Shown here piece after piece: positions 1 through 48,326 of a DNA stretch of 48,326 nucleotides; the first letter of the stretch is position 1; each line of letters opens with the position of its first letter. Position numbers and translations under genes: made by a program. Below the pieces are notes generated by a model. That model ran no database searches and was not told where the DNA came from. It saw nothing but the letters and a program-made list of their open reading frames with translations. The stretch is taken from assembly GCA_947167135.1 (NCBI GenBank), contig CAMVGV010000020.1:1-48326 (forward strand), in the 5' to 3' direction. The stretch comes from an uncultured Lachnospiraceae bacterium (lineage in GTDB: Bacteria; Bacillota; Clostridia; Lachnospirales; Lachnospiraceae).

Positions 1-206
1 GCTCCGATGCGGCTATCCTTAAAGCACAGATATCCTGACAGAAATGTCAAAAAAACGAGACTGATAAGATCGACGATCCTTACCATGTACATTGAGTCTC
101 TGAAAATGTCATTTCTCACCGATACTGCAATGGCAAAAAGTGTTAAAAGACACAGACAACCGGACACAAGTCCACTTGTACGAACCTGCCGCTTTCTCCG
201 GAACAA
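1..206 (-). CDS. Membrane protein, N-terminal part only (gene runs off window start)
   Basis: Reading the minus strand from a TTG at 204-206, the frame stays open to the window edge (68 codons seen). A purine-rich ribosome site (GGGAG) lies about 9 nt upstream of the TTG, and the gene follows the 199-residue gene at 220-819 by 13 nt, so the two are probably co-transcribed. The visible peptide has a basic start (FRRKRQVR) and then two hydrophobic stretches, around residues 13-30 and 45-62, separated by a short polar loop. That is a typical start for a polytopic membrane protein. No family can be named from this fragment. The plus-strand frame over the same bases looks like a shadow. Confidence 0.4.
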   Translation of the reverse strand, partial: MFRRKRQVRTSGLVSGCLCLLTLFAIAVSVRNDIFRDSMYMVRIVDLISLVFLTFLSGYLCFKDSRIG

Positions 207-219
207 AATCTAAATCTCC

Positions 220-819
220 CTACTCCTGCAAAAGACAGAGGCTGTTATCTTCGTCCTCTACAAACTCCACCTTCATGCTTGCAATTCTCCCTGCGCCAAT
301 CCTTTGGTCCAGATAGTCTCCTCTTTCGACAAAAATATATCTGACAAAGGAGTCCGCAAACAACCAGAATAGCACATAGAAAAATTCCTGTGGAATATCA
401 TCAAGGTATTTTCCTATTAATGCAAGGAGAATTCCCGAGATCACGGTACCGACCACCATCTCAAAAAAAACGAGCCGGTGATGTCTGTTCTCCTGTATGA
501 TCTTACCAAGCGCATAATCTCCGTCCGAAGTGATCGTGTCAACAATCAGCTTTTTCTGCTCTTCGGTAAATTTTGACCCGTATATCTCCAGAACAATGGG
601 ATACTTTATCGGAACACACTCAATAAAATCAGTTATATAATCAGAAAACTCGGAGTTAAGGCTTGCACAGTCCCTGATGCTGTATTTACTTATGATATCC
701 TCCATACTCTGTACATAACAGGGAATATAGGCCAGCCCGTCCTCCAGGACCTCCTTTTTCAAGCGATGCTCCAATAATGAATTTTTGTTCAGAAATTTCT
801 TTCTATTATCCGTTTCCAT
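220..819 (-). CDS. Hypothetical membrane protein, 199 aa
   Basis: I do not recognise this protein. Residues 1-115 are charged and predicted soluble. Two hydrophobic segments follow (about 118-138 and 143-161), and a short charged tail ends in acidic and Leu residues. The layout suggests a cytosolic N-terminal domain anchored by a helical hairpin. A sigma-A promoter on the same strand (TTGTAA, 17-nt spacer, TATAAT; 924-952) lies about 100 nt upstream of the ATG, which supports transcription of this frame and argues against the short frame at 789-980. The partial membrane-protein gene at 1-206 follows closely, so the two may work together in the membrane. Confidence 0.6.
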   Translation of the reverse strand: METDNRKKFLNKNSLLEHRLKKEVLEDGLAYIPCYVQSMEDIISKYSIRDCASLNSEFSDYITDFIECVPIKYPIVLEIYGSKFTEEQKKLIVDTITSDGDYALGKIIQENRHHRLVFFEMVVGTVISGILLALIGKYLDDIPQEFFYVLFWLFADSFVRYIFVERGDYLDQRIGAGRIASMKVEFVEDEDNSLCLLQE

Positions 820-923
820 CTTTCCCCTCCTATGGTACTGAAAATAGGCCCGTAATCATCCCTAAACTCTTTCCGGGCGGATCTTCGATTGTGATATTTC
901 CCTTTATCTGATTTGCAGGAGGT

Positions 924-952
924 ATTATACAACAGCCGGAGCCTCTTTACAA
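924..952 (-). promoter_or_regulatory. Sigma-A promoter of the 199-aa membrane protein gene
   Basis: On the minus strand, TTGTAA (947-952) and TATAAT (924-929) are separated by exactly 17 nt. The start point would be near 917, leaving a leader of about 100 nt before the ATG at 819. Confidence 0.6.
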
Positions 953-1023
953 TGTCTCTTCGTATCTGTTCAGAACCCACTGGCTTCTGAATAGATACGT
1001 TTCTTTTTTCCCGCGGCAGCAGT

Positions 1024-1056
1024 ATTGTAAACCAATTTAATGATCAGGTTGACAAT
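1024..1056 (+). promoter_or_regulatory. BirA operator upstream of bioY
   Basis: ATTGTAAACC (1024-1033) and GGTTGACAAT (1047-1056) form an inverted repeat with 9 of 10 positions paired and a 13-nt spacer. This is the form known for BirA (biotin repressor) operators, TTGTNAACC-N13..15-GGTTNACAA. The right arm contains a TTGACA -35 element (1049-1054), which is followed after 17 nt by TAAACT (1072-1077). A bound BirA would therefore block this promoter when biotin is plentiful. The next gene is bioY, which fits. Confidence 0.85.
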
Positions 1057-1077
1057 CCTCCCGAAGCGGATTAAACT
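1049..1077 (+). promoter_or_regulatory. bioY promoter
   Basis: A consensus -35 (TTGACA, 1049-1054), 17-nt spacer and TAAACT (1072-1077) lie directly upstream of bioY. The -35 lies inside the BirA operator. Confidence 0.6.
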
Positions 1078-1113
1078 TCTTCTATCTGTTTTTTAGCTAT
1101 GAAGGAGGATATC

Positions 1114-1680
1114 ATGACTACAACTCAAAAAACATCACTCTATGTCAGGGATCTCTGCTATATTGCATTCTTTACCGCAATGATCGCGGTCCTGGCGCAG
1201 ATCAGCATACCTCTCCCGGGAGGCGTTCCCCTGACACTTCAGACCTTTGCGGTTCCTCTGGCGGGACTGGTTCTTGGTCCGAAAAAAGGCACCATTGCCT
1301 CTCTGGTTTATGTACTCTTAGGCGCCGTCGGCGTACCGGTATTTGCCAATCTAAGCGGCGGTCCCGGTATCGTTCTCGGAATGACCGGCGGCTTTATCAT
1401 TTCCTTCCCGATAATGGCCTTTATATCCGGGCTCGGGTCTAAGAAAAGCGTAAAAAGCCCTCTTCTCTGGCTGTGGCTCATACTTGGGGCGGCAGCAAAC
1501 TACGTGGTAGGAACCGTCTGGTTTATGGCAGTTGCAAACAGCTCACTGTATGCGGCACTCGCTGCCTGTGTGATCCCCTTTATCCCGACTGCCATACTGA
1601 AGATAATCTTAGCGGGCTTCTTCGGAACCATGCTAAGGGGCATCCTCACTAAAGCGGATCTTTTACCCGTCACGGAGTAA
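1114..1680 (+). CDS. bioY: BioY, substrate-binding (S) component of the ECF biotin transporter
   Basis: BioY is the membrane subunit that captures biotin for energy-coupling-factor transporters. The protein (188 aa from the chosen start) has about six hydrophobic segments. It carries the family motifs: an N-terminal AQISIPLPGGVPLTLQTF stretch, LGPKKG, a long Gly-rich GVPVF...GGPGIV segment and GGFI. Although an ATG exists at 1099, the strong ribosome site AAGGAGG (1102-1108) lies behind it and 5 nt before the ATG at 1114, so I take 1114. No ECF ATPase genes are next to it; the shared ECF module is presumably encoded elsewhere. Control by BirA is indicated by the operator at 1024-1056. Confidence 0.95.
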   Translation: MTTTQKTSLYVRDLCYIAFFTAMIAVLAQISIPLPGGVPLTLQTFAVPLAGLVLGPKKGTIASLVYVLLGAVGVPVFANLSGGPGIVLGMTGGFIISFPIMAFISGLGSKKSVKSPLLWLWLILGAAANYVVGTVWFMAVANSSLYAALAACVIPFIPTAILKIILAGFFGTMLRGILTKADLLPVTE

Positions 1681-1767
1681 AGCATAAGCCATTTTTCTGC
1701 CCTTTAAGAAGCTCTCGTTCATTTCCGTTCCTTTTGTGGAGGGTTTTCTCTCCTGGGCAGGAGCTGT

Positions 1768-1786
1768 ATTTATGAACAGATCCTAA
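1768..1786. repeat. Dispersed 19-bp repeat, copy 1
   Basis: ATTTATGAACAGATCCTAA occurs here and again, exactly, at 36994-37012, 35 kb away. Both copies are intergenic. An exact 19-mer twice in 48 kb is unlikely by chance, so it may be a remnant of a small mobile repeat or a shared regulatory site. Confidence 0.5.
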
Positions 1787-1789
1787 GCA

Positions 1790-2155
1790 CAAAATCAAAG
1801 GGGCATCGACTGAAACAAAACTTCGATGCCCCTTCAAGCTATTGTATCATCTGCATATCCCATTGGAACGTACCTCCTTAATGCATTCGTATCTAGCGCT
1901 CATCTATTAGATCGGGCCGGTCGTCCTCACCTGGTCGGTAAGACTCTTATATGTGATTTTCGCCCGCTTCCGCCTTTACGTATGCGTTTTATGCAAGTCT
2001 GCTGATACAAAAATAAGTTGTGTTGAAAATAATTTGTCCGGCGGTCTGTACCTCCATTTCTTAAGGGATTCGAGTAGAGATAGTTCCGATCAATTCCTCT
2101 ACCTCCTCGGCCGACCCTCTGTGCCGGTCTCTTTTTTTGTCTCTCTTGTTTTGAT
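1790..2155 (-). ncRNA. Orphan non-coding RNA candidate, about 360 nt
   Basis: A near-consensus promoter (2162-2190) and a 12-bp terminator stem (1798-1834) bracket about 360 nt on the minus strand that hold no reading frame longer than about 22 codons. The interval has several purine-rich GGAGG segments, a possible stem around GTAGAG/CTCTAC and GC-rich runs, as expected for a folded RNA. I compared it from memory with RNase P RNA, tmRNA, SRP RNA, 6S RNA, T-box leaders and common riboswitch cores and found none of their hallmark sequences. It lies between bioY (convergent) and degV (divergent), so it is a stand-alone unit and not a leader. A tiny frame of 9 codons with a good AAGGAGG site sits near its 3' end. 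The function is unknown. Confidence 0.5.
1798..1834 (-). terminator. Strong hairpin terminator
   Basis: AAGGGGCATCGA and TCGATGCCCCTT form a perfect 12-bp stem with a 13-nt loop. On the minus strand it is followed by TTTGATTTTG, so it ends the minus-strand transcript starting near 2155. It probably also stops read-through from bioY. Confidence 0.75.
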
Positions 2156-2161
2156 GATATG

Positions 2162-2190
2162 AGTATAACTCCAGTTTATAAAATTGTCAA
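2162..2190 (-). promoter_or_regulatory. Strong sigma-A promoter of the orphan RNA
   Basis: On the minus strand TTGACA (2185-2190), a 17-nt spacer and TATACT (2162-2167) make an almost perfect sigma-A promoter. No protein-coding gene follows it on that strand before the terminator at 1798-1834. Confidence 0.75.
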
Positions 2191-2320
2191 CACAATTAAT
2201 TAGATTTTTTGTATTTATTTATGCACATGAATATAAATTGTTTTAATTGTATATGCAATATAATTCCGTTCCCTTTTCATCGCGTTCGGGTAACAATGTC
2301 ATGTAGTCCGCATTACTACG

Positions 2321-2349
2321 TTGTTTACAGGCTCTTTTTATGCTATAGT
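2321..2349 (+). promoter_or_regulatory. Extended -10 promoter of degV giving a leaderless start
   Basis: TTGTTT (2321-2326), a 17-nt spacer and TATAGT (2344-2349) preceded by TGC form an extended -10 promoter. Only 7 nt separate the -10 box from the ATG at 2357, so the transcript should begin at or within a base or two of the start codon. No ribosome site is present. A small inverted repeat GTAGT/ACTAC (about 2303-2319) lies just upstream and could be an operator. Confidence 0.6.
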
Positions 2350-2356
2350 TACCCCT

Positions 2357-3259
2357 ATGGGCAAGGTTGCAATAGTAACGGATACAAACAGCGGCATAAC
2401 ACCGGAGCAGGGAAAGAAAGACGGAATATTCGTCCTTTCCATGCCCTTTATTGTGAATGAAAAGGAATATCTTGACTGCGTTAATCTGTCGCAGGACGAA
2501 TTTTACGCTTTTCTGGCAGAAGGGGCGGAGGTGACCACCTCACAGCCTGTTGCCGGGGATGTTATTGCGCTGTGGGACAGAATCTTTAGTGAAGGCTATG
2601 ACGAGATCGTTCATATCCCTATGTCCTCCGGACTTTCCGGCGCCTGTGCCAATGCCAGGATCTACGCCGCCGATTACGGATCAAAGGTACAGGTGGTAGA
2701 TAACCACCGTATTTCCGTCACCCAGCGCCAGTCCGCCTATGATGCCAAATATCTTGCGGAAAATGGATATGATGCTGCCGGGATAAGGTCGATACTTGAG
2801 GAAGTAAAGAATGAGTCCAGCATTTATATCACAGTGGACACTCTCGATTATCTGAAGAAGGGCGGACGCGTCACTCCGGCGGGAGCAGCCCTTGCGAAGA
2901 TACTGAATCTGAAGCCCATTCTCTCCATCCGGGGTGAGAAGCTCGATGCCTTTTCAAAATGCCGTGGCACCAGGCAGGCAAAGAACATTATGATAAAGGC
3001 AATAAAAAACGATATTGAAAACCTTCTCGGAGGATACGATCCGGAAAACCCGGATATCTGGCTTGCGGTGGCACACACCAGAAATGAAGAAATGGCAGCG
3101 GAATTTGCGGAGGAGATCGCCGCAGAATTCCCTAACTGCAGCATCTATACAGACTCACTTCCCCTGAGCATTTCCTGCCATATCGGACCGGGTTCCCTGG
3201 CGATTGCCTGCTCAAAGACCGTAAAGGACGGACAGCCCTACCCTTCGATTAAAAGATAA
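2357..3259 (+). CDS. DegV family protein (fatty-acid binding, FakB-like)
   Basis: DegV/EDD proteins bind a long-chain acyl group in a two-domain fold, and the FakB members present fatty acids to the kinase FakA. The sequence (300 aa) shows the family landmarks in order: VTDTNSGI near the N-terminus, TSQP, the SGLSGAC acyl-carboxylate loop, DNHRIS, LDYLKKGGRV, LKPIL and the C-terminal HIGPGS. The frame is open further upstream from a TTG, but that codon lies inside the promoter, so I start at the ATG at 2357. No fakA neighbour is visible. It ends 12 nt from the convergent SGNH gene. A second, more distant degV lies at 30994-31833. Confidence 0.9.
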   Translation: MGKVAIVTDTNSGITPEQGKKDGIFVLSMPFIVNEKEYLDCVNLSQDEFYAFLAEGAEVTTSQPVAGDVIALWDRIFSEGYDEIVHIPMSSGLSGACANARIYAADYGSKVQVVDNHRISVTQRQSAYDAKYLAENGYDAAGIRSILEEVKNESSIYITVDTLDYLKKGGRVTPAGAALAKILNLKPILSIRGEKLDAFSKCRGTRQAKNIMIKAIKNDIENLLGGYDPENPDIWLAVAHTRNEEMAAEFAEEIAAEFPNCSIYTDSLPLSISCHIGPGSLAIACSKTVKDGQPYPSIKR

Positions 3260-3271
3260 GCATCTGCCAGT

Positions 3272-4630
3272 TCAGTTTATTCCTTCCCCGGTCTCCCAGT
3301 CGCCCGTAGTAGTAGTATCATTATTATTATTTTCCCCGTTAGCAGGGGCTATATCTTCTATCTCTATATTGCCGCTTACACTGTTGTCAGTACCGGTCTC
3401 AACGGCGTTACTGCTTTCGGAGGTGCTTCCTTCTCCTGAGGACTCTTCACCTCCGGAACCGTCACTCTCTTCCGCTTCTTTGCCTTCCCCGATATCCGTT
3501 ACATCTTTTTCCGGCGTGTAGCCGGTCACATACTGTGTATCGCTTCCGCTGCTCAGCACCGCATGGTTCTTTAAAAAATCCACCCAGATATACATATACT
3601 TCTGCATTATATGGATTCCGTCCGAAGCATAGTATTCCGGCAGATTGCCCTCCTCATCAGTAAAGACGGAATTCAGATCCAGATACGCCACATGCTCCTT
3701 TTCGGCCACAACCTTCAGAGCTTCATTGCGTCTGGAGATATTTTCATTATTGAAAACATTGGATGTCTGTGATTTTGATTTTGTGACGTTTATAATACTC
3801 TGAACGTATATCACCGCCTCCGGCTGATAATATTTCAGCATGTCGATCAGCTGGTAATAGGCATTATCAAAGGTGCTTTCATCAGCCCACCCCATCTCGT
3901 TCAGTCCGAACATTATATATATCTTCCTGAATTTACCACGGTTTAAAGCCATAGCTTCCTCAAGGGTAAGCTTTCCGAGCTCGGAGTCTATCCATTTCTT
4001 TGTAAAAACCTGATGAACCCCGTAGCTCTTCTGGGCATAGGAAACGATCCCGTCAAGCCCCGAATACATTCCGAAGCCCTGTTCTCTGGAATCGCCTATT
4101 ATCACAGTATCACCTCCGGTAAAGTAACCGTCTCCCACACTGTAAAAGCCGTCGTAAGAATCACCGGTGTCCGAGGCATCATTTTCCGGAAGACGGGTTT
4201 TGAAGGCCTCCTTCAGAAATTCATCACTTTCCCCGTTTTTCATACGTTCGGAACGTTCGGCCCGCCGTGCAGCTGCCTCCTCATCCTTTTTCTCGCTGTC
4301 TGTTTTTTCTTTCTCTTCCTCCGAAGGCTTTTCCTTATCTTTCCCGGTATCGATGCCCAGATCCTTTACCAGCTCCTCATCGGGCACATATTCCGTAGGC
4401 ATGTAGTCAACGCTGTAATCCCTTTCCTTCACACCCTGGACAAGATTTGAAAACCGAGCCTTTATATCCTGTACAGCCGCCGAAACCCCTACATTCTCAG
4501 GATCGACACTCAGGTTCACCGTGTTTGAGGCAGGAAGCACTCCCGCGGTCAAAAGGATCCCGTAGACGAACAGACCCAGACTTATCAGCACTATTATTGA
4601 AAGAAACGGACAATTCTTAAAAAATCTCAT
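3272..4630 (-). CDS. Membrane-anchored SGNH/GDSL hydrolase
   Basis: The protein has an N-terminal membrane helix (residues about 8-30) and a charged Glu/Lys linker (to about 150). The SGNH domain has its three blocks: GDSRE with Ser181, GLNEMG with Asn244, and DGIH with Asp337 and His340. The tail (about 370-452) is Ser/Glu/Thr/Asn-rich and disordered-looking. The active site should therefore face outward. It lies 9 nt behind an MBOAT acyltransferase gene. In known pairs of this kind (AlgI/AlgJ-like, PatA/PatB, DltB-type systems) the MBOAT protein moves an acyl group across the membrane and the SGNH protein attaches or removes it on an exported glycan. The acceptor here is unknown. Confidence 0.85.
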   Translation of the reverse strand: MRFFKNCPFLSIIVLISLGLFVYGILLTAGVLPASNTVNLSVDPENVGVSAAVQDIKARFSNLVQGVKERDYSVDYMPTEYVPDEELVKDLGIDTGKDKEKPSEEEKEKTDSEKKDEEAAARRAERSERMKNGESDEFLKEAFKTRLPENDASDTGDSYDGFYSVGDGYFTGGDTVIIGDSREQGFGMYSGLDGIVSYAQKSYGVHQVFTKKWIDSELGKLTLEEAMALNRGKFRKIYIMFGLNEMGWADESTFDNAYYQLIDMLKYYQPEAVIYVQSIINVTKSKSQTSNVFNNENISRRNEALKVVAEKEHVAYLDLNSVFTDEEGNLPEYYASDGIHIMQKYMYIWVDFLKNHAVLSSGSDTQYVTGYTPEKDVTDIGEGKEAEESDGSGGEESSGEGSTSESSNAVETGTDNSVSGNIEIEDIAPANGENNNNDTTTTGDWETGEGIN

Positions 4631-4639
4631 ATCAGACCC

Positions 4640-6019
4640 TCAAAATCTGAAATACAGGAAGGGATTATATACCGAATCCACCAGGATCCCCACTGAAATA
4701 AGGAATACCGCTATCAGAAATACATAGGACAGAGCACTGTCCCTATGCCTTCTGAACCATCTTGCGGGAACCGGTGTGGCAAAAAATACGGCTGCCGCAA
4801 AAATATACCAGTATGTGTAAAAATACTCTATGAAATCCGTACCCGGATTTATGGTAAACATTCTTGAGAAATAAACGACGGCATCTTCAAGTGACGGCGC
4901 CGCAAAAAGAACCCATCCGAACATAACGAGAAGGAGCGTATACACTCTGGAAAAAAAGATTGATTTATCCAGAAACCTTTTCAGGAAAAGTCTTTCTATG
5001 AGGAGGATCACAAAGTAATACAGTCCCCACAGCACAAAATTCCAGGCGGCTCCATGCCAGAGTCCCGTGACAAGCCAGACAATGAGCATATTCAAAATCG
5101 TTCGGGCGGTTCCCTTCCTGTTCCCTCCAAGAGGAATGTACAGATATTCCCTGAACCAGGATGTCAGAGTGATATGCCATCTTTTCCAGAATTCCGTTAC
5201 ACTCCGGGAAATATAGGGATGGGCGAAGTTCTCCGGGAACCTGAACCCGAGCATCTGTCCCAGTCCTACGGCCATCAGCGAATAACCCGAAAAATCAAAA
5301 TAGAGCTGCAGTGTATATGCCGCTATTCCCATCCACGCAAAAAGGGTGGAGATATTCCCATATCCCGCTGCAAGGCAGCCTGTCCAGATATTGCCGAGAC
5401 TGTTGGCAAAGATGACCTTACAGCCAAGCCCCATGACAAAAAGCTTCATTCCGTTATCTATGACGGAATAATGGAGCTTCCGGTTTCTCAGTCCGTGCCT
5501 GACCCTTGAATAGGTTACTATGGGTCCTGCGATAAGCTGAGGGAACATTATAAGATATGTACCCAGGTTCAGCAGTGAATTTTCCGCCTCATACCTCTGC
5601 ATATAGACATCGATCACATAGGACATGATCTGGAAGGTATAGAAGCTTATTCCCAGCGGAAGAACGATCACGGGCACGGTAAGTTCGAGATCGAAAACAG
5701 AATTAAGGGTGGATATGATAAATGCCGTATATTTGAATGCGATGAGCATCCCAATATCATAAAAAAGGGCAAAGATAAAGAAAATCCGTCTCAGTATCCT
5801 GTGGCGGTGCAGCCTGAACCTGCTGATCAGGATCGCAAGAGAATAATTCACCACCACGGAACACAGGATGAGTATGGTATATCTTGCCTCGCCCCAGGCG
5901 TAAAAAACCAGGCTCCCTATGAAAAGCACGGGATTTTTCGCGCCCCGGGGAACGAGATAATATATTAAGAAAAACACCGGCATAAACCGGAAAAGAAATA
6001 CTAATGAACTGAAAACCAT
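4640..6019 (-). CDS. MBOAT family O-acyltransferase (AlgI-like)
   Basis: This polytopic membrane protein (459 aa) carries the MBOAT/AlgI signature: an N-terminal FYAWGE segment, the FDFSGYS motif near residue 241, FWKRWHITLTSWFREYLYIPLGG (His282) and GLWHGAAWNF with the conserved His322. Proteins of this family pass acyl groups, usually acetyl, to extracytoplasmic polysaccharides. Its partner is the SGNH protein encoded 9 nt downstream. glyA stops 14 nt upstream, so all three genes are probably on one transcript. Confidence 0.93.
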   Translation of the reverse strand: MVFSSLVFLFRFMPVFFLIYYLVPRGAKNPVLFIGSLVFYAWGEARYTILILCSVVVNYSLAILISRFRLHRHRILRRIFFIFALFYDIGMLIAFKYTAFIISTLNSVFDLELTVPVIVLPLGISFYTFQIMSYVIDVYMQRYEAENSLLNLGTYLIMFPQLIAGPIVTYSRVRHGLRNRKLHYSVIDNGMKLFVMGLGCKVIFANSLGNIWTGCLAAGYGNISTLFAWMGIAAYTLQLYFDFSGYSLMAVGLGQMLGFRFPENFAHPYISRSVTEFWKRWHITLTSWFREYLYIPLGGNRKGTARTILNMLIVWLVTGLWHGAAWNFVLWGLYYFVILLIERLFLKRFLDKSIFFSRVYTLLLVMFGWVLFAAPSLEDAVVYFSRMFTINPGTDFIEYFYTYWYIFAAAVFFATPVPARWFRRHRDSALSYVFLIAVFLISVGILVDSVYNPFLYFRF

Positions 6020-6033
6020 TTTTCGGAGCTACA

Positions 6034-7278
6034 TTATTCCAAATCAAGAGGGTATTTATCCGTAAGTGTCTTTACTATGGCACGTGCCTCCTCAACCTTT
6101 GCACTTCCTCCCAGAACGACCAGTGAGATTGCTTCCGCAACCTTATCGCAGTCCTCAGGATCAAAGCCCCTGGTGGTAACCGCAGGGGTACCAAGTCTGA
6201 TACCGCTGGTAACAAAAGGCTTCTGTGGATCATTGGGAATGGTGTTCTTGTTTGCCGTGATATTTGCATCATCGAGAAGCGCTTCCACTTCCTTTCCGGT
6301 GAGTCCCTGTGGAACAAGGTTAAGGAGCATAAGATGATTGTCCGTTCCGCCGGAGATAAGAGAAAGACCTCTGTCCGTAAGTCCCTTGGCCAGAGCCTGT
6401 GCATTCTCCACGATCTTTTTTGCATATGTCCTGAATTCCGGCTGCAGAGCCTCCTTCAGGCATACTGCCTTTGCAGCGATCACATGCATAAGAGGTCCGC
6501 CCTGGCATCCCGGAAACACCGCCTTATTGAACTTGAATTTATCTGCCGCTTCCTGATTTGAAAGGATAAGACCGCCTCTCGGTCCTCTGAGGGTCTTGTG
6601 AGTCGTTGTAGTTACCACATCCGCGATCCCTATGGGTGAAGGGTGCTGTCCTCCGGCCACAAGTCCCGCAATATGAGCCATGTCAACCATAAGATAAGCC
6701 CCTACCTCATCCGCGATCCTGCGGAATTTTTCAAAATCCAGTGTCCTGGCATACGCGGAAGCTCCCGCAACGATGATCTTCGGTCTGCATTCCTTCGCTA
6801 TTTCCAGAACCCTGTCATAATCTATGAAACCCTCGTCATTCACCCCGTAAGGCACGCAGTTGAAGTACATACCCGAGAAATTGACCGGTGAGCCGTGGGA
6901 GAGATGTCCTCCCTGATCCAGATTCATTCCCATGAAAGTATCTCCGGGCTTCATCATTGCCATGAATACGGCCATATTTGCCTGAGCACCTGAATGAGGC
7001 TGAACATTGGCATATTCACAGTGAAAAAGCTCCTTTGCCCTCTCCCTTGCAAGCTCCTCCACTACATCCACACAGCCGCATCCGCCGTAATATCTGTGTG
7101 CCGGATATCCTTCCGCATATTTATTTGTAAGCAGGCTGCCCATTGCCGACATGACCGCTTTGCTTGTCCAGTTTTCGGATGCTATGAGCTCTATATGGCT
7201 GTTCTGACGCTCACCCTCCGCAACTATGGTATCGGCTATCTCCGGGTCAACCTGCCTGATATCTTCAAGTGAATACAT
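6034..7278 (-). CDS. glyA: Serine hydroxymethyltransferase
   Basis: GlyA converts serine and tetrahydrofolate to glycine and 5,10-methylene-tetrahydrofolate using PLP in the cytoplasm. The 414-residue length is typical. Visible motifs include ELIASENW near residue 30, the [11 protein letters not shown] segment around 91, [11 protein letters not shown] around 198, and the PLP-lysine motif [14 protein letters not shown] with Lys228. A good ribosome site (AAAGGAG) precedes the ATG, and a sigma-A promoter is found at 7326-7354. It heads a minus-strand group with the MBOAT and SGNH genes, an unusual pairing with no clear metabolic link. Confidence 0.98.
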
Positions 7279-7325
7279 TAATTACTCCTTTCAATAAAGT
7301 AGGGGTTTTAATCGTGACTTTCCGC

Positions 7326-7354
7326 ATTATATCATACCCTTATTTTTTTGTTAA
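7326..7354 (-). promoter_or_regulatory. glyA promoter
   Basis: On the minus strand TTAACA (7349-7354), a 17-nt spacer and TATAAT (7326-7331). Its -35 box lies only 3 nt from the -35 box of the divergent promoter at 7358-7386. Confidence 0.7.
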
Positions 7355-7357
7355 CGC

Positions 7358-7386
7358 TTGTATCAAGAAATACTATGTGCTAGAAT
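7358..7386 (+). promoter_or_regulatory. Promoter of the PAP2-like gene
   Basis: TTGTAT (7358-7363), a 17-nt spacer and TAGAAT (7381-7386) with a TGC extended -10. It is back to back with the glyA promoter, so the two polymerases would compete for the same site. Confidence 0.65.
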
Positions 7387-7413
7387 AAAAGACCCTTGAG
7401 GAGTAATGTCTGT

Positions 7414-8091
7414 ATGGTTGCATTTGTGAAGCGCTATTCCCATGGTCTTTGGGCTTTGGCATATCTTATATTCATATACCTTCCCTGGTTTTCATTTCTG
7501 GAAAGAAACGTGACCGGGAATTACCATCTTATCCATATGGCTGTCGATGATTTCCTGCCCTTTAATGAGATCTTCGTCATCCCTTATTTGCTGTGGTTTC
7601 CCTATGTTCTGGGTGTCATCCTGTGGTTTGTCTTCAATAATAAAAGTGATTTCTGGAAGCTGTTTATTTTTCTGGCCTCGGGAATGACCATATTCCTTGT
7701 AGTGTCCACTGTTTATCCCAACGGCTGTGATCTGCGCCCCTCGGTTTTTCCCAGGGATAATGTCTGCACACAGCTTGTTCTGAGACTGTATAACTCCGAT
7801 ACGAATACGAATATCTTCCCCAGTATCCATGTATACAACTCACTGGGTGTGCATTTCGGCATAGTAAATTCGAAAATGTTCCTGAAAAATCAAAGGGTAC
7901 GCACTATTTCCCTGATAATGTGTACCCTGATTATCGTGTCCACCATGTGCTTAAAGCAGCACTCCACCTTTGATGTTCTCACTGCCTTTCTGTTGGCAAC
8001 GGTTATGTATTTCCTTGTTTATGTCCTTGATATCGAGACTCTCTCAGTTAAATCCCACAAACCAGTGGGCAAGCTTATAACCCGCAACTGA
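7414..8091 (+). CDS. PAP2-like membrane phosphatase
   Basis: The protein (225 aa) has about six membrane segments. Towards the C-terminus it carries PSIHVYNS and, about 50 residues later, KQHSTFDVL, which fit the second and third PAP2 phosphatase motifs (PSxH and SxHxxxD-like). Such enzymes act on lipid phosphates or undecaprenyl-phosphate-linked substrates at the membrane surface. The first motif (KxxxxxxRP) may be KSDFWKL/LRPSVFPRD but is not clean, so activity is uncertain. The frame opens at a TTG at 7396, but GAGGAG (7398-7403) sits inside that segment and 10 nt before the ATG at 7414, which I choose. The last 48 bp overlap the 3' end of the convergent glycosyltransferase gene. Confidence 0.75.
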   Translation: MVAFVKRYSHGLWALAYLIFIYLPWFSFLERNVTGNYHLIHMAVDDFLPFNEIFVIPYLLWFPYVLGVILWFVFNNKSDFWKLFIFLASGMTIFLVVSTVYPNGCDLRPSVFPRDNVCTQLVLRLYNSDTNTNIFPSIHVYNSLGVHFGIVNSKMFLKNQRVRTISLIMCTLIIVSTMCLKQHSTFDVLTAFLLATVMYFLVYVLDIETLSVKSHKPVGKLITRN

Positions 8092-9060
8092 CAGCCTTCT
8101 CCCGGATCTTCCCGGAAGGTTTACGGCTCTGCCAAGGAGACCGTAACGTATCTTCATAAATAAGAGCATGTCCTTTTCCGCCAGATATTTCCACAGATCC
8201 TCTTTCTTCTCCAGCGCCTCCTCATTGTCTGCCCTTATCAGCATAATCGAGGAAACCGTCATCATTATCTCAAGATAACTGATCATATAGTTTCTGAGCT
8301 TCTTGTTCTGTATATTTTTTCCCGCCAGATAATCGATCATTATCTTATTGACCCTGATCTGCTGATCCACCCGTCCGATCATAACGGTTTCATTTACTGA
8401 CTGGTCGTCCCTTCCTATGAAGTATCTGTAAAACTTCACGTTCAGATAGTAAATGGTCTTCACATAAGGAAGAGGCTCAAAAACAAAGATATTGTCACAG
8501 TAAAATGTATGCTTTGGCAGATCCAGTCCGCAGTCCTTCAGCAGATTTGTTCTGTAGATCACGGAATGCATAAGAAGATACTGCCCTTTATGGAATTTTC
8601 CGACCTTATCCCAGGTGATCAGTTCGTTTGCAGGCAGAGCAAAGCGGTAGGTCATAACCTTTTTGTGCCTGGCTCCCTTTTTCTCATAAACAAAGTTACA
8701 TACCATCATATCCAGCATGGTATCGCCATGAAGGAGTTCCTTCAATTTAGACAGAACCTTCATGTAGGCATCCGCATCCACCCAGTCATCCGAATCCACG
8801 CATTTGAAATACAAACCCTCCGCACATGCAATCCCGGTATTAATGGCATCACCGTGTCCTCCGTTTTCCTTATGCACAGCTCTCACTATACCGGGATAGT
8901 TTTTTTCATATTCATCCGCAATGGAAGCCGTATCATCGGAAGAGCCATCATCGACAATGATGATCTCCACATCATCTCCGCCTATCAGAAGAGAGTCGAC
9001 GCAATGCTTCATATAATCCTGTGAATTATAGCAGGGTACAACAAACGAAAGTATTTTCAT
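8044..9060 (-). CDS. GT2 family glycosyltransferase
   Basis: The N-terminal 110 residues are a classic GT-A fold: FVVPCYNSQDYM, the IIIVDDGSSDDT nucleotide-binding stretch, ENGGHGDAINTGI and the metal-binding VDSDDW (about 88-93). The C-terminal half is typical of GT2 enzymes that build surface polysaccharides, with no membrane helices, so it is probably a cytosolic or membrane-associated enzyme. The acceptor and donor sugars cannot be read from sequence. The ATG overlaps the stop of the DUF1653 gene (ATGA), so translation is likely coupled. Its 3' end overlaps the convergent PAP2-like gene by 48 bp. Confidence 0.9.
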   Translation of the reverse strand: MKILSFVVPCYNSQDYMKHCVDSLLIGGDDVEIIIVDDGSSDDTASIADEYEKNYPGIVRAVHKENGGHGDAINTGIACAEGLYFKCVDSDDWVDADAYMKVLSKLKELLHGDTMLDMMVCNFVYEKKGARHKKVMTYRFALPANELITWDKVGKFHKGQYLLMHSVIYRTNLLKDCGLDLPKHTFYCDNIFVFEPLPYVKTIYYLNVKFYRYFIGRDDQSVNETVMIGRVDQQIRVNKIMIDYLAGKNIQNKKLRNYMISYLEIMMTVSSIMLIRADNEEALEKKEDLWKYLAEKDMLLFMKIRYGLLGRAVNLPGRSGRRLSVAGYKLAHWFVGFN

Positions 9061-9542
9061 GTTCTAAGTCTCGCTCCTTCATATTTAATCATGGTCAAAA
9101 GATATTCCTTTATCTCCTCATATCTTTCGGCTATGCTCCCCTCCCTCACCTCTGTATCGAGTGAAAGAGCTATGGCATTTATTATATCATCATTAAGCCT
9201 TAAACGTATCCTTTGCAGAACGTCAAGCTTTTCCTCATTTCCCTCAGCATCCAGAAATGCCATAAGGTCTTCGGACACTTCTTTTCCTTCCTCCTCCGGC
9301 GGAGCCCCGGCTTTAGCGGCCTCCTCAAATCTGTATTTCCGGCCGCAGTCAGGATATTTCTCATGATCCACCTCACTCATAAACTCAGAAAGGGGTCTCA
9401 CAAACTTTTTCCCGCTGTCATCCCGGTTTTCATATACCACCATTTCAGCCAGGGTTTCGGAGTCCCTGGCAATACAGATTATCCGGTAATATGATCCCTT
9501 GAAATGCCTGTAGATCATTCCCTCCGCAGGTAATTCGCGCAC
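9057..9542 (-). CDS. DUF1653 domain protein
   Basis: Residues 5-58 match the DUF1653 pattern: G.IYRHFKGSYYRIICIARDSETLAEMVVYENR followed by VRPLSEF. This is a small SH3-like domain of unknown function found alone in many bacteria. Here it is followed by an acidic linker and a helical C-terminal region (about 105-161), longer than the usual single domain. The start is a GTG preceded by GGAGG at about 10 nt. holA lies 17 nt upstream, and the GT2 gene overlaps downstream by 4 nt. Confidence 0.8.
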   Translation of the reverse strand: MRELPAEGMIYRHFKGSYYRIICIARDSETLAEMVVYENRDDSGKKFVRPLSEFMSEVDHEKYPDCGRKYRFEEAAKAGAPPEEEGKEVSEDLMAFLDAEGNEEKLDVLQRIRLRLNDDIINAIALSLDTEVREGSIAERYEEIKEYLLTMIKYEGARLRT

Positions 9543-9559
9543 CTTTTGCCCACCTCCCT

Positions 9560-10570
9560 TCAGGCCGGTTCTTCTTCCGCTGTACCGGCGGAATACTTCA
9601 TTATCAGAAGCTCGGTACCGATACGGTCACTTATCAGACCCTTTTTTATATCATTATCCGTCTGTACACAGTCCTTAACCGCGCTAAGGATCCTCTGCTT
9701 TGAAAGCCGTCCCGCTGCAGACACATATTTCCTCACGGAAAACTCCGGTATCTTCATTATAGACGCCATTTCCTTATAATTCATTTTTTCGGCGGACATT
9801 TCCTTCGCAAGCAGCAGTAAATTGAACTGTCTTGTAATTAGGACCAGAATCTTCATCGGAGCCTCATGCAGCAGCACCAGCTCATAATATCTTTCAAGGG
9901 CCTTTTTCTGTCTGAGAGCTGTGATATCGTCTATCATAGCAAAAACCGAGGAACGGATATTCAGAACACATGCCTTGTCAATATCGTCCTCCGTAATCTC
10001 CTCCCTGTCTCCGCTGAAGGAAATAAGCTTGTCCATCTCGTTTTTCAGGGTATACATATCCGTACCCGTTCTTTCGAGCAAAAGAGCAGCCGTGCTTTTT
10101 CTTATCTTCTTCCCGCTGCTGCCTAAATATGTCCCGATCCATCTTATCAGGACATCCTCCTTCTGCTCCTCACACAGTACGGCCATCCCGTGTTTTCCTA
10201 CAGCCTTGAAAAGCTTGCCCCTTTTATCCACATCGGTCTCCGAGAAAACGATCACCGTTTCTTCCGGGATATGCCCCATATACTCCAGGAGATCATCAAC
10301 GTCTGACGGAGCCTTCTTAAAGAAACCGGAGTCCTCAATAAGAATAAGCCGCCTGGGCGACAGGAACGGAAGGGTCTCGGAAAGACCGATGATATCCTTT
10401 ATTCTGGTATCCTTTCCGTAAAAAACCGACCTGTTCATTGTATCGCCCGGCGGCACTACTGCATCAGCAAGTTTTTTCTTATTCACATTTGCGAGATAGG
10501 ACTCACTTCCGTAAATAAGATAGATCCTCCTGAAGCTTTCATTCCTGATATCATCCTTTATGCTGTCCAT
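9560..10570 (-). CDS. holA: DNA polymerase III, delta subunit
   Basis: HolA opens the sliding clamp as part of the clamp-loader complex. The 336-residue protein starts with the typical RIYLIYGSESYLAN segment and has the AAA-like N-terminal fold (LPFLSPRRLILIEDSGFF). Further on come the ERTGTDMYTLKNEMDKL stretch and the C-terminal collar helices with FNLLLLAKEM. comEC commonly lies just upstream of holA in Firmicutes; here a 4.8-kb surface-protein gene separates them. The ATG is 27 nt downstream of that gene's stop. Confidence 0.95.
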   Translation of the reverse strand: MDSIKDDIRNESFRRIYLIYGSESYLANVNKKKLADAVVPPGDTMNRSVFYGKDTRIKDIIGLSETLPFLSPRRLILIEDSGFFKKAPSDVDDLLEYMGHIPEETVIVFSETDVDKRGKLFKAVGKHGMAVLCEEQKEDVLIRWIGTYLGSSGKKIRKSTAALLLERTGTDMYTLKNEMDKLISFSGDREEITEDDIDKACVLNIRSSVFAMIDDITALRQKKALERYYELVLLHEAPMKILVLITRQFNLLLLAKEMSAEKMNYKEMASIMKIPEFSVRKYVSAAGRLSKQRILSAVKDCVQTDNDIKKGLISDRIGTELLIMKYSAGTAEEEPA

Positions 10571-10597
10571 AAAGGATATTTTTACATAGCGGACACT

Positions 10598-13500
10598 TTA
10601 CGTCAAATCATTTTTGGCAAACATCCTTTTGATCCTGTCAAAGAAACCCAGTGTTCCGGTTTCCTCATCCTCCTCATCCTTCTCTGCTTCCTCATCCTCC
10701 GGAAGGGATAATATACCCTTCCTTATCAGGAGGATAACCGTCAAGGCGGTAAGGAGCAGGAGTATCAGAATGATCATTGCGATCTTTCCCGATCTCTGAC
10801 TTTTTTCACTGCTGCCATTCTCCTCTTCATCAATGAGCTCCGGAAGGATCTCCTTTTCAACCGCCTCCTCTCCGGGTGCTGAAGAAAGATACTCATCAAG
10901 CGTAACCTCCCTTATCTCCGTGCTTTCGGAACCGGCATCGGTATCGTACTCATCGTCATCTTCATATCCGGTCTCATCCGCTTCCCCTGCCGTGATCTTT
11001 AATCCCCCGGAGTTTGTGCTTACACTCCTCCGGTAGCTCTCTCCGTTCCTGCTCACTCCATAGTCATTTATTTTGTAGCTTGGGTTTTCATCGCTGCCGC
11101 TGTCCTCATCCGTATTGCTTTCATCATCCCTCAGTATGATCTTTTTGTCACTGTCAGCGTTATTTATATCGATGCTGCTTTCACTTTGGTCACTGCTGCC
11201 GTCTCCGAAGCTTATAACCTTTGTTTCTCTGGATTTATTGCTGTCTCTGTTGTTATCTCTGTTATTATCTTTGTTTTTATCCTTATTTTTATCCTTCGAG
11301 CTGTCATTATCCTTATTCTTATCAGACTGCTTTTCCTTGTACTCGGTCTTTACTGCCTTTACCACATTGATCTTTTCGTATGAGGTATTTCCCATCAGAT
11401 CCTTTGCCATAAAGGTGTAGCTTCCGTTGTTTGTAAGGATTACGGAGGTATTCATGCTGCCACTAACGAAGCTGCCGCCTCCCGAAAGGATGACCGGCAC
11501 TCCTATTTCATCATTCTGATATGCTATCTCGCTCACACCTGACATATTGTCTGCCGCCGATACCTTTATCTCAACGCTTCCGTCGTCTAAGGTTCTGTCC
11601 TGTCCCGATACTGAAAGACCCGGAGCCTCATTATCGATGTTGTCTATATTTACCGTTCTGGTCTCACTTACGTTCCCCATTTGATCCCTGACAAGTACAT
11701 TTACCTCGCCGTTTTCCACAAAGCGCATTTCACCTCCCTGCTGCCAGGTTTTTCCATTATTAAAGGAGTAGGGATAGTCGGAAAGAGCGTCATCATCTAT
11801 ACCCTCGACGCTGACAACCACCGCTCTTGCAAACCCGCCTGTTTCTCCTTCATTTGAGAGAACGGGATCATCTGCAAAGTACGGAGGATCCATGTCAATA
11901 TGGGCTGCATCAAAATCCTTTTCCGCTACATTTCCAACCTCGTCTCTTGCAAAAAGACAGTAACTGCCTTCATTTATCCTAAAGCTTCTGCCTGTGTCCC
12001 AAGAAGCCTCGGTCAGCAGTCTGTCCTCATCCCATGATCCTCCGGAACGGAAATCCTCTGCATCCTCCTTTTTTATGCAGGTGTACCTTATCCTTTCTTC
12101 CGGTGTGGTATCGTCATAGCAGCTGTCTATGCCTATGTCCCATTGACCGCCGTTTATTTCCGCATTTATCACTCCCATTCTTGGGGCGGTACTGTCAATA
12201 TTATTTATCTTAAGTGTCTTCGCCTCGCTCAGATTTCCCATCATATCCTTCAGGAGTATCGTGACCTCAGTGTTCTCATTCAGTTTCAACTCGTTTTCCT
12301 GCTGCCAGGTTCTTCCGTTATTAAATGAATATGGATATTCGTTAAGACCATCCACGTCACCTGCATCAACGGCGATAAGGACGTTTTTTGCATATCCGTT
12401 TGCCTCCCTTTCATTAGTGACCGAAGGCTCGTTTACAAAATAGGGCGGATCATTATCAATATGTCCTCCGTCAAAATCCTTCTCGGAAATATTTCCCACT
12501 TCATCAGCCGCAAAGATGCAGTAGCTTCCTTCTCCGAGATTGAATTCCTTTTCTGCTCCCCAGGCTGCCTCACTTAAAAGCCTGTTCTCATCCCAGGATC
12601 CGCCGAGGCGGCAGGACTCTGCCTCTTCCTTTGTAAGACATGCAAATCTCATTCCGTCCTCAGCTGTAATGTCATCCTCACAGCTCTCTATCTCTATATC
12701 CCACTGTCCTTCGATGATTTCCGCGTTTATCCTGCCTATCCTCGGAGGAGTGCTGTCGATAAAGTCTATACCCAGGGTTTTGGTCTCGCTCAGATTTCCC
12801 ATTCCATCCTTCAATATGATATTTACTTCACCGTTTTCCTCAATCAGACAGCTGTTCTCCTTCTGCCAGGTTCTTCCGTTATTAAATGAATACGGATATT
12901 CCGCCAGACCGTCAGTATCTGCACCTTCCACCACGATCCCGCAGCGCTTGGAATGGCTGTTTACCTCTGATTCCTTAATGAGCTCCGGCTCGCTTTCAAA
13001 GTAGGGAGGCTCTGCATCTATATGTCCGCCGTCAAAATCCTTTTCCGAAATATTTCCGACACTGTCCTTTGAGAAAATACAATAACTCCCCTCGGTGACC
13101 GTAAAATTCTTATTACTGCTCCAGCCCTCCTCCTTTAAGAGGCCGGCTGTATCCCAGGTGCCTCCCGACCTGAAGCCATCGGAACGCTCCTTTGTCATAC
13201 AGAGATATTGTATGCTTTCCTCTTCGGTTTTATCGTCGCTGCAGCTTTCTACCTCGATATTCCACTCTGCCCCGTTTATCTTTGCATTTATTCTTCCTAT
13301 TCTCGGTGCGGTGCTGTCGATATTACCTACATTCACTGTCTTTCCGCTGCTTATGTTTCCGTTCTTGTCCCTTATCAGTATGGTAAAGCTGCCGTTTTTA
13401 TCCGTTCTGTAAGTGTTTTCCTTCTGCCAGGTCTTTCCGTTATTGAAGGAGTAGGGATACTCGGACAGTCCGTCCCCCGCGTCTTCTCCCGTTACGCTGA

Positions 13501-15424
13501 TCAGAACGCTTTTCGCATATCCGTTCACCACTCCCTCATCAGTCAATGTGGGACCGCTCTTTATGGTTGGTGCTGCGGTATCGATATGGCCTGCATCAAA
13601 ATCCCTTTCGGCCACATTTCCCACCGCATCCTTTGCAAAAATGCAGTAGCTCCCCTCAGTCACGGAAAAGCTCCTTTTCGTTCCCCAGCTTCCTTCTGAA
13701 ACGAGCTTTTTTTCATTCCAGGCATTACCCGAACGGTATGCTTTTGCGTTCTTTGCCGTCAGCCAAAGATATCTGATATTCTTTTCTTCTGTCCTGTCGT
13801 CAGTGCAGCTTTCCAGCACGACATCCCATTTTGCCCCGTTTGCCTTTGCGGTTATTTTCCCGATCTGCGGTGCGGTGCTGTCGATATTACTTACCTTCAC
13901 TGTCTTTCCGCTGCTGGTATTTCCGTTCCTGTCCCTTATCAGTATGGTAAAGCTGCCATTTACATCTGTTCTGTAGGTATTTTCCTTCTGCCAGGTCTTT
14001 CCGCCGTTAAAGGAGTAGGGATATTCGGACAGTCCGTCCCCCGCGTCTTCTCCCGTTACGCTGATCAGAACGCTTTTCGCATATCCGTTCACGGCTCCTT
14101 CATTAGTCAATGTGGGGCCGCTCTTTATGGTTGGTGCTGCGGTATCGATATGGCCTGCATCAAATTCCCTTCCGGTTACATTTCCCACTTCATCCTTAGC
14201 AAAAATACAATAGCTCCCTTCGGTCACGGAAAAGCTCCTTTGGGTTCCCCAGCTTCTTTCTGAAACGAGCTTATTCTCATTCCAGACATTACCCGATCGG
14301 TATGCTTTTGCGTCCTTTGCCGTCAGACACAGGTATCTTATATTCTTCTCCTCTGTCCTGTCGTCAGTACAGCTTTCCAGCACAACATCCCATTTTGCAC
14401 CGTTTTTCTTTGCGGTCAATTTCCCCATTTGCGGCGCAGTGCTGTCGATATTGCTCACTGTCACGGTCTTTCCGCTGCTTGTGTTCCCGTTCTTATCTCT
14501 GATAAGTATGGTAAAGCTCCCGTTTTTATCCGTTCTGAAAGTATTTTCCTTCTGCCAGGTCTTTCCGCCGTTAAAGGAGTAGGGATATTCTGACAGACCG
14601 TCCCCCGTATCCACTCCCGTAACACTTATCAGAACACTTTTCGCATATCCGTTCACGGCTCCCTCATTAGTCAATGTGGGGCCGCTCTTTATGGTTGGCG
14701 CTGCGGTATCGATATGGCCTGCATCAAAGTCCTTTTCGGACACATTTCCCACTGCATCCTTTGCAAAAATGCAATAGCTTCCCTCAACCACGGAAAAGCT
14801 TCTTTGAGTTCCCCAGCTTCTTTCTGAAACAAGCTTGTCTTCATTCCATTTATTACCCGAACGGTATGCTTTTGCGTCCTTTGCCGTCAGGCACAGATAT
14901 CTTATATTCTTTTCCTCTGTCTTGTCGTCAGTGCAGCTTTCCAGTACCACATCCCATTTTGCCCCGTTTTTCTTTGCGGTCAATTTCCCCATTTGCGGCG
15001 CGGTATTGTCAATATTATTGAGTGTAAATAATATCAGCCCGTACTGGGAGCCGTATCCCTCATCTCCCGTGAAAATATTGAGGCAGTGTTCTCCGTTCGT
15101 TGTGAAAACATGTGAAGTTCCTATCACTGCATTATTGCTGAACTTGTCACAATCCCAGCAGAAGATCATACCTCCCGGATTCCTCAGTTCCCCGTTGACA
15201 TTATCCTTCAGAACGGTGGCGGTGACCGATTTCACCGTTTTCTCGGTTTCCGAAAGCTTTACCCCGTATTCTTTGCAGAACGAAGGGTATCTTGTATTAT
15301 AGGCAATGGCATAGGCGCTGCACACCGAAGTGTTCAGTACAGCTGTCAGGCTCAGTATCAGAGCCAGCATAAACTCCGCTGCCTTATATACTATCCTTCT
15401 TAACTCAGTTAAAACTCTTTTCAT
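10598..15424 (-). CDS. Giant cell-surface protein with six Ig-like repeat units and a C-terminal membrane anchor
   Basis: This 1608-residue protein begins with a signal peptide (about 1-41, basic start and cleavage near SAYA). An N-terminal region of about 95 residues follows. Six tandem units occupy residues 138-1262. Each opens with IDxTxP, has a middle ESC...YLC...GSYCIFA cysteine set and ends each half with a DxxGN turn, which looks like two Ig-like beta domains per unit. One more Ig-like domain follows (about 1263-1350), then a Lys/Asp/Asn-rich spacer, an acidic region, a single membrane helix (about 1547-1569) with a basic stop, and a short acidic cytoplasmic tail. The likely role is a long surface stalk, perhaps for adhesion or sensing. 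Its start overlaps the comEC stop by 20 bp, so it belongs to the comEC operon. No LPxTG motif was seen. Confidence 0.85.
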   Translation of the reverse strand: MKRVLTELRRIVYKAAEFMLALILSLTAVLNTSVCSAYAIAYNTRYPSFCKEYGVKLSETEKTVKSVTATVLKDNVNGELRNPGGMIFCWDCDKFSNNAVIGTSHVFTTNGEHCLNIFTGDEGYGSQYGLILFTLNNIDNTAPQMGKLTAKKNGAKWDVVLESCTDDKTEEKNIRYLCLTAKDAKAYRSGNKWNEDKLVSERSWGTQRSFSVVEGSYCIFAKDAVGNVSEKDFDAGHIDTAAPTIKSGPTLTNEGAVNGYAKSVLISVTGVDTGDGLSEYPYSFNGGKTWQKENTFRTDKNGSFTILIRDKNGNTSSGKTVTVSNIDSTAPQMGKLTAKKNGAKWDVVLESCTDDRTEEKNIRYLCLTAKDAKAYRSGNVWNENKLVSERSWGTQRSFSVTEGSYCIFAKDEVGNVTGREFDAGHIDTAAPTIKSGPTLTNEGAVNGYAKSVLISVTGEDAGDGLSEYPYSFNGGKTWQKENTYRTDVNGSFTILIRDRNGNTSSGKTVKVSNIDSTAPQIGKITAKANGAKWDVVLESCTDDRTEEKNIRYLWLTAKNAKAYRSGNAWNEKKLVSEGSWGTKRSFSVTEGSYCIFAKDAVGNVAERDFDAGHIDTAAPTIKSGPTLTDEGVVNGYAKSVLISVTGEDAGDGLSEYPYSFNNGKTWQKENTYRTDKNGSFTILIRDKNGNISSGKTVNVGNIDSTAPRIGRINAKINGAEWNIEVESCSDDKTEEESIQYLCMTKERSDGFRSGGTWDTAGLLKEEGWSSNKNFTVTEGSYCIFSKDSVGNISEKDFDGGHIDAEPPYFESEPELIKESEVNSHSKRCGIVVEGADTDGLAEYPYSFNNGRTWQKENSCLIEENGEVNIILKDGMGNLSETKTLGIDFIDSTPPRIGRINAEIIEGQWDIEIESCEDDITAEDGMRFACLTKEEAESCRLGGSWDENRLLSEAAWGAEKEFNLGEGSYCIFAADEVGNISEKDFDGGHIDNDPPYFVNEPSVTNEREANGYAKNVLIAVDAGDVDGLNEYPYSFNNGRTWQQENELKLNENTEVTILLKDMMGNLSEAKTLKINNIDSTAPRMGVINAEINGGQWDIGIDSCYDDTTPEERIRYTCIKKEDAEDFRSGGSWDEDRLLTEASWDTGRSFRINEGSYCLFARDEVGNVAEKDFDAAHIDMDPPYFADDPVLSNEGETGGFARAVVVSVEGIDDDALSDYPYSFNNGKTWQQGGEMRFVENGEVNVLVRDQMGNVSETRTVNIDNIDNEAPGLSVSGQDRTLDDGSVEIKVSAADNMSGVSEIAYQNDEIGVPVILSGGGSFVSGSMNTSVILTNNGSYTFMAKDLMGNTSYEKINVVKAVKTEYKEKQSDKNKDNDSSKDKNKDKNKDNNRDNNRDSNKSRETKVISFGDGSSDQSESSIDINNADSDKKIILRDDESNTDEDSGSDENPSYKINDYGVSRNGESYRRSVSTNSGGLKITAGEADETGYEDDDEYDTDAGSESTEIREVTLDEYLSSAPGEEAVEKEILPELIDEEENGSSEKSQRSGKIAMIILILLLLTALTVILLIRKGILSLPEDEEAEKDEEDEETGTLGFFDRIKRMFAKNDLT
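11639..15013 (-). repeat. Six tandem coding repeats of 561/564 bp
   Basis: The codon for the Ile of the IDxTxP landmark recurs at 15013, 14449, 13885, 13321, 12760, 12199 and 11638 (minus-strand first base). That gives units of 564, 564, 564, 561, 561 and 561 bp. The three N-terminal units are very similar to one another, while the three later ones have diverged. This pattern suggests recent duplication or gene conversion at the 5' end of the array. Confidence 0.9.
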
Positions 15425-17636
15425 TTTTTCTCTCCTCTTTTTGCTTTAAATATTGTTTGATCTTTGTTTCTTTTCCGTCAGATCTGACGGTTATCGCTCC
15501 CCCGTATGCAGTGCAGAAGATGTCGGAATGTATGTTTTCCAGCCTTTTCAGGAGCTCTTTATGGGGATGGCCGTATGAATTTTTCCTCCCCGATGAAATA
15601 AGGGAAGCGTCGGGACGTATTTTCCTCAGGAACTCTTCCGGGGTGGAATTTCTGGAGCCATGATGTGAAACCTTCAAAACAGTTATTCTGTCTTTCTCCG
15701 AAAGCTTTTCTATCATCTGCTTTTCTCCCTCCCCCTGCGTGTCTCCGGTGAAAAGAGCGGAAAAAACCCCGTATTTCATTTCCACTACCGCAGAGTATTC
15801 ATTGGGATCGGATGCATAAAACCCTTTCCCGGGACCAAGACATCCGAAATCCAGTTCTCCTATGCTGAAGCCTCTCCCGGCACATATTTTTGAAACCTTT
15901 ATTCCCGCCTCTTCCGCACTCCTTACGATATCTCCGTACTTTTCATCCGGTTCATCTATTTCCGGCAGTATCAGGTTCTTTATCCTCAATCCTCCCCTGT
16001 TTCCCATATCCAGTATCTCCAGAAAACCGCAGATGTGATCGTTGTCGGTGTGTGTCAGAATGACCGCCTCTATCTCCCTTATTCCCATATACTTAAGGTA
16101 TGGAAGAACCCTGTATTTTGCGATCTCCTTTACGGAAGAGCTGCCGCAGTCTATCATTACGGTCTTCATCCTCCGGTCGCTTATGATATTGCAGTCTCCC
16201 TGACCTATATCCAGCATGGTGTAATTCAGTCCACGCGGAAAATGAAGCAGAAGTATCAACGGGAGGAGCATTAGGAACGGCAGAAACGATACGCTTGGTT
16301 TTTCTTCCCTTTTCCCGCTTTTCTTCCTTTTCCACAAGATGCAGAAAAGAAATAATAACGTATAGTAGACCACGATTCCCGCCGTTTCCGGCCTTCCCGC
16401 GGTGAAAACCGCTCCCGGAAAAGACTGGCATATTAGACACCCCCTTTCATAAAACAACAGGATCAGATGACAGATAAGCGCCGGCAGCATAGCCGGTATC
16501 GTAAGAAATAAACCTGAGAAAGCGGTTAATACCGCTGACACTACGAGAACTCCCATACAGGGGATCACCAGAAGGTTGATAAACAGTGAATATACCGGTA
16601 TCTCGTAGAAAAAATACAGAACCACAGGAAGAGTGAACAGATTGATGGAAAGGCTTGCTGCAAAGCCCGACATCAGCTTTTTCTCCCCAAAGGGAAGGCT
16701 TTTTTTCAGAACCGGGCTTATCAGCGCTATTCCTGCCACCGCCCCGAAGGACAGCATAAAGCCCGAGTCAAAGATATACAGTGGATCCGTAAAAAGAATG
16801 GTCATCAGGGACAGGGCAAGAGCACTTAAAAGATCATATGTCCTGTGCACAAGATCGGACACCATACAAGTTCCGAACATTATGGCTGCCCTCACGGTTG
16901 CAGTTCCGGCTCCGGCCATAAGCGAATACAGGGAAATGAACAGCATACAGGATAGGGAAGCAGCCACGGGATTCAGCCGGAGCTTTCTTAAGAGTCTGTA
17001 CAGACCGTATCCCAGTATGGAGATATGTAGTCCGGAGATCGACAGGGCATGGGCTATGCCTGCGCTCTGATAGAGCTCTTTGATACCGGGATCCAGAGCG
17101 GTTCTGTCCCCGAGTATCATAGCCTTTAGTATCCCGCTGTCCTTTTCGTTTAAGAGTCTGTCATAGACAGCTCCCAGACTGCAGCGGAGGGAAAAGAGCT
17201 TTTCCCGCAAAATATCGTATCTCTTTGAGTACGACAATATCTCCCCGTCAAACAGCCTGTAATCTATTCCCCTGATCAGATAATACCTTCTCATATCGAA
17301 CTGACCGGGATTGGAAGCTTCCTCAAAAAGAGAAAACCTTCCCCTCACCGTGACCCGTGCCCCTATGGGAGGCAGGTCCGCTAAGCTGTCGTATTGCTCT
17401 TTGAGATATATGAAAACTGAAGTTTTGTCCGGATCTCCCTTTTCGGGAGCGGCACTGTCAAGAATAATGATAAAAGAATCGTTTTTGTATTGCCTGTCGG
17501 AAAGCTTTCCGCTGACGGTTATAAGAGAATTGTCGGGAACGTCCGGCGGATTTCCCCTTATGGGGTGCAGCTTCATTAAGATAAGCGCAATAATAAGGAA
17601 GAGGCAGGCAATAAAGACAAGGGGTCTTCTAATCAC
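15405..17636 (-). CDS. comEC: ComEC/Rec2 DNA-uptake channel protein
   Basis: ComEC forms the inner-membrane channel for single-stranded DNA during transformation. The 743-residue protein has N-terminal membrane helices with an OB-like DUF4131 region (about 40-130). The polytopic Competence domain (about 165-430) includes HALSISGLHISI. A C-terminal metallo-beta-lactamase domain contains LDIGQGDC, the metal motif THTDNDH and a later KVSHHGS. It is full length. The GTG start overlaps the stop of the GerMN gene (GTGATTAG), so translation is coupled. comEA lies about 6 kb upstream, separated by a two-component system and two metabolic genes. Confidence 0.95.
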   Translation of the reverse strand: MIRRPLVFIACLFLIIALILMKLHPIRGNPPDVPDNSLITVSGKLSDRQYKNDSFIIILDSAAPEKGDPDKTSVFIYLKEQYDSLADLPPIGARVTVRGRFSLFEEASNPGQFDMRRYYLIRGIDYRLFDGEILSYSKRYDILREKLFSLRCSLGAVYDRLLNEKDSGILKAMILGDRTALDPGIKELYQSAGIAHALSISGLHISILGYGLYRLLRKLRLNPVAASLSCMLFISLYSLMAGAGTATVRAAIMFGTCMVSDLVHRTYDLLSALALSLMTILFTDPLYIFDSGFMLSFGAVAGIALISPVLKKSLPFGEKKLMSGFAASLSINLFTLPVVLYFFYEIPVYSLFINLLVIPCMGVLVVSAVLTAFSGLFLTIPAMLPALICHLILLFYERGCLICQSFPGAVFTAGRPETAGIVVYYTLLFLFCILWKRKKSGKREEKPSVSFLPFLMLLPLILLLHFPRGLNYTMLDIGQGDCNIISDRRMKTVMIDCGSSSVKEIAKYRVLPYLKYMGIREIEAVILTHTDNDHICGFLEILDMGNRGGLRIKNLILPEIDEPDEKYGDIVRSAEEAGIKVSKICAGRGFSIGELDFGCLGPGKGFYASDPNEYSAVVEMKYGVFSALFTGDTQGEGEKQMIEKLSEKDRITVLKVSHHGSRNSTPEEFLRKIRPDASLISSGRKNSYGHPHKELLKRLENIHSDIFCTAYGGAITVRSDGKETKIKQYLKQKEERKNEKSFN

Positions 17637-18555
17637 TGCTCACTATCTCCCCGTTAAATGAATAGGCTTCGTCAAGTCTCACATTACTCCGTAATACCCT
17701 GTCTGTTTCCCCGTTTACCGATATCTGCACCTTATTCACTCCCGGAACACTGGTCAGGGAATTGACTATGGAATATAACAGTGTTTCCTCCGTAACGTCC
17801 ACAGGTTTGTCCACAAGGGCGGTATCCAGGCTCACGTAACATATACCGTTCTTGATGGCTATGGTATTCAGCTTCGTGTCCGGTGATATGGTGGCATAGC
17901 CCTCGTGCTCTCCGGGTCCGGCTATCAACTGCTCTATGACTACCTTCTCCAGGGGCTCATTACTGCTGTAAACCATATCTCTCTTTGTCTCAACGAGAGA
18001 GGTCCCTCCCTTGCCGGCAAAATAAAGCCTGATGCTTTTCTTTACATAGGAGCTGAGCTCATCTCCCGCATTATCTATGAAGGAATAATCAGTCATGCTC
18101 CCGACTTCTTCTCCATTGGCATATTTCAGGGCTTCCCCGTTCACTTCAAAAAACACATATTTGACCTCTTTTTCCTGCATAACGGTCTGCACCACCGCTG
18201 CACGGAAAAGCACTTCCTTTTCGATTTTCATGTCATAATATCTGTCGTCAAAATTCAGTATGGTTCCCTTATCCTCATTTCTGTAATCAATAAGCATAAC
18301 ATCATTGCCTACGGTTCTTTTCAGCCTTACATCCGAAGGATCCTTCTGAAGCTCCAGGATATAATCGGAAATCCCCGAGCTTTCGGAGAGTTCAGGTTTT
18401 TCCTCGAAGAGGATCTGTGATTCATCCTGAGTAAGGTAATACACTCCGTATCCTCTCTTTGCCGTACTCTCCCCGCCTTCTGCGCATCCCTGTATAAGCA
18501 GAGCACAGAACAGAAGGATTATGGCTATTATGATTATTTGTTTCGATCCCCGCAT
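17629..18555 (-). CDS. GerMN-domain lipoprotein
   Basis: From the ATG at 18555 the protein (308 aa) begins with a lipoprotein signal ending in LLIQGC (Cys24). A mixed region follows, then a C-terminal GerMN domain (about 185-300) with the typical RLYFA...LEKVVIEQLIAGP...NTIAIKNGICYVSLD pattern and the VNSLTSVPGVNKVQISVNGE end. GerMN domains occur in the spore-germination protein GerM and in LpqB, a lipoprotein encoded with the MtrAB two-component system. The position directly behind a histidine kinase gene resembles the mtrB-lpqB arrangement, so it may modulate the kinase from outside the membrane. A longer frame starts at 18615, inside the kinase gene, but the recurrent AAGGAGCGGCAT motif points to 18555. 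Confidence 0.8.
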   Translation of the reverse strand: MRGSKQIIIIAIILLFCALLIQGCAEGGESTAKRGYGVYYLTQDESQILFEEKPELSESSGISDYILELQKDPSDVRLKRTVGNDVMLIDYRNEDKGTILNFDDRYYDMKIEKEVLFRAAVVQTVMQEKEVKYVFFEVNGEALKYANGEEVGSMTDYSFIDNAGDELSSYVKKSIRLYFAGKGGTSLVETKRDMVYSSNEPLEKVVIEQLIAGPGEHEGYATISPDTKLNTIAIKNGICYVSLDTALVDKPVDVTEETLLYSIVNSLTSVPGVNKVQISVNGETDRVLRSNVRLDEAYSFNGEIVSSD

Positions 18556-18601
18556 ACCTTGACGATGCCGCTCCTTCCGCCGTTTCTTTGCCGCCTGTAT
18601 C

Positions 18602-20050
18602 TCAGACAGCCACATATTTCAAAGGAACCCTTACGGTAAAAGTCGTTCCCTCCCCCTCTACACTGCTGACCTTTATAGCGCCTCTGTGCATCAGTATCGA
18701 GCTTCTGGTAATTGCGAGCCCCAGCCCGGTACCGCCTATTTCCCTTGAATGTGATTTATCAACCCTGTAGAATCTTTCAAAGATATGATCCACAGAATCC
18801 TCCGGTATCCCTATACCGGAATCGGATACGGTTATGGTGAAAAACTGATGGTCACTGTCCAGTCCCACTCTTATCCAGCCGTTCTCCTTATTGTATTTCA
18901 CTGCATTCTCGACAAGATTCATTATTGCAAGGGTAAATTTCGTTCTGTCCACCTCGGCATTTACCAGTCTCTTGCTTTCAAACACTATCTGAACTCCCTT
19001 TTTGTCGGCAATGGGACGAAGTCTCTTTAACAGGAGTTCGATAAGAGCGTTAATATCCGTGTCCTCAGCGTTTATCTCCTCGGTGGCCTTGTCCATCTTT
19101 ACCATTGAGAGAAGATCATTGATGATCTTATCCTCCCTGTCCACTTCCTCCGCGATATCGATCATAAACTCCCTGTAGGTTTCATTTGACACCTCATCCG
19201 CAGAGATCAGGGAATCCGCCAGTACTTTCATGGAGGTAAGCGGCGTCTTCAGCTCATGTGAAACATTTGAAACAAATTCATCCCTTGATTCGTCCAGGAT
19301 CTTCAGCCTGCCCATAAGGTTATTAAAGGCATCCATTATGGCTTCGGTCTCGGTATAATCAGGTATTGATATCTGCGCCTCCCCGAAGCCCTCCTTAACG
19401 GAGCTTATCGCTGCGGTGATCCGCTTAAAGGGTCTTGTCAGAAGATAGGACACAAATAGAGAAAGAGCGAATAGAAGCAGGGCCATGGTGAACAGCATGA
19501 TATTCAGCTTTCTGTTCAGTACATCCTCCGTATCCCTTATCATTCCCGTTGCTGCCGATACGAAGAGTACTCCCTCCGTTTCCCCGGTTTTTATGTTGCT
19601 TACAGGCACACATATTTCAATGTACTCGTTTTCCTGGTCATAAACAGAGGAGCCCGCTCCCGAGGAAAAGCATTTTATGATCTCCTGGGAGATCATGGTC
19701 CTGCCGTTTGAAAGATCATAGGTGTCATGTATTATAACGAATCTGTTGTCGGTAATGATAATCCTGCCGTTATATATGCCTGCCAGAAGATCCATCTCGC
19801 TGTTTATGGAATCATTTTCCGGGTTCAGAAAGTACCCTTCGGAATCCAGCCTGGTGGCAAGGATCCTGCTTTGATCCACTGCCTCTGTGGTGCGGACGGA
19901 AACCGCCCTTGTTCTGTAATTCTCAACCACTGCTTCGGAAATAATAATTGCGGGAATAATACCTGCAAGAAAAAACAGAACGATCAACAGAAATCTCAGA
20001 CTCTTCAGAGCCTTAAGCTTATTAAGAAAAACCAGAAAAATCGTCTTCAT
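18602..20050 (-). CDS. Sensor histidine kinase
   Basis: The kinase has a membrane helix near the N-terminus, an extracytoplasmic sensor region of about 140 residues and a second helix, followed by HAMP. The HisKA phosphorylation motif is SHELKTPL (His near residue 265). The ATP-binding domain has the NLVENAVKYN, DSGIGIP and GGTGLGL boxes. I use the ATG at 20050; an in-frame TTG lies 24 nt upstream. The natural partner is probably the OmpR-type regulator at 22871-23560, which is separated from it by xylA and an aminotransferase gene. The kinase gene has its own upstream region, with two TTGTAA direct repeats 11 nt apart, behind a terminator. Confidence 0.95.
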   Translation of the reverse strand: MKTIFLVFLNKLKALKSLRFLLIVLFFLAGIIPAIIISEAVVENYRTRAVSVRTTEAVDQSRILATRLDSEGYFLNPENDSINSEMDLLAGIYNGRIIITDNRFVIIHDTYDLSNGRTMISQEIIKCFSSGAGSSVYDQENEYIEICVPVSNIKTGETEGVLFVSAATGMIRDTEDVLNRKLNIMLFTMALLLFALSLFVSYLLTRPFKRITAAISSVKEGFGEAQISIPDYTETEAIMDAFNNLMGRLKILDESRDEFVSNVSHELKTPLTSMKVLADSLISADEVSNETYREFMIDIAEEVDREDKIINDLLSMVKMDKATEEINAEDTDINALIELLLKRLRPIADKKGVQIVFESKRLVNAEVDRTKFTLAIMNLVENAVKYNKENGWIRVGLDSDHQFFTITVSDSGIGIPEDSVDHIFERFYRVDKSHSREIGGTGLGLAITRSSILMHRGAIKVSSVEGEGTTFTVRVPLKYVAV

Positions 20051-20083
20051 TATCTGAATACCCAATAAGGTCAAAACAGATTG

Positions 20084-20100
20084 TTACAATATTATTACAA
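20084..20100 (-). promoter_or_regulatory. Candidate OmpR/PhoB-type regulator box upstream of the kinase gene
   Basis: On the minus strand TTGTAA occurs twice with an 11-nt period (20095-20100 and 20084-20089), 34-50 nt before the kinase ATG. Direct repeats at 11-nt spacing are the usual binding pattern of OmpR/PhoB-family regulators, and such a regulator is encoded at 22871-23560. A possible promoter, TTGTCG-N17-TAATAT, overlaps the same segment. Confidence 0.35.
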
Positions 20101-20157
20101 AAAAAAGGATCCGACAAGGGAAATCTGAAAAAATATTGTTCTTTAATCAAAACATAA

Positions 20158-20181
20158 GGCGTGCCTCATTCGAAGCACGCC
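20158..20181 (-). terminator. Hairpin terminator overlapping the aminotransferase stop codon
   Basis: GGCGTGC and GCACGCC pair around a 10-nt loop that contains the TGA stop of the aminotransferase gene. On the minus strand the hairpin is followed by TTATGTTTTGATT. It should separate comEA-RR-xylA-aminotransferase transcription from the kinase gene. Confidence 0.65.
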
Positions 20182-21464
20182 CTGACTATCTCTATTACCC
20201 TGTCCTGCTCTTCCGCAGTCATTTTTATGTCACTCGGCAGGCAGAAACCTCTTTTGAAAATATCCATTCCAATATCGACCGGAAGACCGTCCTTACCCCT
20301 GTCGCCTCCATCAATATAGGCGTTTGAAAGCGCCCGTCCGTTTCCTTCCCGGGTTATGAAAGCATTGCTCCTGTAAACAGGCTGCTGATGCATAGGCTTC
20401 CAAATTGGCCGTCCTTCGGCATTTAAGGAGCTCAATGTCTCAAGTATCTCCATTGGACAGCTCTTTCCCTCTTCGGGACTGTACAGGCTTTCCCGTCCGC
20501 TACGTACTTCGCGGCACAAATGGTCGTCATCTATAATAGCGGAGCTCAGCCAATAGTTTGGTGAGCTGTTTTCCGCATCAAAGGGATTCATCCTCAAGGG
20601 CAATCCTGAAAAGCCCTTTTCGTAGCGTTCATAAATTGCCTTCTTCAAAGCAATGTGCTCCTTTAGATGCGGAAGCTGTCCCCTTATGACTCCGGCTATG
20701 ACATTGCTCATCCTGTAATTATATCCCAGCTCCTCGTGCTGGTACCAGGGAGCAGCTTCCCTTGCCTGAGTGGACCACTTCCTGACCTTCTGTGCATCCT
20801 CCCTTGAATCGCTTAGGAACATTCCTCCGGAGGAACCGGTTATTATCTTATTCCCGTTAAACGAGATTACACCATAATCTCCGAGACTACCGGTCTGCCT
20901 GAGTTTGTACTCCGCACCCAGAGATTCCGCTGCGTCCTCTACTATCAAGGCATCATGCTGATCGGCAACTGAGCGTATCTCATTCATTTTGGCAGGAGTC
21001 CCGTAAAGATGGGCAACTACGATTAGTTTTGTATCAGGATAAATCCTGAAGGCCTGCTCCAGAGCAACAGGATCCATATTCCAGGTATCATATTCCCCGT
21101 CTACAAAGACGGCCTCACCTCCCTCATATGCAACGGGATTCACCGTAGCATCAAAGGTCATATCTGAGCAGAATACTCTGTGCCCCGCGAGACTTCCCCT
21201 GTTTGCGGGATGAATACCGTAAAGCCTTTCCCCTGCCAGCCGTATGGCGAGATGGAGAGCCGCCGTCCCTGAGGACAGAGCGACCGCATATCTGCAGCCG
21301 GTCTTTTCCGCAGCGGCGGCTTCTACAGCGTCCAGATTCTTGCCTACGGTAGACATCCAGTTGGTGTCATAGGCCTCCTTTATGAATTCTATCTCCTCAC
21401 CATGCATGGTGGGGCTTGCAAGCCATATTCTGTTTTCAAAGGCTTCAAAGCTTTTTCTGTACAT
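20166..21464 (-). CDS. DegT/DnrJ/EryC1/StrS-type PLP aminotransferase
   Basis: Sugar aminotransferases of this family transfer an amino group to keto-sugar nucleotides used in surface glycans. The sequence has the SSGTAALHLA cofactor loop (about 64-73), the SDMTFDATVNPV segment, VEDAAESLGA with the pyridine-binding Asp177, and NGNKIITGSSGG with the PLP Lys206. At 432 residues it is longer than usual, with a C-terminal insert rich in charged residues around 325-410. It follows xylA by 12 nt. No nucleotide-sugar dehydratase or epimerase lies nearby, so the substrate is unknown. Confidence 0.9.
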   Translation of the reverse strand: MYRKSFEAFENRIWLASPTMHGEEIEFIKEAYDTNWMSTVGKNLDAVEAAAAEKTGCRYAVALSSGTAALHLAIRLAGERLYGIHPANRGSLAGHRVFCSDMTFDATVNPVAYEGGEAVFVDGEYDTWNMDPVALEQAFRIYPDTKLIVVAHLYGTPAKMNEIRSVADQHDALIVEDAAESLGAEYKLRQTGSLGDYGVISFNGNKIITGSSGGMFLSDSREDAQKVRKWSTQAREAAPWYQHEELGYNYRMSNVIAGVIRGQLPHLKEHIALKKAIYERYEKGFSGLPLRMNPFDAENSSPNYWLSSAIIDDDHLCREVRSGRESLYSPEEGKSCPMEILETLSSLNAEGRPIWKPMHQQPVYRSNAFITREGNGRALSNAYIDGGDRGKDGLPVDIGMDIFKRGFCLPSDIKMTAEEQDRVIEIVRACFE

Positions 21465-21476
21465 TGGTTTCCGGGA

Positions 21477-22802
21477 TCAAAACTCGAGGCTCATAAGGCA
21501 CTGGTTCATAACAGATTCCAGCTCTTCCTGTCTGCCGCTGGTATTTGTGGTAACCTCGCCCATCTTCTGAACATAGGCATAGAGAGATTCCAGAGATTCC
21601 TTTCCGTCTATGATGCTCTTTCCGATACCGCTCTTCCAGCTTGCATATCTCTCTTCCACGAATTTGTCAATACGTCCGTCCTCTATCATCCTGTCTGCCA
21701 GGAGAAGACCCAGGGCAAAGCCGTCCATACCTGCAATGTGGGCGATGGCAACATCATCAAGTGTGAATGATCCTCTCCTCTGCTTTGCGTCAAAGTTCAG
21801 TCCGCCGGTGGTAAATCCGCCTGCCTTCAGTATCTCATACATCGCCAGAGCCGCTCCGTACACATCCGTAGGGAACTGATCCGTATCCCAGCCGAGGAGC
21901 ATATCGCCCTGGTTGGCATCTACCGAACCGAATACTCCGTTCACCCTTGCCACTCTCAGCTCATGCTGCATAGTATGTCCTGCAAGTGTAGCGTGGTTTG
22001 TCTCTATATTGAGCCTGAATCTGTCCATAAGTCCGTATGCACGAAGGAAGTTTACACAGGTGGCTGCATCAAAATCATACTGGTGCTTTGTGGGCTCCTT
22101 CGGCTTAGGCTCGATGTAGAAAGGACCTGTGAATCCGATCTTGTCCGCATGGGCGATCAGCATCTTGAAGAGCCTTGCCATATTGTCAAGCTCCAGCCCC
22201 ATATCTGTATTGAGAAGGGTTTCATAGCCCTCACGTCCTCCCCAGCAGGTATAGCCTGCGCCGTCCAGAGTCTTGGTGGCTTCCAGAGCTGCCTTTAACT
22301 GTGCTGCAGCATAGGCAAAGGCATCTGCATTCGGAGCCGTACCTGCGCCGTGCATGTAACGGGGATTATTAAAGAGGTTGGCCGTTCCCCAGAGAAGCTT
22401 CTTTCCGCTCTCCTTCTGCTTATCCTTAAGGATATCAACGATGGTGTTCAGGTTTTCCGTGCTCTCGTCTATGTTCCTTCCCTCCGGAGCAATATCACGG
22501 TCATGGAAGCAGTAATAATCGATCCCCAGCTTGTCCATAAACTCAAAGCCCGCATCCACCTTGGCCTTTGCAAGGTCCATGGCTTCCTTGTTCCCGAAGC
22601 TCTTGTCCATGGTGGGGGATCCGAACATATCCTGGCCGTTGGCACAGAGAGTATGCCACCAAGCCATACCGAATTTCAGCTGTTCACGCATGGTCTTCCC
22701 GGCAACCTTCCTGTCGGGATCATAGAACTTGAAGGCGAAGGGATTTTTGCTCTTCGGTCCTTCATACTTTACCTTTGGTACATTCTTGAAATAATCGCTC
22801 AC
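21477..22802 (-). CDS. xylA: Xylose isomerase
   Basis: XylA interconverts D-xylose and D-xylulose (also glucose and fructose) with two divalent metals. The 441-residue protein matches the class II form. It has [16 protein letters not shown], the catalytic YCFHDRD (His100, Asp103), [14 protein letters not shown], the metal-ligand [14 protein letters not shown] and FDAKQRRGS. The start is GTG, 5 nt after AAGGAGG. It lies between a response regulator and an aminotransferase and has no xylulokinase, xylose transporter or XylR neighbour. This is unusual and suggests relocation into this operon. Confidence 0.97.
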
Positions 22803-22849
22803 TTTTGCCTCCTTTATAAAATAAAAGCTGACTCAGGGTTCTCGTAACT

Positions 22850-22882
22850 TTCGCCGGGATACACCTACATTCACCCGGCGAA
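22850..22882 (-). terminator. Hairpin between the regulator gene and xylA
   Basis: TTCGCCGGG and CCCGGCGAA form a perfect 9-bp stem around a 15-nt loop. The left arm includes the last codons of the response regulator gene, and its TGA lies at the base of the loop. No T-run follows, so it may attenuate or stabilise RNA and not fully terminate. Confidence 0.45.
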
Positions 22883-23560
22883 GTAGTAGCCTACGCCCCA
22901 CTTTGTGTGGACATACCGGGGGTTACTCGGACTCTCCTCGATCTTTTCCCTCAGACGCCTGATATGAACGTCAACCGTACGTTCGTCACCGGGATAATCC
23001 TTACCCCAGATCAGATTCAGGAGATCCATCCTTGAATATATCTTATTGGGATTCTTTGCCAGAAGCTCAAGAACATCAAACTCCCTTGCAGTCAGATTGA
23101 TCTCGTGTTCATAAATATAGATGCGCCTGTTCTCCAGATCCATTTTCAATGCGCCCTTGACAAGAAGCTTCCTCGCTCCGTTACTGTCGGAATTCTTCTC
23201 GATCCTGCGCATAATGGCCTTTATCCTGGCCTTCACCTCGAGGATGTTGAAGGGCTTTGTGATATAGTCGTCGGCACCGTATTCAAGTCCCAGAATCTTG
23301 TCCATATCATCGCCCTTTGCGGTAAGCATGATTATCGGGACATCCGAGAATTCCCTGATGGCCTGACAGGCATCAAAGCCCGAAAGTTTTGGAAGCATCA
23401 CGTCAAGAAGGATGATATCGTAATCACCCTCCCGCGCTTTTTCAACGGCTTCCTCACCGTCAAAAGCGGTATCAACCTCCATATTATCCTGCTTTAAGCT
23501 GAAGCTGATACCCTTTACTATGGTTTTTTCATCATCTACAACCAGAACTTTTCTTGCCAT
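22871..23560 (-). CDS. OmpR/PhoB-family response regulator
   Basis: Receiver domain (1-120) with the acidic pair Asp9/Asp10, phospho-acceptor Asp53 in LLDVMLP, Thr80 and Lys102 (YITKPF). It is followed by a winged-helix DNA-binding domain (about 130-229) with LTAREFDVLELLAKNPN and the recognition-helix segment RTVDVHIRRLREKIE. It should control genes with direct-repeat sites. It begins one base after the comEA stop. The likely kinase partner is encoded about 2.8 kb downstream, beyond xylA and the aminotransferase gene. Confidence 0.96.
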   Translation of the reverse strand: MARKVLVVDDEKTIVKGISFSLKQDNMEVDTAFDGEEAVEKAREGDYDIILLDVMLPKLSGFDACQAIREFSDVPIIMLTAKGDDMDKILGLEYGADDYITKPFNILEVKARIKAIMRRIEKNSDSNGARKLLVKGALKMDLENRRIYIYEHEINLTAREFDVLELLAKNPNKIYSRMDLLNLIWGKDYPGDERTVDVHIRRLREKIEESPSNPRYVHTKWGVGYYFAG

Positions 23561-24208
23561 TTAAACCGTGATCTGATCCTTGATCTTATTAAAGAGACCG
23601 TCCTTAATGCCGGAAACATTCTTGATCTCTTCAACACTTCTGAAAGCCCCGTTTTCCTCCCGGTAGCTGATAATGGCCTGTGCACGGCTTTCTCCGATGC
23701 CGTTTATCTCTGTAAGCTCGGATACCGAAGCCGTATTGATATTGACAAGTCCCTTTGCCTCCGCTCCGCCTGACATACCCGGCAGCTCTCCCTGTACGCC
23801 CGGGCCTCCGGTACCGGCTGCGGCTCTTTTAGTTTCCTCATATTCCTGCCGGTCAGGAACCCTGATGACCGATCCGTCGGTTACGGCTGCCGCAAGGTTC
23901 AGAGCCTCCACTGCCGCATCTTCATTAAAGCCGCCCGCGGAATCTATTACCCTGAATACCCTTGTGCCTGAAGGCACCTCATAAACTCCGGGCTTCCTGA
24001 CAGCTCCTGTGAGATATACAAAGCAGCTCTCCTCCGGTTCCGCCTCTTCCTGCTCTTCAGCTTCCTCCGTTTCTGACGGATCCGTTTCCGGGTCTGAAGC
24101 CTCCGCCGAAGCCTCCCTGTTGCTTATCACTATCTCCTCATCTTCGCCGCATCCGCTGAAACAGAGGACTAAAGCGAGGATGAATATGCCACATATTCTT
24201 TTTTTCAA
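23561..24208 (-). CDS. comEA: ComEA-like DNA-binding competence lipoprotein
   Basis: ComEA binds incoming double-stranded DNA outside the membrane and hands it to ComEC. The start is TTG. The signal ends in CFSGC (Cys20), suggesting a lipoprotein rather than the more usual membrane-helix anchor. An acidic linker follows, then an SLBB domain (about 62-120, VYLTGAVRKPGVYEVPSGTR) and a C-terminal helix-hairpin-helix pair (about 150-215) with VNINTASVSELTEINGIGESRAQAII. It has a sigma-A promoter at 24253-24281 and is the first gene of the group that continues with the response regulator. Confidence 0.9.
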   Translation of the reverse strand: MKKRICGIFILALVLCFSGCGEDEEIVISNREASAEASDPETDPSETEEAEEQEEAEPEESCFVYLTGAVRKPGVYEVPSGTRVFRVIDSAGGFNEDAAVEALNLAAAVTDGSVIRVPDRQEYEETKRAAAGTGGPGVQGELPGMSGGAEAKGLVNINTASVSELTEINGIGESRAQAIISYREENGAFRSVEEIKNVSGIKDGLFNKIKDQITV

Positions 24209-24252
24209 TTTACACCTGACCTTCCTCCGCCAGGCGTCCCAAATGTAAGGTA

Positions 24253-24281
24253 ATTATATTCTCAGGATGTAAAAAAAACAA
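24253..24281 (-). promoter_or_regulatory. comEA promoter
   Basis: On the minus strand TTGTTT (24276-24281), a 17-nt spacer and TATAAT (24253-24258), about 45 nt before the TTG start of comEA. Confidence 0.6.
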
Positions 24282-24290
24282 CAGACTTTT

Positions 24291-25487
24291 TTAACGATCC
24301 TGTAATACTTTTGTTAATATTTCGTACATTCTGTCAATATGTTCTTTTTCAATGACAAGGGGCGGAACAAAACGGATAATATTGGCTCCCGCACTGATCA
24401 AAAGCAGACCCTCCTTCTGGCAGTTCCTGATGATATCCCCCACGGGAACACTGAATTCCAGACCCTGCATAAAACCCTTGCCCCGGTGAGCGGTAACGAT
24501 ATCAAATTCCGATTTTATGCTTTCCAGCTTTTCACTGAGACAGGGTGTAAGCTCCCTTACATGCCCCGCGATATCCTTTTCCTCATATTCATCGAGAACA
24601 GCCATTACCGCGGCACCGGCCAGAGGATTTCCGCCGTACGTGGATCCGTGATCCCCGGGTTTAAGAGACTTTTCCGCAACCCTCTCTGTCATCAGGAAGG
24701 CTCCCACCGGGAAACCGCAGCCAAGAGCCTTGGCAGCGGTCATTATATCCGGCTTTATCCCATACTCCTCAAAAGCAAACATATATCCCGTCCTGCCCAT
24801 TCCGCACTGTATCTCGTCAAGGATGAGAAGAATGTCCCTTTCGCTGCACAGCTCCCTTAAGCCCTTCAGGAAGCCCTCATCGGCGGGATAAATACCTCCC
24901 TCTCCCTGCAGAGTCTCGGTGATGACAGCGCAGGTCTTATCCGTTATGGCATTCTTTACGCTGTCAAGATTATTAAACTCCGCAAACTTTATATGTCCGA
25001 TGCCTGTTCCGAAGGCCTCCCTGTAATGGGCATTTCCCGTTACGGACAGAGCTCCCATGCTCCTTCCGTGGAAGCTGTTTTCCATAGCTATTATCTCATA
25101 ATCGTCCGCCGGCTTTTTTGTAAAAGCATATTTAAGTGCCGACTTTATGGCTCCCTCTATGGCCTCCGTCCCGCTGTTTGTGAAGAATACCCTGTCCATT
25201 CCGCTTATCCGGCAAAGCTCTCCCGCTGCTATAACCGCGGGTGCATTGTAATAGAGGTTGCTGGTATGGATAAGCTTGTCGATCTGCCTTTTCAGGGCGT
25301 CATTATAAACCTCGTTCCCGTATCCCAGGGCAAATACCGCTATCCCCGCAGAAAAATCCAGATATTCCTTCCCGTCGGCGTCATAGAGAAAAACGCCCTT
25401 GCCATGATCCAGAACAATCGGAAACCTGTTGTAAGTATGGAGGAGATTCTTCTCCCCTTTTTCGATATAAACCTCAGATGTGCTCAT
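24291..25487 (-). CDS. argD: Acetylornithine aminotransferase
   Basis: ArgD converts N-acetylglutamate semialdehyde to N-acetylornithine with glutamate as amino donor. The 398-residue class III aminotransferase shows [15 protein letters not shown], the [11 protein letters not shown] segment, [12 protein letters not shown] (Asp224) and the PLP lysine in [13 protein letters not shown] (Lys253). It is the last gene of argC-GNAT-argJ-argB-argD, and its ATG overlaps the argB stop by 4 nt. Confidence 0.97.
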
Positions 25488-26356
25488 TTTACCATCACCG
25501 TTCCTATTCCTTTATTTGTGAATACCTCCAGAAGAAGGCAGTGGAGTATCCTCCCGTCCAGGATGTGGACATTGTTTACCCCGTTCCTTACGGCATCTAT
25601 GCAGTTCCCGAGCTTCGGTATCATTCCTCCGCCGATATAGCCACTGTTTAAGAGTTCCTCCGCTTCGTCCGCAGTGATACGGGAAATGAAGCTTGATCTG
25701 TCATTGATGTCCTTATATAAGCCCTCAATATCCGTAAGGAATGCCAGCTTCTCCGCATTCACGGCCTTTGCGATGGCACAGGCCGCATCGTCCGCATTAA
25801 TGTTGAAGGTATTGTATTCACCGTCCAGTCCGGTGGGTGCCACAACAGGCAGAAAGTCCTTTTCCAGAAGATCAAAGAGTATTTTCGGATCTACCTCAGT
25901 GATCTCTCCCACAAAACCGATATCCTGCCCATCGGAATACTTCTTCTTTACCTTCAGCAGTCCTCCGTCCTTTCCACTGACTCCCACGGCTCTGACTCCC
26001 AAGGATTCCACATATCTCACCAGATCCTTATTCACCTTATTAAGGACCATTTCGGCGATCTCCATTGTGTCCGCATCCGTAACCCTGAGTCCGTTTACAA
26101 ACTCACTTTTCATTCCGACCCTGGAAACCCAGCTGCTTATTTCCTTTCCCCCGCCATGCACTATTATGGGCTTAAAGCCTACGAGCTTCAAAAGGGTAAC
26201 ATCCTTTATCACATTTTCACGGAGCTCGTCACCGGTCATTGCGGAGCCGCCGTATTTTACGACGATTATCCGCCGGTTGAACTGCTGTATATAAGGCAGT
26301 GCCTCAATAAGCACCCCTGCCTTTTCCTGCAATCTCTGCATCTCAGAATCGTTCAT
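25484..26356 (-). CDS. argB: Acetylglutamate kinase
   Basis: ArgB phosphorylates N-acetylglutamate. Motifs seen are [18 protein letters not shown], the NGLRVTD segment, FNINADDAA and GGMIPKL, all standard for the amino-acid kinase fold. The frame is open to 26404, which would overlap argJ. I prefer the ATG at 26356 because the protein then starts as in other ArgB enzymes, and AAGGAG lies 14 nt upstream, a long spacing shared with other starts in this window. This gives about 290 residues. Many ArgB enzymes are inhibited by arginine; the N-terminal helix needed for that may be present ([18 protein letters not shown]). Confidence 0.95.
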
Positions 26357-26384
26357 CTCTTTCGTCACCACTCCTTTCGTCATT

Positions 26385-27614
26385 TCACGTCCTGTAATCC
26401 GCATTTATCTTCACATAATCATAGGTAAGGTCGCAGCCCCAGGCCGTTGCTTCTTCTGCTCCCTCATTCATGTCTATAAGCACCGTGACCTCATCCGCCT
26501 TCATTATCCTTACCGCCTTTTCCTCATCGAAATCAAGCGGCACCCCATGGTCAAAGACCATAAGCTTCCCTGCACTGCTTTCAAAGTAGAGCTCCACATC
26601 CTCCTCTGAGAAATCCGCACCGGAATATCCCATTGCGCATAAGAAGCGTCCGAAATTCGCATCACAGCCGAAAATGGCAGCCTTTGAAAGGTTTGATCCG
26701 ACTACTGCCTTTGCAAGGATCCTTGCGTCCTCCTTACTCCGGGCGTTCACAACCTTTGCCTCAAAGAGCTTTGTGGCTCCCTCCCCGTCAGCCGCCATCC
26801 TGCGGGCGAGATCCCTGCATACCGTATTCAACGCTTCCTTAAAGCACTCATAGTCTTCATTCTCCGTACATATCCTTTCATTTCCCGCCATGGCGTTTGA
26901 TAAGAGCATAAAGGTGTCATTTGTAGAGGTATCCCCGTCAACCGTGATCATATTGAAGGTATCGTTAATGACCCCGCTCACGGCCTTCTGCATAAGCTCT
27001 CTTTCTATATCCACATCCGTAGTGATAAAGGCAAGCATGGTACACATATCCGGATGTATCATTCCCGAGCCCTTGCACATGCCGCCTATGACAGCCTCCC
27101 TGCCTCCGACCGTGAAGCTTACTGCCGCCTCTTTATTCACGGTATCAGTGGTCATAATGGCCTTTGATGCTTTTGTTCCGCTCTCAAGGCTGTCAGAAAG
27201 CTTTCCGCTCATATCCCCGACACCCTTTATAAGCTTTTCCACCGGAAGCTGCATTCCGATCACTCCCGTGGAAGCTACCGCTGTGGAATCCGGAGGGACA
27301 TTAAGGCTCCATTCCACTGCTTCCGCAGTTTTTCTGCAGGCTATGTAGCCTTCTTCCCCGGTGCAGGCATTTGCTATTCCCGAATTGATGACCACGGCAT
27401 GAAGCTTCTTTCCGGAGGAAACAAGCTCCCTGTCCCATTTCACGCAGGCAGCCTTCACCCTGTTTCTTGTAAAGGTTCCCGCGCACTCACAGGGCTTTTC
27501 CGAGAAGATCATGGCCATATCATCACGATCCTTATATTTAATTCCTGCCGCGGTGCAGGCTGCCTTAAAGCCCTTTGCAGCAGTCACACCGCCTTCTGTC
27601 TTCCTGATATCCAT
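26385..27614 (-). CDS. argJ: Bifunctional ornithine acetyltransferase / N-acetylglutamate synthase
   Basis: ArgJ recycles the acetyl group from N-acetylornithine to glutamate and in bifunctional forms also uses acetyl-CoA. The 409-residue precursor contains the autocleavage site as [11 protein letters not shown], with Thr116 as the nucleophile, plus [12 protein letters not shown] and [10 protein letters not shown]. It is full length. Its ATG is preceded by the AAGGAGCGGTAT motif with 15 nt to the start. Whether it is mono- or bifunctional cannot be decided from sequence alone. Confidence 0.96.
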
Positions 27615-27713
27615 ACTTTGTCGATACCGCTCCTTCCTGCATTTCAGGCCTTCTGCCGTTTTGCGGCTTTGACCCGTCTATGACCATCCTTTCCCCGTTC
27701 CGGGAGGAAGATC

Positions 27714-28166
27714 TCACCCCGCCGTCACAAAGCTTTCAATGTTTTCCGCATTGAGAACAAAATCATAGTAATTCAGATCAGTTCTCTGCTTCCAGCCTAT
27801 GCTCTTCCAGAAAGCATTGCCCACATCATTTCTGGTAAAGGCTATAAGAGCAACCTTATTTATCTTTTCTTTCTTTAACGCATTCATTGCCATAATGACC
27901 ATTGCCTTGCCGACTCCCTGCTTCCGCCTGTCCTCACGTACACAGACATGGTAGAAGGTAGCTCTTCTGCCGTCATGTCCGCAGAGAATGGCACCTATGA
28001 TCTCGCCGTTATCCTCGGCCACTATGGATGTATCGGGGTTACGCCGCAAAAACCTTTCAACGCCCTCCCGGCTGTCATCAATGCTCCGTATGGAAAAGCC
28101 CTTTATGGAAAGCCACAGAGCATGGACCCCCTCATAGTCTTCTTTTTTCATTATTCTTATATTCAT
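27714..28166 (-). CDS. GNAT N-acetyltransferase inside the arginine cluster
   Basis: This 150-residue single-domain GNAT protein has the acetyl-CoA loop RRKQGVGKAM (about 80-89) and beta-bulge segments FYHVCVREDR and VALIAFTRNDVGNAFWKSIGW. It starts 2 nt after the argC stop and precedes argJ by about 100 nt, so it is co-transcribed with the arginine genes. Short GNAT-only N-acetylglutamate synthases exist in some bacteria, which makes that role possible, but closely similar GNAT proteins also act on other amines or on protein N-termini. I call only the family with confidence. Confidence 0.85.
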   Translation of the reverse strand: MNIRIMKKEDYEGVHALWLSIKGFSIRSIDDSREGVERFLRRNPDTSIVAEDNGEIIGAILCGHDGRRATFYHVCVREDRRKQGVGKAMVIMAMNALKKEKINKVALIAFTRNDVGNAFWKSIGWKQRTDLNYYDFVLNAENIESFVTAG

Positions 28167-28168
28167 AC

Positions 28169-29209
28169 TTAAGGAACCATGGGTAAGGCCTTCAGGCCTT
28201 CCGTCTCATCAAAACCGAAAATAATGTTCATATTCTGCACAGCCTGTCCCGCTGCACCCTTTACCAGATTATCAAGGGCTCCCATCAGAACAACCCTGTT
28301 TGTCCGCCGATCAACCTTAAAACCGATATCCGTAAAGTTGCTTCCCTCCACAAACCTGGTCTCGGGATTAAAGCCATCCTTAAGCAGCCTGATGAAAAAC
28401 TCCCTGCCAAAATGCTTTTCATATGCGGCTCTTATGCTGCCTTCATCTGCTCCCTGCCTAAGAGACGCAGTTTCGGTGACCAGTATACCTCTGTTCATGG
28501 GAATGAGATGAGGCGTAAAGTTCACTGTGACACTTCCACCATAGGCATATGATAGCTGTTCTTCAATCTCCGGAGTGTGCCGGTGGGTAGTTACCCCGTA
28601 GGCCTTCGCACTCTCATTGACCTCGGAAAAGAGATTCTGAACCTTCGCTCCCCGTCCTGCACCGGAAACCCCGGAAAGTGCATTTATTATAAGCGTATCC
28701 GGGTCGATCAGCTGCTCCTTTATAAGCGGATAAGCCGTAAGTATGGAGCAAGTGGTAAAGCAACCGGGATTCGCAAGCAGCCTGGTATTCCTTATGTCAT
28801 CACGGTTTACCTCACACAGTCCGTACACTGCTCTTTTGATAAGCTCCGGTGAGGCGTGCTTTATACCATACCACTTTTCATAGATCTCCACATCCTTTAT
28901 GCGGTAGTCTGCCGAAAGATCGATGAAAACCGCTTTTTCCAGCATTTCTTCCTTTAATACGGAAGAAAGATAACCCTGCGGGGTTGCCGTAAATATCACA
29001 TCAACCCTGTCTATGAGGTTTTCAAGATCGCTTCCGAGGCAGTCCATATCGAGGATCTCAAAAAAGTTCCTGTATATATCCGCGAAATTCCGGCCTTCAA
29101 AGCTCTTCGAAACAAGCCACTCTATCTCAACATCCTTATGTCCCAGAAGAAGCCTTACTATCTCGTTTCCTGCGTAGCCTGTGGCTCCTATGATCCCGGC
29201 TTTAATCAT
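28169..29209 (-). CDS. argC: N-acetyl-gamma-glutamyl-phosphate reductase
   Basis: ArgC reduces N-acetylglutamyl phosphate with NADPH. The protein (346 aa from the chosen start) opens with AGIIGATGYAGNEIVRLL and has the catalytic Cys150 in LANPGCFTTC and a C-terminal GAAGQAVQNMN. The frame is open to 29272, but AAAGGA lies 6 nt before the ATG at 29209, which also gives the usual N-terminus. It is the first gene of the leftward arginine operon. Confidence 0.96.
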   Translation of the reverse strand: MIKAGIIGATGYAGNEIVRLLLGHKDVEIEWLVSKSFEGRNFADIYRNFFEILDMDCLGSDLENLIDRVDVIFTATPQGYLSSVLKEEMLEKAVFIDLSADYRIKDVEIYEKWYGIKHASPELIKRAVYGLCEVNRDDIRNTRLLANPGCFTTCSILTAYPLIKEQLIDPDTLIINALSGVSGAGRGAKVQNLFSEVNESAKAYGVTTHRHTPEIEEQLSYAYGGSVTVNFTPHLIPMNRGILVTETASLRQGADEGSIRAAYEKHFGREFFIRLLKDGFNPETRFVEGSNFTDIGFKVDRRTNRVVLMGALDNLVKGAAGQAVQNMNIIFGFDETEGLKALPMVP

Positions 29210-29282
29210 ATTCATTCCTTTCTGATCCTGAGGGCAAAGCCCGAAGAATCTTCCGTAAATACAATCCGTCAATAATTGATCG

Positions 29283-29416
29283 TTGCATAAATATACAACA
29301 ACTCTGTATATTATGCAAGCTATTGTGCATATTCATCTATTATTTGTGAATATTTATTCTATTTTTATGAATAAATCACTTGCGCATTGGTAAAAATAGT
29401 TGTATGATGATACAAC
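29283..29416. promoter_or_regulatory. Array of ArgR-type (ARG box) operators between argC and argG
   Basis: Several imperfect palindromes fit the ArgR pattern (TNTGAATWWWWATTCANA, or the TGCATA variant). They are TTGCATAAATATACAA (29283-29298), TGTATATTATGCA (29305-29317), TGTGCATATTCAT (29324-29336), TGTGAATATTTATTCTAT (29345-29362, the best match) and a half-like TATGAATAAATCACTT (29366-29381). The perfect repeat GTTGTATGATGATACAAC (29399-29416) overlaps the argG -10 box. Together they suggest arginine-dependent control of both divergent units. Confidence 0.7.
29380..29408 (+). promoter_or_regulatory. argG promoter
   Basis: TTGCGC (29380-29385), a 17-nt spacer and TATGAT (29403-29408), about 48 nt before the argG ATG. 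The -10 box lies within a perfect 18-bp inverted repeat that may be an ArgR site. Confidence 0.55.
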
Positions 29417-29455
29417 AGTTCACTCCGTTATAAGCACAATGAAAGGATAAACCAA

Positions 29456-30688
29456 ATGTCTAAAAAAGAAAAGGTGATACTCGCATATTCCGGTGGTCTG
29501 GATACCACTGCCATTATTCCCTGGCTCAAGGAAACATATGATTATGATGTTATCTGTGTCTGCATCGACTGCGGACAGGAGGAAGAACTTGACGGGCTCG
29601 AGGAGCGCGCAAAATCCTGCGGTGCATCAAAGCTCTATATCGAAGACGTGACGGATGAATTCGCGGATGAATACATCCTTCCCTGCGTCCAGGCACATGC
29701 TGTATATGAAAACCGGTATCTTCTCGGAACCTCCATGGCAAGACCCCTTATCGCAAAGAAGCTTGTGGAGATAGCACGAAAGGAAAACGCCACCGCCATC
29801 TGCCACGGTGCTACCGGAAAGGGCAATGACCAAATAAGATTCGAGCTTGGAATCAAGGCTCTGGCTCCCGACTTAAAGATAATAGCAGCCTGGCGTGACA
29901 ACGCGTGGACGATGGACTCCAGGGAATCGGAGATAGAATACTGCAGAAAGCACGGTATCAACCTTCCCTTCAGTGCGGACTCCTCCTACAGCAGAGACCG
30001 GAATCTCTGGCACATAAGCCACGAAGGACTGGAGCTGGAGGATCCTTCCAAGGAGCCGAATTACAAGCATCTTCTGGTGCTTGGCGTGAGTCCCGAGGAT
30101 GCACCTGACGAAGCCGAATATGTGACCATGACCTTTGAAAAAGGTGTCCCCACCTCTGTTAACGGAAAGAAAATGAAGGTGTCCGACATCATCCGAACCC
30201 TGAATAAGCTTGGCGGAAAGCATGGTGTGGGAATAATAGACATAGTGGAAAACCGGGTTGTAGGTATGAAAAGCCGCGGTGTGTACGAGACCCCCGGAGG
30301 AACTATACTTTATGCAGCACACGAGCAGCTCGAAGAGCTCATCCTTGACAGGGAATGTGCCCGTGTGAAGAAAAGCTTAAGCGATGAGCTGGCACAGCTG
30401 GTATATGAAGGAAAGTGGTTCACACCCTTACGGGAGGCACTTTCAGCTTTCATAAAGACTACCCAGGAGTACGTAACCGGAGAGGTAAAGTTCAAGCTTT
30501 ATAAGGGGAATATCATCAAGTGCGGTGAAACCTCTCCCTATTCTCTCTATAACGAAAGTCTGGCTTCATTCAAGACCGGGGATCTATATGACCATCATGA
30601 CGCCCAGGGCTTCATCACCCTCTTCGGACTGTCTACAAAGGTACGTGCAATGAAGATGCAAGAGGCAGAAAAAGGAAAGAACAGCTGA
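29456..30688 (+). CDS. argG: Argininosuccinate synthase
   Basis: ArgG joins citrulline and aspartate using ATP. The 410-residue protein begins with VILAYSGGLDTTAIIPWL (PP-loop) and contains ICHGATGKGNDQIRFE, the AWRDNAW segment and FSADSSYSRDRNLWHISHEG, all diagnostic. A ribosome site (GAAAGGA) precedes the ATG. argH is not found here: the next gene is a small DUF1294 protein, and argF/argH must be elsewhere. Confidence 0.98.
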   Translation: MSKKEKVILAYSGGLDTTAIIPWLKETYDYDVICVCIDCGQEEELDGLEERAKSCGASKLYIEDVTDEFADEYILPCVQAHAVYENRYLLGTSMARPLIAKKLVEIARKENATAICHGATGKGNDQIRFELGIKALAPDLKIIAAWRDNAWTMDSRESEIEYCRKHGINLPFSADSSYSRDRNLWHISHEGLELEDPSKEPNYKHLLVLGVSPEDAPDEAEYVTMTFEKGVPTSVNGKKMKVSDIIRTLNKLGGKHGVGIIDIVENRVVGMKSRGVYETPGGTILYAAHEQLEELILDRECARVKKSLSDELAQLVYEGKWFTPLREALSAFIKTTQEYVTGEVKFKLYKGNIIKCGETSPYSLYNESLASFKTGDLYDHHDAQGFITLFGLSTKVRAMKMQEAEKGKNS

Positions 30689-30691
30689 CGC

Positions 30692-30991
30692 ATGAAAACA
30701 ATGTTTATGGCTGTCGGGTCATATTTCCTTATAGTCAATCTATGGGGATTTATCCTGATGTTTATCGACAAAAGAAGGGCTGAACGCAGCCACTGGCGGA
30801 TAAGTGAGTTCTCCCTTTTTATTCCCGCGATCCTGGGAGGGGCTTTAGGCTGCCTCCTGGGAATGCGTTTATTCCATCACAAAACAAAGCATCTGAAATT
30901 CGTGATCGGCATGCCCTTCCTTCTCATAGTGTATGTGACTGCCATTGTTTTTCTCCTGTTTTTCTCCCCCTATAATTTCAGCTTCATGTAA
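30692..30991 (+). CDS. DUF1294 small membrane protein
   Basis: The 99-residue protein has three hydrophobic segments and the DUF1294 pattern: FIDKRRAERSHWRISE, ILGGALGCLLGMRLFHHKTKHLKF. The function of the family is unknown. It begins 3 nt after the argG stop and so is probably read from the argG message. Its stop lies 2 nt from the stop of the convergent degV gene, leaving no room for a separate terminator. Confidence 0.85.
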   Translation: MKTMFMAVGSYFLIVNLWGFILMFIDKRRAERSHWRISEFSLFIPAILGGALGCLLGMRLFHHKTKHLKFVIGMPFLLIVYVTAIVFLLFFSPYNFSFM

Positions 30992-30993
30992 AG

Positions 30994-31833
30994 CTACAAC
31001 GTAACTATGATGCCCCCGTCGCCTGCATAAAGGGAGCTTATACCTGCCGTATCCAGAATATAGGTTTTGGCGAACTTTGCTTTCCTGATATAGGAGGACA
31101 GCACCTCCTCTGCCCTCTTCCTGCAGTTGCAGTGATTAATGAGCAGTATCCTCTCTTCCGTATTTTTCACCTTTTCAAGTGATATCTCTATCATTTTGGA
31201 AAGCGCGCTTTTCATTCCTCTGGCAAGTGCAAGCTGGACAATCGTTCCTTTATCTCCGGCACAGACAGGCTTGATATTCAGGGCAGTTGCCGCAATAGTC
31301 TTCAGCCTTGACAACCGTCCGTTCTTTCTCAGGGTTTCAAGGCTTTCCAGCACAAAATATGTTTTGAGCTCATTTTTGATAAAATACTCTGTTTTCTCCA
31401 CTGTCTCTTCAAAGGAAAGCCCGGCTTCCGCATATTCGGCAGCCTTGAGCAGTGCCTGCATTTCCCCTCCGGATGCGGAGCAGGAATTAAATACATGGAT
31501 ATTCCTTTCTCCATGCTCTTCCTCAAACAGCTTTTTCGCAAGCACCGCACTGTTATAGGAGCCGGAAAGCTCCGCGGATAAGGTGGTCACGAAGAGAGCG
31601 TCATATTCTCCTTCATATGCCTTCATATACGCTTCCGGCGAAGGGCAGGAGGATCTGGGGCACTTGGGATACTCTGCCACCCTGTTGAGAAAATCCTTCT
31701 GATCAAAGCTTTCATCATCTATGATAGTATGATCTCCCACCTCTATCGTAAGAGGTACGGATATACATTCGTATTTTTCCTTAAAATCCTCCGGGAACTC
31801 ACAGCAGCTGTCCCCTACAAACCTGATTTTCAA
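30994..31833 (-). CDS. DegV family protein, second copy
   Basis: Another lipid-binding EDD-fold protein (279 aa). It starts IRFVGDSCCEFPED and contains SCPSPEAYM in place of the usual TSQP, the acyl loop ELSGSYNSA, LESLETLRKNGRLS and LNIKPV. It is clearly diverged from the degV at 2357-3259, so the two may handle different fatty acids. The upstream region carries the palindromic element at 31873-32077, about 40 nt from the start codon, which may contain or interrupt its promoter. Confidence 0.88.
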   Translation of the reverse strand: MKIRFVGDSCCEFPEDFKEKYECISVPLTIEVGDHTIIDDESFDQKDFLNRVAEYPKCPRSSCPSPEAYMKAYEGEYDALFVTTLSAELSGSYNSAVLAKKLFEEEHGERNIHVFNSCSASGGEMQALLKAAEYAEAGLSFEETVEKTEYFIKNELKTYFVLESLETLRKNGRLSRLKTIAATALNIKPVCAGDKGTIVQLALARGMKSALSKMIEISLEKVKNTEERILLINHCNCRKRAEEVLSSYIRKAKFAKTYILDTAGISSLYAGDGGIIVTL

Positions 31834-31872
31834 CGGTATTTCCTGCCTTCCTGGTCTACTGAATTACCGCAA

Positions 31873-32077
31873 TATAATGATTTGGACGCCAAAAGTCACA
31901 TTTTGATTAAACACGGATTGTTCCGTGCTACGCACTCCCACAATCCTACCCCACACTCGCATTTCGCGGGGCCCCTTCCCCACTTCATGCTCGTGTAGGA
32001 GTGCGCCCAAAGTTCTTGTCACCACACAAGCAAGCTTGTGTGGTGACAATTACTTTTGGCGCTTTAATCATATTATA
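31873..32077. repeat. MITE-like, multi-hairpin intergenic element
   Basis: An imperfect terminal inverted repeat bounds about 205 bp: TATAATGATTTGGACGCCAA and on to 31896, against the complement ending at 32077. The core GCCAAAAGT/ACTTTTGGC is exact (31888-31896, 32052-32060). Inside are a stem GGATTGT/ACAATCC (31915-31946) enclosing GTGC-TAC-GCAC and a perfect 16-bp stem TTGTCACCACACAAGC with its complement and a 2-nt loop (32016-32049). There is no convincing protein frame. The base composition in the centre is GC-rich compared with its flanks. It could be a non-autonomous mobile element or a structured RNA. Confidence 0.55.
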
Positions 32078-32117
32078 ACATCTTGTATTTTTCTCTTCAA
32101 TGTAGTTTAATCAGTCT

Positions 32118-32600
32118 ATGATCGCACTCAGGATAAAAAACATCAGACACTTTATGAACCTTCTGTTCACATCGGATACCTTTGACGGCTTCACCCTTGA
32201 AGAAGCTGTGATAAAGACCTTTGTCTCCTATAGTATCGACGGTCTCTTTGAGAGCGGCTTTTTCGACGGCGACGATACTTCGGAAACGCCGGGCTTTAAC
32301 GACCCCTATACACCCTGGGCACTCCTTCGCGGGAGCTGCAGGGACCTCATAAAGGGGAAGCACACTCCGGAATTTATGAAGTTTGTTTTCCATGGAGATA
32401 CCTCTCCCTTCGGAGAGCTTCCCGGTTTCCCGAATATCCGTGCTCTTCTCGTAATGATCAGGTTTGATAACACCGGTCTTTTCGTAACCACCGGTACATC
32501 CATGAAAGAATTTGTCCCGGATCACGATATTGACATTCTCTGGGACAAAAAAATCAAAACGCTTTTTACCGGCTGCAATGTGGATTATGAAGAGCAGTAA
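32118..32600 (+). CDS. DUF5721-like small protein
   Basis: The 160-residue soluble protein starts MIALRIKNIRHFMNLLFTSDTFDGF and has no signal or membrane segment. The pattern of the N-terminus followed by EAxIxTF and IDG resembles a short family common in Lachnospiraceae that I remember as DUF5721. The assignment is from memory, and the function is unknown. No clear ribosome site precedes the ATG. The palindromic element ends 40 bp upstream, so the promoter must lie in or beside it. Confidence 0.6.
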   Translation: MIALRIKNIRHFMNLLFTSDTFDGFTLEEAVIKTFVSYSIDGLFESGFFDGDDTSETPGFNDPYTPWALLRGSCRDLIKGKHTPEFMKFVFHGDTSPFGELPGFPNIRALLVMIRFDNTGLFVTTGTSMKEFVPDHDIDILWDKKIKTLFTGCNVDYEEQ

Positions 32601-32662
32601 GGAGCTGTCCTAAGTACTTATCCATTCATTAAACTTTTTTTTTGATCCCGGAGCCTTCCATT

Positions 32663-33970
32663 ATGAAAAAAATAAGACTATATATAATTTTACTATTTTG
32701 TTTCATCCTTCTATGTGCCTGTGAGCAGGGGAAGACGCAGCCTACCCCCGCGACCGGATCCCGGGCTCAGGAAAAATCCCGGGAGGATATCGTCCTTGAT
32801 GCTTCGGGAAAAGCAGTATCAGACGAAAAGAAGCCGGAGTCCGATGATACTATCAGGATCCCGGTCAGCAAATCTACGGAAGATAAGCTCCCTGCACCCG
32901 TTGAGGATACCAAAGAACCGGAGAACTCCTTTGAAGGATATGTGCTTGGGGAAGAGGATGTTTCGGAAAATGGTGTGTACCTGAAAAGTACCGCGGAAAA
33001 TGGCGTTGTTAGGATTGACTTTGCGGGTGACATCAATTTTGACGACAGATATGCCAATATGAATACTCTGCGTAACCGCGGAAACGGTATTGAGGGTTGT
33101 ATCGATGCCTCCCTTCTTAAGCTCACGAATTCCGCGGATATCTTTATGATCAACAATGAATTCCCCTACAGTAATCGCGGAACCCCCACTCCCAATAAGA
33201 AATTCACCTTCCGGGCAAAGCCGGAAACCGTGTCATTCCTTCTCGATCAGGGGGCTGATATCGTGAGCCTCGCAAATAACCACGCCTATGACCACGGTCC
33301 GGATGCCCTGCTCGACACCTTTGACACATTAAATGAGGCCGGGATCCCCTATGTAGGAGCAGGGCATAATATTGATGAAGCGGAAAAGCCTGTTTATTTT
33401 ATTTCCGGTGGAATGAAGATCGCCTTTGTATCCGCCACTCAGATAGAGAGAAGCCTTCCTCCGGATACAAAGGAAGCAACTGAAACGGAGCCCGGGGTTT
33501 TGAGAACCCTGGAACCGGAAAGGTTCCTGTCCGTGATAAGAAAGGCAGAAGACAACAGTGATTTTGTCATTGTCTATGTCCACTGGGGCAGTGAAAACGT
33601 AAATAAATACGAGGCAGCGCAGACAGAGCTGGCGAAAGCCTATGTAGAGGCCGGTGCCGACCTCATAATCGGAGATCACCCCCATGTCCTCCAGGGTATC
33701 GAATATATCAACGATACCCCGGTTTTCTACAGTCTCGGTAATTATTGGTTTAGTTCAAAAACCCTGGATAACTGCCTTGTGGAAGCGGTGATAAAGGACA
33801 AAAGCATAGAAACCCTGCAATTCATCCCCTGCATGCAGATAAACTGCTCCGCACGTGAGCTTCCTAAAGGGTCTGCCGATTACGACCGTGTATTAAATAA
33901 TATGCGGGAATGGTCCACGGATAACGTGACCATCGACCCGGACGGTTATATCAAGAAGAACACAGAGTAA
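32663..33970 (+). CDS. CapA-family metallophosphoesterase-like lipoprotein
   Basis: From the ATG at 32663 (GGAG 9 nt upstream) the protein is 435 residues. It has a lipoprotein signal ending in LLCAC (Cys19), an acidic disordered region to about 100 and a CapA/PgsA domain. Landmarks are FAGDINFDDRYA, NNEFPYSNRGTPTPNKKFTF, SLANNHAYDHGPDAL, VYVHWGSE and ADLIIGDHPHVLQG. CapA proteins take part in poly-gamma-glutamate or capsule production and release, with a calcineurin-like fold and metal-binding His/Asp/Asn residues, most of which are visible. No capB/capC genes are near, so poly-gamma-glutamate synthesis is not implied. Confidence 0.88.
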   Translation: MKKIRLYIILLFCFILLCACEQGKTQPTPATGSRAQEKSREDIVLDASGKAVSDEKKPESDDTIRIPVSKSTEDKLPAPVEDTKEPENSFEGYVLGEEDVSENGVYLKSTAENGVVRIDFAGDINFDDRYANMNTLRNRGNGIEGCIDASLLKLTNSADIFMINNEFPYSNRGTPTPNKKFTFRAKPETVSFLLDQGADIVSLANNHAYDHGPDALLDTFDTLNEAGIPYVGAGHNIDEAEKPVYFISGGMKIAFVSATQIERSLPPDTKEATETEPGVLRTLEPERFLSVIRKAEDNSDFVIVYVHWGSENVNKYEAAQTELAKAYVEAGADLIIGDHPHVLQGIEYINDTPVFYSLGNYWFSSKTLDNCLVEAVIKDKSIETLQFIPCMQINCSARELPKGSADYDRVLNNMREWSTDNVTIDPDGYIKKNTE

Positions 33971-33993
33971 CTTACCGCGGCTATGCTTCCGCT

Positions 33994-34365
33994 TCAACCT
34001 CTCGCACCGGCCACTGCTCCTGTCACCGCTCCTCCTGCCGATGCGATTGAAACGGGGCGCTTATAGAAATCACGGTTATGAGCCTTCGCCTTATCCACCT
34101 TTGCTACGCATTTCTTCTCAACGGAGGTATAGCTCTGCATAGCGTCCACTATCACCTGTCCTGCAAGATTCAGCACCGTCTTTTCCTCTTCAAGCTGCTG
34201 CCTGAATTTATTGAGATCGTTTCTTACGGATTGAAGCAGCTCGTCATTACCAAGCCTTGACACGATACCGCTCAGCTCTGTCACATAATTATCCATATCC
34301 CTTGCTACGGCTTTTAACTGCTCACCCTGTTCTGAAACAACCTTATAAGATACCTTGTATGCCAT
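33994..34365 (-). CDS. Small alpha-helical protein, possibly type VII-secretion associated
   Basis: The 123-residue protein is nearly all helical. Heptad-like Leu/Val positions run from about 10 to 95, and a Gly/Ala-rich tail follows. Size and helical-hairpin character resemble WXG100/LXG-associated helper proteins, but I see no WxG motif and no YxxxD/E signal, so this is only a suggestion. The ATG is preceded by the AAGGAGCGGCAT motif at 15 nt. It follows the small membrane-protein gene and the protease gene on the same strand. Its 3' end faces the CapA gene 23 nt away. Confidence 0.5.
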   Translation of the reverse strand: MAYKVSYKVVSEQGEQLKAVARDMDNYVTELSGIVSRLGNDELLQSVRNDLNKFRQQLEEEKTVLNLAGQVIVDAMQSYTSVEKKCVAKVDKAKAHNRDFYKRPVSIASAGGAVTGAVAGARG

Positions 34366-34396
34366 ATATTGTTTATGCCGCTCCTTTCGTCATACT

Positions 34397-34426
34397 GAGG
34401 TGACTGCTCTGAATAGTTACCTCATT
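34397..34426 (-). terminator. Hairpin after the small membrane-protein gene
   Basis: TGAGGTGACT and AGTTACCTCA pair (one G-T) around a 10-nt loop. The arm contains the stop codon of the repaired frame of the membrane-protein gene. No T-run follows on either strand, so its strength is doubtful. Confidence 0.35.
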
Positions 34427-34678
34427 TGAACATATTCGTCGGAAGCTTCGGAATATCCTTTACATCCCTGAATGAAATAAAGGGCCGTGAACAGCCCCTG
34501 CACAATCCGCCAGTACGACCACGGGATCATTACCGGCGACGGCATTTACTATGGCTGTGGTGATACTGACAACCATACCGCATACCGCAAGAATATTGAA
34601 TGCTCCGACCCGGATCTCTGCATCCCCGGGAACTAAATAATCTATCTGCCGTTTTAGAAGATCAAGGATTCTTTTCAT
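34417..34678 (-). pseudogene. Small membrane protein with an apparent +1 frameshift
   Basis: The ATG at 34678 overlaps the protease stop (TGATG). The frame reads MKRILDLLKRQIDYLVPGDA, a hydrophobic segment and AGNDPVVVLADCAG, then ends at 34460 after an unlikely PLFHSGM tail. Removing one G from the GGGG run (34495-34498) instead gives LFTALYFIQGCKGYSEASDE and a stop at 34417, a sensible second membrane helix and polar tail (about 86 aa). The N-terminal segment resembles the membrane start of some Lachnospiraceae signalling proteins. It may be a real frameshift, a slippage site or a sequencing error. Confidence 0.5.
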
Positions 34679-36927
34679 CACATTTCGTATGTATACATTT
34701 CACCGTCTTTTATTTCCATGATCACCGGATCACACTCCGTCTCATTTCCGAAAACATCCACTATTTCAAACATATAATAAAACCTGCCGTCATCCATCTC
34801 TTCATCAAGCATTTCGGTATCATCACTCCAGACTATGCTTCCGATGATCTCTTCCTCAGGGTCTTCATCATCATCCGAGTTAAGATTTACGGAATAGAAT
34901 ATGAAATCTATTTTATCCCCGTTTTTCAGAGGGTGTATATTCCTTCCGCTTAATCCGGATGTTTCATCCACTCCGTCATAGGTTCCCAAAACCTTGAAGG
35001 CCTCCTTGTCAAATTCGTATACCGCACGGATATAGGTCTCTTCTCCGTTTACAATGGCAGGAATGATATAGAGATAATAATCGTCAGTGCTGTCGATAAG
35101 CTCTGCGCAGACATACTCTCCTCCTATGGTGATCCATGTTCCTCTGAAATTGTCACTGAATTCACCCTTGTCATAATCCGCGTTAATATCCGAGTCACAC
35201 CCCATATACAGCAGATTTTCATCATCCTGCTCAAACAATATCCTGAACCTTACATCCTTGATCTGGCTCAGACCTGAGGTTATATTCAGATTAAGTATAT
35301 TGTCATTATCAAGAAACTGCTCGTATTCCAGCTCCTCATCACCCGGCTGTACGGGACTCAGATTCTGGAACAGATTCACCGAGTTCTCACTGTAATCATT
35401 CCCAAAAAAGCTCCCTGCAAACCCGCCGGTTTCAGGCTCTTCCTCTTCATTATCCTCACTCTCTTCCCCACTGTATCCGCTTCCGAAGAAGGAATCAAAG
35501 AACCCGCCGGAGGACTGTTCTCCACTGCCCTGGGCGTCATAGGCCTCCTGCCAGGCTGTCTCCCAGGCTCCCTCATCCCATTCACCGTTAACGATGCTGG
35601 CATACTCAAGGTAGGCGGTATTATCGGTTATCTCCTCATATGCCTTGTAAACATCATCATCTATGTATTTCGGATAGAAGACGGAAAGGCCGGTAGCCCT
35701 GGAACGGTATACCCCATGGGACTCATAGATCACAGCCTCATCAAGTGCTTTAAGAACAGCTTCCGAATTCTTTGTCAGAATATCTCCCGTATTATTCACC
35801 AGATCGCCGAGATCAACCATGTCGTAGGTTCCGTCCGTCCCGCTTCTTTCCCCGTAGCTTTCTGTCCGTGAAGCTTCACGGATCACTGCCTGAAAATCAC
35901 CTGCATTCTGTGTGGACATCACAAGCTCCCCGGAATAATCCCTGAAAGCAGCTGATAATTCCGGAATCCTGGTCAGATCGGTAACCGAAAGCGTGGCCAT
36001 GCTTTTCTCACCGATAGAATCGCATTTCTCCATATAGCTGTCAACGATCACGCTTCCGAGTTTCTTTCCGTCACATCCCGGGTTTTCCGCCAGAAAATCA
36101 AGCCATTTCGTATAATCCCATCCTGTTCCGGGCTCGGTTTCTTCTGATGCCACCAGATAATGGGCATAACCCTGAAGTGTCTCGGCAGTTTCCAATGTCG
36201 ACATAAGGCAGGCATCAAAACCGGCTACCTCAAACGGCACTTCCGCCTCCACTATTGCATTTTTCACTTCCTTTAAGGAAAGGGAATCATTTTCATAAAG
36301 CTCATCCTGGCATACGCCGAAAAGGCTCCCTCCGCCATGATCCCAGAAGATCAGCATATAACGGTCAGCCGGATATGCGGAAGCACCCCATCTCAGAAAA
36401 TCACTCAGGGTATCGGCATCACCCATAGAGGAAGAGTCACATTCCTCGTCGATCAGCATTCTTCCGTCCTCTAAGTGAAGCCTCGTGAGCTTCCCGTTCG
36501 ATATTCCTTCGGTCTGCCACTCCCGTGTGCCGCCGGCTTCTATAAGAAAATTCACATTGTCATTAAGCTCTGCTTCGCATATCTCGTCCAGATTAAAGCT
36601 TGCGTATCCTCCCTCGCTTTCCAGATCGGTCCCGCAGAGATAGAGCATAACCGTCCAGCTGGTATCCGGCTTTCCGTACTGCTTGCCGGTCGTCCGGGAT
36701 TTTTTATTTTTTACCTCTGTCTTGCCGCTTTCATTTTCTCCTGTCTGATAAGCTTCCTCTGTTGCTTCCCCGCCTGCTTCCGCAGTACCGTTTCCTTCCC
36801 CGTTCTCTTTCCCGGTCTCGTCCGGTGAACACATCACCAGCAGAATAAAGCCAAGGATTATCACCAGTATGACTATGAGTATAACCCTTATTACTATGGC
36901 TATACCTGACGTTTTCTTTTCTTTCAT
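34678..36927 (-). CDS. Clostripain-family (C11) cysteine protease, membrane anchored
   Basis: From the ATG at 36927 (AAAGGGAG 7 nt upstream) the protein has 749 residues. It carries an N-terminal membrane helix (about 8-33), a Glu/Gly/Thr-rich spacer and a C11 peptidase domain with WTVMLYLCGTDLES, FWDHGGGS (His197) and GFDACLMSTLETA (Cys240). A charged Gly/Ser/Glu-rich insert (about 500-550) and a C-terminal beta-rich region follow. C11 enzymes cut after Arg or Lys and often self-activate. The catalytic part should face outward. The downstream small genes overlap or follow closely. Natural substrates cannot be inferred. Confidence 0.9.
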   Translation of the reverse strand: MKEKKTSGIAIVIRVILIVILVIILGFILLVMCSPDETGKENGEGNGTAEAGGEATEEAYQTGENESGKTEVKNKKSRTTGKQYGKPDTSWTVMLYLCGTDLESEGGYASFNLDEICEAELNDNVNFLIEAGGTREWQTEGISNGKLTRLHLEDGRMLIDEECDSSSMGDADTLSDFLRWGASAYPADRYMLIFWDHGGGSLFGVCQDELYENDSLSLKEVKNAIVEAEVPFEVAGFDACLMSTLETAETLQGYAHYLVASEETEPGTGWDYTKWLDFLAENPGCDGKKLGSVIVDSYMEKCDSIGEKSMATLSVTDLTRIPELSAAFRDYSGELVMSTQNAGDFQAVIREASRTESYGERSGTDGTYDMVDLGDLVNNTGDILTKNSEAVLKALDEAVIYESHGVYRSRATGLSVFYPKYIDDDVYKAYEEITDNTAYLEYASIVNGEWDEGAWETAWQEAYDAQGSGEQSSGGFFDSFFGSGYSGEESEDNEEEEPETGGFAGSFFGNDYSENSVNLFQNLSPVQPGDEELEYEQFLDNDNILNLNITSGLSQIKDVRFRILFEQDDENLLYMGCDSDINADYDKGEFSDNFRGTWITIGGEYVCAELIDSTDDYYLYIIPAIVNGEETYIRAVYEFDKEAFKVLGTYDGVDETSGLSGRNIHPLKNGDKIDFIFYSVNLNSDDDEDPEEEIIGSIVWSDDTEMLDEEMDDGRFYYMFEIVDVFGNETECDPVIMEIKDGEMYTYEM

Positions 36928-36993
36928 CGGATGACTCCCTTTCTTAATCTTAACCGGTCCGGTTGTTGCAGGTCTTTTCAAATGTGAAGATTT

Positions 36994-37012
36994 ATTTATG
37001 AACAGATCCTAA
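36994..37012. repeat. Dispersed 19-bp repeat, copy 2
   Basis: Identical to 1768-1786, in the gap between the protease and TetR genes. The orientation is the same. No other structure surrounds it. Confidence 0.5.
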
Positions 37013-37028
37013 AGCCTAAAAGTCACGT

Positions 37029-37673
37029 TTACAAACGGTAATCTCTAAAAAGCAGTTCCTTCACGTAAAGCAGTTCTTTTTCCGGATCAAACTCTTTTTC
37101 CGGGATATACACAAGCCCTGTCGCATATCTCGTAACTACCGCCAGCATAACGTGGAGTATCTTACTGAACATTTCCTCTTCCGGCACGTCGGTGCGAACG
37201 GTCTTATCCTGTTCGGCCTTTAGGTACACCTCATGAAACTGCTCCCTTAGTCTCCCTATCATCGCCTGATAAGGCTGCATCGTTCCGGTGTCGATATGTT
37301 CAGACTTCACATAAGCATTAAAGAACTGATTGAATTGCAAAAGATCCTTTTGATTCCTGTACAGTTCAATGAATGATTCCAGATAAAACTCCAATATCCC
37401 GGCAGCTGTCATACTGTTGAAATCTAAGTTCGGTCTTCGCACTTTATTCTCTTCCCGGAACTGCTCCCACTTCCAGGCGGCAACGGCGACAACCAGCTTT
37501 GGCTTCGTGCTGTAATAGCGGTGAAGTGTTGTGGTTCCGTATCCGCAGGCTTTGGCAATATCCAGATATGATACGGACCTTATCCCTTCGGATGAAAACA
37601 ACTGATAAGATTTTTCCAATATTGACTGCCTTTTTTTGGCCATTTCAATTGCATCTTTTTCCTTATTTCTCAT
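37029..37673 (-). CDS. TetR-family transcriptional regulator
   Basis: The N-terminal 60 residues form the TetR DNA-binding domain: ILEKSYQLFSSEGIRSVSYLDIAKACGYGTTTLHRYYSTKPKL, with the recognition helix around GTTTLHRYY. The C-terminal ligand domain is helical (to residue 214). No effector can be named. The start codon is uncertain: ATG at 37673 or at 37643. The neighbouring genes are decayed, so its regulon is not evident; the protease gene downstream runs in the same direction. Confidence 0.9.
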   Translation of the reverse strand: MRNKEKDAIEMAKKRQSILEKSYQLFSSEGIRSVSYLDIAKACGYGTTTLHRYYSTKPKLVVAVAAWKWEQFREENKVRRPNLDFNSMTAAGILEFYLESFIELYRNQKDLLQFNQFFNAYVKSEHIDTGTMQPYQAMIGRLREQFHEVYLKAEQDKTVRTDVPEEEMFSKILHVMLAVVTRYATGLVYIPEKEFDPEKELLYVKELLFRDYRL

Positions 37674-37806
37674 TCGTTTTCCGTCCCTGTATTATTATGG
37701 TATGATATGTGCCGCTATAGATATTAGCACGATCGCTCTGATCTGTCAAAAGCAGTTGCTTTCTATGACCGCTTATGATCGTTAATAAAAGGGGTTTTGG
37801 GTCCCC

Positions 37807-38068
37807 CCGGATTCCCATCCAGACATTCAGATCTGTAAATATCTCAACTACGCTTCCCTGATCCGTGAACGGAGATTCCTGAAGCACGGACAGATCTTTC
37901 ATCATTCCGTTATGAACGATATACTCGACAATCTGATTCACAAAGTATATCTGGCGGCTATCAAGGTTGTTGCTCTCCAAGTATTCGGAAAAAGCAGCCT
38001 TGGCCGCATTCATATCAAGACCGACGATTTCACGCACAAGCTCACCCAAAGGCTTAGAACCGTACTCC
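37807..38068 (-). pseudogene. hsdR 3'-end remnant, copy 1
   Basis: Minus-strand translation gives YGSKPLGELVREIVGLDMNA and on to NVWMGIR, the C-terminal end of a type I restriction enzyme R subunit. It is about 90% identical at DNA level, without gaps, to 40139-40400. The longer open frame (37663-38151) joins this to unrelated sequence at both ends, so it is not an intact gene. The helicase and nuclease domains are absent. The remnant abuts the DUF4143 ATPase gene. Confidence 0.8.
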
Positions 38069-38117
38069 TTCTTAATTCCATACATCAACACCAGACCTGT
38101 AAAAATTTCATTCTTTG

Positions 38118-39476
38118 TTACAAGCAAAACGTCATATACGCGGGTATACACACTATATTATCTTTTATAATCAAATTTTTCGGATGAATAATATAACTCT
38201 CACCGATTCTTGTTTTGTATTTTTCCCTAAATCTGCTTAATGAAGTTGTAGTATATTTTTTTCCCGACTTAACTTCAATCGGATACATCTTATTTTTTAA
38301 CTTGCTGTTATTAGAAATAATGAAATCAATTTCTATATCATTCCGATGCTTTTCTGTTGAGTAATGAGTATAAAAATACAATTTGTGTCCATTCGCCACA
38401 AGCATCTGTGCAATTACGTTCTCATATAACATTCCCTCATTAACAGAAAGCTTGTCATTAAGTATCTGCGCATACACCTCACTCTCAAGCAATTCGTTCT
38501 CATCAAAAGCATGGCTGAGCAAAAGTCCGGTATCCCCCAGATAGCATTTCACGTAAGTACGCTCTTCATTTATTGAAAGACCTACATTTGGATCATTACA
38601 CAGGAAGCATTCGTTTGAAATCATAGAATCAGCCAGCCAAAAGAATGTATCGCAGTATTGATCCGCATAACTACCTTCTTGTATATCTTTGAACACAACC
38701 CGCTTCTCATGCCCGGACAACAAACCCGGAATCTGGTCAAAAATAGCCAAAACCTTACTACGATACTGAGCCTTGATCTTCATAATGTCATTACGATACA
38801 ATTTCAAAATATCTCGCTTTTCAGCATCCGCAAAACCAAAGTTTTTTTCATTTTCGATATAAAGAATAACCGGTTTGGGCATTCCTCCAACCAACATGTA
38901 CTGTTTAAACAGCATCATTGCTTTGTTATGCATCCCTCTTTCCAAAGGTTCTCTCTTTTCAAAACAGCTCTTTATATAGTTTATTATTTGCTCTTCTCCA
39001 AGCGCCCCGGCGAACTCCTCAAAATCAAGCGGATACATCGTAATACTTCTTTCCTCTGAAGGAATTACGATGTCCTTTACATTTTCCTTGATTGATATCA
39101 ACGATCCGGTTTCTATATAATCGTATCTTCCATCTGCAACAAGATACTTTATTGCAGCTCTGGCCTGCGGAAACATCTGCACTTCATCAAAAATCAGCAC
39201 AGATTTTCTCTTAACAAGATTGACTCCATAATAGGTACTAAGTAGCATGAATAAGTCGTCCAGCTTATTAAGGTATTGATTAAAGTATTCTTCTACAATC
39301 TTATCCTTTTTTGCAAAATCTATTAGGATATATGATTCATATTCCTGCTTGGCAAATTCCTCCACGATTGTGGATTTACCAATACGTCTTGCGCCTTCCA
39401 CCATTATCGCTTTTGTTCCCTGACATTCATTTTTCCAATTCAGCAATTTACTATAGATTTTTCTTTTTAAAATCAT
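38118..39476 (-). CDS. AAA ATPase with DUF4143 domain
   Basis: The 452-residue protein has a Walker A motif GARRIGKST (28-36), Walker B SVLIFDEVQ (Asp97-Glu98), a winged-helix middle part and a C-terminal DUF4143/PD-(D/E)XK-like region with DIEIDFIIS and YPIEVKSGK. It appears complete. The family is abundant in bacteria, often near defence and mobile loci; its role is not firmly known. The gene and its upstream repeats are visibly more A+T-rich than the flanking core genes. It lies between two copies of the same hsdR tail, suggesting an insertion or rearrangement. Confidence 0.9.
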   Translation of the reverse strand: MILKRKIYSKLLNWKNECQGTKAIMVEGARRIGKSTIVEEFAKQEYESYILIDFAKKDKIVEEYFNQYLNKLDDLFMLLSTYYGVNLVKRKSVLIFDEVQMFPQARAAIKYLVADGRYDYIETGSLISIKENVKDIVIPSEERSITMYPLDFEEFAGALGEEQIINYIKSCFEKREPLERGMHNKAMMLFKQYMLVGGMPKPVILYIENEKNFGFADAEKRDILKLYRNDIMKIKAQYRSKVLAIFDQIPGLLSGHEKRVVFKDIQEGSYADQYCDTFFWLADSMISNECFLCNDPNVGLSINEERTYVKCYLGDTGLLLSHAFDENELLESEVYAQILNDKLSVNEGMLYENVIAQMLVANGHKLYFYTHYSTEKHRNDIEIDFIISNNSKLKNKMYPIEVKSGKKYTTTSLSRFREKYKTRIGESYIIHPKNLIIKDNIVCIPAYMTFCL

Positions 39477-39524
39477 GATACTTCTCCCTGATAGTCATAA
39501 CTCCGCTTTCAATCATGCTATTAT

Positions 39525-39631
39525 GACTATGCGCACATTTTAGAGCTGCGCATTCTTTGATTATACGCGCATTTTATCATTTATTTCGATTATGCGCAAT
39601 AGAATTCACCTCATTTTTTTGATTATGCGCA
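39525..39631. repeat. Five TGCGCA-centred repeats upstream of the ATPase gene
   Basis: GACTATGCGCA (39525), TGCGCA (39547-39552), GATTATACGCGCA (39559-39571), GATTATGCGCA (39588-39598) and GATTATGCGCA (39621-39631) recur at 12- to 33-nt spacing. On the minus strand each reads TGCGCATAATC, which also resembles an extended -10 box (TGCGCATAAT). They end about 50 nt before the ATPase ATG and may be operators or stacked promoters. Confidence 0.6.
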
Positions 39632-39677
39632 CCTTTTCCTTTCTTCATAAACCGCCATTTTGTACTATCTCATTCTA

Positions 39678-39722
39678 TTTGCCACTTTATTTACCACCTT
39701 ATTTGCTACTTTAATTGCTACT
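39678..39722. repeat. Short imperfect 12-bp tandem repeat
   Basis: Four copies of a TTTGCTACTTTA-like 12-mer. On the minus strand, in one frame, they read VAIK-VANK-VVNK-VANR before a stop. They sit directly behind the truncated nuclease-like gene, in another frame, and could be the residue of a coiled or repetitive C-terminus. Confidence 0.4.
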
Positions 39723-39725
39723 GAT

Positions 39726-40082
39726 TCAAAAACAGCCGATGATTTTCTTCATTGTTGAACAGTGTCCACAGATAATCTTTTTGATTTTATCTTTCTCTAA
39801 TGATAATTTGGCAGTATTGAAGCATGACAAAATATCAGCCCGTATTTTATCTGCGGGCTGAGAACTTACGCTTCCGTAGTTAATCAGTATATACTTCCCA
39901 TCTTCCGTCAACACATACGTATCCGGAGTTCCTTTTGTTGGCTTATTAGTCGCAGTCTGCACACCTAAAGTTTGAATATTTGTAAATCTATATTTTTTAT
40001 AAAGATACTCATCAAACAACGACTGAAAAACTCCACCTTCCAGCTGCATGATTTTACTTTGTATAGTATTCACATTACCCAA
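39726..40082 (-). pseudogene. Truncated N-terminal restriction-nuclease-like domain
   Basis: The 118-codon frame begins MGNVNTIQSKIMQLEGGVFQ and contains KPTKGTPDTYVLTEDGKYIL. This resembles the PD-(D/E)XK nuclease-like domain found at the N-terminus of very large NTPase (STAND-type) proteins. The acidic residue and Lys expected after the strand are replaced (INYGS), so catalysis looks lost. The frame stops shortly after IICGHCST, where relatives would continue for hundreds of residues. I read it as the surviving 5' end of a broken defence-type gene. Confidence 0.5.
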
Positions 40083-40096
40083 TTACATACACCTTC

Positions 40097-40860
40097 TTAC
40101 GCTGCTATCGCGTTATCATTTATGCTTTCAATAACTTTCCGGATTCCCATCCATACATTAAGATCTGTAAATATCTCAACCACGCTTCCCTGATCCGTGA
40201 ACGGAGATTCCTGAAGCACGGACAGATCCTTCATCATGCCGTTGTGAACAATATACTCCACAATCTGGTTCACAAAGTATATCTGCCGGCTGTCAAGATT
40301 AGCGCCTTCCAAGTACTCTGAAAACGCCGCTTTGGCTGCATTCATATCAAGGCCAACGATCTCACGCACGAGCTCACCCAAAGGCTTAGAACCGTACTCC
40401 TGCTCATATTCTTCCTTGGTGCCAAGTTCTGACCAAAGAACCTTCTCCAGCGCTTCTATATCATCGTGAGACAGCGGAATATTAGATTTAAGCTTCTTGA
40501 TTGCCTCATTATCCTGATGCTCACGGATATAGTATTCCGCTTTTGCCTTGTAATTCTTCAGATCATCATTTTCAAGCTCCGACTCGTTCCATGTGACATC
40601 AAGAATATCATCCTCAAAGTTTGTATCATAACGAAGCTTGGTATGAGGAATATACTTCATGAGATTACGAAGTTTTTCTCTGATTTCCTCAAACTCATTA
40701 ATGCCGCAGTTATCGATGTAATCCGTATGAAGAATCTTATCGATCAGTTCTGCCTGTACCTTTATTTCCGGTATATTTGCAACGCTGGCAATACCCCTGA
40801 CACGCTTAAACAAATCACTGCGGGCTTTTCCGTATTTCTTACCCACAAGGTAAGCAAATG
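40097..40860 (-). pseudogene. hsdR 3'-end remnant, copy 2
   Basis: Minus-strand translation from about 40860 gives AYLVGKKYGKARSDLFKRVR, through FEEIREKLRNLMKYIPHTKL, the conserved SELGTKEEYEQEYGSKPLGE region and NVWMGIRKVIESINDN. This is the last roughly 250 residues of a type I restriction R subunit. The open frame continues upstream to 41053 only because the antisense of another gene is open. The helicase and endonuclease parts are missing, and no hsdM or hsdS is in the window. The 262 bp at 40139-40400 duplicate 37807-38068. Confidence 0.8.
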
Positions 40861-41267
40861 ATATAAATCTGAAGGATGACGATATAGAGAATATCATTTT
40901 TGAATATGAGAATCTTCTGATAGAGGAAGGACGTTCCATAAGCGCAGAGGTCATGGAAGGTGAAAGTATAAATACTGTGGGTGGTGCCATGAGCTCCCGT
41001 ATACCCGTAAGGCTTACCATGGAAGACGGAACCGTGGAGGAGGTTTTTTTCACCGAGAGCTATACAGTAGATGATTACGAGACCACGATGGCCAAAGCTC
41101 TGCAGGAAGCAGAGAAAAAATACGAAAAGGATTCAACGGAAGAGCGGATCGCGCGAATTATATACAGTCTGCCGCAGGCAGAGCTGTTTGAATTATATGA
41201 CGATTTATATAACCCTGTAAAAGACACACGGATATTGATAAACTCATTGAAAAGCAAAAGAAGATAG
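40853..41267 (+). pseudogene. C-terminal gene fragment of unknown family
   Basis: On the plus strand the frame is open from just after a stop at about 40850 to 41267. It reads NDINLKDDDIENIIFEYENL through FFTESYTVDDYETTMAKALQ to NSLKSKRR. The composition is protein-like and acidic with a basic end, but no start codon with a ribosome site is visible before the ATG at 40953. It begins exactly where the hsdR remnant on the other strand ends, so it looks like a gene cut at a recombination junction. I do not recognise it. Confidence 0.4.
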
Positions 41268-41428
41268 ACAGTCGGAGGTCGGATTCTGTTGTAACGCCAA
41301 AGACCCCGATCATGTAAGTCACCGGGGACGGTTCCAATGCCGTTAAGTTAAGCATTTTGTCATCCTGAGCGCCAGCGACGCTTATCCCACATCGCAGATG
41401 TGGGATGCCGCCCCCTTGACTTCTAAGG
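41268..41428. repeat. Intergenic repeat-like segment with a 10-bp hairpin
   Basis: This gap contains ATCCCACATC/GATGTGGGAT with a 3-nt loop (41384-41406). On the minus strand the segment after it reads GCTGGCGCTCAGGATGAC, a kind of sequence I remember from dispersed repeats. It also holds CCGGGGACGGTTCC (about 41332-41345), whose core GGGACGGTTCC recurs in the hairpin at 45742-45770. No gene is seen. Confidence 0.4.
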
Positions 41429-41629
41429 CTAAAATACAAGTGATCTAATTAATTGAGCCCGTTCTCTGATTCCGGTATCATTGTTTCTTCTAATTGGCAC
41501 AACGCCAACATCAACTTGAAATGATATATTATTTTGAATAGCAGATTTTCCGAGCCCCATAATAGATGCTAACTGTGGCTGTGTAAGATTAGGATTGTTT
41601 CGCCATAGAGAATACCAACATACAATCAC
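41429..41629 (-). pseudogene. Winged-helix tail fragment (RecG-like/AlbA_2-type regulator)
   Basis: The 66-codon frame reads RNNPNLTQPQLASIMGLGKS followed by AIQNNISF. This is the common winged-helix end of AlbA_2/RecG-related transcriptional regulators. The domain then loses its usual pattern, and the rest of the protein is absent. It overlaps the stop of the GNAT gene by 4 bp. Confidence 0.5.
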
Positions 41630-42516
41630 AGAGCCATTTCCCTCTCAACCGACACCCCGTAAACCTCTTTTTTTCCGGCGGCAAACTTCAGAAACAGGCG
41701 TTCTGACATGTCATTCTGGGTGTTTGCAAACAGTCTGACGTTATCTCCGTATTTCTCAAGTATTTGTTGATACGATAACCAGAAGATACCAGTAAGAGCG
41801 CCTGAGTATTCTAATGTGTCATCTAACAGTGTACAGACATAGTCTACAGAGATACCCTGCTTTCTCTCAGACATCAGGATACATCCGCCCACACTTCCGT
41901 TTTTTGCAAGAAACACGGAGCTGATATCACCGTCATAGAGCCTCCTGTCTCCCGGGTCAATATAGAGCATCTGCTTTTTAAGCGGTGTCTTGGGAGAGGG
42001 GGTATAGTCTTCCCCGAGAGCAGTCAGATCCTGCCGCAGCTGCGCCCAGAGCCTTCCCGGAATATCTTTTAAGCATGTGTAGTTACCTTCCGGAATATCT
42101 GCCAGCAGATTCTGAAGTCTGGATCCGATATACAGAACCGGGATGGAATAGATATTGGATCTTTGAACCTCTGTAAACTTAAGCGCATCAAAAAATGCAT
42201 CCGCCACAGGATCCGCATTGGGAGCCAGACAGTATTCGAGACTGATCCCATCCGCAAGGGATCCTCTCGCCATATCAATAAGCCCTGACACAAGAGCCCG
42301 CCCGATACCCTGCCTTCGCATGTCCTTTTCCACAGCGATATGGGTAATGTACCAGGAATTACCGTCCATTGTCGCAGAGAGGATCCCGACGGTTCTTAAT
42401 TCCCCTTCGACCTCCTCTGCTGCGCAAAGCAGTACCGGTTCTTCCTCCGCAACATCCTCGGGAAGCATATCCATAACGGCAGCCCTCTCCTCATCTGAAA
42501 CCAGGAATATATTCAT
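41626..42516 (-). CDS. GNAT-family N-acetyltransferase, 296 aa
   Basis: Residues 40-130 form a GNAT domain: WYITHIAVEKDMRRQGIGRALVSGLIDMA contains the acetyl-CoA loop RRQGIGRAL. A second half (about 150-296) of similar size is more diverged and may be another GNAT fold, with VFLAKNGSVGGCILMSERK. The substrate is unknown. The ATG is preceded by AAGGAGCGACAT with 15 nt to the start, the same leader pattern as three other genes here. It lies between decayed fragments and an unknown large gene but appears intact. Confidence 0.8.
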   Translation of the reverse strand: MNIFLVSDEERAAVMDMLPEDVAEEEPVLLCAAEEVEGELRTVGILSATMDGNSWYITHIAVEKDMRRQGIGRALVSGLIDMARGSLADGISLEYCLAPNADPVADAFFDALKFTEVQRSNIYSIPVLYIGSRLQNLLADIPEGNYTCLKDIPGRLWAQLRQDLTALGEDYTPSPKTPLKKQMLYIDPGDRRLYDGDISSVFLAKNGSVGGCILMSERKQGISVDYVCTLLDDTLEYSGALTGIFWLSYQQILEKYGDNVRLFANTQNDMSERLFLKFAAGKKEVYGVSVEREMAL

Positions 42517-42587
42517 GTATTATCTATGTCGCTCCTTTCTCTCTTATATTGCTCCAACATATCATCAGTATAGTATTTTCCAATTAA

Positions 42588-42609
42588 CTATACTTTGTGA
42601 AAAGTATAG
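42588..42609. other. AT-rich inverted repeats between two minus-strand genes
   Basis: CTATACTT and AAGTATAG pair around 6 nt (42588-42609). Related pieces AGTATAGTA (about 42568) and GCTATACTAG (about 42623) lie on each side. The segment lies between the end of the 977-residue protein gene and the GNAT gene, so it could be a weak terminator or an operator for the GNAT gene. Confidence 0.35.
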
Positions 42610-42628
42610 CTAATTTGAAACTGCTATA

Positions 42629-45562
42629 CTAGAAAAGAGACGGGAACTCAAACCCAACCTCTAATCCCAATCTGTTTGCCAGGTCATCAAGTACTGACAG
42701 TATTCTCTGACCCCTCTTAACGTTTTCGGTAAAAGCCGATGACGGCTCCTTCCCTTCTTTCTTAAGCGATTCTATACTTTCTTCATCTTTTACCATCGAA
42801 TCCGCTGTTTTTTTCCATGTTCCGTCCAGGAACGATGAAAGCTGATCATCTGTATATCCAAACGACCTTATGGTCTTGACAAGCGCATCCATATTCTCCT
42901 CTACAGCAGTTGTCTCTAAACCGTACTGTTCTGCTTTCATCTTCAGATTAGCTATTGCTTTAATGGTTTCTCCCAATTTGTCCAGGCAGATCTTCTTTGC
43001 TATCTCCATATCATAGCATTCGGGAACACCCCTGCTTTTTAAGGACTTTTTATAGTCCTCTTTCTCCTTTTCGCTGGTTTTATTATATTCCCAATAAGCA
43101 GAGTGTTTAAGCATTTCCAGTTCTCTAAGCGCCTGCAGACCCAGTGTCTCGCTGTTACTTTCCTTATTCAGCGAATATATATTATCCTCTTTTTCATCAT
43201 CGAATTCATCGGTAAACTTCTTTTTACGGAATTCCTCCACATTCTTTATCTCACGATCCATAAGGACAAGATCCGGACGATCCTCCTCACTTGAGTAAAG
43301 TGCCTCCTTTTTTCTAAGTTCTTTTATCTCCGGGGATGTCTCAGGGGTTCCCTCATCAAGCTTCTTCTTAATCTCTTTTTGAACCTCGGTTAATTTCTGT
43401 TTGGCTTCTTTCTTTATTTCGTTACAATCCCCCTCACGATTTTTCATCTTATCCGCAACATCCTGCCTTAGTAAGTCAGCGACGAAGGTACACCCGGACA
43501 CTGCCCGGGAAAGCATATAAAAATCCTTCAGGTGCTCCACAGGCTGTCCGCTGAATTTTTTTAGGAATTCATAGGGCAGGTTTACTTCCATATTGGAGGA
43601 GATCGAACTCATGACTCCCACAAGGACTGCAAAACGCGGGTTGGACTGGAGCCTCGCCCAGTCCTCGCTGTGCAGAGTGGTGATGTTGTCTCCCATGGTA
43701 TTCATGATCTTTCTCATTGCCTGGTGTACGGTATTTGTGTAGATGAGATAGTTGGAGAGATACATGTCCTCCGCCATCTTCTGCTGCTCAGGGGTCCTGT
43801 TTTTTTCTTCCTTTCGTTTGGAATAGGTCAGACCATCGATCATCTCCAGGACCTCCTCATCCGTCATATTTTCCACAAACTGCCCGGTAAAATTTTCTAC
43901 CTGACGGGACAGCTGATCACCGCCCTCATGATTCCCGAGACGCTCGGAATTTACTCCGATGGAATTCGTACTGATAGGCGACCCCTTTTCTCCCTTCTGA
44001 TTCAGAAGCTTTTTCACCTTGGATTTCAGGCTGTTCTCGTTTGATTCATCCTCACGGGGGGATTTTTCCCTGTGAGCCATATAATATACATAGGTGGTTG
44101 TGGGATTACTGAGCACAAAGTTCTTTTTGTCAAACTTCTTTTTGCTGACGTTCTTTAAGTCAAATTTCATGGACTCCTCAGGCATGGTATACTTCTCATG
44201 CTCCAGCTCTATAAGCAGGGCTTCCGTATTCTCCCTGCGCGTTTTTGCGATCTGATCCCTGATCTCCTTATCCTTTTTATCAAAGGCACTGCCGTGGAGA
44301 GACTTCATAGCATTCTGGTATTCCGTCGAATTTATATAGTCCTCCGGATCCGCCGAGATCTTGCAGATCCTGCTTTCCTGCTTCTGGGCAAAGTTCCCCT
44401 CGGCGTTAAGACGCATCGATGCGTCATTGATATCATTGTCCGAAGTTCCGTACTTCTGCAGGTTCTTGCCCAGATAAAAGCTGGTGCGAAGGAGCTTTGC
44501 GAGATATTTCTGCTCCGGTGAGGAGTTGAGGGAAGCATTCATGGAGAGCTCTTCGTTATAGTGGGCGCGGTAATAGGGATTTGTGACGATAAGCTTGCGG
44601 ACGCGGTAGACATCGCTGACGGCCTGCAGTCTTTCCAGCTGCTTTGTGAGCACTTCCGCCGTGATCCCTCCGGCTGTTACTTTCACCTCTTTTTCCCTGA
44701 TCAAATTGCCCTTTTCGTCCAAGATCCTCTTATGGGCGGTGGTCTGTAAATTCAGCGCTTCCATAAAACCGGGGTTGGCTGCAAGCATCCGGTTAAATAT
44801 GGCAGTCATAGAGGTTAAACGCTCAAGCTGAGCCGCATTTTTGGAAAGGCTTTCGTCATCAAAGAGATTGATCGTATCCAGCATATTATTTGAGAGAAGC
44901 TCATTTGCCACCTCTGCCATCACGTCAAATCTCGCTGCTTCCTTTTCTTCCGCTGACATCTCCTCCCTTTTTATTTCGCCGTCCTCTCCCTTAACCTCCT
45001 TAAAGCCGGAATACTTCCCGACGAGCTCACTGAACTTGCTTTCCATCGTCTTATCATCAGTGGTAAGCATGGATGCGAGCATGGAAAGATCCTTTGTTTC
45101 AGAGCAGTTAAGGTTTAAGCGCTCCTCCTCCGGTATGTTCCGGCGAAGCTTTGCCCTTTTGTCCCTCATTTTAAACTCTCCGGCATCCATTGCTTCAAAA
45201 CGTTTAGCTGCCTGATCCTTTTTGTAAAGACGGGATTTTTTATTCTTTATCTTTGACTCCCGGGACTTCATCATAGATTTGTCCTTAAAAGTTTCTCCGT
45301 ACTCGCTATGGAGTTCTGAGGTCAATGGCGCATTGAGCTTTGCATATTCCCGGTTTTTTATGGCATAGCTCTCCTTCATCTTGTTGGCAAGGGCATGGCC
45401 CTTTTTCATCTGCTCCCTTTCCTTCTGCTTCTGCTGCTCTGCCATTTCAGGCGACAGGAATTGCTTTTCCATCTCCTCCTGCTGCGGTTCCATATTAATC
45501 TGGATTTCCGGCTGCTGCTGCTGAAGTTCCTTGCGTGCGTTTAACATTTCGAGACTATCCAT
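42629..45562 (-). CDS. Large unknown protein, 977 aa, charged and helical
   Basis: I do not recognise this family. There is no signal peptide or membrane helix. The N-terminus (1-60) is Gln/Glu-rich, and residues 60-150 are Lys/Arg-rich (KIKNKKSRLYKKDQAAKRF). A long helical body follows, with several likely coiled-coil stretches (for example around 715-760, ENRxxx-poor and Lys/Glu-rich). The codon pattern is clean over the full 2.9 kb, so it is a real gene. The ATG has AAGGA 5 nt upstream. It lies in the accessory region, on the same strand as a small helical protein 8 kb away. A secreted-effector or structural role is possible, but nothing in the sequence decides it. Confidence 0.75.
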   Translation of the reverse strand: MDSLEMLNARKELQQQQPEIQINMEPQQEEMEKQFLSPEMAEQQKQKEREQMKKGHALANKMKESYAIKNREYAKLNAPLTSELHSEYGETFKDKSMMKSRESKIKNKKSRLYKKDQAAKRFEAMDAGEFKMRDKRAKLRRNIPEEERLNLNCSETKDLSMLASMLTTDDKTMESKFSELVGKYSGFKEVKGEDGEIKREEMSAEEKEAARFDVMAEVANELLSNNMLDTINLFDDESLSKNAAQLERLTSMTAIFNRMLAANPGFMEALNLQTTAHKRILDEKGNLIREKEVKVTAGGITAEVLTKQLERLQAVSDVYRVRKLIVTNPYYRAHYNEELSMNASLNSSPEQKYLAKLLRTSFYLGKNLQKYGTSDNDINDASMRLNAEGNFAQKQESRICKISADPEDYINSTEYQNAMKSLHGSAFDKKDKEIRDQIAKTRRENTEALLIELEHEKYTMPEESMKFDLKNVSKKKFDKKNFVLSNPTTTYVYYMAHREKSPREDESNENSLKSKVKKLLNQKGEKGSPISTNSIGVNSERLGNHEGGDQLSRQVENFTGQFVENMTDEEVLEMIDGLTYSKRKEEKNRTPEQQKMAEDMYLSNYLIYTNTVHQAMRKIMNTMGDNITTLHSEDWARLQSNPRFAVLVGVMSSISSNMEVNLPYEFLKKFSGQPVEHLKDFYMLSRAVSGCTFVADLLRQDVADKMKNREGDCNEIKKEAKQKLTEVQKEIKKKLDEGTPETSPEIKELRKKEALYSSEEDRPDLVLMDREIKNVEEFRKKKFTDEFDDEKEDNIYSLNKESNSETLGLQALRELEMLKHSAYWEYNKTSEKEKEDYKKSLKSRGVPECYDMEIAKKICLDKLGETIKAIANLKMKAEQYGLETTAVEENMDALVKTIRSFGYTDDQLSSFLDGTWKKTADSMVKDEESIESLKKEGKEPSSAFTENVKRGQRILSVLDDLANRLGLEVGFEFPSLF

Positions 45563-45741
45563 GAGTATCCTTATCTCCTGTCTGTGGGTTTTATTGTTGC
45601 TTCACTGTCTTTATTTGCTTTTTTGTTTCCGGTTGCTTCATCTACGGTGCAATATGTCTGTTACTAAAATTTTGGATATTTTTTTGGTCAAAAAATGAGA
45701 GACTGTTCCAGGTATCTTTATTCATATCGGCTCCTTAACAA

Positions 45742-45770
45742 AAAGACAAAGGAACCGTCCCTTTGTCTTT
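45742..45770 (-). terminator. Hairpin with repeat core
   Basis: AAAGACAAAGG and CCTTTGTCTTT form an 11-bp stem around a 7-nt loop. On the minus strand TTTTTGTT follows, so it can end transcription arriving from the right. The loop side contains GGGACGGTTCC, shared with 41268-41428. Confidence 0.6.
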
Positions 45771-45787
45771 CTCTGTTTTTCAAAAAG

Positions 45788-45910
45788 CTACTTCACCCAA
45801 TCGAATAAGTTCTCCGATAAACGGGCAACTGTTTCTTCATCAATGCAAACCTTTTTTCTCCGGATATCAATACAGAATTTGATCATATCCGGAAAAAACT
45901 GTTGCCGGTC
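45788..45910 (-). pseudogene. Short gene-tail fragment
   Basis: A 40-codon open stretch on the minus strand reads QFFPDMIKFCIDIRRKKVCI, then DEETVARLSENLFDWVK and a stop. It looks protein-like but has no start signal and matches nothing I know. An inverted repeat TCCGGATAT/ATATCCGGA lies within it. The remaining bases between 45563 and 45971 show no further gene. Confidence 0.3.
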
Positions 45911-45971
45911 TCAATCAGTTTTCAAGGTCAACCTTATCGTTTAATATCTTGACATATCCTTCTCCATATAG

Positions 45972-46397
45972 TCAAGTGTTTTCTAATTTATCCTCTAAAA
46001 GGCAAAATCCTTTATCCTCGGATCCATCAAAAATATTATTTATAGCTTCGCTCACTGACCTCCAAGCTATTTCAGCCATTTCATGGGAAAGCTTTTCGCA
46101 TTCACCTATCGCAATAGAAGGCATTTCAAATATCCTGTCATCCAAAAATGCTATCTGTCTTTCCGGTTCAGTCTTAATTGTTTTGGACGCAAGCATAACA
46201 AGCTGATTGCTAAAGGGAAGTAAAAGCACTGTCGTCGCAATATTAAAGATGCTATGGCACAAGGCTATTCCCATCGGTTTTATCGGTTCGTCTACAAAAG
46301 AAAAATCAAAAATCATATGCAATCCAAAATACAGCGCCATAAAAAACAGCGTTCCTATCAAATTAAAAGAAAGTAAGCACTCATTCATGAGTACCAC
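45972..46397 (-). pseudogene. Na/Pi cotransporter fragment (3' part of the transport domain and start of the PhoU-like domain)
   Basis: The translation has FNLIGTLFFMALYFGLHMIF and GIALCHSIFNIATTVLLLPF, the final membrane repeat of NptA-type Na/phosphate cotransporters. A helical segment follows (RIFEMPSIAIGECEKLSHEM), corresponding to the start of the PhoU-like cytosolic domain. The full protein would be about 550 residues. The N-terminal part is missing at the side where the IS66-type element begins, and the C-terminal part ends in frame breaks. The gene appears disrupted by the insertion. Confidence 0.65.
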
Positions 46398-46458
46398 AAA
46401 TTGAAAGAAACCGCCATTTTACAGGCGATTCCTTATAGATAGCACATTGAAATTTTAA

Positions 46459-48054
46459 TCAGGATTTTTTCAGGACAGGACATTTTTCCCTTACATTATC
46501 AGACCAGGGAAGAAGATCCTTTATGAAAGTACGGTCAGTATCATCTGCGTGTATCACGAGTTCTTCGAGTACATAGTTTATGTAGTTATAGACGTGTATG
46601 CCATTGGCTTTTGCGGTTTCTACAAGGCTGTACAGGATAGCGCTCGATTCAGCGCCTCCCTTTGAGTTGATGGTTACCCAGTTCTTGCGCCCTATTGTAA
46701 ATGGGCGGATAGCTTGTTCCGCAAGATTATTATCCATAGGGACATCTCCGTTTGATAGAAATACACGTAAGAACTGCTCCTGGTTGATACAATACTGTAG
46801 ACCTCTTCCCGTAGCACTCTGTTCAGGTACTTTAAGGATAGCTTCTTTTGCCCATGCAAAGAAATCGTCAACCAACGGCTTAAGTATGAGCTGACGCTGT
46901 TCTTCCCGTTTCTCTTTGCTGAGGTCCTTCCATTGTTTGTCCAGATGAAAGAACTTCGATATTCGTTTGGCTGCTTCTGCGGCGATGATACCGTCTGAGG
47001 CATTCCTTCCAAGGGATTTGATTACTTCAGAGAACTTCCGTTTGGCGTGGACCCAACAGCCGGCGACCAACAGCCCGATCCGTTTCTTTTCGAGGGAATG
47101 GTATACCTGATAACCATCTGTAACGAGGATACCAATGAAATCTTTGAGGAATTCTTCCGGATGATCCATCCGGCGTGATTCCCGGTAATCATAGATCACA
47201 ACCGGATGGGAGCTGTCACAGAAACCGCTGCGGTATACCCACATGTAACTGTTGGTTCCCGGATCCCTGCCATCCCTGATCACATTGAAAGGGGTTTCAT
47301 CCGCATGTATCACCTTTGATCCCAGAAGAGCCTTTTTCAGCTCATCATAGAGGATGCTGAGATATATGTCGGAGGTTTTGATAAGCCAGCCGGACAGGGT
47401 GTTGGTTTCTAATGGGATCCCATTTTCAAGGAAACGCTTGCTCTGCCGGTCTGTAGGAACATGGTTCTCGAATTTCGAGGTTATTATCTCGGAAATGAGG
47501 GAAGGGGTGGCAATACAGTTGCGAAACATATCCTTAGGCCTCTTGGCCTTGACGATCCGTCCATCATTTTTCTTGGAGGCATAAATATGAACATGATGTT
47601 CATCCACCATGTAAGTTTCAGGTATGACGGAGAGACGCTTATAAATCTCCACGGGAAGTTCTTTATAACCTTCCGGAAATAGTTCTTTCAGTTCATCCTT
47701 GGAAAGCTTATGGTCATAAATCCTTGCCGGGAGTCCCTCGAGAAGATCTTCGCGCTTGCTTCTGGTTTTACGGGTGTGTGATGATACGACGATCTCAGTA
47801 ACCTCAGGCTCTTCAGAAGAAGAGGAAGAAGCCTCAGAGGTGTCAAAGAGTGACAGCTGCCCCGGAAACTGATCCGAACGGTCTGTTTTCCGTCCGAAAG
47901 AACGCTAGTTCATAAGAGCCACCTGTTCCACAAGATTATTAAGCTGCTTACTCATATGATCAAGCTGATCCTGAAGGGAAGCTATGATCAGGATAAGAGA
48001 AGTCTTGTTCAGTTTTTTCAGTTCATCATGGGATAGCTGCGAGAAGTTCTTCAT
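46459..48054 (-). pseudogene. IS66-family transposase (TnpC) with one in-frame amber codon
   Basis: Starting at the ATG at 48052-48054 the frame reads MKNFSQLSHDELKKLNKTSL through LNNLVEQVALMN, then TAG (47905-47907). It continues without shift as RSFGRKTDRSDQFPGQLSLF and the complete remaining transposase to 46459 (531 codons in all). The downstream part has the IS66 core: VIHADETPFNV, VTDGYQVYH, VAGCWVHAKRKF and the late DNNLAEQAIRPFTIGRKNW, so the DDE residues are present. A single CAG-to-TAG change would explain the break. It is likely inactive unless the amber codon is read through. Confidence 0.85.
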
Positions 48055-48326
48055 AAGAATGATTATATCGCAAATGCAGTAACGAGGCTACTTTAACGGC
48101 ATTTATGCAAAGCAGGTAACCGTCAGAATGACTATGGCTTAAAGGGATGTACTCGGCTATACAGAGATGAAGGAAGTGAACCTTTTCAGAAAAGAAAACA
48201 GCCTGCAAATGATCCCGATGGCCTTAAATGAGCCTTGTAAAAAGGCAGAAACCATTGGTATGCAGGCTGAATAAGAGCGTTAAAAAGAAGGCTGAAAAAT
48301 CTACCTTTTGCACAAAAGTCAGGCGG
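48055..48326. other. No gene recognised to the window end
   Basis: On the transposase strand this should be the 5' flank of tnpC. A 60-codon minus-strand frame (48026-48208) overlaps the tnpC start in another frame and shows no TnpB features. No promoter or terminal repeat could be set with confidence. Confidence 0.4.

Follow-up and report, generated by a model that had tools for sequence, protein, structure and literature searches.

A stretch of 48,326 nucleotides from an uncultured Lachnospiraceae bacterium (hereafter, the window) carries on its minus strand what looks like a gene for a stand-alone RNA, its transcription being predicted from the sequence. This RNA is apparently a member of an undescribed group in gut and rumen Lachnospiraceae. 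Its key feature, absent from the reading of the locus in an earlier note, is a repeated Shine-Dalgarno (SD)-like element, AAGAAA-N-GGAGGUACRGWCCA-NNN, of which the window RNA has two copies (box1 and box3, versions of one element) and related units have 1 to 12. We read the elements as putative extended SD sequences; the RNA group would then be new but its principle, the binding of SD to anti-SD, known already. The best explanation, held tentatively and at somewhat less than an even chance, is a strongly promoted, stand-alone RNA that would bind ribosomes, either trapping 30S subunits or starting futile mini-ORFs, in many relatives at several sites.

The unit and its neighbours comprise the following features.

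2162–2190, minus strand: promoter, with TTGACA at 2190–2185, a 17-nt spacer and TATACT at 2167–2162; predicted start near 2155.
1791–2155, minus strand: predicted RNA of about 365 nt, from the window sequence and relatives.
2061–2106, minus strand: weak 5′ element, with GGAGG at 2106–2102 and a tiny ORF from TTG to TAA at 2093–2061 (10 codons, MIGTISTRIP).
2035–2064, minus strand: element 1 (box1), start-less type, TTAAGAAATGGAGGTACAGACCGCCGGACA; matched by profile R2 at E = 7.6e-4 in its own genome.
1899–1970, minus strand: box2, a covarying two-helix domain, outer helix CGGGC/GCCCG, inner helix GUCUUACC/GGUGAGGAC.
1834–1880, minus strand: element 2 (box3), TAAGGAGGTACGTTCCA followed by the tiny ORF ATGGGATATGCAGATGATACAATAGCTTGA (1863–1834, MGYADDTIA); matched by R2 at E = 4.4e-4.
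1791–1834, minus strand: intrinsic terminator, 12-bp stem 1834–1823/1809–1798 with a 13-nt loop and a T-rich tail.
1099–1680, plus strand: bioY (PF02632, by Pfam), convergent with the RNA gene, which is on the other strand.
2357–3259 as scanned, plus strand: degV (PF02645, by Pfam), pointing away from the RNA.

The promoter, which the earlier note had recognised, has 11 of 12 consensus bases and was the best of six promoter-like sites between 900 and 3300; such sites were no more numerous than chance would give (3.5 expected, sd 2.4). The locus is nevertheless more than a chance arrangement, because the layout of promoter, element and terminator recurs in relatives whose flanks have diverged. 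In 71 of the 94 units, a permissive TTGAC-type promoter pattern lies upstream at a distance of 260 nt or less. The previously described unit of about 360 nt with a 12-bp terminal hairpin agrees with the limits given above. The terminator stem consists of AAGGGGCATCGA (1834–1823) and TCGATGCCCCTT (1809–1798), is followed by the imperfect T-run TTTGATTTTG and is paired in the predicted fold of the window RNA; it was read from the sequence, as our hairpin scan took loops of 3–8 nt only and a terminator with a 13-nt loop is thus unlisted.

The statement that nothing beyond about 22 codons is encoded here was roughly true of the RNA strand, on which mechanical ORFs within the unit reach 27 codons (TTG) and 22 codons (ATG), but not of the plus strand, on which two frames that overlap the unit have 59 and 69 codons. 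A 55-codon minus-strand frame starts at the terminator and extends out of the unit. Both neighbours had likewise been said to point away; degV does, but bioY faces the RNA. Neither is a cis target. The degV homologue was the commonest neighbour (12 of 51 loci), mostly in the same divergent position and in the window's clade, and other clades have other flanking genes; we take this partly kept linkage as descent and not as a functional pair. It is very improbable that the RNA serves a downstream gene as leader or attenuator. An element does lie upstream of a same-strand frame in L060 and L107 (the element and a short ORF come directly before it and may serve as its leader), and a same-strand gene, HAD-like by eye, is downstream in L085, L089, L093 and L097; however, the window's bioY is convergent, downstream neighbours vary between clades in kind and strand, and no conserved co-directional downstream gene was found among the 51 loci.

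We scanned Rfam 15 (4227 families), a check that the earlier note had proposed, over the whole window, over 1700–2350 with lax filters, and over 58 further loci (18, 20 and 20). At the locus no family scored as high as its gathering threshold, the best below-threshold match having 18.8 bits against 56. At the 58 further loci, no gathering-score match lay over an RNA of this group, as judged by coordinates; those beside the group RNAs were tRNAs, one Clostridiales-1 RNA and two group II intron ends. The sole gathering-score match in the window was a Clostridiales-1 RNA (RF01699) at 31904–32070 on the minus strand (135.1 bits). In L012, the element RNA has a further copy (54.1 bits) next to it; L014 and L110 have weak matches.

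6S RNA folds into a long closed hairpin that has a bubble at its centre. The 6S model (RF00013) had no match at the locus, where the predicted ends of the window RNA do not pair with each other, and found no 6S RNA in the window's whole genome (G000) at E <= 0.001, while five control genomes matched. The window RNA could conceivably be a functional stand-in for 6S RNA. The literature that we searched held no description of the element or the RNA; a large prediction set from human microbiomes (PMC8040213) may contain members. Rfam 15 seems to lack this widespread gut and rumen RNA group; a possible reason is that what its members share is a sequence element of about 20 nt and not a fold.

Of the 48 genomes from the genus, 32 contain relatives of the window RNA: a covariance model (R1) detected 27, with a single match per genome, and blastn added five with a diverged form that it alone detected (G021, G024, G025, G037 and G043). 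By itself, blastn (E <= 0.01) gave matches in 22 of the 48. Homologues read by hand have the promoter, the conserved boxes and the terminator within roughly 300–560 nt. R1 was built from an alignment of the box2 domain (A1; 79 columns) holding 21 of the 23 sequences tried; L009 was identical, and the regular expression failed to pick up L071. No member of the diverged clade (L014, L015, L017–L019, L102 and L108) is included. In A1, 98.2% of cells were paired and 7 of 13 pairs had changes on both sides. None of 500 shuffles was as high on any measure; slid versions were 31–48% paired, a comparison that favours the structure, which was drawn from the A1 sequences themselves. The conserved homologues with compensatory changes that the earlier note suggested seeking therefore exist, and its proposal of a new structured RNA or small-peptide locus was largely right: no Rfam family covers the locus, box2 covaries and, as described below, tiny ORF signals are kept.

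R1 matched the window's box2 at E = 2.0e-18 (with the window sequence in the training set). Among 65 other loci it was strong in L100, L084, L119, L116, L077 and L071 only, all of the window's genus type, with weaker matches in L075 and L014 (19.3 and 18.5 bits). Box2 is thus restricted to part of the genus, single-copy and not family-wide. A consensus fold of the full-length RNA was rejected: RNAalifold gave just a 4-bp hairpin (27 sequences) and the single-sequence fold of the window RNA was unremarkable (z = −1.66), so we claim structure for box2 only.

The repeated element, by comparison, is spread across the family. Its exact ATG-form pattern occurred in 49 stretches of the GTDB collection, 48 of them titled Lachnospiraceae or other Clostridia; the remaining one is from Lactococcus and lies inside a 239-codon ORF. 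With one mismatch allowed, the pattern was found in 60 of 397 family genomes versus 6 for a reversed control pattern, part of the 60 being chance matches at ordinary genes (L062 and L070). We also used R2, a sequence-only profile of 78 elements with the window's own among them; A2 holds these 78 of the 94 listed elements, and the 94 exclude a subgroup whose ORFs are longer. At E <= 0.05, R2 matched 118 of 200 Lachnospiraceae genomes, against about 10 by chance, and 26 of 196 genomes in the class, three of those from Lachnospiraceae. Outside the family, L161, L162 and L181–L183 carry the element and tiny ORFs. The window's genome had two clear R2 matches, box1 and box3, and a third that is probably chance (E 0.017); it carries one such RNA. 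A phage RNA was also considered and rejected, as the one stretch found in IMG/VR lies in a 142-codon frame.

At a loose threshold, 61 of 103 units had at least two elements, and at a strict one (score >= 14) 43 of 94 had a single clear element. Arrays of 8–12 elements occur in L045 (the same place as L058), L049, L044 and L167; the arrays of 7–12 elements, these four and L175, mostly have spacings of about 50–60 nt and extend up to about 0.8 kb. None of 90 neighbour distances was below 47 nt and 38 were within 47–63 nt; distances of 45 and 46 nt in L161, from another family, bring the measured minimum to 45 nt. The 47–63-nt spacing would correspond to about one ribosome per site. The distances, the strict element count and the upstream promoter count were made after nine loci had been dropped as coding or chance (L060, L062, L070, L091, L103, L121–L123 and L130); the same rows were dropped from the upstream-box counts and the first frame test described below. 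L059 (G166:C57) has two element RNA units in tandem about 760 nt apart, each with its own TTGACA promoter. The subgroup comprising L032–L036, L056, L065 and L086 has ORFs of 15–18 codons, mostly with a QYESG-like end, a by-eye conserved AATATGAGAGTGG..ATGCATAGCAGTTCC and a different accessory domain.

We classified the triplet NNN in 201 non-redundant elements, a set that leaves out the nine loci above and L120, L124–L129 and L184; near-duplicate elements were removed in the frame tests. The triplet was a start codon in 122 elements (ATG 104, TTG 16, GTG 2). The other 79 were start-less, with CCN in 41 (CCA 24, CCG 15) and other triplets in 38 (AAG 17, ATC 7, ACA 5, AAA 4 and more). Start-type elements have an in-frame stop 2–18 codons on (MGYADDTIA* in the window), and all three stops are used (TAA 63, TAG 31, TGA 20). 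The mean distance to a stop was 5.4 codons in frame versus 12.6 and 15.0 in the other frames (n = 122). In the first element set it was 6.3 versus 14.5 and 13.0, and at loci fetched later by profile (n = 52) it was 5.2 versus 10.5 and 17.7; the medians of this later set (3, 3 and 11) are less clear than its means, with 3 codons both in frame and in frame +1. Because the elements are related by descent, the small p-values of the frame and spacer tests are inflated. In start-type elements, the start codon and in-frame stop are kept. A stop is retained in start-less elements too, in most cases UAA three triplets on, and this fixed UAA is more likely an RNA motif than a sign of translation. We rejected the idea that the element (AGG TAY RGW CCR, encoding RY-G/S/R-P) closes the coding sequence of an upstream ORF as its C-terminus, as upstream open lengths of start-type elements were alike in the three frames (17.6, 17.2 and 16.1); they were less even for CCN (18.7, 17.2 and 12.0) and other (20.9, 14.5 and 19.2) elements.

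The tiny frames raise the question of a micropeptide locus whose product is a short MG...DE... peptide. Within the window's clade the peptides are alike (MGYADDTIA, MGYADETIG, MGQEVMDESSR and MGCSDESNS, with MGHEVTDEISK in L071); the box3 ORF is also found in relatives, and every listed clade member is open to a stop 9–16 codons on, just before the terminator. Elsewhere in the family, however, no conserved peptide sequence was found: the frame encodes MG, MGK, MGR or MYT, varies freely or has no start. A micropeptide product is accordingly a poor prospect, and the peptides look incidental.

For pairing with the 16S rRNA, the assumed 3′ tail was GGAUCACCUCCUUUCUA, that is, the B. subtilis tail with one 5′ G, which we presume to precede it; the tail may differ in the host genera. 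The B. subtilis tail is the one given in the available text of PMC5427494. A search for the 16S tail with E. coli-type flanks found it in 0 of 20 genomes. The start-less consensus, AAGAAA-N-GGAGGUACGGUCCA, would pair along most of GGAUCACCUCCUUUCUA (predicted −21.3 kcal/mol). Mean predicted duplex energies were −16.9 (start), −17.6 (CCN) and −18.0 kcal/mol (other), compared with −11.0 kcal/mol at 251 gene starts (best of up to six candidates each), a comparison that favours the elements, which were picked for GGAGG. In the window RNA, the values were −16.4 for box1, −15.6 for box3 and −13.7 kcal/mol for the weak 5′ element, at whose equivalent position several relatives also have a tiny ORF. 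Shuffling the spacer alone weakened the mean pairing from −17.3 to −14.8, and the complementarity of the spacer is suggestive only, since on average 17.7% of shuffles paired equally well. In predicted folds (the nine loci above and L107 dropped), start codons were open (0.61), unlike the CCN triplet, which was closed (0.27); SD accessibility was average (0.40 versus 0.39 for all G).

A spacer conserved nearly as well as the SD, retained in start-less copies, together with a variable copy number, would also fit a sponge, comparable to CsrB for CsrA, whose target would be some RNA-binding protein or anti-SD small RNA specific for GGAGGUACRGWCC. CsrA itself was rejected as the partner. It was above cut-off in 61 of the 118 genomes with the element and in 47 of the 82 without it (odds ratio 0.80, Fisher p = 0.47; both searches taken as the same 200 genomes), its presence thus being independent of the element; it was found in 27 of 38 RNA-bearing genomes (39 of the 49 exact-pattern stretches taken in). 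Further, eight other one-mismatch matches in the window's genome look coding by eye and have no start codon 10–21 nt on, and a sponge leaves the start codon and in-frame stop unexplained. We therefore regard a sponge as improbable. CsrA-like matches in open frames of 101–131 aa were seen in G453, G456, G462, G466, G468 and G482; in G456, G462, G466 and G468 this match accompanies a usual CsrA.

Ribosome capture, the explanation that we prefer, would operate as follows. The strong promoter would let the RNA accumulate, and each element (AAGAAA-N-GGAGGU, two looped-out bases, RGUCC) would dock a 30S subunit via the 16S 3′ tail. On AUG or UUG elements, a ribosome would form, make a few peptide bonds, meet the early stop and depart; on start-less elements, a 30S subunit without a start site would be held, maybe until displaced. 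The RNA could then act in trans as a decoy for ribosomes or 30S subunits, damping initiation on weaker mRNAs, and several sites per RNA would compete more strongly with weak mRNA starts. The sequences establish the gene, its conservation, the covarying domain, the repeated element, the frame-specific early stops and the minimum spacing, whereas pairing with 16S rRNA, 30S capture and any physiological effect are inferred. In favour of this explanation are the predicted pairing strength of the elements, their early in-frame stops, their spacing, the up to 12 copies per unit, as in titrating RNAs, the differing flanks of the clades and the independence from CsrA. The units with a single clear element argue against it, many units not being multivalent, as do the average SD accessibility and the fixed UAA of start-less elements. 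Further, with one such RNA in the window's genome, titrating ribosomes would need very high expression.

Ribosome binding leaves box2 unexplained, and box2 must presumably do something more. The main rival starts here: the RNA would be a trans-acting base-pairing or structural RNA with the variable region (box2 in the window) as effector, and the elements would be stabilisers like STAB-SD, a bound 30S subunit blocking a 5′ exonuclease. According to the available text of PMC4113751, STAB-SD can interact with the 16S 3′ end but directs no translation in doing so, and RNase J1 is blocked by the bound 30S subunit. That box2 covaries, is single-copy and is confined to part of the genus fits this rival, as do the units (43 of 94) in which just one element is clear and the element near the predicted RNA start in L162 and L181–L183. 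In contrast, arrays of up to 12 elements and a copy adjoining the terminator would be superfluous for 5′ protection, and we consider this rival somewhat unlikely.

Upstream of the group RNAs, we found a CodY-box-like palindrome (AATTTTCWGAAAATT, at most 3 mismatches) in 29 of 61 non-redundant regions versus 3.2 in shuffles (L013, L028 and L083 are examples). It starts 37 nt upstream of the −35 box in 4 regions, 45–49 nt in 9 and 79 nt in 3, with 13 scattered. Of 13 genomes tested, 12 encode CodY, and the window's genome is one of these; the window promoter is a poor match to the box (6 mismatches). CodY regulation is a lead suggested by these sites and not a result. A wider proposal, which is possible but doubtful, is that Lachnospiraceae and some other Clostridia have dedicated ribosome-decoy RNAs with one to many super-SD sites, start-less or with a mini-ORF and at least one ribosome apart, that would set the free 30S pool or the initiation rate by nutrition through the CodY-like boxes. 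If the elements capture ribosomes, translation initiation would be under global control exerted directly by an RNA.

Several known systems resemble the group RNA in part. CsrB, which titrates CsrA, and RsmZ are sponge RNAs that stand alone, end in a terminator and have a variable number of GGA-containing sites. The group RNA is alike in these respects; in contrast, it has no link to the presence of CsrA and has a conserved spacer, a start codon and an in-frame stop. RNAIII and SgrS are dual-function small RNAs, in which a regulatory RNA contains an internal ORF; the group RNA also has internal ORFs, but these are of 2–18 codons, unrelated in sequence and set at repeated sites. Minigenes, ORFs of two or a few codons such as bar of phage lambda, lie in or beside genes, whereas here start-stop ORFs are repeated within a dedicated RNA. 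According to the available text of PMC8708949, the start of a minigene is followed by a near-immediate stop. STAB-SD, known from cry3A mRNA and others, is an SD-like sequence that can interact with the 16S 3′ end (PMC4113751, available text), and complementarity to the 16S tail without a start codon was likewise found in 79 of the 201 elements (CCN −17.6 and other −18.0 kcal/mol with the B. subtilis tail). STAB-SD, however, is one site in an mRNA leader, whereas the group RNA stands alone and has 1–12 copies, many of them followed by an early stop after a start codon. The rancRNAs are small ribosome-associated RNAs thought to act on the ribosome; tandem SD units and mini-ORFs, present in the group RNA, are not mentioned for them in the available text of PMC8938821. 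If ribosome capture is the purpose of the group RNA, it would be a new kind of RNA, playing for the ribosome the part that 6S RNA plays for RNA polymerase.
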